Assembly (NCBI GenBank): GCA_024220525.1
Contig: JAMYWO010000176.1
Span: 36,664-86,942, forward strand
Origin: Cochliopodium minus
Taxonomy: Eukaryota; Discosea; Himatismenida; Cochliopodiidae
Length of the DNA: 50,279 bases
Direction of reading: 5' to 3'
Under the pieces are notes generated by a model. The model made no database searches, was not told the origin of the DNA, and saw only the letters and a list, made by a program, of their open reading frames with translations. This document shows, piece by piece, positions 1 to 50,279 of the stretch. How positions within the stretch are numbered: position 1 is the first letter of the stretch; the number at the start of each line of letters is the position of its first letter. The position numbers were made by a program, and so were the translations under genes.

Positions 1-284
1 CATTTAAAATTATCCATATCAAACTATTGACCAATATTTATGAAAGATATATACAATATATGGAAATATTTTCTTTGATTATAAATTATTTTTTTTTGAT
101 TATGAAATGGATAGATGTCATTTGATAAGTAGAATGATTTCCATCTTTAATTTATCCTTTATAATTCAACGATCATTATTTTGAAAAACAAAATTGTTTA
201 TAAACAAACCAATATTTTTTAAGATGTTGGAAATTTCTATTGAAAAATAAATTCTAAATTATTTCTTTCCTCTCCTTTTGATAG

Positions 285-2441
285 GTAATTGGCTTGGATA
301 TATCCCAAAAACAGCATGGGGAATGAATGCAGATGAAAAGGATGAAGAGAATAAGCCCAACAATTACTATCTCAACAGATTCAATTACGATAACATCCTC
401 CCCTTCATCGTCACCAAAAGATTGAAGCAAGTAGCATGCGGAAAAAATCATATATTATTATTAGCTGAAGATATTAATTGTGTTTATTCATATGGTAAAA
501 TTGAATAGAAAATCATAATTTATCAATTCGAATCAAATACAACAAAGCAAAATATTATATTCATGAATATAAAATATAAAATTAATAAATTCAAAAATAT
601 AATTTATTTTCAACATATTATTCAAATTAATTTTTATTTATCAAAATAAAAGGGCAAAATACAAAAGGTATAAAAATAAAATCTATTCAAATCTTTTTTT
701 TGGTTGGATATTCAAACATTTTTCATTGATTATTAATTTTTTTTCAGGCCAACTGGGTCTGGGAGAAAGTGCGAAAACATCAGGGATACCTCGGTTGATA
801 GAGGGATTGGCGGAGATACACTCAATAGCAGCAGGAGGTAGAATAATTACATTTTAAAATTATTTATCTTATTTTTTGATAAATCAAATAGGAATGCAAT
901 CCGGAGCTATAGATGGTATAATTATTAATATAATTATAAATTATAAATTATTTAATTTTAAAATAAATTTTTTTTATAATATAGAAACTGGACAATTGTT
1001 TATTTGGGGAGCAGTTTATTCCAACACTACCACAGGAAACAATGCCATATCGGAGTGGAGGCCTAAGCAATATCTTTCTGAGATCGTATTGGACGAAATA
1101 CATTTTGGAAATATCCATGCAGTTGCAATCACAGTAGACAAAGTGATTTATACATGGGGACTGAATAGCGTTTATTTAATAGGTAAAATTAAAAAAATTA
1201 TAAAAATGGAAAATGATGAAAAAATTTCATGACAGTGTATTTTAAATTTCTTTTTCTTTTTTATTTTTTTAATTTAAAGTTTGTTGAATTTGTCTTTTTT
1301 AAAATATTTTTCTTATTTTTTTTTTTTGTAAGGAAACCCAAAACTTTCACTTGGTAAAGTGGTGACAATAGAAGATCCCTACCAACTGAGTTTTCCAGAA
1401 ATTACAGAGATGGTAGCATTTCATGTTACGGGGTTCACTAATGCTTTTTTGACATCTACTGGAAGAATTTTCATTTGGGGAGTGTGGCTGGGTGGGGAGC
1501 TCCAAAAGCCCACTAAAATAAAATTGGCCAAACCCATCATCAAAATGACTTTAGGAAACGGTTTTATCATTGTCATTAGTGATGATCACGAAGTATGGGC
1601 TGTTGGTTCAAACACAAATGGTGAGGTATATCTTTTTTTTTTAAAAATTAAATTTTAAAAAATATTGTTTTTTCTTTTAAAATTCTTTGAAAAATTTTTT
1701 AATTTGAAAGTTTTTGTTTTGGATAATTTAAAATTCTTTCAATTTTTATTTGAAACATATTTTTCATTTAGAATTTTTTTTTATTTCTAAATATTTTTTA
1801 TTTTCATTTTTTTTTAAAAAAAGTTGGGAGTAGGGGATAGAATAGACAAAGAAACATTTGTTCAAGTTTTTTTTGAAAAAGAGAAAGAGAATAAAAAAGA
1901 AATGAAGAAGGAGAAAGAGAAAGAAAAGGTCAGCAAGAAGAAATCTTCTGGAAACAAACTTTCTGATTTGAGGCAAAACCGAAAAGATAAGTCTCCTTTA
2001 AATATGGACAATGTGAGAGTTGTATCAATGGGTAAAATAGAAAATAAAATAAATAAAATAAATAAAATAAATAAAATAAATAAAATAAATAAAATAAATA
2101 AAATAAATAAAATAAANAGTAAATACTTCTCTTTCTTCAAAATCAAATGAAAAGAACAACATTTCTCTTCAAAATTCTTCAAGCAATTTTCTATTATCTG
2201 TTGCAGAAACAAAAAAAAATCTTTCATCCGAATCACTTCTTCTTCTTCAAATGGTACATCTACAACTTCAATAGAAAAATTTCTGGAGGAACCTTATTTT
2301 CGTGTAAGGAGAGATAACGGAGAAGAAGAAAAACAACAATTTGCCAAAATAAATGAAAATTGCAATTTAATGACAACCCCAAAAAATTCCAACTTTCTTT
2401 TCTTTGACAATAAACTTACCGATTTCAACTTCTTCTGGTGA
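285..2441 (+). CDS. RCC1-repeat protein, 5' partial
   Basis: Seven exons can be spliced: 285-494, 748-837, 892-915, 985-1182, 1333-1625, 1824-2031 and 2207 onward. Junction phases agree throughout. The product has RCC1-type blades: GQLGLGE, GQLFIWG, VIYTWG, RIFIWG and VWAVGSN, with recurrent aromatic-W-G and G-Q-L-G turns. RCC1 folds are beta-propellers that act as Ran exchange factors or protein scaffolds; which applies here is not visible. The first exon begins in phase 1, so the start codon lies upstream, probably outside the window. A lysine/glutamate-rich linker (about 1875-1960) precedes the last part. The 3' end is uncertain. After the intron ending at 2206 the phase-correct frame stops at 2273, while a different frame stays open to 2441 and a third from about 2380 to 2561. 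That pattern suggests length errors in A-runs beside an ambiguous base. It is the same family as the tandem pair at 34716-39336. Confidence 0.75.
2032..2206 (+). repeat. Intronic microsatellite with an ambiguous base
   Basis: The intron of the RCC1-repeat gene contains a run of about nine copies of a 9-nt unit AAATAAAAT (about 2036-2116), ended by the only N in the window (2117). Read as protein it would give an Asn-Lys-Ile run, but a consensus GTAAAA donor at 2032 and a TTGCAG acceptor ending at 2206 flank it, so I read it as intronic. Confidence 0.75.
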
Positions 2442-2747
2442 TACCTTTCAATTTGGAGATTCTCAACTCAAAATAGAAAAGATGAAACTTGATGAGAAAG
2501 TTGTCCCTACTGAAAGTTTATATCAACATTGTCATCCAATTTTACCAAAAAAAAAATAAATAAAGATTAATTAAAAATAATTTCACTGATTTATAAATTT
2601 AACAATATCTGGAAATACAACCTTTAATTAGATTAGTTTAATTAGAGTGTATTTCTTTATCTAATTATTTTTATTTCTTCACCTCATATTTTAGAAAATA
2701 TTTTTAGCCTTTAATTTTTTTTTATTATTCTTTTTTTAATTCTTATC

Positions 2748-5700
2748 TCAATTTTTTTCTGATTTTGGATCCTGAATTTGGTTTATTAAATCCAATATAA
2801 TGTCTAATTTGTTGTTTAGTTCATCATTTTTCTTTATTACCATTTCAAACTTCTCTTCAAAATTTTGTTGATTCAAAAAAAGCAATTCAATCTTCTTTTC
2901 AAGTTTTTCATATTGATTACTTTCAGGAACATATTCTTTGAGAGGATATTTTTCCTAAGGCAATAAAGATATTAAAAATGCAATTGAATTATTCTATTGA
3001 AAAACTTTTTTACTTTCTTGTTTTCGTCTTGTTTTTTGTTGTTTGGAATTTCCAAATCAATCTTTTCTTCCCCAATTTTGAGGTGTTTCTAAAAAAAAAA
3101 TATAAATATTTTGAATTAAAAAAAAATCTATTGTTACATCAAAGATTTTTGAAAAACTTTCTGTCACTAACTTCTCTTGCTTTTTCTGCAATTTTTTTTG
3201 TAACCTTTTCTTTATCTTTTCACTATTTCCTTTCATAAACAAATGATTTAAGTTTTTTTTTTTTTTTTAATAAATTTAAATTATTTTAGTTTTTTTGATT
3301 TAAAATTGAATAAAATCGAAAAAAATCGATTTATATTGATATAATAATTAAATTTTTTTAAAACTACCTAGCATCTTTTTCTCTTCCAAACTTCCATATT
3401 TCTTCAATTACATTCTGAAATTTTATTATTAATATTTTGTCAAAAAAAATATAATTTAATTTATTTTTTCTTCATATTGAAACAAAACTTCTCTTGTCTC
3501 CAAATTATTTGAAATGTTGGAAAGATCCAAAACGAATTGCTTAAAACTGATACGATCCAACTTGAAAAAAGCCTTCTGAATGAGACTCTTGTCCACGAGC
3601 TGCAAACAATCGAAATTCTTGTTGAGAAGAGACAAAGAAACTTGCTTGTTGATAAGATTCAAAAGATACAAGTTCTGAGTCTCCCTGCAATACTTGGAAA
3701 TGAGAAAAAGAATGTCCGCATGCATTTTGGGAATGGTGGGGTTGATTTGTAAACAAAAACAAACTTGAAACAAAGAAGACAAAAATGGCGGGAAAACATT
3801 TTCGTCGGAGATGATGAGTTTGATGAGGTGGAGCCACATGGGTGTTTTGAGCTGGAAGAACAGAGAGAAAAAGTTGTGAATGGACTTGCGGAAGGCGTAG
3901 TCAAAGTCGATAGAGTAGGTGGCGGTGGAGATGCGGAAGATGCATGCCAGTTTTTTATCATCCAAAAAGTTGTTCTCGAGTTTTGTTTCCTACAAAAAAA
4001 AAATGATAAAAATTAATGAATAAAAAAATGATTTAAAAAAAAAAAAGTGTTTGATTATGTTAATTAGAAAAATTAATTAATTATATTTCTTTAAAATGTT
4101 CGAAGAAAAAAATAAAATGAAATATAAACAAATTAAAAATTTTTACTTATTGATTATAAAAATAAAAATAAATAATCAAAGAATAATAATTTAATTAAAT
4201 AATTGAATTTTTGATTAAAAAAATAAAAAGTTTCTAAATAAAAATATTTTTTTTTACCTTTGAATTCTCCTTAAGAATGAAATGAACAGTGTTGAAAAAA
4301 TAGCGGAACAAATCAGTGGAACCAGAGAAATCACTCTGATCAGTGTAATGCTGGTTAATGATCTGGAAGACATAATTCAAAATGTCGCCAAAACGAGGCA
4401 AATTGAACTTGAAAAAGGTGAGGAGATGATAGAAAATGTTGAGGAGACGAGGATGCAAAGTGCTTTTGAAGCAGGGCAAGATGGTTTCGAGGATGTTGCT
4501 AAGGAACACCCCGAACCTTGTTCCGCAGGAGGTGAGGGCGTTGGTGACGAGTTGAGAGTAGTTTTCGAGGAGGGGTGAGAAATGAGAGTTTTTGGTGACG
4601 ATGGAGTGGATGGGTGGGATGATTTTGCCGAAAATCACTACTATTGGATCGTTTCCTTTTTCTTGTTCCATCTGTTCAAAAAAAATATTTATTTTTTAAA
4701 TATTTATTTTTTAAATATTTATTTTTTATTTTTTATTTTTTATTTTATTTTTTATTTTTATTTTCTTATTTTTTTATTTGATATGGTTTTGATGCCTTTT
4801 TAGTTGTTTCCCCTTCGTTTGCGTTTAATAATACACTAATACATTCCAAATAATCAGAAATTCTATAAATAGTCTGGTGGTTATCTAAAAAAAAAAAATT
4901 ATTATATTAACATTTATTACTGAAAAAATAAAAATTTTTAATTTTTGAAAATATTTTAATTGTATCCAAATTTTTATTCATTTTTATTTATTTTTATTTT
5001 TCGAAAATATTTAATTTATTATTATTTTATTTTTAATATTTAATTATTATTTATTTATCAATATTTTTGTTTTAAAAAATAAAAATTTTTATTTGAAAAT
5101 TTAAAATAAAATTTTTTTAATGTAAAATTTTTTGTTACCTTTTTTTTCAGTTTCAATCTGAATCTGTTGCATAAATACATTAACGAGAGAAAAGATACAT
5201 TTGAATTGTGATTCAAGAGGGAGACTCCCCGCAATCTCACAAAGACCCGCCAAAACATTGAGTCTGTTTCCGTGTTCTAAAATGTTGATGTTTTTTACTA
5301 CTAATGAGAACAAATCTTCTGCCTCTGATGAAAGTTGTTTTGAAGCAGAACAACAAATTGATTCAAATGCTTCCGCTGTTTTAGAATTAAAAAAAAAATT
5401 AACAAAAAAAAATAAATTGAATTAAAAATGACTTGACAAAAAAATAAAAAATAAAGCAAAAATCATGAAGAAAATTAAAAAAAATTAAAAAATTCAAAAA
5501 ATCCAACGTTAAATAAATAACTAGAATATTTAAAAAATTCTAAATAAATAAATTTTTAAATTAAACAAAATAAAAATAAAAATAAAAATTTAAAAAAATG
5601 AAAATAAAAAAAAAAATAAAAAAATCCAACGTTAAATAATTGGAATATTTTAAAAAATTCTAAATAAACAAAATTTTAAATTAAAACAAAATAAAAAACA

Positions 5701-7926
5701 ACGATAAAAATAAAATAAATTTTTTAAATTAAATTAAAACGAAATGAAGAAAATAAATTATAATTTTATTTGAATACCAGCAAACTCTTGTTGTTGACCA
5801 GAAAAAGCGGAGATGAGAAAAATAAGGGATTGTTTAACAAATTTGATATTCTTGGAAATATAGACTTTATAAGAAGTGATCAGCTTGCAACAAGTCTCTC
5901 GAATAAAGTTGTTGTAGTTACAATAATTGAATAATGCTTCGAAGATGATGTCCATTTCTTTTGTTACAGATTCTTTGTTTACAAACTTTTGAATTGAACT
6001 GAAACAAAAGAGGCAAGACTCTGCCAAATTCCACTATTGAAAATAAAAATAAATAATATAAATAAAATAAATAAAATAAATTAAAAAATAAAAATAAAAA
6101 AAATAAAACAATTTTAATAAAAATAAAAAATGAAAATTATGAAAAATTATGAAAAAATAAAAATAAAAAATAAAACAATTTTAATGAAAAAAAAAATAAA
6201 AAATAAAAGATAAAATAAAACTACCTCTAAATTAGGTTTCTTAAGTATATTGATTATTTGATTAAGAAAGAATTCGTGTCCCAAAACATTAAAACAACTG
6301 GTGAAATTGTCCATACAATGCAAACGAAAGTTTTTAAAGTGTTCTTCGTCTTCACTTCCCTCCTGAGGGTTATTGGGATAAACGCAATGTTGGAGAGAAA
6401 CCTGGAAGATTTCGATGTAAAGGTTCTTGTAAGGGGAATTAAAAGAAAAAATTTCCTCCAACTTCCTCCACACCTCCATAGTAAAAAAAGAAACTTCAAA
6501 ATGTTTGGACTTGAAGCACAAAAGAACAACTTTAATCAAACTCAAGATAGTGTTATTGTTCGAATTGTCTTTGATGAATCGTTGAACAGAAAGAGTCAGA
6601 ACACAAACCAATTGAGAATATGACTTGCAGATTTGTTCGGCATTTTCGTTTTCTTCGTAGGCAGAGTCTGCTTTCGAGTAGAGCTGTGCTACGTTGATTG
6701 TCGCGTTGATTATCTTTTCTATGACTGGTTTGTGGTTTTGGTTGTCCATGGAGAGCTTGGTGCTCATCAAATCTCTCACTGTTACGAACTTGGTTTTGGT
6801 GGAGAAGAGCGACTCGAGGAAGGGCAGCACTTCCTTCAATATCACAAAATCCATCTTCATCATTTCCAAAACAGTATCCAGTAAATCAAGTTTTGAAAGT
6901 TCATCAATTGGAATCCCTTTCATTATTTGAATATTTTTATGTTAGAATTAAATTTGCGCCATTATTTAATTTTGAATCAATTTTTATATCTCAATATAAA
7001 ATACTAATCAATTGGATTCATATAATCATTTTTTATCTTTTGTATCTGATTAAAAACAAATTTTCAATATTATGATAAATGATAAATAGATATATTTGAA
7101 TTTTTATGGTTTTTTTTTTTTTTTTTTGTAAATTTGGTTAAAAACAAGTAATCATTTATTTTTTATAATTTTATTGATCGTTACCCATTTCTGACCATGT
7201 TTTCAATACTTTCACTGATGATATTGCCACTTCTTTGTAATTTTGAATATTATTTACACTCTTTAGGAATAGATTCAACATTTGAAGGAGATGAGAAATA
7301 TTTGTTAACAATTTTTGCTTTAATATCTTTGATTTTGCATTATTCCCAAGATCTGTTGGAATCCTTTCCAATATATTCATAATGAACGATCTTATCGTCT
7401 TTTTATTGTTCATTGGGATGATATAATTCTCTGTTTTGGCCATTTCAATCAGATCTAACAATGCAGTATCCCATTCATTGATTGATTTGATCACCAAAGT
7501 GGATGCCAATGAAGCTAGTTTATTTTCAAGAACATTATTCACTCCTATGAGATCATAGATCTGCGTAAAGATGATCTTCCTCAATTCTGATTTGTTCATT
7601 TCTATTTTATCCCAATCCTTCTTCAATTTCTCGTTTATCAGATTGGATGCCATGAAGCATGAATTGAAATCTTTCTTCAAATTAAGTAATTTGATGCATA
7701 TCTCTATCAAATTAGGTGCATCCAGGAATGAAAGAAGATATTTGTTGGCTTCCTCTATTTGATTAGATGTGCTATTTTGATTATTCAATATATTTATCGC
7801 ATTAGATACGCTATTGAAATCAAAATTGACTCCATTATCATTATTTCCATTATTCACATTGTTTTTATTGTTATTTTGTTTGGAATGAAAATTATTATTA
7901 TCAATGAAGGAGTTCATTTTCAACAA
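2748..7926 (-). CDS. Importin-beta family receptor, transportin-3/importin-13 type
   Basis: Eleven exons: 7926-7185, 6916-6225, 6033-5778, 5375-5139, 4884-4796, 4671-4258, 3989-3489, 3414-3368, 3222-3138, 3088-3014 and 2954-2748. All phases close; total 3345 nt, about 1114 aa. The protein is a chain of amphipathic HEAT-like helices after an Asn-rich N-terminus. The segment KTWSEMGIPIDEL matches the place in TNPO3/Mtr10 proteins where a Trp-rich helix is followed by a GIPL-like turn. Family members import SR splicing factors and similar cargo through nuclear pores with RanGTP. Family length is usually 920-960 aa. The excess here is the Asn-rich start and a charged coiled-coil tail from exons 8-11. 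The exon 7 donor is atypical (GTTTTG); without that splice translation would stop at 3456, giving about 990 aa. The exon 5 donor is GC (4795-4794). The ATG at 7926 is the first in frame; the next is at 7917. Confidence 0.8.
4672..4795 (-). other. GC-AG intron in the transportin-like gene
   Basis: Exon 5 ends in AAAAAG followed by GCATCA, and the next exon starts after TGAACAG. No GT lies near the required position. The phase-0 join Thr-Lys-Lys-Met-Glu-Gln keeps the HEAT-like protein open. GC donors are a known minor class of the major spliceosome and usually have AG just before the GC, as here. Confidence 0.65.
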
Positions 7927-8087
7927 TTTTTTTTTTATTTTTTAATTTTTTTTCATTTTCAAAGAAATTTGATAATTTTTTATTGTTATTTTTTAATTCA
8001 TAGATTATTTTTCATTTATAAGACTTGAATGGGGAAAAATAATTGACATAAAAGGATTATTTTTGATCTCTTTTTATTTTCAAGGAA

Positions 8088-8665
8088 TTTTTATATATTA
8101 ATTAATACAATAGGAAAAAAGATGGAGAGATAATCCTTCTCACTTGATCCATCAAATCTCAGATTGAAAATCATTCCTGTTTGAATGATTTTGTCTTTGA
8201 GATTTTCATGTGATTTGAAATCAAATAAAAGTTTTGAGTCATTGCTGATTTTACATTCTTTGTTTTCGACAACCAAAACATTTTTGTCAGTGAAAATTTC
8301 AATCTCAACTTTTTGATTGAGATAGGTGTTGGTGATTTGAAAAGTAAAATTTTGATTCTTTTGGATCAACAAGAGTTTTCTTTTGGAAGATTCCTTGTTA
8401 TTTGGATAGAACAGTCCGTTTTTGAGATCCAAATGAAGAAAATCGTCGAAAAAAGAGTTGTTGTTGATTTGGATTGAAAAGTTGAAAAAAGAAAAGTTGA
8501 TTTTTTCTTTCTTATTATCTTCGAGAGACAAAGAAGAAAGATCGATTTGCGAAAAAGTGTGTTTGAGATACATCAAAAGAAGTTTGATGTAGTTTGGTTT
8601 TGAAGAAACAATTCCATTTTCATCGTACAAATAAAAAGATCCTCCAAGATTTTTGAAGAGAGAAG
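8088..8665 (-). repeat. Inverted identical block, copy A
   Basis: The 3' end of paralog A, including the stop codon and about three bases after it, is the reverse complement of 16124-16701 without a mismatch or gap in my reading. Coordinates pair as x and 24789 minus x. Identity stops abruptly at both ends: the coding sequence just upstream and the 3' flank just downstream differ at once. Confidence 0.85.
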
Positions 8666-11600
8666 CGATGACATAAAGAATAAAGTTTGTTTTTTTGTTG
8701 TTGATTTTGTTAAAACTTGTGTTTGTCTTAGAAAGAGTAGTGGAAACACCAAGAACATCAGAAGAAGTGGACAAAAGTTTGGAGAGACCCTCCAAATTTA
8801 CACTTTGTTGTGAGTTGGTAGTTTTATTCCCAGAATAAACTCCATCACTTTGGCTTTGAGAGGGGGCATTAGTTTTTTTAACAACAGTATTTGGATCGTT
8901 TTTTTCAACAGGCATTTTGGGGGTTACCACCGAACCAGACTCTTTCTTTGGCTGTATAAGTTTTTGAGGCTGCAGAGGTTGTTGGAGAGGTTGTTGATGA
9001 GGATAAGGAGGTTGTACGCCATAAGGAGGATTAAGAACATTCTGTTGTTGGGGTTGCTGAGGATTGTTAGGCTGTTCGTACATTTGTTGAGAAAAACCTC
9101 TTTGAACGTAATTTCCAGATTGAGGAAGATTGTTAGATTGAGGAGGCATGTAGTTTGTGGGAGCAAAGAAAGGATTATTTTGTTGCGGTTGTTGTGGAGT
9201 AGGCAAGGCGTTATTTCTTGGAGAATTAGTTTGTTCTTTACCCTTATTATCTATCCTGTTTGTTGGAGCTATATTAGTTGGAGCTACATTGGTTGGAGCT
9301 ACATTGGTTGGAGCTATAATGGTTGGTACCTTCTTGTCAGTATTTGCAGTAGAAGAATAAGTGCTCCTCTTATAAATTGGTGCTTTGTTAGTTGGTGCAA
9401 ATACCTTTTTGGTAAGATTTACGGGTGCTTGCATTGAAGATGGTTCTGGCTCAATTGAATCATTGTCTATTATTGGATTTGGATTATTATTTGGATTATT
9501 GTTTTGGTTATTTTGATTGTTCAAGTTTATAAGATTATTGTTATTTCCGTTATTATTTCCTCCTGGAGGATTATTTTTGAGAAACTCAAGATCCAATCCT
9601 TCCAGATAATTAGAAGTAGATCCACCAGAAGAAGTAAAATGGCCATCACTAGAAAAGGATCCATGAGAAGAAGAACTGTCGGAATAAACAAATTTCCCGC
9701 TACCCCCAGTATCGCTGCTTCTAATTGATCCCCCACTGCTTCCACTATTATTATTGTTCTGGTCGAAATTTCCAAAGCCAATACCAACACCAGAACCTGT
9801 ACATGTTTGAGGGGAAGGAGGGTTAGGTTTTTCAGTTTCGCTTTTATTTTTTGGAACAGGTTTGGTGGTAGTTTCTGTTTGGAGATTAACTGATTCATCT
9901 TCATCTTTGAGATCTATCTCTGTATCACAATCACTTTTGCTGTCAATTTCTGAATTCTCACATTCAGAAGAATTGACAAGATCAAATAAACTCTTCTCGT
10001 CACTTTCACTCTTTTGAATTTTATCCTTTCCAAAAAGTATTTCGTAAACACCTGAAGGTTTATTGATAGTAGGACTAATTCGAGTAAGAATAGGAGAAGA
10101 AAATTGATCTGAATTGGAATTGGCAATCTGTTGATTAAACAAGTCTGTGTTACCTGTGTAAACATTTAATTGAGGAGCTTGATAACCTTGAGAAGGTGGT
10201 GGTGGTGGTGATGGTGGAATGTTACTATTTTCTTGATAAGAAGGTTGGACATTTGGAAAATAAGGAGTATTAAAACTTTGAGGAGGTGGAGGAATGTTAG
10301 TGTTTCCTTGATTAGGAGGTAGAACATTCGAAAAATGAGGAAGAGGAGGAGGACCAAATCCGAATGATGGAGGGGGAGGTGGGCAATTTGAAAAAGGAGG
10401 AAGAGGAGGTCTGTTGTGATAGAAATCTGTTTGAGGAGGTGGAGGAACATATATTGTAGAAGGAAAGTAGTTTCTTTGTATTTGATGTTGGTTTTGGGTA
10501 AAACTTGGAAAGCTCGTGTTTTGAAGAGAAGTAAGAGATGAAGAGTTTGGTGGATTGTTTGAGAGAAATTGGGAATTTGAAGAATTGTTGAAATCTACCA
10601 AAATCAAGTTTGTGAAGCTGTCATCAACAAAATCCTTTTGTTTATTAGAATGAGAGGGAAATGTTTCTGTTCTTTCGTAGAGATCATCTTGATTCATGCC
10701 CACAAAAGGAAAGTTGAAAGGATAGTCATCATTTTCGGGAGAAAAGATGAGAGGAGAATTAGGAAACGATCCAGATTCGCTTTTGCTGTCTTTTTGTGAA
10801 CAAGTATCCTCCGAAGAATGGTTGGGAAACATGCTCTCGCTGAAAAAATTGAGCTCATTGGGTGATAATTCGTTGAAATTGAGGAGATAATTCGAAACTT
10901 CATCTTCCTTATTCCCTATCAACTCATTATTTTTATTTGTTACATTATTATTAATATTAAGATTATTTATGTTATGATCATTTATATTATTATTATTATA
11001 AAGATAATCAAAATTTGTATCATCATTGCTTATTGGTTGTGTTAATTGTTCTTCATAGATGTTTTTTTGGTTTATAAAGTAGTTTTGGAATACATTGTCG
11101 TTGAAGAAGTTTACAATGGGTATGGAGTTTCCATTCTTCTCTATTCTGTTTGTCATATTCTCTGTAATTGGAGGGTTAACTCTTCTCCTTTTATCACTAT
11201 TAGTTTCTATTTCTACATATGAATTTTCATTTCTGAAAATATTGGGAGCTCTAAATTTTTTTAAAAATAAAAATTATATTAAACAAAATAAAAATGATAG
11301 GATTACTTTGTTTCGAAAATTAAATCATTGTGTTTTTCGAGATAAACTACATCATATATCAGAAATATGTTGAACACTTTTTCGAATTCCCCTCCATTGT
11401 GAAATTCTGTTAATGGAATTAAGTTTGTATGTGCAGATCCTTTGCTCATCACTCTACAGAAAGAATTATTAAAAACATTAAATTTATAATTTTATTTTTA
11501 ATATTTTAAAAAGAAGAAATGTTCAATTTATTTTTTACTTTTTAAGTTTTGCGAAATCATTTGGATTGTTTTTGGATGTATATACAAGAAGCTTTTTCTT

Positions 11601-12097
11601 TTTCCTCGCTTTATCAAGTCTTGGTTTGAATTTGGGTGATATTTCGTTTGGAAATGATTTCTTGATACTGATAATTATTTAATAAAAAAAAAAAAACAAT
11701 TATTATCGGAAAGATGTGATTATCAATACCTATTTGAATCGAAATACAAGAATCTTCTTGGTAATTCTATTGTATTACTGTTTCCCCTCCATAATAGATA
11801 AAAATTATCTGCTTCATTTATTCTAAATAGTACATCTGTATTGAAATTAAATATTTAATATGACAGTTCTGTATCTTTATGATCTCATTATAATTTATTT
11901 TGGTTCATTATATTTCTTTTCTTTTTTTATTTTATTTTTTCTCCTCAATTTTTATTACCTCTTTGAAGCTGATATATTTCGTTTTGAGGCAAGATATCCA
12001 ATTGATAGTATCCTTGGAAGGAGGGAATACATACACATAAATTATTTATTATCTTATTTTCAGTTGTTTGATTGAATTCTCGCTTTTTATTGAACAT
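8091..12097 (-). CDS. Unknown low-complexity protein, paralog A
   Basis: Five exons: 12097-11959, 11835-11730, 11667-11539, 11453-11307 and 11250-8091; total 3681 nt, 1226 aa. I do not recognise the family. Residues 1-174 (exons 1-4) form a compact conserved part (QLDILPQNE, PKFKPRLDKAR, SKGSAHTNLIPLTEF, VYLEKHNDL). A basic KRRRVNPP stretch follows that could act as a nuclear signal. The middle is low complexity: Asn-rich, Ser-rich acidic patches, proline runs, Gln-rich tracts and four APTN repeats in a row (about 9256-9320). The last ~190 residues are a folded-looking alpha/beta region ending in FFPIVLINI. The gene is head-to-head with paralog B (13337-16698). Exons 1-4 have exactly the same lengths in both (139, 106, 129, 147 nt) and the last 578 nt are identical. 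Function is unknown; a nuclear regulatory role is only an inference from composition. Confidence 0.8.
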
Positions 12098-13336
12098 AAT
12101 TATTCTAATTTCAAAATGATTCCAAATAAACTATATTGAAATGGATTGATGAGAAAAATTTGGTCAGATTTTATTTTTTGTAATTTTTTTATTTTTATAT
12201 ATTCACTAAATATCTCACATTAATCCAAGCTTTTAGCAGATCTTCAACAAAATATCTCATTTCAACACTTTATTGAACTATCAATAAACATCAATCCATT
12301 TGTAAACTAATTTATTATTTTGCATTTCATATAAACATAATTCTTTGATTTTTTCATTCACTTTTAATTCATCAAATATCAAAGGTTTGTTCGATCAAAA
12401 ACATTAAAAAGTCCTAATAAACATTTTGAATATCAATTTTCGGATCTTGACAAGATTATTTTTTTTTTTTTTAAATCAATTTTTTAGTTTTCAACAATAA
12501 ATGTTTTTTTTTTTTTTTTGATTGTTTTGAAAAGAATTTGGTACCATTTTTAACCACAAGTTTATTGACTTTAAAAGTTTAAATTCAACTTGATTACATT
12601 TTTAATGTGATAATGATTTGAGGTTTGTGAAAGGGTAATCAATATCTAATGAATGATAATTCATTTCTTAAAAAATAATTCTTTAATTATTTTAATTTTT
12701 TTAAATTTTTTTTTGATTTAAGAATGAAAATTAATAATTTACAATTTTCCATCGGACAAAAAACATTTTCGGTAAGAAACTTAAATTCAATCATTGTGAA
12801 ATTTTAAAGATTCATATTGGATTCAAAATTGGTTAAAAATTGTTTTTTTTTGAATGGATCTTAAAATTTTTTATAGATTCTAATTAAATTTTAATTTTAA
12901 AGAAAATTAGCACTTATAGAAATTATCATCAAAATTTTTGAGGACCAATTTGACAAAATTTATCCGCTTTGAACTTTATTTAATTAATTTTTTATTTAAA
13001 CTTTGGGATTAATTTTTTAAAATGGAGTGAATATACTTTGACCTAAAATTATTCAAATTTCTTAACCAAATACTGTTCACTTTTGTTTTTTTACTTGAAA
13101 TTTGCTCACAGGAAAATTTAATAAATAAATTAATATATTTTTTTTATTATTTTTTTATTTAATTTATTATTTTTTTTAATTTAATTTGGAGCAAATTTGG
13201 TGCTAAAAAGCTTGGTTAATTGAGGAAGGTTCCATGATCAATTTAAAAATACTAAAAAAAAGGAGAGACCAACATATTTTCCAACATTCTAACTCAGTTT
13301 AGTTTTTAAAAAGATCAATTATTTGTTTTTCCATAT
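12098..13336. other. Intergenic region between the divergent paralogs
   Basis: This 1.24-kb stretch lies between the start codons of the head-to-head pair. It is strongly AT-rich with T and A runs, and I see no open frame or RNA gene. By position it must hold the 5' ends and promoters of both genes; no specific element could be assigned. Confidence 0.6.
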
Positions 13337-16300
13337 ATGAGCAATAAAAAGAGAGAATACAATCAAATCAGTGAAAATAAAATCATAAATAATTTATGTA
13401 TATGTATACCTTCCTTCAAAGGATACTATCAATTGGATATCTTACCTCAAAACGAAACATATCAGCTACATAAAGGCAAGAATAAAAAATATATATAAAT
13501 AAAAAAAAATATAATTAACAAAATATAAAAAGATTACTTCATATTCCAATTCATAAGGGATGAATAATCATTTCACGTTCAAATTATTAATTTATCCTCA
13601 ATTAATCACAAAAAAATTAAAAGATGTACCATATCAAATCAGTGAAAAAGATAATTTGTATCTCTTGTGGAAAGGAAAGAAAAAAACAATTGAATTACCA
13701 CAAAAATTCTTGTATTTCGATTCCAATAGGTAAAAAAAAAAAAATTTTAAAGATTTCTTCGTTTATCGGAATAATGTTTTTTTTTAAACAAATTATCAGT
13801 ATCAAGAAATCATTTCCAAAAGATGTATCACCCAAATTCAAACCAAGACTTGACAAAGCGAGGAAAACCAAAAAACTTCTTGTATATACATCCAAAAACA
13901 ATCCAAATGATTTCGCAAAACTTAAAAAGTAAAATTATCAGCGCTTTTCATTGATTTGTTGATTATTTTTTCTTTAAAAATTTAAATTTTATAATTTTAA
14001 ATTTAAATTTTTTTTTGGAAGGTTGATGAGCAAAGGATCTGCGCATACAAACTTGATACCATTGACTGAATTTTACAGTGAAGGAAAATTCGAAAAGGTG
14101 TTCAATGTCTTCGAAATAAATGATGTAATTTATCTCGAGAAACACAGTGATTTAGTATTTGAAACAAAGTAATTTAAAAAATTTTGCATTATAACATTTG
14201 AACAATTTTTTATTATTATTTTAATTTTTAATTTTATTATTAATTTAATTCTAATTTTTTTTAAATTATCAATTTTAATTTTCAATTTAATTTTTTTTTC
14301 TTTTTATAGAGCTCCTACTGTTTTCAGAAAAGAAAATTCTTGCATAGAAATTGAAACTAAGAGTGAAAAGAAAAGAAAAATCAACCCTCCAAATACTGAA
14401 AACAAAACCACCAACAAAATAGTCGAAAAAAATGTGAACACTGCACCTGTAGTAAGTTTTTTCAGCGAAACCATTCTCGAAAATTTTGAAAACACTGTAT
14501 TCGATCAATTAACACAACCCCTGTTCAATACAAGCTACGAAACAAACACTTTCGGAAATATGGAAGATGATATTTCAAATTACATTTTCGATTTCAACGA
14601 ATTGTCACACAACGAACTCAGTTTTTTCAGCGAAAACATTTTACCCAATAACTCACCGGAGGATTCTACATCACTTAGAGAAAAGAGCGAGTCTGACTCT
14701 TTTTCTAACTCTCCTATTTTTTCTTCTGAAAATGAGGATAACCCTTTCTTCTTTCCTTTCATCAACGTTTACCAAGATGATCTCTACGAGAGAAGTGAGA
14801 TTTTCCCCTTAATAAATGACATTCCAAAAGATCTCGTTAATTACACCACCCAAAACACTGTTTTGGGTGATTTGAGTTCTTCAAACGCACCACCCAATTA
14901 TATCAATTCTATAAATCCTAATGCTTTAACAACATCAACTGCTCCCAGTACCTCACAAAATATTTCTTCTATTTCTCCCCTTAAACCAAACGATTTTCTT
15001 TCATTAACACAAAGTACTTCTCATCCCCCAACACCAGAAAGAGATATATTTTTCCCACCCCCAATGTTTAAAAAAGAAAATATATCTCCTCCTTTTGATG
15101 AAATAGGCCCTCCCCCTCCTCTTGATAGAAATTCTAAGCCTTCTCCTTTGCCATCACCATTACCTCCTCCTCGACCTCCTCTTCAAATAACCAATGAAAA
15201 TTCAGTTGCAATTCACAGTTCTCCCCTCCCACTTCAAAGAGAAACTAACAGTCTTGCCTCTCCTTCTCTAAGTGAACACTCCTTTAAAACTGTTCCAAAG
15301 AAAGATCCTCTTTTTTCTTCTCAATCTTCAAATTCAAGAAATCCAGAAATCAAAATAATTGAGATTAGTCTTGGTGATGATTTCGATTCTGAGAGTAAAT
15401 TCGCTAGCGATTCCGCTGGAGACATGGGAGAAGCTAGCCAATCTGCCAGCCAATCTGCATCTTCTGTTGAATCACAAGGTGGGATAACTGATCCAAAAGT
15501 AAATCCGTCACATAAACTTCCCATTGAAACTCAATCTGAAAATGTTCCAAAAGATCAACAAGAAAGTTCTTCTGTAAAAAAAACTTCTCCCATAAAACAT
15601 GAAAGAATCAGCGGAGATAACGTAATTATTCCCTCCTCGAATGATATCAAGGGGAGTCATGGAAACAGTTCAACCACAAGGAATACTACTAAGAGCGGAA
15701 ATTTACTCCAACAATCCACATCTCAATCTCAATATCAACCTCCCAAACAACATTTTTTGAAAGAATCTCCTTCTAAGCCACTTCAAGAGCCCTTCCAAAA
15801 TCAAAATGCTTTTAAAAATTTTCCAAACAAAACAAATAATCATTTCAAAAATTTTAACAGTGATCCTTCTCCCAAACATACGTCTTCTACAAAACAAACA
15901 CAGGAGACTGGAATGCTTTCCAAACACCGCATATCTCCCTATAACACTTCTTCAAAACCAGGAGATGACAATGTTTATTTGGAGGGTCTCACTAAACTTT
16001 TGTCCACTTCTTCTACTCAAATGGATATTCTAGGCGTTTCTTCCTCTCTTTCAAAACAATCGGAAAATGATGAAATAATCACCAACAACAACAAAAAGCC
16101 CAATTTTTTTCTTTGTATAATCACTTCTCTCTTCAAAAATCTTGGAGGATCTTTTTATTTGTACGATGAAAATGGAATTGTTTCTTCAAAACCAAACTAC
16201 ATCAAACTTCTTTTGATGTATCTCAAACACACTTTTTCGCAAATCGATCTTTCTTCTTTGTCTCTCGAAGATAATAAGAAAGAAAAAATCAACTTTTCTT

Positions 16301-16698
16301 TTTTCAACTTTTCAATCCAAATCAACAACAACTCTTTTTTCGACGATTTTCTTCATTTGGATCTCAAAAACGGACTGTTCTATCCAAATAACAAGGAATC
16401 TTCCAAAAGAAAACTCTTGTTGATCCAAAAGAATCAAAATTTTACTTTTCAAATCACCAACACCTATCTCAATCAAAAAGTTGAGATTGAAATTTTCACT
16501 GACAAAAATGTTTTGGTTGTCGAAAACAAAGAATGTAAAATCAGCAATGACTCAAAACTTTTATTTGATTTCAAATCACATGAAAATCTCAAAGACAAAA
16601 TCATTCAAACAGGAATGATTTTCAATCTGAGATTTGATGGATCAAGTGAGAAGGATTATCTCTCCATCTTTTTTCCTATTGTATTAATTAATATATAA
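13337..16698 (+). CDS. Unknown low-complexity protein, paralog B
   Basis: Five exons: 13337-13475, 13624-13729, 13800-13928, 14022-14168 and 14310-16698; total 2910 nt, 969 aa. The architecture is that of paralog A (8091-12097): a conserved ~174-residue start, a basic KKRKINPP stretch, a long disordered middle (Ser/Pro-rich, PPPPL runs, an SQSASQSAS patch) and a C-terminal block of ~190 residues identical to A. The middle is far shorter and has diverged strongly. The exon 1 donor is GC (AAAG then GCAAGA), where paralog A uses GTAATA at the homologous site. The start was chosen because MSNKKREYNQ aligns with MFNKKREFNQ of A and every later phase closes. The long last exon reads open upstream of its first ATG (14434), so that ATG is not the start. 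Function unknown. Confidence 0.82.
13476..13623 (+). other. GC-AG intron in paralog B
   Basis: The donor is AAAG|GCAAGA and the acceptor AAAAG. Paralog A has AGAG|GTAATA at the same codon, which fixes the boundary: both join in phase 1 to give Asp-Val. It therefore looks like a GT to GC change after the duplication, or the reverse. Confidence 0.75.
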
Positions 16699-16701
16699 AA
16701 A
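16124..16701 (+). repeat. Inverted identical block, copy B
   Basis: Partner of 8088-8665. It codes for the last ~191 residues of paralog B. Synonymous sites are as identical as the others, which selection on protein alone does not explain. Confidence 0.85.
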
Positions 16702-16834
16702 AAAAAATATATAAAAAACTTTTTAAATGAAATTTCAAAAACAAAAACAACATTAAACAAAAACTATTTTTTTAAAAATAATTCATTTAATTTTTAATTT
16801 TTTTTTCTTTTTTCTTAAAAATTTTTATATTTTT

Positions 16835-19800
16835 TTAACAATTGGTCAATTCTGCCAACAAAACTACAATAGCATCAAGAACTTTGATGAGCTCAGAGCC
16901 AGGTTTGTCAGAGTTGTTGATCAAAATGCTGAAAATCAAATCTCTGTAGTTTTTATTGAAGACATAACCAGATCTAAAAAATATAAAATAAAAAATAAAA
17001 AATAAAATAATAAAATGAAAAAAATTTTTAAAATTAAAAAATTTTTACATGCTATTAACACCAGACATTGATCCTGTTTTAGCAGAAACAATTCCTTCGG
17101 CAGGTGTTCCTAAATTATTTTATTTTAAATTTTATTTAAATTTTTAAATACTTAATTTAAATTTCATTTTTTAAATTTTTATTTTTTTAAATTTTATTAA
17201 TTTAAATTTTTTTACCAATAAATCTGTTTTTCAAGGTCCCGGTCTTTCCTGCGACAGGGAGGAAGGAAATGTACTCACTTCTGGTAGACATCAACTCCAA
17301 CAAATCTACCAAAGCTTGTGGAGAAACTAAGTTATGTCTAAATAATAAAAAATATTAAATAAATTAAAAAGTAAATTAATTAAAAAAAATATACCTGCTT
17401 AATCCACTTCCATCTTTATTTTCATAAAAAATTATTTTTTATTAAAATATTTTTTATATTTTTTATTGAAATATTTTATATATTTTTTATTTTTATTAAT
17501 TATAAATTTAATTTTTTTTTATCGAATATTTGTAATTTTTATTTTTTTATTTTTTTTATTTTTTTATTTTTTACCAGCTTGGAAGAAGGAAGAAGAGTTG
17601 ACCTTGCCGGAATTGACCAACAAGTTTCTTACTTGTTGCAAACCTTGGTTGAAGGTGATGTCTGTTTTGTTCAATGTCAACCCCAACATCTTCAAAAATA
17701 TTTCTGTGTACAAGTTGTCACTATTCAACAAAAAAAATTAAAAAAAAAATGAAAATTTAATTAAAAATTAATGGAAATGAAAAAAAATTAAAAAAAAAAT
17801 TAAAAAAAAAATTAAAAAAAAAATTGAAATTAAAATCATGTAAAAAACTAAAATTAAATTAAAAAATAACGAAAAAAAAATTTAAAAAATAAAAATAGAA
17901 AAATAAATTAAAAATATATCGTAAAAATAAAAATGGAAAACAAAAATAATTTACCTAACTAACAAAGTGTGGTTCAACAAAACACTATCCAAAAAAAAAA
18001 TTTATTTAATCACATTTTAAAAATATTTAATTTAATTTATTTTTCTAGTTTTATTTCAAAATTTTTTTTATTTTTTACATTTTTATTTTATTATATTTAT
18101 ATCCATTTCTTATTTATTTTATTTTCATTTACCTTAATGGCTGAGAAGTGATGTTGGTGAAATAGGTCAGGTCTCCTGTGCACTTTCCTTGTTTGATTGC
18201 ACCCTTGTGAGGGACTCCACGACTAACCATAAAATATATTTAAAAATATAATAAAATGAAAAAATAAATTTAAATCAAAAAAATAAAACAAAAACAATAA
18301 AAAAATATCACAAAATTATTTCAAAACAAAAAAAAATTAAAAATAAGATTCAAAAATGAGAAAAAAAAATTAAAAAAACAAAAAAATTTAAATGGAAACA
18401 AAATTGAAGAAAATTTTCAATAAAATTAAAATAATATTCAAAAAATAAACAAATAAATACAAAATTCAATAAATTTTGAAAAAAAAAAATGTTTAAATAA
18501 AAATTATTTTGGAAAAAATATTTCGATAAGAAAAAATTAAAAAATATTCAAAAAATAAATTAAAAATTAAAAAATTCAAAAAAAAAAAAAGAACAAACAA
18601 AAATTTGTTAAAACAAAAAATATTTCAATAAAAATTATTTAACCTCAAAAATTGGAGTTCAAGTAAGTTTGGAACGAAGTCAGTAGGGTTGATGATGCTT
18701 CTAACAAAATTTTGGGAAGCTCTGAGGGGAATTCCTCCCGATACGTACAAGTTTGCATCACCTGGGAGGAAATAAGCCTCCAATGTGGACTCTTCGCTTT
18801 GGCTCACTACAGAAAAAATAAAAAAATAAAAATAAATAAAAATCAAAAGCCAAAATCAAAAGCCAAATCAATAAAAATAGAAAAAAATAATAATAAATAA
18901 ATAAAAATAAATAAAATAAATAAAATATTATAAAATTTAAAAAAAAATAAAAAAAAATAAATTAAATTAATTATTGATCATACTTGAATTAAAAATAAAA
19001 TAATAAAAATAAAAATAAAAATTAATTATTAAATATGATTAAATTTCAAACAACAAAACAAAAAAAAAAATTAGATACATGTAGTTGCCAAGTTCTTTAC
19101 TTTGATGATGGCGCTGACAAGGGAGTTTTTGAATTGGACGGCTGGAGGTACATCAATCCCATTTCCTGCGGTCACTGTGAATTGAAATGTGTTTTCGTCA
19201 ACAATAAAAGGAGAAGGTGCTTCAATCAATTAAAATAATTTAAAAAATAGTTAAAAAATAATTCCAAAATAATTAAAATAATTGAAAATTAATTCAAATT
19301 TAATAATTCAAAAAATAATTTTAAAAATAATTTTGTACCTGCTCCATAATCTAAAATTAATTTGATTAAGATTGGTAAGAAAAAAAATTTAATTGTTGAA
19401 AAAAATTTTTAATACCTTGATCCAAATCTTCCCATTCCCAAGATTGAGGAGCCTTTTAAAAAAAAAAATTTAAAAAAAAAATGAAAATATTTGATTAAAA
19501 AAATAATATTTAAAAATTTTATTTAAATAAAAAAAATTTAAATTTTTTTTTATTTTTATTTTGTACCCATGAGAATCTTTTCCTTTCAACGAAGAGGGAA
19601 TCGTCATATTGAAGATCTCCGTCAAAAAAATGTATGGAGTGATCTTGTACGATTGTGCTGATTGCGTTTGTCCACTGAGAAGTTGTGATACTATAATGTT
19701 GTAAGTCTAAAAAAAAAAGACCAAAAAAAAAAGTTTTTACCTTGGATCTCCTACAAATTTTTTCAATTAAATAAAATAAAATAAAATAAAATAAAAAATT

Positions 19801-20715
19801 TAATTATTTTATTTAATAATGAATTGAAACACAAGAAGAAATAATTTTATATATGTTTGATAAATCCAGAGGCACGTTTTTTAACATTATTAAAATAAAT
19901 CATACATCCAAGTATTTATAAAATTGTTATTAAGTATATATTGGAATCACATCGAAATTAAATAATGAACTTGAATTTACATCTTTTGGTATTGAGGGAT
20001 CGTTTTAAAAAACAAAATTATAAACTGAATAAACACTTTTTTGATAATTAAAATTGAATAATCAATGACTCCTCTTTATAGAGAAAGATATTGATTAATA
20101 TGGAGTGAATACATTGTTAAGATATCTATAGAATATGTCCCAAATCAAAATAAAAGGCTATAGTATTTTGGATGTCCAATATATTGACATCTAATCTTTT
20201 CTCTATCGAATTTGAATGTTCAAATTATATTTTCTTACCTGATCCTACAACACATAAATTCTTCAAAATTCCTTTATCTACTGTTCCATAAAAATTAGTT
20301 CTGAATAAGGTGGAATCCCCACCAAATTTCAAATATGCAGCAGATGTGGTTAATAATTTATTATTGGATGCAGGGATCATGTATCTATCAGGATTTAAAG
20401 TGTAGAGAGTATCGAAAATTGTATCATTCTTTTCATTTTGATGTTTGATGTAGATGGCAATATTTTCCCTTGGAATAGATGAGATGATTTGCTCGATTTT
20501 GCTCTGATATATTTGTTTTTAGGGTATATAATGTATTAAATATATTTTTAAAAAGAAAAGTCTAACGAAAATTTATATTTTATAATTCTATTTATGAAAC
20601 TAATTTTTTGATTGTTCTTTAATTGATTGATTGTTACATTTAAATCTGCAGGGCAAATAGCATAAGAAAGATAAATCAATGAAAATAATAAAAGAATTGA
20701 TTTTAATAGCTTCAT
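16835..20715 (-). CDS. Secreted D-Ala-D-Ala carboxypeptidase, peptidase S13 (PBP4/DacB-like)
   Basis: Fourteen exons: 20715-20638, 20503-20239, 19706-19567, 19452-19416, 19352-19341, 19219-19079, 18806-18644, 18222-18133, 17984-17955, 17720-17575, 17413-17395, 17337-17216, 17109-17049 and 16973-16835. Every phase closes; 1443 nt, 480 aa, close to E. coli PBP4 (477). The protein starts with a signal peptide (MKLLKSILLLFSLIYLSYA, then Ile-Cys). Penicillin-binding motifs are in order: SNNK (SxxK, in PASNNKLLTT), SDN (SxN, in SDNLYTEIFL) and KTG (in GKTGTLKNRFIG). Further S13 marks are WEWED, DYGAPSPFIV, DGSGLSRHNLVSPQ and a second KTG (AKTGSMSGV). S13 enzymes are serine peptidases that trim or cut peptidoglycan cross-bridges. 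In a phagotrophic protist a lysosomal role in digesting bacteria is plausible but inferred. The family is mainly bacterial, so ancient transfer followed by intron gain is likely. Two exons are only 12 and 19 nt long. Confidence 0.9.
19741..19750 (-). other. Possible 10-nt cryptic microexon (not used in the gene model)
   Basis: Inside the ~530-nt intron 2 of the S13 gene the sequence TTTGTAG|GAGATCCAAG|GTAAAA looks like a microexon. Added to exon 2 it would extend VVGSG to VVGSGDP, the GSGDP turn of bacterial S13 enzymes. It would however shift exon 3 out of frame, while direct joining of exons 2 and 3 stays open. I therefore leave it out. Confidence 0.3.
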
Positions 20716-20865
20716 TTTTTTTAATTTTTTTGTTTTTTTTTTAATTTGGTAATTTGGTAATTCATTTGATAGATTTGATCAACAAGGATATCAAATTCCC
20801 CCAACATCAATAACAAAGCAAAAAAAAAAAAAAAAAAAAATAATTTTAAAATAAAAAAGTTAACT

Positions 20866-22099
20866 TTAATTTTGGGTGGTGGCATATTTCTTGATAGCTC
20901 TGGATCTCAAATTAGCATGAAAAGATTTGATGGCAGGTTTTTGAAGTTGAACAGGAATGAAAGAAGCGATGTAGGACATGATAGAGTGGACAGTGAAACC
21001 ACCATGAAAGGTGCTGGAAGTCAAGGTGTTCAAACTTTGTTGGACATAGATATTAGGCTTAGGGGTGGTGAAATCTGGTCTCTTCTTGGACATGTTGGTG
21101 GAAACGAACCATGGAGCTAAGGTGACGATATCAAGCCTGCTACTTGAGTATTCTGAGGATATTGCTTCGGACCATGAGTTGATGAAGGATTTGGATCCTG
21201 CATAAACGGCCAACAATGGAGCTGTAAAGGATAGATATCGTTAATTGAAGCAAATTAGGTCAATATAAAGTGGATTGGTTTATTAAATCAAAAATATTTA
21301 ATGATGGTGAAGTATTATAAATTTATAGTTGTCCACTTTTCTAAAAGGTATTATTTGATATTATTTGTTATTATTATAGATTTAATATTCATGTTGGATG
21401 CGAGATTTACCTGCAATCAATGATGTTGCTGAAGAAACATTCACAATTACTGATCTGCTTGATTTTTCCTTTGCATTATCTCTGAGTGTTTTGAGGAGCC
21501 CATGAGTTAATTTCAATGAAGAGTTAACATTTACATTTACGATTTGATCAATGTTAGATTCTTCCAATTCATCGAAATATTTAGGGTATTGATAACTCAT
21601 TCCTACATTATTGATCAAAACACGAATATTATTCTTTTTGATCTCTTCAATCAAGTTCTTATAATCTTCATTTGATCCCTTAGAGAAATCGAATGTGATT
21701 ACTTTTGATTTCTTGTTATATGTCTTCTCTATATATGAAAAAAAAAAGTTTAAATGAATTGATTTATGGTCAAAAAACTCAAATATTTGTATTTTTTCTT
21801 AATAAATTATTATTTATTTAGTTTGATTAAACTATAATTTTTTTTTTACCAATTTTGGAAGCAATTTCTTTCAATTTTTCTTCTCTTCTTGCAATGATGA
21901 TAGTATTAAATCCTTTTTCTGCAAGTTGCAATGCAAATTCTTCTCCTATTCCGTCTGATGCTCCTGTGATAACGGCCCAAGAATCTTCATTTGCTCCATA
22001 TGTTTTATAATCAATTTTAGAGAAAGCACTAAATGCAATCCTTACTACTTCAATCAATATTTTGAAAAAAGCAATCCAACCAATTAACTCAATAAACAT
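20866..22099 (-). CDS. Short-chain dehydrogenase, 3-ketoacyl-CoA reductase/HSD17B12-like
   Basis: Three exons: 22099-21850, 21728-21411 and 21221-20866; 924 nt, 307 aa, close to KAR/IFA38/HSD17B12 (about 312-347). An N-terminal hydrophobic helix (IGWIAFFKILIEVV) precedes the Rossmann fold. The NADPH loop is TGASDGIG, the structural motif NNVG (in VLINNVGMSYQYP), the catalytic Ser sits in VNVSSATS, and the YxxxK pair in YAGSK. This subfamily reduces 3-ketoacyl-CoA in the ER during very-long-chain fatty acid elongation; some animal members act on steroids. The YQYP stretch after NNVG is typical of the group. No KKxx ER signal is present at the C-terminus (YATTQN). It lies head-to-head with the DHHC gene, with 244 bp between the two starts. 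Assignment to KAR rather than another membrane SDR is likely, not proven. Confidence 0.85.
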
Positions 22100-22343
22100 T
22101 TTAACTTTTTTTTTAATATTTATATCACTTTTTGAATGCGATCACTTAAAAATATGAATGTTTAAATTAAAAATACAACACATCATTTTCAATCTATTTT
22201 TATTTGTTGAAATTGGAAATTGAAATTTTCTTAAAGATTTGTATATTTTGAACTTTACGATCAATCATCTTTATCAAACCAAAATTCCAAATCTATTGAT
22301 ACAAGAGGTTCACTATTTATTTTGTGTTGAAAAATAAATAAAA

Positions 22344-23890
22344 ATGATGGATGATAACAATACAAACAGAAAAATTTCTTCATTGTTGGATGTTAAAGAA
22401 TCATTGCTTGATAAAAATAAACAAGAAGAAATAATATCATTGGATAATAAAGAAGTAGATGATGAAGAAGAGAATTCAAACTCTTTAGATTTCGAAATGA
22501 TCCCAAATAATGGAAAAGGGAATAATATATGGATGAGAATTGGTTTTATGTCTGTACCATTGTTTGTGATAGCTCTAATCTCTTGGATATATTATGTGGT
22601 GGTATTTATTGTTTGTGTATCTTTTACCAGAGCATTCTTTGGAATAAGTTTTGGAATATTATTCAGTGTATCATGGTTGCTTCTATTTATAAGCTACATA
22701 AGGGTTATATTCACAAATCCAGGCAAAAAAATATTCAAAAAAATTCATTCTTCAGCTAAAATTGGAAATATATACAAAATATAGGAGAAATACCCGAAAA
22801 TTTTGTTCATTCTGAAGTATTCAAATCATATTATAAACTAAATGAAATTGATGTTAATAACAAAGATGGATTATCGCTAACAAATCATAGTGAAATGGAA
22901 GGATCAGAAGAACAAAAAAGATTGAAGGCAAATAAATGTCACAAATGCGATAGGATACGTCCTATACGTTCACATCATTGCAGTATATGTGGTAAAAATA
23001 AGAAAAAGAATATATTATGTTGAAAATATTAATATATCTTTGAATATTAAACAAATAGGGAAATGTGTATTGAAAATGGATCATCATGTAAAAGAAATTT
23101 CTCATTCATTTTCAATATAATAAATAAATAAATTTATTATATTTTCATCAGTGTCCTTGGTAAAATTTCTAAAGTTTTTTTTTAAATACAAAATCATTAT
23201 TTTTAATTGTTCAGGATCAATAATTGTGTTGGATTTTTCAACCAAAAATTTTTTGTTGTTTTTCTGTTTTGGGTATCTGCTGCCAGCTTGACAGGCTTAT
23301 TATCCATCATCGTCTACGTATGCACCATTCCATCCTTAAAAATATTGGTTCAAGATGCTAGCGGAATACAAGTAATAAGTAATCTTGATAAAAAAAACAA
23401 ATTTTTTTTTTAATTTTAATTAATTTTTTTATTAATTTTTTTTTTATTTTTATTATTTTAATATTTTTTTAATTTTATTTTTTGTTTTTTTATTATTTTT
23501 AAATTAGTTTTAAATAATTTTTTTATTAATTTTAATTAATTTTTTTTAAATTTTTTGATTCTTTTTTTAAAAATGATTTTTATCAATTTTGTTTTTTTTT
23601 TAATTAATTTTTTTTTTATTAAATTCTTTTTTTAATTTCGTTTAGTTGGTGCTTGGGTTTGCTTTGTTTTTGGATTTGGTATTGTTGGATTTTGTATCAC
23701 GCATTGCAACTTTGTGACCAATGATAGAACTACCCTGGAAGGATTCAAAAGAAAGAAGAGGAGCTGGGGTTCCTCCAAAAGAGTTAACTGGACCAATGTC
23801 ATGGGGAAAAATCCTTTGGTCTGGTTCCTTCCTATTTATACTACTAAAGGAGACGGAATTTATTATCAAAGATATTCAGAACAAAATTAA
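22344..23890 (+). CDS. DHHC-type palmitoyltransferase
   Basis: Six exons: 22344-22722, 22785-22991, 23059-23087, 23152-23159, 23215-23378 and 23646-23890; 1032 nt, 343 aa. After an acidic N-terminus there are two membrane helices (FMSVPLFVIALISWIYYVVV and GILFSVSWLLLFISYI), then FTNPGEIP, the zinc-binding cysteine-rich domain ([41 protein letters not shown]), and two more helices. A TTLE-like motif (RTTLEGF) and a tail around NPLVWFLPIY follow. These enzymes S-acylate proteins at Golgi, ER or plasma membrane through the DHHC cysteine. The gene has two unusual junctions: a GC donor after exon 1, and an 8-nt microexon 4 that supplies the catalytic Cys. Both are forced by phase and by the conserved sequence. 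The tail exon is read in frame from 23646; the longer open frame over 23721-23972 is a shadow. Confidence 0.92.
22723..22784 (+). other. GC-AG intron in the DHHC gene
   Basis: Exon 1 ends AATCCAG and is followed by GCAAAA; the acceptor is AATATAG. The join gives Asn-Pro-Gly-Glu-Ile-Pro, the conserved TxPGxxP-type turn of DHHC enzymes. No GT exists at the position needed. Confidence 0.8.
23152..23159 (+). other. 8-nt microexon encoding the catalytic Cys of the DHHC enzyme
   Basis: TGTCCTTG lies between a TTCATCAG acceptor and a GTAAAA donor. The previous exon ends with GAT CAT CAT (Asp-His-His) and the next starts G ATC AAT AAT TGT. Joined, they read [14 protein letters not shown], the invariant core of the family. 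Skipping the microexon would remove the catalytic Cys and shift the frame. Confidence 0.9.
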
Positions 23891-24008
23891 AAAAAATTCT
23901 TTTTTTTTTTTTTTTTTCGAGTCAAGAAATTTTAACTTTTATTTTTCATGTTCAAGAAAAAGTAAAAATTAAAAAAAAAAAAAAAAAAAAATCAAAAAAC
24001 TCTTAAAA

Positions 24009-24610
24009 ATGAACTTTTTAAAAACTAAAAATCTCTTTGGGAAATTGAAAAAAGATAGTTCTATTTGGAGAGAATATCCCATTTTCGACAACAAGAAGAT
24101 AAGAACTCCTTTAAATTTCATTTTGAAGGTAAATAATAAAATTTTTATTAAAAAACAAAAATTTTAAAAGTTTTAAAATAAAAGAATGACTTCAAACAGA
24201 AAACACACTTTTCATCTTATCCTGTCAATTCTTCACAAAAAATAATTCATAAAAATAAAAGAAAAAATAAAAGTTGTTTCAAAACAAACCAACTTAAGTT
24301 CAATAGTTTGTTTGGAGGAAAATCAACGAACATAGCCACATTCGGCACCATTCTATTTAGAAGAAACTACTGGGAAAATAGTGAAATTGAAGTTAAAACT
24401 CAAGCAAATGAAAAAGAAAAAACTCAGATTATTATCAAAAAAGGATTACTGAAAGCTTTAAAAACTGTTTTATTGATTTTTACAACGATAATGGCTTTTT
24501 CTTTTTTTAGTGAATATATGCAATCATTTGAAACATTTGATGAATTCTTTAATCTTGGGGTGTTTCTTTTTCACACATTCTTTTTTGTTTTCTTTTGGTA
24601 TGTCTTATAA
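24009..24610 (+). CDS. Small membrane protein, unknown
   Basis: Two exons, about 24009-24127 or shortly after and about 24186-24610, join in phase 0. The product has a basic N-terminal half (KRKNKSC, FRRNYWEN) and two hydrophobic segments near the C-terminus (VLLIFTTIMAFSFF and LGVFLFHTFFFVFFWYVL), the second ending the protein. A short acidic-aromatic loop (EYMQSFETFDEF) lies between them. I recognise no family. It starts 118 bp after the DHHC stop on the same strand. The first exon is supported by a clean GTAAAT donor and a good frame, but no homology; expression is unproven. Confidence 0.5.
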
Positions 24611-24946
24611 CTAAAATTAAAATAAAAAATTAAATTGAATTAAATCAAGAAAAAACTCAAAAAACTTTTAAATTTACTTTAAAAATGGGATTTAATCGAA
24701 AAAATTTTTTTCCTTCATCTTGAAGAATTACTGACTTTCTATAATTAAGTTCTGAAAGTTCTTGGCTTTAAAAGAATTGAAACCATTTGTTAGATTGAGA
24801 TTAAATTAAACACAAATCATTTTTTTTTGAGATTTTTACTCAATCAAATAAATATCTCAACATTAATATTGATACAGAGTTCATTTCTTGATCAAATTTT
24901 CATTTCACAAATTATTAAAAGACTTAAAAAAAAAATTTGAATTAAA
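24611..24946. other. Intergenic, nothing recognised
   Basis: AT-rich spacer between the small membrane protein and OSGEP. No credible open frame or structured RNA is visible; it should hold the OSGEP promoter. Confidence 0.5.
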
Positions 24947-27264
24947 ATGGACAAAGAAACTTATATATTAGGGATAGAAGGAAGTGCAAATAAGATTGGG
25001 GTTGGTATTGTAAATAGCAAAGGTGAGATCCTTTCCAATGTGAGAGAAACGTATATCACCCCTCCTGGAGAGGGATTCCTTCCTTCTGAAACTGCCAGAC
25101 ATCACCAATCGCAGGTGATTCCATTGATTAAGAAAGCTTTGCTTGAATCAAAGCTCACCAAAGAAGATATAAGCGCTATTGCTTATACAAAGGGGCCTGG
25201 TATAAAATTATAAACACATTTTAGATTCTATTTGAAAAGAGGAATAGAGGGATTAATCATAAACAAGCAATTATATAAAGAGATAAACCAATATAAAAAA
25301 TTATAAAGAATATCTTGAGAAAAATAAATGGATATTTGACTGAAATATTCCAAATGAGAGTTCAAATATATATATCCTTCATTCCATCCTAATTTTAATG
25401 ATATATTGAAAAATATGTCAGTAAAAATGATAAAATTAGTGTACACATTGACAAATATGATAATTTGGATCACATTAATCAATAGTCCATAGTATCTAAA
25501 ATTGAGATATATGATTTTTTTTTTTTCATCCTCTAAAAAAAGCTTGTTATGAGTGATATGCACTCTGCATCCTTTGATTTCTTTTTATAGATAAAATGAT
25601 GGATCCTAATTGCGTTCTCATCTAATCAATTTTTCATTTTTATTGTGGAAATTAGGAATGGGAGCACCTTTGCGAAGCTGCGCGGTAGTTGCAAGAACTC
25701 TTTCTCAGCTATGGAACAAGCCCATAATTGACGTGAACCACTGTATAGCACGTAAAAAATAAAAAATAAAGAAGTGAATAAGAATGATAATAAAATAATA
25801 TTATTTTAAAGAATAAAAATAAATAAAAATAATGATAAAATAAAATAATAAAATAAAAACTGATGAAGAAATTTTTTTAATAAAAAATAAATAAAAAAAT
25901 AAAAAATAATTTGATGAGTAAAAATAAAAAAAATAATTAAAAGAAAATTTAACAATAAAAAATTTTTAAATTAATAAAATTAAAAAAAAACAAAATAAAA
26001 TAAAAATTTTTAATTTTGAAAAAGATATTGAAATGGGGAGGTTGATCTGCAAAATATATGATCCCATCGTTTTATACGTAAGTGGAGGTAACACCCAAGT
26101 GATCTCCTACTCCCTCAAGAAATACAGAATCTTCGGCGAAACGATCGATATTGCCATTGGTAATTGTTTGGACAAATTCGCCAGAATAGTCAAGATTCCC
26201 AATGATCCTTCTCCTGGTTACAACATCGAACAGCTCGCCAAAAAAGGGAAGAAATTTATTGAAATTCCTTATATCGTGAAGGGTATTTAAAAAAAGAAAA
26301 ATTTTCAATTGTTTTATTTGGAATTATTTAGAATATTTTAGTTTTAAAAGAAAATATTGTTGAATTTAATTTTTAATTTTTATTTTCAATTCTTTATTAA
26401 TTTTTTATTCAAAAAATGATAAAAACTGATTGAATATCAATTATTCATTATTTTATTATTTATAATTTTAATTTTTTAATTTTCAATTTTTAATTTTTAA
26501 TTTTTTTTTTTCATGAATTTTTTTATTTTTATCGTAAACATTTATTTGGAATTATTCGGAATATTTTAGTTTGAAAAAGAAAATATTGTTTTTTAATTTT
26601 AATATTAATTGTTCATTATTTTTAATTTTTTTTTTCATTTTTTTTTTCATATTTTTAATTTCATTTTTTATGATTTTTAATTTTAATATTTTTTTCACTT
26701 AATTTTTCAAATTTTTTTATTTTTGTCGTAAACATTTATTTGATCTTTTTTTTGTCATTAATTTTTAAAATGAAAATAATAAACTCTAAAAAAAAATAAT
26801 GTTTAAATGAAAATAAAAATAAAAATTGAATCAAAAAAAAAAAAAAAGGTATGGACGTTTGCTTCTCGGGAATCCTCTCGAAAATGAAAGATCTCTCAAG
26901 AACAATGCTCAAAAGCGGAGAATGCACGCTCGAAGACCTCTGCTACACGCTCCAAGAAACCCTCTTCGCCATGCTCGTCGAGACCACCGAAAGAGCCATG
27001 GCCCACTGCGGCAAAAAAGACGTCCTCATCGTTGGGGGTGTCGGTTGTAACAAGAGGTTGCAGGAGATGATGCAACAGATGTGTGATCAAAGAGGTGGTC
27101 GTGTTGGTGGCATGGATTCCAATTATTGCATTGACAATGGCGCCATGATCGCTTGGGCTGGTTTCTTGAGGTTTCGCGCTCTTTTCTCTTCTTCTCTCCA
27201 GGATTCTTGGTGCACTCAGAGCTTTCGTACTGATGTTGTCAAGGTCACTTGGAGGGATGATTGA
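24947..27264 (+). CDS. tRNA N6-threonylcarbamoyltransferase OSGEP/Kae1
   Basis: Four exons: 24947-25199, 25656-25751, 26025-26282 and 26849-27264; 1023 nt, 340 aa (human OSGEP 335). The protein is the catalytic subunit of the KEOPS complex, which transfers threonylcarbamoyl to A37 of ANN-decoding tRNAs. Visible family marks: [14 protein letters not shown] at the start, YVTPPG-like [21 protein letters not shown], the metal-binding HxxxH in NHCIAHIEMGR (split by intron 2), [48 protein letters not shown] and the C-terminal [10 protein letters not shown]. The absence of a targeting extension fits the cytosolic/nuclear form rather than mitochondrial OSGEPL1. Intron 3 is long (566 nt) and very AT-rich. 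The last exon is clearly richer in C-ending codons than the others. Confidence 0.95.
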
Positions 27265-27456
27265 TTTTGTTTTTTTTTTGTTTTTTTCTTTCTTTCTTTC
27301 TTTGAATTAAATAATGTTTGTAAAAACCATTTTTCATTTTCTTATTTTTTTGTTTTTTTTTATTTTTATTTTCATTTTTTTTTTTTTTTTTAATTTATTT
27401 CAAGATTGTTTTTTTGAATTGTTTTTATTTTCGGGCACAATTTTTTATTTAAAAGT

Positions 27457-29040
27457 TCAATTTATTGATTTACATTTTGCCATTTTTTTGGTGGTTTTCC
27501 TTGGAGATTTACAAACCATTTTGGTTAGTTTCACTGTTTTGAGAAGGTTGAATTTTCTTTTTTTGGGTCTTTCAATAAGAGGACTGGAAAAATCAAAATT
27601 CCTATTTCTTTCAGAGAAATCTTCGATGATGATCTTGACAATAGGTTTTGGTAAAGAATACTTTAAGTTTTTTTTGGAGAAACGACTTAAACACAATAAA
27701 AAAGAAAAGATGATGTTCTTGATTATACTTGGAAACATGTGATGTTTATTGCATTTCCAATTAACTTCCATTAAAATTTCTTTTCCCTTCAAACAAATTA
27801 AAGAAAAAAAAAATAAAAAAAATTCAGTTTTTTTTGCATTAAAAATTTTTGTATGTAGAAAAAATTTTCTACCTCGGCATTGATAGAAGCACCATAATAA
27901 GACAGAAAAAAAATACTGTTTGGGAGATTATTTTTAAAAGCTTCTTCCAAAAGAGAAGTCTTCGTTTCAGAATCAGTAGTTTTCAAGAAAGACTCATCGA
28001 TGACAGGTTTCAAAATAGAAAGAATGTAATGGTTAAACTTATGAGAAGAATGCTCGATAATTTCGACAAAAGACTCACTTTTAATTTTTGAAATCAACAA
28101 GTCTAAAATGTTATTTTTATCAACTTGGTATTTATCTAATAATTTTGGAAGCTTGTTTAAACAAACTTGATAAGACTTCTTCCTATTTCCCGTTAAATTG
28201 TTAATAGAAAAGAGAATTTCTTCGATGAATTTGATAGGGTTTTTCTGCAACAACATTTCAAGAAGATAAAAGTTATTTTCGAAAATACCCTCAGAAACAA
28301 ATTCCTCAAATCTGTTCTCCGAACCTTCCTTTTTTTCACTTCTACCCAATTTTTTTTTTGCAACAAAGTTGATATTTGAATAGTGCTCAAAATTTTTCAA
28401 AACCTTTTCCAATATCCCCTTGTATTTGTCTTTGCAAATTACTTCATCAATGATCTCATAATTGTTTGCTCCCTTCTCGATCATCATCTCAACAACTATA
28501 GAATTGTTTGCCTTGCAAGCTCCCTTCAATCCTTTGTTCCAATCTTGCATTCCCATCTTGATCATTTCATTGATTATTTCTATATTTCCTCCCAAACAGC
28601 AATAATACAGTGTATTCTCTTTATTTTTGAGTTTGTTGTATGTCAAGTAGGTCTCAAAATCATCTCTGTTGCCCTCTGAACAGATTTTGTTGAAATCTTT
28701 CAAGCTGATTTGTTTTTTCTCCTCCTCTTCTTTTAGATTGAAAAAATCAATCACCACTTTGCAACAATTAGTTGATATATTTTCAATTCTCGATGAATAT
28801 TCGTTCCATTCTGGTATATTTGGATTTCCTTTAAAGTGACTATTGTAAAAAGATTTTGTTCTCATCCTATTTGGAATCTAATGCAACATATTATGAATAA
28901 AAATTTTTTATTTAATGCATATTTACTTTATTCTTGCAATATCCATTTTCCTTTCCTCTTCCACAAAAGTCTTGATGAAAACTGCAAAATTCTTCAGGTA
29001 GATTTTCTTTTTTGAAGCTTTTGAAAAAGATACTTTCCAT
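27457..29040 (-). CDS. Ankyrin-like repeat protein
   Basis: Three exons: 29040-28927, 28877-27873 and 27786-27457, all phase 0; 1449 nt, 482 aa. The first exon carries a Cys/His-rich stretch (FCSFHQDFCGRGKENGYC) that could bind metal but is not a motif I can name. Exon 2 holds degenerate ankyrin-like helix pairs (LYYCCLGGNIEIINEMIKMG, GACKANNSIVVEMMIEKGA, and the last SIFFLSYYGASINAE). Exon 3 is basic (ERPKKRKF, KSPRKTTKKMAK). Ankyrin repeats mediate protein contacts; no catalytic domain is seen. It converges with OSGEP: the two stop codons are 192 bp apart. Confidence 0.7.
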
Positions 29041-29892
29041 TTTTTTTTTTTTATATTAAAAAATTCTTCAAAAGTATCTTTTTTTGTTAGGATTTCAATT
29101 TAATTCTTCGAACAAAAAAATTTATTTATTGATAAATAATCAACATTTAAATTTTACAAAGTTTTTCAACATTTTTTTGATCCTTTTGAGCACCTCTGTT
29201 CCTTGCAGTTTCTACTTGTTCCGAAATTTCTATTGATGATTTATAAATCTCAAAATCTAGTTTTCTATCTTTGAATCTTTCATTATTGGGATTATAAAAC
29301 AAGTTTCTTTACCCTCGTGACAATCTTATTTACCTTTGTTGATCATAATCCTTATTCCCTCCAACAATTATTGATTGAAAGTTTTTTTTTTATGAATTCA
29401 AAGATTTTTAAATAAGTTTTAAAAATCTTTACAGTTTCTTTCAAAGATGAACTTTTTTCTATGCAAGGTTATTTGAAAAAAATTTCTATGAACATAAATA
29501 TGATCAAATCTAATTGTGATCTTTAATCAATAAACTGTTTAAAAAATTTGTTTACTCTTTCTTGAATAGCTCCTTTTTGAAAGATTTTTAAAATCCTCAA
29601 CTAAAACTTTTTATTCATATTTTTATAATGTTCGATTGTTCTTTATGAATCAGATATATAAACTCTATTACATTTTGAACATATCCAAGCTTGTTATATT
29701 GAAAAATTTTTGGAGAGAAAGAAATAATTATATTTTTATAACATTTATTTAATTGAATAATTAAAGCTGTCCAAAAATAGATAAAAGAATTTTGAAAGTT
29801 CCCCAGAAGACAAATGTTTTGTAGATTCTTTTGTTCCATTCCTATACAACCCTCGTTACCCAATGGTGATAAATTAAAAAGATGTGTTATCC
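29041..29892 (-). other. Mostly unassigned spacer with two coding-looking tracts
   Basis: Between the ankyrin-like gene and eL41 the minus strand holds two pieces with protein-like composition. About 29310-29149 gives FYNPNNERFKDRKLDF and further charged helix-like sequence ending at a TAA. 29863-29615 is an open frame of 82 codons rich in Ile/Asn/Tyr. Neither joins to the other through convincing splice sites and neither resembles a family I know. They may be exons of one small gene, a decayed gene, or chance. Confidence 0.25.
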
Positions 29893-29969
29893 TTATTTGG
29901 ATTTTTTTTTCATTTTTCTTCTCTTTCTTTTAAGCCTACGCATTCTTTTTTTACGCCATTTATCACGCA
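29893..29969 (-). CDS. Ribosomal protein eL41, main exon with split start codon
   Basis: The minus strand reads (M)[19 protein letters not shown] followed by KKKSK and a TAA ending at 29893. This is the 25-residue eL41 (human form [20 protein letters not shown] plus RQRSK), a lone basic helix at the subunit interface of the 80S ribosome. The exon begins with TG directly after a polypyrimidine-ATAG acceptor, so the A of the start codon must come from an upstream exon: the intron splits the ATG after its first base. The 5' exon was not located; an A followed by GTAAAA near 30126 is one candidate donor. No in-frame ATG precedes the first CGT codon in the unspliced DNA, which reads GTG there. Confidence 0.9.
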
Positions 29970-30516
29970 CTATTTAAAGAAAAAAAAGAATAAAATTATT
30001 GAATGATAAATTTTTGGTGAAAAATTTTGAAAAAATTTATAAGGTATTTCATATTGGAGGAAAGTTAGATATTTGATGTATGGCAATTTTAAAATAAATT
30101 AAAGAAGAAAGAAAAATATTTTTTACTTTTAAATAAGTGATTTTTTTTTTTTTTAATTATTATAAATTTGATTATAAATTTTTTGAAAATAAAATTAATT
30201 TGTATCATATTCAAAAGTAAGAAGCATTTATATCATTTCAATAAATTTTCTCATTTTTATTCTTTTTTTTGATAATTAATCAATTCTACAATTAATACAC
30301 CTCATTAATCAATTTCATTTCAAATCTTTTTGAAAAAATAAGAATATACATGGTTTTATATATGAACCAAAATGGGGCTTGTTTAATGAATAAAAGGAAT
30401 CCAAATTGAAAAAAAAAATTTTGATTGATACGGATCAAAAGATAAATAAAAAAAATTAGAAGTGAGATCAAATAGCCATCTTCCAGATTGAGAATTGAGA
30501 AGAATAATAAATATAT
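29970..30516. other. Divergent 5' region of eL41 and the CRAL-TRIO gene
   Basis: About 550 bp of AT-rich DNA that must contain the intron and 5' exon of eL41 (minus strand) and the promoter of the plus-strand CRAL-TRIO gene. Apart from candidate splice sites no element can be assigned. Confidence 0.5.
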
Positions 30517-33500
30517 ATGGATTCTCAAAAAAAAGACAAAGAATTGGAAGAAGCAATTGTAAATTTGAGAAGCAAATTGGCAGATTTGAAAGAGGATGAA
30601 AAAGATGATCTCACATTGACAAGATTATTAAAAAGATATCAAGATGAACAAAAGAAATACAATTTGAATCTCTCCGAAAGGAATTTAAGGAAAATAATTG
30701 TCAGTTTTCTTTTTTTGAAAATTAAATACTCTCATAACACATTTAATCAAAAAAAAAAAGGAATGGAGGAAAGAAATGAGACCACATGAATTGGATTTAG
30801 AAGATCTGAATGAAATAGAATTAAATAAGAAATGTGTATTTGTTCATGGATTTGATAAAATGATGAGGCCATGTATTGTACTATTGGGAGAGAAAATAAT
30901 CAAGAAGAGTAAAAAAAAGAATATCAAGATCATTTTTTTATGAATTTGAATAAAAAAAAAATTTTGAAAATAATTTATAGGAACAGATATCAAAGAAATG
31001 TCAAGAATTATTATATATTACATGGAAAAAGCATTAAAATTGTAAATATTGAATTATATAAATTTTTATTATTATTTAATATAACAAAAAAAAAAAGAAT
31101 GAAGAAAGGTGTTTCAGAGTGGGTCATCATTTACGATAGAACAAATTGTGTATCAGAAAATAATGATAAAGAGCTGTTTTATAATGTCATGTCGATATTC
31201 AGCATGTACTACCCTGAAAGATTGGGAGCGATGTTCATAATTAATTGCTCCTTTATTTTCAAGTTTTGTTTTTTCTTTTCGATAAAAATCTCAAAAAGAT
31301 CAAGAAGAAAAGTGAGTATAATTTGAATTTTTTTTATTTTGATTTTTTTTGACAGAAAAGTTTATTGGGTTTTATTTTAAAACTTTTTTTTTTTTGTAGT
31401 TTATTGTTTTGAAAACATCTGAAACAAAATCAACTTTGCTCGAGCATTTTGAGCCGAAACATCTCCTCAAACAACATTACGGTACTTCAGATTATATTTA
31501 CAGGCCGAACGAAGACCAAGAGATGCAACTGTTGGAGGTGGAAGAAGAAGAGCCCCCAAAAAGAAAGTCAATCCAAAAAATTGAAGAGAAAAGAGACAAC
31601 AATGAAAAGAAAATCAGTTTTAACAACAATAATTCACCACCTTCCATTGCAATCAACGAAGAAAAAAAGATTAAAAAAGAAAGAGGAATTTCCCGAAAAA
31701 ATTCCGACAAAGACGAGCCTGAACTCAAAAAGAAGACCAGCAGTATTGAGAGGAGACAGTCTCGTGATTCAAAAGCAAATATCAACGAGCCACGAAAAAA
31801 AACTTCCGATGAACAAAAGAAGAGAACCACTCCAAATACCAAAAGGCTGAACACTTCTGATCCTCGCAAAAAAAATTCCCAAGATGATCTTTTCAACGAA
31901 AGGAGGGAAGTTCCCAAAAGGAGAACTTCTGAAAAAGTAAGATTAATTTTTAATTCAAAAAAATAAAAAAATTTAAAAAAATACACTTGATTAAACTTAT
32001 GATGAAAATTTTTTGTGAGAATTTAATTTGCGCGCAAATAATTAGATACCATCCTCATAGATCAAAGATATCATTTGTCTATGTTGAATATAATCGATAA
32101 TTTTTACTGACATATTTTCTATGTGTTGAAATATTTTGTATTTAATGAAATAATACTCTTATAATTTTTAAATTTTTTTTATTTTCTTCTTTTTTTGTTG
32201 TGGATCATTCTTTTTCTGAATATTAATATTTAAAATTTGTTTCAAACAATTTTTAGAAACAAGACTTGTTTGACGAGGACAACACTTTCGGATTAAACAA
32301 ATTCAAACAAGCGAAGAGAATTCCTACGAGCGAACAAGAAGACATGAGCAGCAACGAGGAGCCCTACTTCAAAAAAAACAACAAAGAGATCCGCCATATC
32401 AAAAACAACAGCAACAATAAAACAATCCACAAAACGACAGAAGACGAGAGCGATGATGAGAGCGAGACAAGGAACCAGAGAAAGAGGAGGGAGAGGGAGC
32501 TCGAGTTGGAGAGGGAGCTCATGAGGGAGGAGAGGGAAAGGGATTTGGAGAAGGAGCGGGAAAGGGAAAAGAGGAGGGAGATCGAGGAAAGAAAGAGGGA
32601 GGTGGAGGAAAGATTGGGTAAACCTTTTTTTTGAATTTTTTTTTTTTTTTTTTTGTTTGGAAAGAATCTTGTAAAATTTTTTTTTTAAAGGTAACTTCGC
32701 AAATAAATTTTAATATTTATCAAAACAAAAAAATTTGTTTCTCTTTACTCATGCAATGCACAAAAAAGATTAATTTAAAAGTTATTTAATTTTTTATTTT
32801 TTAAAACAAAAAAAATCATACCTCGTCAAATATATTATAAATACATCAATTTTTCAATTTTTATTTTCATTAACGTGTAATATTGAAAATTTATTTTTTC
32901 TAATTCAATTTTATCAATTACATTTCTTTGCTTAGAATTCCAAAAAAAGAGATTAATTTTAATTATTAATTATTTTATTTTAATCATTTTAAATTAAAAT
33001 TTTATTTTATTTGAATTTAATTAATTTTTAATTAATAATTTCATTTTAAATTTTAAATTAAATTTATTTAATTTTGAATAAAAATTATACATTAAAATTT
33101 TTTTTTTTTATTTAATTTTTCAAAAAAGAATGGGAGAGACAATTGGAAAGGAAAAGAGAAGCGGAAGAGAGGGAGAGGGAGAGAATGAGAGAGAAGGAGA
33201 AGGAGAGGGAGAGGAGGAGAGATCGAGAGATCTCCGAGAGAAATAACAACAATCACGGCTATCTCAAGAAGAGGGATGATGGTCGTGTGAAGAGGGTTAC
33301 TGGCAGCAACAGGAGAAAAAACAACAATAATAACAGACATGACGAAGAGCTCTTGAAGTAAAAAAAAAAATATATTGATAGTTTTATTTTTTACACATTT
33401 CTTTTTTATTTACTTTTTCAAAAGTTCTTTTTGTATTTTCAATGGGACATTTCTAAAATTATTTTTTAATATTTTAAATCATTTTTTAAAGATAATTTTT

Positions 33501-34565
33501 TTAATTTTTTTGCAATTATTTTTTTTAAATTTTTTTTTTAATTTTTTTTTTGTTCTTTTTTTATAAGATTTATTTTTTTAAATTTTTTTCAGATATTCCT
33601 TCTAAAACTTTTTTAATTTTTTTTTAATTTCATTTCTTGAATTATTTTTTAAATTTTTTTTTTTTAAAATTCATTTTTTTTTAATTAATTTGCTTAATAA
33701 TTAAAAAAAAATGAAAAATAGAGAAAAATACAGACACGACAGCGAGATGGATTACATACAAGATGATCGCCTGGAATTCCCCGAAAAAATGAATTACAAC
33801 AACAAAAAGCCCCTCAACCACCAATCCCCCAACTCCTCTTCCATCGATGACAGCACCTCTTTCGGCTTCTCGGTAAACAACAAGAGGGACTACTGGGTTT
33901 CTGACAGCAATGCTCGCGTCCAGCACAACTCGAACAAGAACCGTTACTTGGCTCCTCATCATTATCCTCGTATCAAAGTCACTCCTAATTCTAGCGTCAA
34001 TTCTAGTGAGAGTGGGGATCATTCTGGGTATATTTCTGGTGGCAGAAGAAATGTAACTAATTTTATTAATATTTTTTGTTATATTTTATTTTATTTTTTC
34101 TTTTTTTTTTATTTAATATTTTTTTATTTTTTATTTTTATTTTTTTTTTTATTTTATTTATTATTTATTATTTTTTATTTTATTATTGTTTAATTTTTTA
34201 AATTTTTACTTTGGTTTTTTATTTTTTTAAATTTTTTATTTATATAATTATTTTTTTAATTTTTTTATTTTTTTTTTTATTTTTTTATTTCATTTTATTT
34301 CTAGAACACAAGAACCAACAATAGACAGTCTAGTTATAACCCTAGAACAGACAACAGACAAGATGACAACTACCATAGATCTCAAAAGAGAATTTCAATG
34401 AGGGAAGAGGACAGCAGCGAAGGTTACAAATCTCCTCTCAGCCGCAAAACTCAGTACGTTGTCCCTTCCAAGGGTCCTCAAAGCAAATATGTTGTTGATG
34501 ATGACTTATCTTACTATAATGAACGTGGGAACAACTACAGATCTAACAACAATCGTCACTTTTAA
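30517..34565 (+). CDS. CRAL-TRIO (Sec14-like) domain protein with long charged tail
   Basis: Nine exons: 30517-30699, 30761-30908, 30981-31041, 31098-31311, 31400-31936, 32257-32617, 33129-33357, 33722-34052 and 34305-34565; 2325 nt, 774 aa, all phases closed. Residues 1-~245 are a CRAL-TRIO module: an N-terminal helical part (TRLLKRYQDEQKKYNLNLSE, KIIEWRKEMRPHEL), then VFVHGFDKMMRPCIV, WVIIYDRTNCV, MYYPERLGAMFIINC and FIVLKTSETKSTLLEHF. Such domains carry phosphoinositides or other lipids between membranes. The remaining ~525 residues are disordered: Lys/Ser-rich, then an Arg/Glu single-helix-like stretch (RERELELERELMREERERDL, 32480-32610 and again 33135-33230), then an Asn/Ser/Arg-rich end. 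I know no lipid-transfer protein with this tail. Phase-consistent splicing from domain to tail argues for one gene, but a missed gene boundary in intron 5 (320 nt) is possible. Confidence 0.78.
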
Positions 34566-34715
34566 ATCTCTTTAATTTATCATTAGATTTTTTTTTTTTA
34601 AAAGAAAATTATTTTTGTATTTAACACATCGAGAACTATTTTATTTCCAACAAAAAAAACAAATTAAAATACTATTTAAATCGCCCCATTTTAAAGACTT
34701 TTTGAATTTATTCAT

Positions 34716-36788
34716 TTAATAAGAATACTTGATAATGATGTGTTGAAGAGGTTTGGGCAGTCTCAAATTGTTCGAAAGAAAAATTTTGGAAATTTTCAAA
34801 CACAACAGAAAAGAGAGAGTACTTTGTTTGAAGCTTTTATCAGTGTTTTTATGTTCACTTGTTGACCATTCCTTTCACATTTATAAATTAGAAAGAAAAT
34901 TGCATTTTAAAATCCAAAATAATATTGTTTTGAAAAGAAAAATTTAAAAATTACCATAAAGAGTTGATAGTTTTGAACTAATTTTAAACTATCAAATTCT
35001 AATTTGGTAGGAGAAATTCTTGGTTCTCCATCTCCTAATCCTAATTGTCCGCACATTCCTGATCCACAAACAAATATTTCCTTTTCCTCTTTTATTTTTC
35101 AAAAATAAATCAAGAAAAAATTTGAAAATTTAATTATTTTTGAAATCAAATGAAATATTTAAAAGAAATGACTTTAAAAATGTAATAAATGTTAAAAATT
35201 AATTAAAATGAATCTAAAATTATTACTGTTGACAAAAATGGAATGGTACAATCCAGTTGAAACGAAAGATATGTTTTCAAGATTTAGTTTAACAAAACCA
35301 TAAGAGTTAACTTTACTTCCCAATCCGAGTTGACCGTATTCATTATGACCAGTCACATAAAGTTCTCCCTTTCCTTCAAAAATTTATATTTAATTAAAAA
35401 TAATTAACAAAAAAAGTATTCATAAACAATTAATAATTTTTTAATATTATAAATTTAAAAAAATTCAAATGAATATTTAAAATGGAATAAAATTTTTTTA
35501 CTTGTCAAAATAAATGTTTGTTGAGATCCACAATGAATGGATGAAATGTCAGGAAACTGGTCAATAGTGTGCATTTCAAAGTTTTTTTCAGTTTCGCTCA
35601 CAAAACCTAATTGTCCTTTGCTATTTAGTCCAAAGCATCTCAAAATAGTTTTTCCCATTTCATTTTCTATTTCAAAAATAATTTATTTATAAAATGATTA
35701 ATAACAATATTTATTGGAATTATTTTAAATTTTTTATTTTGAAATTTTACTTGTCAAAATGTAAGAATGATCAACCCCACAACAAACAGAAATGATGTTT
35801 TTATCGGATATAAGCAGTTTAGGTTCGTTTATGGTTTTGATTTTTTCGGAAAATCCACATTGGCCATCTTCATTCGATCCCATCACCCAAACTTCTCCAT
35901 TATCTACAAAAAAAAAGACAATTTAAATTATTAATAAAAAAAAAAGTTCAGAAAACAACAAATAAATGAATAAAATTCGATAAACCTTTCAAAAATAAGC
36001 AATGCTTTAGCCCACAAGAAAAAGAAATGACATCTTCAATGGGTATTTCTTTGAAAGAAAGTTTTAAAAAGTTTAATGAAGCCCACGTACCATTAAAATA
36101 GATCTTCCCATCAACTTTCCAATAAAAATAAATAAAAATAATTCATGAAAAAAATTTTAAAATAAAAGAAAATTAATGAAATTACCTTTTTGTAAGAATG
36201 TAATATGTGTAGATGTACAAACTTTTTTTACATCGCTACAAATAAATGTAAAACTTTGGAAACTTTTATCTGTAATCCCTAATTGCATTTCTTCATTCAT
36301 TCCTAATTTATTTCACGAAATCAAAAGTTAATTTTTATACCTTCAAAAAAAGCTAAAAAAAGAATTACCACATCCATACAAATCTCCATTTTCTGTTTTA
36401 AAAATTTACAAAAAATTAATAAAATTGATGAGAAAGAATAATTAAAAATATAATTTAAAAATAAATCAAAAAATCATGAATTTCTTAAATTTAATTTAAA
36501 AATAAAATATTTTCGTTGTTTTACTTTCTAAATAAAATGATTGAGAATGTCCCAAAATGATTGATTTGATGTTTGGATTGTTCATTATTTTGGTTGGTTT
36601 CATTATATCATCTATGTCTCTAGTCCCACATTGTCCATGATTGTTATAACCAAACGAATAAACATCTCCATTTTCTATTTAATTTATTTAATAAAACAAT
36701 TTAAATTTTATTTAAAAATTATTCTTTTCTATGAACCTTTCGTAAAGATGTTGTGATGAGAAAAACAAGAACTTGATTCGATTATCAT
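34716..36788 (-). CDS. RCC1-repeat protein, tandem copy 1
   Basis: Exon order matches the neighbour copy at 37113-39336: a short first exon (MIIESSSCFSHHN), then about eight blade exons, then a C-terminal helix-like exon. Blades are visible as NGDVYSFGYNNHGQCG, GEVWVMGSNEDGQCG, TILRCFGLNSKGQLG, GELYVTGHNEYGQLG and EIFVCGSGMCGQLGLGDGEP. RCC1 repeats build a beta-propeller, used either as a Ran exchange factor or for other binding; nothing here decides. The last exon (EWSTSEHKNTDKSFKQ and on to LPKPLQHIIIKYSY) is shared only with copy 2. Nearly every blade lies on its own exon with phase-1 borders, which would allow blade-by-blade duplication. The copy is whole in my reading. Confidence 0.82.
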
Positions 36789-37112
36789 TTCTTTATTTTA
36801 AACAGTTTTGCTAATATAAATAATTAAATTCAATCAATTAAATTTTATAAACGAAAAAATAAAATAAAATATAAATATCCACAAAAAAATTTGAGATAAT
36901 CCCAATCATAAATGGATAGATAGATTCAAATTATAATTTCTTAAATTTTAAATTATTTAAATATTGTTTATTCAAAAATATTTGAGCACAAAAAATTTTA
37001 TTCTCTTTTTGAATTGATTGTTATATAATACCTTTTTTATGAATCTATTCGAATTTTCTGATTCTTTATCAATCAAAATTTAATCTCAATTTTTTTTTAT
37101 TTATTTTTTATT

Positions 37113-39336
37113 TCAAAAATGAGAATAAGAATACTTGATAATTATGTGTTGAAGAGGTTTGGGAACTCTTATTTTTTTCAAAAGGAAAGTTTTGGAAATT
37201 TTCATGCACAACAGAAAAGAGAGAGTGCTTTGTTTGAAGCTTTTATCAGTGTTTTTATGTTCACTTGTCGACCATTCCTTTCACATTTATAAATTAAAAA
37301 GAAAATTTCATTTTAAAATGTAAAATAATATTGTTTTGAAAAGAAAAATTTAAAAATTACCGTAAAGAGTTGATAGTTTTGAACTAATTTTAAACTATCA
37401 AATTCTAATTTGGTAGGAGAAATTCTTGGTTCTCCATCTCCTAATCCTAATTGTCCGCACATTCCTGATCCACAAACAAATATTTCCTTTTCCTCTTTTA
37501 TTTTTCAAAAATAAATCAAGAAAAAATTTGAAAATTTAATTATTTTTGAAATCAAATGAAATATTTAAAAGAAATGACTTTAAAAATGTAATAAATGTTA
37601 AAAATTAATTAAAATGAATCTAAAATTATTACTGTTGACAAAAATAGAATGGTACAATCCAGTCGAAACAAAAGATATGTTTTCAAGATTTAGTTTAACA
37701 AAACCATAAGAGTTAAATTTACTTCCCAATCCAAGCTGGCCGAATTCATTATGACCAGTCACATAAAGTTCTCCATTTCCTTCAAAAATTTATTTAATTA
37801 AAAATAATTAACAAAAAAAGTGTTCATAAACAATTAATAATTTTTTAATATTATAAATTTATGAAAATTAAATTAAAAATTGAAAATTAATATTTTTTTT
37901 ACTTGTCAAAATAAATGTTTGTTGAGCTCCACAATGAATGGATGAAATGTCAGGAAACTTATCAATAGTGTGCATTTCAAAGTTTTTTTCAGTTTCACTC
38001 ACAAAACCTAATTGTCCTTTGCTATTTTGTCCAAAGCATCTCAAAATAGTTTTTCCCATTTCATTTTCTATTTCAAAAATAATTAATAAAATAATTATTA
38101 AAAAATGTTTCTTAAAAAAGATAAATATTAATTATTTTTAATTTTTAATTTTAAACTATTTTTTTTATTTTGAATTTTTTTTTGAAATTTTTTATTTTGA
38201 AATTTTACTTGTCAAAATGTAAGAATGATCAACCCCACAACAAACAGAAATGATGTTTTTATCGGTTATAAGTAGTTTGGGTTCTTTTATGATTTTGATT
38301 TTTTCAGAAAGTCCACATTGGCCATCTTCATTTGATCCCATCACCCAAACCTCTCCATTATCTACAAAAAAAAAAGACAATTTAAATTATTAATAAAAAA
38401 AAAAGGTTCAGAAAACAACAAATAAAATGAATAAAATTCGATAAACCTTTCAAAAATAAGCAATGTTCATTCCCACAAGAAAAAGAAATAACATCTTCAA
38501 TGTATATTTCTTTGAAAGAGAGATTCAAAAAGTTTAATGAAGCCCAAGTACCATTAAAATAGATCTTCCCATCAACTTTCCAATAAAAATAATTCATGAA
38601 AATAAATAAATTAAACAATAATAAAATTTAAATAAAAGAAAATTAATAAAATTACCTTTTTGTAAGAATGTAAGACTTGTAGATGCACAAACTTTTTTTA
38701 CATCGCTACAAATAAATGTAAAGCTAAGAATTTCATCTGTAATTCCTAATTGATGTTGATCGTTCGTTCCTAATTAAATTTATTATTTTTAATTTTCATT
38801 ATTTTTTAATCTTTCAAAGAATATTTACCACATCCATACAAATCTCCATTTTCTTTTTTAAATTTTACAAAAAAATAAAAATTAAAACAATGAAACGAGA
38901 AAAAAATTAGCAAATGAGAAATAAAATAATAAATATTTGATCAATAAAAATGTAATAATAAATTAAAAATTAAAAAATCAAATAAATTAAAAAATATTAA
39001 CCAAAAAAATCAAAATTAAAATCGCAAACTCATTATAAAAATAAATAATAAAAAAAAAAATTTGTTGTTTTACTTTCTAAATAAAAAGAATGAGAATCTC
39101 CCAAAACTATTGATTTGATATTTGGGTTGTTCATTATTTTGGTTGGTTTCATTATTTGTCTGGTTTTTCTATCACCACATTGTCCCCTGTCGTTATAACC
39201 AAACGAATAAACATCTCCATTTTCTATTTAATTTATTTAATAAACAATTTAAATTTGATTTAAAAATTATTCTTTTATTTGAACCTTTCATGAAGATATT
39301 GTGATGAGAAAAACAAGAACTTGATTCGATTATCAT
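37113..39336 (-). CDS. RCC1-repeat protein, tandem copy 2
   Basis: Ten exons: 39336-39285, 39223-39074, 38852-38829, 38769-38656, 38575-38447, 38361-38209, 38067-37903, 37779-37633, 37494-37361 and 37277-37113; 1233 nt, 410 aa, all phases closed. Inner exons have phase-1 borders and each carries a blade or half blade (NGDVYSFGYNDRGQCG, GTNDQHQLGI, VDGKIYFNGTW, NGEVWVMGSNEDGQCG, TILRCFGQNSKGQLG, NGELYVTGHNEFGQLG, EIFVCGSGMCGQLG). The C-terminus is longer than in copy 1 by a few residues (KYSYSHF). It stands 324 bp upstream of copy 1 on the same strand, and introns are also conserved, so the duplication is recent. Confidence 0.85.
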
Positions 39337-39829
39337 TTCTTAATTTTAAATTTTAAACAGTTTTGTTAATACAATAAATTAAATTCATTTTTATTTTTAT
39401 TTTATAAAGGAATATATAAATATCTTCCAACAAAAAATTTGATTAATGAATGGATAGATTTAAATTCTTATTCAAAAATTTTTGAATATTGAACAATTAA
39501 AATTTATTTCTTCAATTTTCTTGAGAAAATAAATATTAAATTCTCCTTTTGATTGATGAATAATTACCTCTTTTTTTTTGATGAATCTAGATTCTATTCG
39601 AATTATTAATCTCAAGAAATTATCTCTAATTTTTTTTATTTTAATTTTTATTTTTTTTATTTTATTTTTTATTTCAAATAGAAAATAATTTTACCCGAGA
39701 AGATACAAAATACAAATAGTCGACAATTTTAAAAAAATTCACAAAGATAATTATTGTTCATTTTTAATATGAAGAAAAAAAAAAAGAAAAAAGAAATGTC
39801 ATTTAACAAAACGAAACAAATTTAAAAAA
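39337..39829. other. Intergenic, nothing recognised
   Basis: About 490 bp of AT-rich spacer with T and A runs, upstream of RCC1 copy 2 and downstream of the RING/TRAF-like gene. No open frame or RNA structure stood out. Confidence 0.5.
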
Positions 39830-40875
39830 TTATTTATATCTTCCATTATTTTTTTCGTTTTCTTCTTGTTGGATTATCTTTAGTTCATCCTCCCAATCAA
39901 AATCAAAATTATTTGTTCTCTTGCCGCCTTTTTTAGACTTATTTGCATTGTGAATACTTAAAGGTGGATCTTCTTTATTCTTTCTATCCAATAAATTTTT
40001 CAGTTTAAAATTTTCTTTGACAGTTTGTGAATAGAGAGTTCTTGATTTCTCCTCTTTAGTTTTTAATGAAATAAATTCTTCTGAAAAAACTTTGTTTTGT
40101 TTCTCTAAAATTGAAACTTTTTTTTCAAGTTGTGACTTTGAGTTTCGTGCTTGTTCGAGATCATTTTTTAATTTATTAGCCATTTTGACAGAATCCTTTA
40201 TTTTCATTAGAAATTCTTCTTTCTCTTTTAATTTTGCTAAAATAAAAATATATTTAAATACAAATTTTCCACTATCTTAATTAATGGTTATTTACATTCA
40301 TTAATTTTTAATTGACTTTGTAAAGTTTCTATTTTGTTTTCCAGTTCTAACTTTTCTAGATCAAACATCTTTTTTGTTTCTAAAAACAAAAAAAAGGTAA
40401 GAAAAAAAGAAAATCGAAATAAATTTAGAAATCTGCTTTTTTTACCAGAAATATCATTTTGTTGCTTGGAAATTATCATTTTCATCTCATTCATTTTAAT
40501 GTTGAGATATAAAGTACATGTTAATTGATGCATTTCTACTATCGATGATAAATCATAGTAATCACATCCTATACATTTTTTGCTGTGTGATTTCAAATCT
40601 TGTTGATGATTGTTAATGTCCGCATATTTGAATTGTACGTAACATAATTTGCAATTCACTATCAATTCTTTGATCTTTTGTTCTATAAATTTGTTATCAT
40701 TTAATTCGCATTCCTTACATTCGGGACAGATATTATCTTTGGAGCTATTATAACAAGAAGAACATAAGGTGATGCTGCAAAAATTGCAAATTTTGGGAGA
40801 TACGAATATATTCTTGCATTTGCAAATATGATTAGATTTGATCTCTTTGATCTCAAAGATTTCAGGCAAATTCAT
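39830..40875 (-). CDS. RING/TRAF-type zinc-finger coiled-coil protein
   Basis: Three exons: 40875-40446, 40379-40296 and 40236-39830; 921 nt, 306 aa. The first ~115 residues are Cys/His-rich with paired cysteines: HICKCKN, PKICNFCSITLCSSCYNSSK, ICPECKEC, then VNCKLCYVQFKY, HSKKCIGCDYY and HQLTC. The layout suggests a RING-like finger followed by one or two TRAF-type fingers. From about residue 125 the protein is a continuous coiled coil (KLELENKIETLQSQLKI, NKLKNDLEQARNSKSQLEKK). A basic/acidic end (KSKKGGKRTNN, FDWEDELKII) closes it. Proteins of this build are ubiquitin ligases or signalling adaptors; no MATH domain is present, so it is not a full TRAF. Partner and substrate are unknown. Confidence 0.75.
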
Positions 40876-41053
40876 TTTCGATTTTTTTATTAAAATTTTT
40901 ATAAAGTCATATTTGTGGTAAAAAAAACTTGGGCATATTGATGGAAAAAAATTAATCCAAAACCATCCATTATTAATTAGCAGTTGAATTAAATTAATTT
41001 TTGAAATTAATTAATTAATAAAAAATTTCAAGAATGATTTTCAAAAACACTTT

Positions 41054-42184
41054 TTAATTTAAAACATCATTTTCACCACCCTCGACTTTTTCTTGAGCTT
41101 CGGTCTCCAACTTTTTCTTCTTCATGTCCAACTGAATTTCTTCAATGGTTCTCCTGTCCCTTTTCTTGGGGTTGAGAACAATTAAATCGTCATCATTAAA
41201 AACTGGTTTCTCTTCTTTTTTCTTTTTTCTTTTTTCTTTTTGGAGAAGTTGATTTTTTCGTTCTAAAATCAAAATAAAAAAATAAAAAAATGAATTTAAA
41301 AGAAAATTAAAAGAATTAAAAAAATATAATGTATTAAAAAATATTAACCTTGATCTAATTTTTCCATTCTCCTTTTTTCTGCTTCTTCTTTTTCTTTTTT
41401 CTTATTTTCTATTTCTTCATCTGTATAATTTAAATTGAACTTTAAAGACATTCTCTCTAGTTCTTCATCTGAGGGAACAAACTCTTTTTTGTAGATCAAC
41501 ATGAACTTTGTTGCTTCCTCCGCGCCAAAAGTGTGAGATACGAAATCATTTTTTTCGGCTGCTTGATGCACAACAAGCCTGAAAACTCTTTATTTTGTTA
41601 TGATGAATTTTTAATTATTTGAGATTATGTTGAGATATTAAGATGGAATTAATGTTTAAATAGTTACATTTAACATAATGAATTCTTTTTTTTTTTATAT
41701 TTTATTAATGTTATTCTGACATTTTTCAATAATTTTTGTTTTATAATTAATTGTTGTAATAATTATTTAATGGATAGATGTAATCCAGATCGGACAACAA
41801 TATAATTCCAATTCATAATCAATTTTAATTAATGATTTTTATTTGAAAGGAAAATTATGTAAATAATATTTTGATAAGAAAAATAATAATATTTGTTTTT
41901 TTTGAACCTTATTATATTTGGATATTTCATCATTTTGTCATTTGAATTTTTGAAATTTTCCATATGCTTCTCAACTTTTATTTTGAAATCTTCAATAGTC
42001 TTTTTTTCTTTCTCCATTCTCTTTTTCTCCTCTTCCATTGCAACTTTACATCATTTGAAGATTAAACGTATTAAAACCAAATATAATTTTTTTTTATTTT
42101 TTTTTTATTTGTTAGCTCACTTTTTTGTTTTGGATCAATTTGTCTATCTTTGGAGATGCTCTTTAATATATCCTTCAATGACAT
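41054..42184 (-). CDS. SPAG7-like R3H-domain protein
   Basis: Four exons: 42184-42121, 42043-41908, 41578-41349 and 41262-41054; 639 nt, 212 aa (human SPAG7 227). After a Lys/Glu-rich helix comes an R3H-type domain in which VVHQAAEKNDFVSHTFGAEE and KFMLIYKKEFVPSDEELERM correspond to [20 protein letters not shown] and YVMIFKKEFAPSDEELD of human SPAG7. The C-terminal NPKKRDRRTIEEIQLDMKKK matches the NKRDTRSIEEAMNEIRAKK end of that protein. R3H domains bind single-stranded nucleic acid; the molecular role of SPAG7 is poorly known. The 329-nt intron 2 is long for this region. The gene is divergent from SNW1. Confidence 0.85.
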
Positions 42185-42749
42185 TATATGTGGAAGTGTA
42201 TTTTAAAGGTGTTAGTTTGAATTTGTGATTTTTTTTATTTAATAATATTTATTTTGATAAAATAAAAAAATGAAGAGCTTCCAATGAATAATTGGATGTG
42301 ATTGAAATATACATTTGATTGAAATATACATAGGAAAGTTTGTCATCTTCTTTTCTTTCATAAATTCTTATTGTGCAAATAATTAATTGATCCTTTGTGG
42401 AAATATCACCCAAATTCCTTCAAAATCCAGATTTAACAATTTACTTTTCGAAAAATATACTGATCATTCGAATATGTTTGATTAAATTTTCAGTTAAATA
42501 TATTCATCACATTAAAATTTCAGAAATCTTTCAAATAAAATGAAATCTTCTTTATCCATTCAAAATTGGGATACAATATTTCTCCTCTTTTTTCTTTTTT
42601 TTTTGATAGTTGTTGAAAAGAAAAGTATTTAAAAATTCCTTTCACCAATAAAAAAAAATAAAAAAAATTGATAACAATAGGTGAGAAAGATTGATGAATA
42701 ATCTTGTAAAGTAAATTTTTTAAAATTATAAAATAAAACACTAATAACA
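42185..42749. other. Divergent spacer between the SPAG7-like gene and SNW1
   Basis: About 565 bp, AT-rich, with a near-duplicated short phrase at 42295-42335 (TTGAAATATACAT occurs twice). No coding frame is convincing. It should hold both promoters. Confidence 0.5.
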
Positions 42750-44501
42750 ATGATAATGTTCAGATCTATGCCACAACCCATAAGGGTTGAACCTCAAATT
42801 GTAACAAATAATAAAGATTTGAGCTCAAATATAAAAACGATAAGTAAATTTGTAAATATACCAGAATATGGACAAAGAAAAGGATGGACACCAAGAAAAT
42901 TAGAAGATTTTGGAGATGGAGGAGCATTTCCAGAAATACATGTAGCACAATATCCAATGAATATGGGAAGATCCTCAAAAACACAAAACAATCAATTAGC
43001 ATTGAAGATGGATTCAAATGGCAAAGTGAGATACGACGATATAGTCAAACAAAATATAGGAGACAAGATAGTGTATTCCTCTGCACAAGATCTGGTTCCA
43101 TTGAAGGAATTGCAAGATAAAATGCCTGAGAGACCAGATGAAGAGACAGTGGAAGAAACTACTGAGAGAACAAGAAAGGCTTTGGAGAGAATAGTGGATG
43201 GAAAAATAAAAACGACGAGTGTGAAACATGTAGAAGGAACAAATAAAGAATCAGAATATATCAGATATACACCTAATCAAAGAGGAACCATCAAGCCACA
43301 AACAAAAATAATCAGAATGGTGGAGAAATCCATTGATCCTTTGGAACCTCCCAAATTCAAGCATAAACGTGTTCCTAATGGTCCTGGTTCTCCTCCTGTG
43401 CCTATCATGCATTCCCCTCCTCGTAAGTTGACAAAGGAAGAAAGAGACGAGTGGAATATACCTCCATCCATCTCCAATTGGAAGAATCCAGGAGGATTCA
43501 CCATCCCATTGGATAAGAGACTTGCATCTGATGGAAGAGGACTGCAAGATAATCAAATCAACGAGAATTTCGCCAAATTTGCAGAATCTCTTTACGTTGC
43601 AGAGAGAAATGCTCGTGATGAGGTTCGTAGAAGATCTGAATTGAGAAAGGAGATGCAAAATCAGAAAAAGAAACAAAAAGAGGAGAATATCCGTAATCTT
43701 GCTCGTGAGACACGTAAGGATAGGAGCAAATTGATGGAGGATAGACGTGATGATCACAGTGAGGAGGAGGATGATGAGAATGAGCCTGAGAGGGAGAATA
43801 AACCTTCCATCAGAGATTATAATAGTGAGGAGGAGGATGAAGAGGAGGATAGACAAAAGATAATTGAGAGGGAGAAGATGAGAAAGGAGATTTTGAGGGA
43901 GAAAGATAGGGAGAGGAGATTGAAGAAGGCGGGCAAGTTTAATACGTTAGAGGATCGTGATATCTCTGAGAAGATCGCTTTGGGCGAGAATGTTCGCAAT
44001 TCTGAGGAATCCATGTTCGATCAACGTCTCTTCAATCAGGTCGGCGGGATGGGATCTGGCTTTGGGAACGATGATGAGCACAACATCTACGAAAAGCCTC
44101 TCTTTGAAGGAACTTCATCAGGTACCCTCTACAAACCTAAACATGTCGATTTGGATGACAACAATGACAACGATACTTCTAAATCTTCAAAGCCTAATCG
44201 TGGTTTTTCTGGCACTTCTGAACAAGATGAGCAAGGTTCTTCTTCTTATCGTAGTGGACCTGTTCAGTTTGAACGTGAACGTGATGAGGATCAGTTCGGT
44301 ATTGAGAAGTTTTTGAGTGAGGCCAAGAACTCCACCAAGAAGGCTTATGGCAACATCGGCAAGAGCGGTTCTATGAGTGTCAGTGGCAGTGGCAATCGTG
44401 ACACTTATGAGGATGATCGTCATTCTTCCAACAAAAGAAAGGAAGTCAACTTTGATAAATCCTCTTCTAGAGATAACAAAAACAAAAAAAATAAAAAATG
44501 A
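42750..44501 (+). CDS. SNW1/SKIP spliceosomal protein
   Basis: A single open frame of 583 aa (human SNW1 536, yeast Prp45 379). Family marks run in order: the N-terminal IPEYGQRKGWTPRKLEDFGD with GGAFPEIHVAQYP, the SNW domain with IPPSISNWKNPGGFTIPLDK and RLASDGRGLQDNQINENFAK, FAESLYVAERNARDEVRRRS, then a charged helix and a disordered Ser/Asn/Lys-rich end. SNW1 joins the activated spliceosome with Prp19-complex proteins and also acts as a transcription co-regulator. It is the only long gene here without introns, and its codons are somewhat richer in G and C than those of its neighbours. The ATG at 42750 is followed by a second at 42756; either could be used. Confidence 0.95.
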   Translation: MIMFRSMPQPIRVEPQIVTNNKDLSSNIKTISKFVNIPEYGQRKGWTPRKLEDFGDGGAFPEIHVAQYPMNMGRSSKTQNNQLALKMDSNGKVRYDDIVKQNIGDKIVYSSAQDLVPLKELQDKMPERPDEETVEETTERTRKALERIVDGKIKTTSVKHVEGTNKESEYIRYTPNQRGTIKPQTKIIRMVEKSIDPLEPPKFKHKRVPNGPGSPPVPIMHSPPRKLTKEERDEWNIPPSISNWKNPGGFTIPLDKRLASDGRGLQDNQINENFAKFAESLYVAERNARDEVRRRSELRKEMQNQKKKQKEENIRNLARETRKDRSKLMEDRRDDHSEEEDDENEPERENKPSIRDYNSEEEDEEEDRQKIIEREKMRKEILREKDRERRLKKAGKFNTLEDRDISEKIALGENVRNSEESMFDQRLFNQVGGMGSGFGNDDEHNIYEKPLFEGTSSGTLYKPKHVDLDDNNDNDTSKSSKPNRGFSGTSEQDEQGSSSYRSGPVQFERERDEDQFGIEKFLSEAKNSTKKAYGNIGKSGSMSVSGSGNRDTYEDDRHSSNKRKEVNFDKSSSRDNKNKKNKK

Positions 44502-44658
44502 GCAAATAAACCAAAGAAAGAAAAAGCGCTTTTTTTCGTTTTTTTTTTCTTCTTTTCAAAATTAAATGATTATTTATGTTTCATAAATTAATTTTTTTAT
44601 TTTTTTTTTATTTATTTTGAACAAAATCACTTTCTTATTCTTTTTTCTCTTTCTCTTT

Positions 44659-45095
44659 TTAATTTTGCTCTTTTATTATTGCTACTGTTATATCTTCTTT
44701 ATCTTGTATCAATACCACATTCTTTTCTGTCTCTAAACTTATTGTGAAATTTTTATTTTTTTCAAGTGATGATGCGAAATGAGATAATGCTTTAACATTT
44801 CCAGATATTGATGATTTCCCCAATCCATCAACTATATTTTTATATATTTTGGTTTATATTAAATTTTTATACCTAATACATTGTTCATATTAAGAAATAA
44901 AACCTCCTAATGATAAACCATTTGCATCAGATATTACTATCCCTTTTACTTTATCTTGAGATATCCTAATTATTTATGAAATATAACATTATGAAAAGGG
45001 GATGATAAAAATTATTGATATTGGTTCCAAATATTGTATAAATTGATTTGAATTTCCTACATATTCTTCATTAATTCAAGTAGATGTGTTTCCAT
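44659..45095 (-). CDS. LAMTOR5 (Ragulator subunit, HBXIP)
   Basis: Three exons: 45095-45061, 44965-44904 and 44831-44659; 270 nt, 89 aa, matching the usual ~91 aa. The reading METHLLELMKNMISQDKVKG, then IVISDANGLSLGGVDGLGKS, aligns with human LAMTOR5 ([20 protein letters not shown]). The end VVLIQDKEDITVAIIKEQN matches its NIMIQKHDGITVAVHK. The product is a small roadblock/longin-type fold, one subunit of the pentameric Ragulator that anchors Rag GTPases and TORC1 on the lysosome. The middle part (NVKALSHFASSLEKN) replaces the helix after the GLNLG turn. It lies between convergent SNW1 and the minus-strand Ras gene. Confidence 0.88.
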
Positions 45096-45396
45096 TTTAT
45101 TATCAAAAAAAGAGTTCTTTCAATTTTTTTAAATTTAATCATCTCTTTTGTAACATTCTTTCCCAATAACCAAATTAGCTTTCAGTTTTTTGAAGAATAG
45201 GTTCCTGCCTAACAAAAACTTAACAAACTTTTTTTCAAAAAGTTTAAATCTTGATTAAGTTCTTATTGTTTGTTGAAAATAAGATTGTGAAGCTAAACTT
45301 TTGATTAAATTGGATTTTTTGTTTTGTTTTTGAAAAAAATAATTTAATAAAACTTTGTTTTTATACAAATACTTTACAAAAATAAAAAAAAATTTT

Positions 45397-46252
45397 TTAA
45401 AGAATAGAGCACTTTTCCTTTTTCTTTTGGGTCTTAGGACTTTTCTGCTTCCTGATAGTACGGACCAAATCAAAAAAGGGTTCTTCCACATTGACGCGGG
45501 TCTTTGCGGAGCTTTCAAAAAAATGGATTCCGTGTTTTTTGGAGAATTCATTTCCTTCTTCAATTCCGATTTCTCTTTTATCGTCCAAATCTACTTTATT
45601 TCCGACCAAAGCCATTGGGACTTGATCCAAATCGCATTTTACTTTTTTAATATGCTCAATAAAGTTGGTAACTTGTTGGAATGATATTCTGTTAATGATA
45701 CTGTACATCACTATAAATCCTTCGCAATCTCTCACCCATTGATCTCTCAATGCAGCAAATTCTGATTTTTTTTTTTTGGATTTTTGAATTTATCAGTTAA
45801 TTAATCGGATGAGGAAAAGGTGAATGAAGAAGAATTCAAATGATATAAATTAATTATTTAATTTTATTTGAAGAAATCTCCAAATATTTTTTATTTTATT
45901 TTTAACACTGTTTCTATGTTTCTTTATTTGATAGATTATGATTATTGTTTACCTTCTTGTCCTGCTGTATCTAATATTTCCAATCTGCTTGTGATTCCAT
46001 CTACATTTGCTATTTTTGAGTAGGAATCTTCTATTGTTGGATCATACAACTCAATGAATTGATCTAAAAAAGAAAATAAGATATCATATGAAATATAGGA
46101 GTAATTCTTACTTGAACAATATTGTATGGTGCTATAATTTTTTTAAAAAAGGAAATTGAGATTTAATTTTAAATAAAAAAAGAAAAGAAAGTCTACAATG
46201 AAGTTTTTCCAACTGCTCCATCTCCCATTACTGCTATTTTAATTGAGGTCAT
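45397..46252 (-). CDS. Ras-family small GTPase
   Basis: Four exons: 46252-46197, 46131-46112 (20 nt), 46063-45953 and 45761-45397; 552 nt, 183 aa. G-box motifs: P-loop GDGAVGKT, effector region YDPTIEDSY as in Ras/Rap, switch [24 protein letters not shown], and ESSAK. The C-terminus is a Lys-rich stretch with a CAAX box CSIL, whose final Leu favours geranylgeranylation. The effector loop places it in the Ras/Rap group rather than Rho or Rab, though the P-loop GDGAVGKT is the form usual in Rho/Rac (Ras has GAGGVGKS). It should cycle between GTP and GDP at the plasma membrane. The start is the ATG giving [10 protein letters not shown], the normal spacing to the P-loop; an upstream in-frame ATG (46381) would add an unlikely Lys/Asn-rich leader. 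Confidence 0.93.
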
Positions 46253-46508
46253 TTTCTTTATTGATTTTTTTTGTTGTTTTTTAATTTTTTTCGATTTTTT
46301 TTTTTTATTTTTTTGTATAAAATTCTGCTTGAATTTATTGTTTTTGATGAATTCACTGTTATATTCCTTCCTATACCTCAAAAGTTATACTTTTAAATTA
46401 CTGTAATTTTAATTCAAAGCAGAATTTCTTTAATTTTTTTATTACAATAAAATATAAAAAAAAATAATATGAAGTTCATATTTCAACTGAAAGAATTAAT
46501 GAAAAGAA

Positions 46509-47571
46509 TTATATCAAGAATGGGATGATTGCTTTTCTATTTTTGGGGTAATTATCAAATTTTTGGAGATACCATTTGTGATGGGAAATAGCACGTGGAA
46601 CGAGATTCGCAAAAGTATAGCAAGCAAAGGAGAAAGAAGCAGTGTTCCAACAAGCAATAGAAAACCCTAGCCATTCAACAACTTCTCCGAAATAGTTTGC
46701 AACAGAAACATATTCAAAAAAACCTCCTCTTGGTATCTTATATTCTTTTTCTCCTTTATAGAGAGTGTTATAATATTAAAGTGTGTGAAAAGAAATTTTA
46801 TCTTCATTTTTTTACCTTCTTTTCTCAAGTTTCTCAACCTATCGTCTGATTGAATATTGATTATCATTCCAGATACCCATAATAATACTCCAATAATGAA
46901 TCTTGGGTCATAGAACCAATCTTTTGGGTAAGTTGAATTCGATCCTAATGCACCTGTTTTGAAAAAAGAGAGATCAAATGTTATAAAAAGAATTCGGAGT
47001 TATTTAAAATAAAGATCCCGCATTTACCTGATTGTGCAACAGAATTTAATGATGTAAAAGAAAATGCCATCAACGAAATTCCTATTGGCATTGGATTACC
47101 AGGTTTAATTTTGAAGGGATAAATCAACACTCTGTTGATATAGTGGATGATAAACAAAGAAAATAAAACGATATTCACTATATTATCGTTATATCCTCTT
47201 TTCCCATAATATATGAAAAGTGGAATAGCAAAGATCAAATTGGGTGATTCCATTATTATCCAAGCTAAAAAATTGTTTTGACATATTTCGTCAGATATTC
47301 GATATTGAAAGAAAAATAAAATTGAATGTTATTTTTTTACATAATCTTGCATTAATATGAGGACCTTATTTGATCAAAAATTAGATTCAACAATACCATC
47401 CAAATTTTTGATTTGATTTTTTTTAATACCATAAGCATATGATTTTTGATTTGTATGTTTTCCAAATGGAGCAATCACAAAAAATAATGAAATGAATACA
47501 GGAACACTGCAGAACCAATTTATCAATTCAGCAATATAGTAATGTTTATATATCATTGAAATGTAAGACAT
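46509..47571 (-). CDS. Steroid 5-alpha-reductase family enzyme (SRD5A-like)
   Basis: Four exons: 47571-47430, 47264-47028, 46953-46816 and 46753-46509; 762 nt, 253 aa (human SRD5A1 259). It is polytopic, with hydrophobic helices throughout. Conserved pieces: APFGKHTNQKS, WIIMESPNLIFAIPLF, HYINRVLIYPF, SDDRLRNLRKEG, YKIPRGGFFEYVSVANYFGE, VVEWLGFSIACW and the C-terminal signature HHKWYLQKFDNYPKNRKAII followed by PFLI. The NADPH-binding Asn/Asp/Arg pattern and the invariant C-terminal H-x-W-Y...YPK-x-RKAIIPF are intact. Family members reduce a 4-ene bond of steroids with NADPH in the ER. The substrate in a protist is unknown, perhaps a sterol intermediate. Tail-to-head with the Ras gene on the same strand. 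Confidence 0.93.
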
Positions 47572-47734
47572 TTTTTTTTATTTTTTTGAAAAGAATTTGG
47601 ATTTGAATCAAAAATTTAACCATATCCTATGGCAGAGTGATCTTCTAAAATCCTTCACAATCAAAAATTGCATCAAAAAATTTTAATAATAAAAAAAAAA
47701 ATTGAGAGTATACAAAGAAACAAAAACTTTAAAA

Positions 47735-50162
47735 ATGAATGAACAGTTTAATTTCTTTGGATTTGAAGAGTTTACGTTTGATAATATCGAATTTAACCAA
47801 AATAATTCACCAGGATTAAATAGGAACAACATAAACAATAATAATATGAATAATAACAATAATAATAACAATAATATGAACAATATGCCAAATAACTTTC
47901 AAAATAATCAGAATTTTAATCTGCAACAAAATTTTCAAAATAATCAGCAAAATATGTTCAATAATAATCAACAAAACCAAGAAATTAAATTCAATCCAAA
48001 TGGATTTCAAACAAATCCAAATAATAATCAAAATAACAACATGTTTCAAAATGTTGAAATAAAAATTGAAAACCCAAACGATAGCCCTTTTAATAGTCTG
48101 AGTGATGAGGTTAGTGATGAATGGGGATCTATGGATAATCAAGATAGTACACCAATCCAAGAAATATCCGTACCATTTGGTGCCCTACAGATTGTTATGG
48201 ATCAAAAGTATATTAATTTTTAAAAATTATACTTCTTATGCCAATCTTATTCTTAATCTTATTGCATTTTATAATTTTGGCAAAAAAAATATATTTTTTT
48301 TATAAACTCTTAATAGTGAGTATACGAATATTTTACACTTGATCATTCTATTTTAATTCAATTTCAACTTCTATCCATAATAATTTATTATCATCTCCAA
48401 AACTAAAATCTAAAAATATCTTATTAATGTACATCGGGCTTTCCCATTTATTATAATCAAATCTTATCTGATCATATTTTTCTATCAAAGGACCATAATC
48501 GAGTCGATATCTTTATGTTCTCAGAAAATCCAGCATCTCCTCAAAAATGGGATGGAATTTTTCGAAAAGGAATTGAAAGCGATCCTCCAAGTACAACAAA
48601 ATCTCAAGTTTCCCATCCGCGATGAAAAGGCGATGCAATTCTGCCAAAATCTCCTGAATGCCCAGAACAATCTCAAAAATCAATTGGATACCTGCATCAA
48701 CGAGATAGATACCATCCTTCGATCTGTCATCTTGACATCCCCTTTGTTAATCACCGCAGAGAAGCTCGAAAAAGAGTTTAGGGTGTTTTTGGAGCAGCTT
48801 AATCTTTGGAAATATGAATTGCAACAATTCATGAATCCCAAAACTAATCCTGAGACTATCCCTTGGTAAAAAAAAAAAATAATATCATTTTTTTTTTAAA
48901 GGAGGATCTATTCTTTTTGAATATATTTTTATTTTCAATTTATTTTCAATTGAATTTCAAAAATTCCTCAAAAATTTATCTTTTCAATAGAATATCATCT
49001 TAAATATAATCTTGATGCGGAAAAATTTATTCTCCCTTCAAATTAATCATTTAATAAAAATTTTAATATCTTTTTCTATTATTCATTTATTTATTTTTAT
49101 TGAAATAGTATTGCCAAGTTTGTGATATTACAACAACCTTATCCCAAACCCACCAAACAAGGAACTATCGAAGAATTAACTAAGATAAGACTTTTGTGTG
49201 GCGCCCAAACGGGAATAAGGCCTAGTGGGAACGCAACAGCGACTATGGTCTATGAAAATCAACAAAAGAAAAAATCACAAACTGTAATTATAAATTATTT
49301 CAATATTTTTCTATTCTTTTTTTCAACATTTGAATTATTTTTAATTTTTTTTCATTTTTTATTTTTTTGATTTTTTACATTTTATTTTTCTTATATTTTT
49401 TCAATTTATTTTAAATCTAATGAAAATCTTTTTTGATAAAAATATTCATAAACAATTTTTATTATGTAATTGTTTTTTTTGTAGACCACAATCCAAAATA
49501 ATTCAGCTCAAATGAGAAATGATGGGATAGTCGAATTTAAAGAGATGCAATTTCCAAGCGGGACAAGGCTCAAAGTGGTGAGACTCAAGTTTTCCGTTTC
49601 GATCGACTACAAACAAGCCAACCAAGTTAAAAAGGCAGAAGTGGAAAGTGGTCTCACTGAGCCTTTCATTATCATCACAAATGAAAATCAATATGGAGAA
49701 TGTTATGGTCATTTATTAAGAATGTGTAAAAAAATTTTTTTAAATTTTTTTTTATTTTTTACAATAGTCTTTTTTTTATTTTTATTTTTATTTCTTTAAT
49801 TCTTTATTTTTTTCTCATTTATTTATTGTTTCTTATTTTATTCCAGAAAATTTCAGATTTTTTTTTTGTTTTTTTTTTCCAAAGAATTTCAAAAATTTTT
49901 TCACGATTTATTTTTAATTCTGCAATTTTAATAAACATTTGTATGATTCTAAAAATTTTTTTCCAATAAAGTCATTTTTAAATCTACAAACGAGGTCCCT
50001 TGGCAGTACATAGCTAACAAAATTCAAATAGTATATTTACACGCAACTAGGCAATCCCTAATGAACCCCACTCGTCCTCTCTCCTTTTCCGACTTTATGT
50101 ATATGCATTTGAAACTAAGAAATAAGGCGAATGTCACTTCTGAAGATTTTAATATATTTTGG
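47735..50162 (+). CDS. STAT-family transcription factor, 3' truncated by the window
   Basis: Five exons are visible: 47735-48207, 48491-48865, 49109-49283, 49485-49725 and 49972-50162, 485 aa so far with all phases closed. An Asn/Gln-rich N-terminus (to about residue 110) is followed by a coiled coil (KTIIESISLCSQKIQHLLKN). Next come the beta-rich DNA-binding domain (FVILQQPYPKPTKQG, IRLLCGAQTGIRPSG, FPSGTRLKVVRLKFSV, EPFIIITNENQYGECYGHLL) and the linker domain (VPWQYIANKIQIVYLHATRQ, LSFSDFMYMH, EDFNIFW). The linker phrases correspond to the PVVVISN...WASILWYN and FPFWLW stretches of animal STATs. The SH2 domain and tyrosine tail must lie beyond the window. Such STATs dimerise through SH2-phosphotyrosine and enter the nucleus; dictyostelid STATs have the same Asn-rich start. 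Intron 1 (283 nt) is long. The last donor seen is GTCAAA. Confidence 0.88.
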
Positions 50163-50208
50163 GTCAAAAATTTTTTTTTTCAATTTTTTTTATTTTTGTT
50201 TATTTATT

Positions 50209-50279
50209 TTTTATTTTTTTATTTTTTTATTTTTTTATTTTTTTATTTTTTTATTTTTTTATTTTTTTATTTTTTTATT
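50209..50279. repeat. 8-nt microsatellite at the window end
   Basis: A run of at least seven copies of ATTTTTTT inside the intron that follows exon 5 of the STAT gene; it runs into the window edge, so its length is unknown. Confidence 0.85.

Follow-up and report, generated by a model that had tools for sequence, protein, structure and literature searches.

Two head-to-head paralogs, gene A and gene B, end in a 578-bp block that reads as base-identical in both copies in the window, the 50,279-nucleotide stretch of DNA analysed here (C176:36664-86942; GC 26%). The block has most likely been homogenised by ectopic gene conversion between inverted neighbours, with the exactness of the identity resting on the assembly. 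Conversion would account for the identity of the silent sites, for the end of the block just past the stop codon and for its position in an otherwise diverged gene. The case for it was built on one genome, searched as 44.65 Mb in 598 contigs.

Structure of the gene pair

Exon models of the two genes were predicted from both strands of the interval that separates the arms of the block. On these models, gene A and gene B are head-to-head paralogs with five exons each, the last of which is closed by the block (Table 1). Exons 1-4 of both genes lie between the arms, at 11307-12097 on the reverse strand and 13337-14168 on the forward strand. A preliminary description of the locus, made before these four additional exons per gene were found, had therefore given the genes too small an extent. 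The lengths of exons 1-4 are equal in the two genes (139, 106, 129 and 147), and the predicted intron borders are GT-AG, with the sole exception of one GC donor in gene B. The frames are open throughout, giving predicted proteins of 1226 aa (gene A) and 969 aa (gene B). The introns, which are short and rich in T, indicate together with actin a eukaryotic source.

Table 1. Positions of the block, its surroundings, the predicted exons of both genes, and the single Ns with a 77-bp flank found elsewhere (positions are those of the window unless a contig is named)
Feature	Position	Strand	Remarks
Putatively homogenised block, arm A	8088..8665	-	last 190 codons, two bases and stop of gene A, and three further bases
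Putatively homogenised block, arm B	16124..16701	+	last 190 codons, two bases and stop of gene B, and three further bases
Moderately similar stretch, arm A	8666..8802	-	upstream of block, pairs with 15972-16123
Moderately similar stretch, arm B	15972..16123	+	upstream of block
Gene A, predicted exon 1	11959..12097	-	exon reading
Gene A, predicted exon 2	11730..11835	-	exon reading
Gene A, predicted exon 3	11539..11667	-	122/129 bases same as gene B
Gene A, predicted exon 4	11307..11453	-	exon reading
Gene A, predicted exon 5	8091..11250	-	low-complexity N/P/Q/S-rich middle, then C-terminal domain
Gene B, predicted exon 1	13337..13475	+	following intron begins GC
Gene B, predicted exon 2	13624..13729	+	exon reading
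Gene B, predicted exon 3	13800..13928	+	exon reading and base identity
Gene B, predicted exon 4	14022..14168	+	exon reading
Gene B, predicted exon 5	14310..16698	+	reading frame and exon reading
Single N	C210:23344		77-bp flank common to block
Single Ns	C210:45946 and C210:47652		77-bp flank common to each other
Single N	C176:20847		77-bp flank common to C445

Across exons 1-4, 447/521 bases are identical between the genes and 74/521 (14%) differ, with per-exon identity ranging from 84/106 to 122/129 bases. Because these exons share their lengths and align, and because the introns of the pair are 54-71% alike, we read the two genes as an old inverted duplication, with arms spanning roughly 8.1-16.7 kb. 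The poorly aligning part is the middle of exon 5. The middles of the genes had been described as diverged beyond alignment, which holds approximately for this part of exon 5 but not for exons 1-4.

Along the diagonal x + y = 24789 the two arms of the block are reverse complements without a single mismatch for 578 bp, and 7,458 bp separate them. The same arms were recovered by a repeat search of the window, with a looser inner edge. The identical coding suffix comprises 575 nt including the stop codon, and three A's complete the block, which contains no intron. The preliminary description had given the same 578 bp and the same perfect identity, and its figure of about 191 codons is refined here to 190 whole codons and two bases. 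In the gap-free codon alignment the longest identical run was 572 nt, compared with a permutation maximum of 44 (n = 10,000). A genome search with the block returned both arms and, on contig C210, a single 77-bp piece.

Identity inside and outside the block

At the inner edge of the block the first mismatch is at 8666, and nine mismatches fall within 8666-8703. At the outer edge mismatches begin at 8087, and past the stop codon and the three A's the 3' flanks of the two arms differ at once, as had been described. A permissive blastn search gave weak, AT-rich matches between the 3' flanks (67-70% over 92-114 bp, E 1e-5 to 1e-8), lying off the block diagonal. We read these as composition, because similar matches join unrelated stretches in the same blastn run, although they might still be a remnant of homology between the flanks.

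Silent sites were compared at codons encoding the same residue in both proteins, with Met and Trp excluded. All 188 such codons in the block are identical, compared with 108/134 in exons 1-4, 57/87 in the first part of exon 5 and 71/132 in the middle of exon 5. The 41 codons directly upstream of the block contain 26 same-residue codons by this count, 19 of them identical. Similarity does fall upstream of the block, as the preliminary description had stated, but these 41 codons are moderately rather than only loosely similar. At the rate seen in exons 1-4, the chance of 188/188 would be about 2e-18, and a Fisher comparison gave 3e-11. The run of identical codons was 191 among 567 same-residue codons, with a maximum of 68 in 10,000 permutations.

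Estimates of silent divergence gave the same picture. In the block, dS was 0 over 115 silent sites, corresponding to a silent divergence of at most 2.6% (95% bound), and the sole difference counted across the 191-codon block region, a nonsynonymous one, falls in the first (boundary) codon. Values of dS were 0.41 in exons 1-4 (dN = 0.11), 0.57 in the 41 codons preceding the block, and 1.26 across all of exon 5 before the block, where the alignment is poor. The GC3 of the block was 0.344, compared with 0.25-0.30 elsewhere in the two genes; GC-biased conversion was considered and set aside, since this excess rests on too small a sample for claiming a bias.

The silent identity inside the block, the silent divergence outside it and the differing flanks support the gene conversion limited to the C-terminal block that had been proposed. 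An excess-identity tract that includes silent sites, within diverged paralogs, is the pattern of interlocus conversion. The pair also resembles the palindromic Amy type of concerted evolution, in which neighbouring inverted genes share a homogenised coding sequence but not their flanks; here the homogenisation covers a part of the coding sequence.

The events may be pictured as follows. An ancestral five-exon gene would have been duplicated long ago to give the inverted head-to-head pair, and the copies would then have diverged, without restraint in the introns and the low-complexity middle and at a slower pace in the N-terminal exons, where the protein was under selection. Not long ago, one gene would have received the 3' portion of exon 5 from the other through homologous repair between the inverted arms. 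The tract would end on its 3' side just past the stop codon, where clear homology ceases, and on its 5' side where similarity drops, and a few leftover differences may have been polished away by a short-read assembler. We infer repair-type recombination as the cause, its recency, and the sufficiency of one event.

Exon 3 was somewhat too similar between the genes, with silent identity at 36/38 codons compared with 70/93 in exons 1, 2 and 4 taken together (intron-split codons omitted). It could be an older, decayed conversion tract.

Assembly and other possible explanations of the block

The preliminary description had named assembly collapse as the main artefact to exclude. A de Bruijn graph with k = 77 could have merged similar but distinct C-terminal regions, or written one block twice, and we consider this unlikely as the source of the block, though with a chance that is not negligible. 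Ten single Ns were listed in the stretches of C176, C210 and C126 that were examined, and next to four of the ten the adjoining sequence recurs at another place over exactly 77 bp (Table 1). These four amount to three independent cases, one of which starts inside the block (C210:23345). For the N at C126:69179, one flank was searched and gave no other match. The other five Ns lie mostly in A/T arrays, and their flanks were compared within C176 and C210 only.

The 77-bp flanks suggest contigs from a short-read de Bruijn graph with k = 77, between which a scaffolder placed one N at each join, a signature that we take to be that of SPAdes and SSPACE. In agreement with this, the methods portion of a paper on an amoeba genome of similar GC and composition, perhaps not the present one, describes SPAdes and SSPACE applied to partly amplified DNA (PMC9198077), and bulge collapsing appears among the SPAdes pipeline steps in the corresponding part of its description (PMC6736328). 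In the amoeba assembly, long-read contigs were also supplied to SPAdes (PMC9198077), which would have aided repeat placement if the genome is the same. Since a k = 77 graph writes both arms from a shared edge, the exact identity of the block is not proven.

Other features of the locus argue against an origin of the block in the assembler. The window has its sole N at 2117, so that both arms and their immediate surroundings are free of Ns. Frame and homology are continuous across the 5' edge of the block. A single chimeric join was ruled out, because each arm exits into a different 3' flank. The N at 2117, a single N in an AAATA array, is most likely a scaffolder join.

Collapse was simulated with two copies carrying random differences, and a block was counted as perfect if every bulge was short enough (20,000 draws each). 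Bulge limits of 231 (three times k), 400 and 578 were used, difference-free draws were included and coverage was ignored. The simulated chance of a perfect block was 0.46 at 0.5% divergence, 0.20-0.21 at 1%, 0.026-0.044 at 2%, 0.003-0.009 at 3%, at most 0.00025 at 5%, and 0/20,000 at 10%. The signs of de Bruijn assembly with shared edges are thus present, but collapse does not make such a block from divergence at the level of the pair (14%). Collapse may have merged a few differences, and it is very unlikely to have hidden a divergence of 5%. Given these low odds and the 14% difference in exons 1-4, the block must be far more alike than the rest of the genes, even with part of its exactness owed to the assembler, and conversion stands as the best explanation. 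"Base-identical" is better taken as at least about 97-98% identical, pending read mapping.

A recent capture, in which one copy lost its C-terminus and gained the block of the other by partial duplication or cDNA-mediated insertion, is very improbable. The 3' edge of the block does coincide with the stop codon, and a relative on C126 has no detectable C-terminal domain, so that a family member may lack it. However, the in-frame homology in the 41 codons upstream of the edge indicates that the adjoining region was already in both copies; as for the donor, the intronless block makes cDNA indistinguishable from DNA. That purifying selection alone, at the protein or nucleotide level, kept the block identical is scarcely credible, even with a C-terminal domain present and intact in both copies, since synonymous choices agree at every compared codon of the block and at 54-81% of those in other gene parts, and the block has no second long frame that might hold silent sites fixed, its other stop-free stretches reaching 79 codons at most; that protein selection would not be enough had been argued from the identical silent sites, and the comparison bears this out.

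Related sequences and known systems

Ectopic conversion of the gene A/B block was considered alongside two further local gene pairs, chosen non-randomly, and exact runs over the expected length were present in all three pairs examined. The copies of a tandem gene pair at 34718-39350 of the window (RCC1-like by eye) match exactly over 283 bp (34957-35239 / 37363-37645) and again over 81 bp, and the remaining ungapped repeat families of this pair show 81-97% identity. A uniform divergence of 8% gave runs of at most 188 in 20,000 draws, compared with the 283 observed, and this pair is a second candidate conversion patch of the window. Actin-like tandem copies at C9:106001-111000, with a partial third copy between them, are 95% identical and contain exact runs of 337 and 211 bp. 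Here a uniform divergence of 5% gave runs of at most 256 in 20,000 draws, which only the 337-bp run clearly exceeds. The exact runs of both the RCC1-like and the actin-like pair could reflect conversion or assembler smoothing alike. The best PDB match of one actin was 4efh, an entry named Actin-1, presumably the Acanthamoeba actin.

A third member of the gene A/B family, the C126 relative, lies at about 67.5-69.2 kb (extent by eye) and matches the N-terminal exons, with 47% identity at query residues 52-170 and 43% at 13-47. In the surrounding 15 kb, the rest of genes A and B gave no match below E 0.02. On the other side of a single N lies a reading frame that looks SH2-like by eye. The C-terminal domain gave no genome match at E up to 10 beyond genes A and B and the piece on C210. 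The C126 relative, the only other family member found, shows no C-terminal domain against which the direction and date of the conversion could be polarised.

The piece on C210 (23344-23421) is an exact 77-bp copy of part of the block beside a single N, amid ankyrin-like (by eye) gene stretches. It is either a graph artefact or a third partial copy whose remainder falls in the sequence missing at the N. A longer C210 protein match beyond the 77 bp was rejected as chance, being a low-complexity array with stops.

The proteins of genes A and B matched no Pfam family above the cut-off, and a PDB search with them returned nothing convincing (best E 2.5 and 0.32). An AlphaFold model of the C-terminal 240 residues, made from a two-row alignment, had a mean pLDDT of 34.6, and its many strands were not taken as evidence. 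The conserved N-terminal part, long low-complexity middle and C-terminal domain would suit a regulator, which is a guess.

As far as the portions of the sources available describe them, the Drosophila Amy-p/Amy-d and Hsp70 pairs are close precedents of conversion between inverted neighbours. In Drosophila Amy, the coding sequence as such is homogenised, in several species, whereas here the last 190 codons only are affected in one genome and the remainder is strongly diverged. Caenorhabditis paralogs (hsp16, hsp70, fog-2/ftr-1) are likewise adjacent, inverted or tandem, and carry conversion tracts; in the excerpted account, C. elegans paralog tracts range over 12-2,958 bp and surviving tracts are mostly 50-200 bp (PMC3966223), so that the 578 bp found here is longer than usual and within the range. 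Palindromes of the mammalian Y and X undergo arm-to-arm conversion between inverted repeats (PMC3723533, PMC8981503), as is proposed here, although their arms stay >99% alike and most of the present arm is diverged.

It is quite improbable that the C-terminal domain is repeatedly re-homogenised, so that diverging regulator-like proteins keep a common surface, with the C210 fragment as a third dispersed donor copy. If true, this would be domain-targeted concerted evolution. In assemblies of such kind, exact identity is unsafe for dating conversion before read checks. The gene pair would be a new instance of the known conversion between inverted paralogs, distinguished by being sharply confined to a single domain. 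For an AT-rich protist it would provide a cleanly bounded case in which inverted paralogs of old origin were converted in part, accompanied by two further candidate patches.
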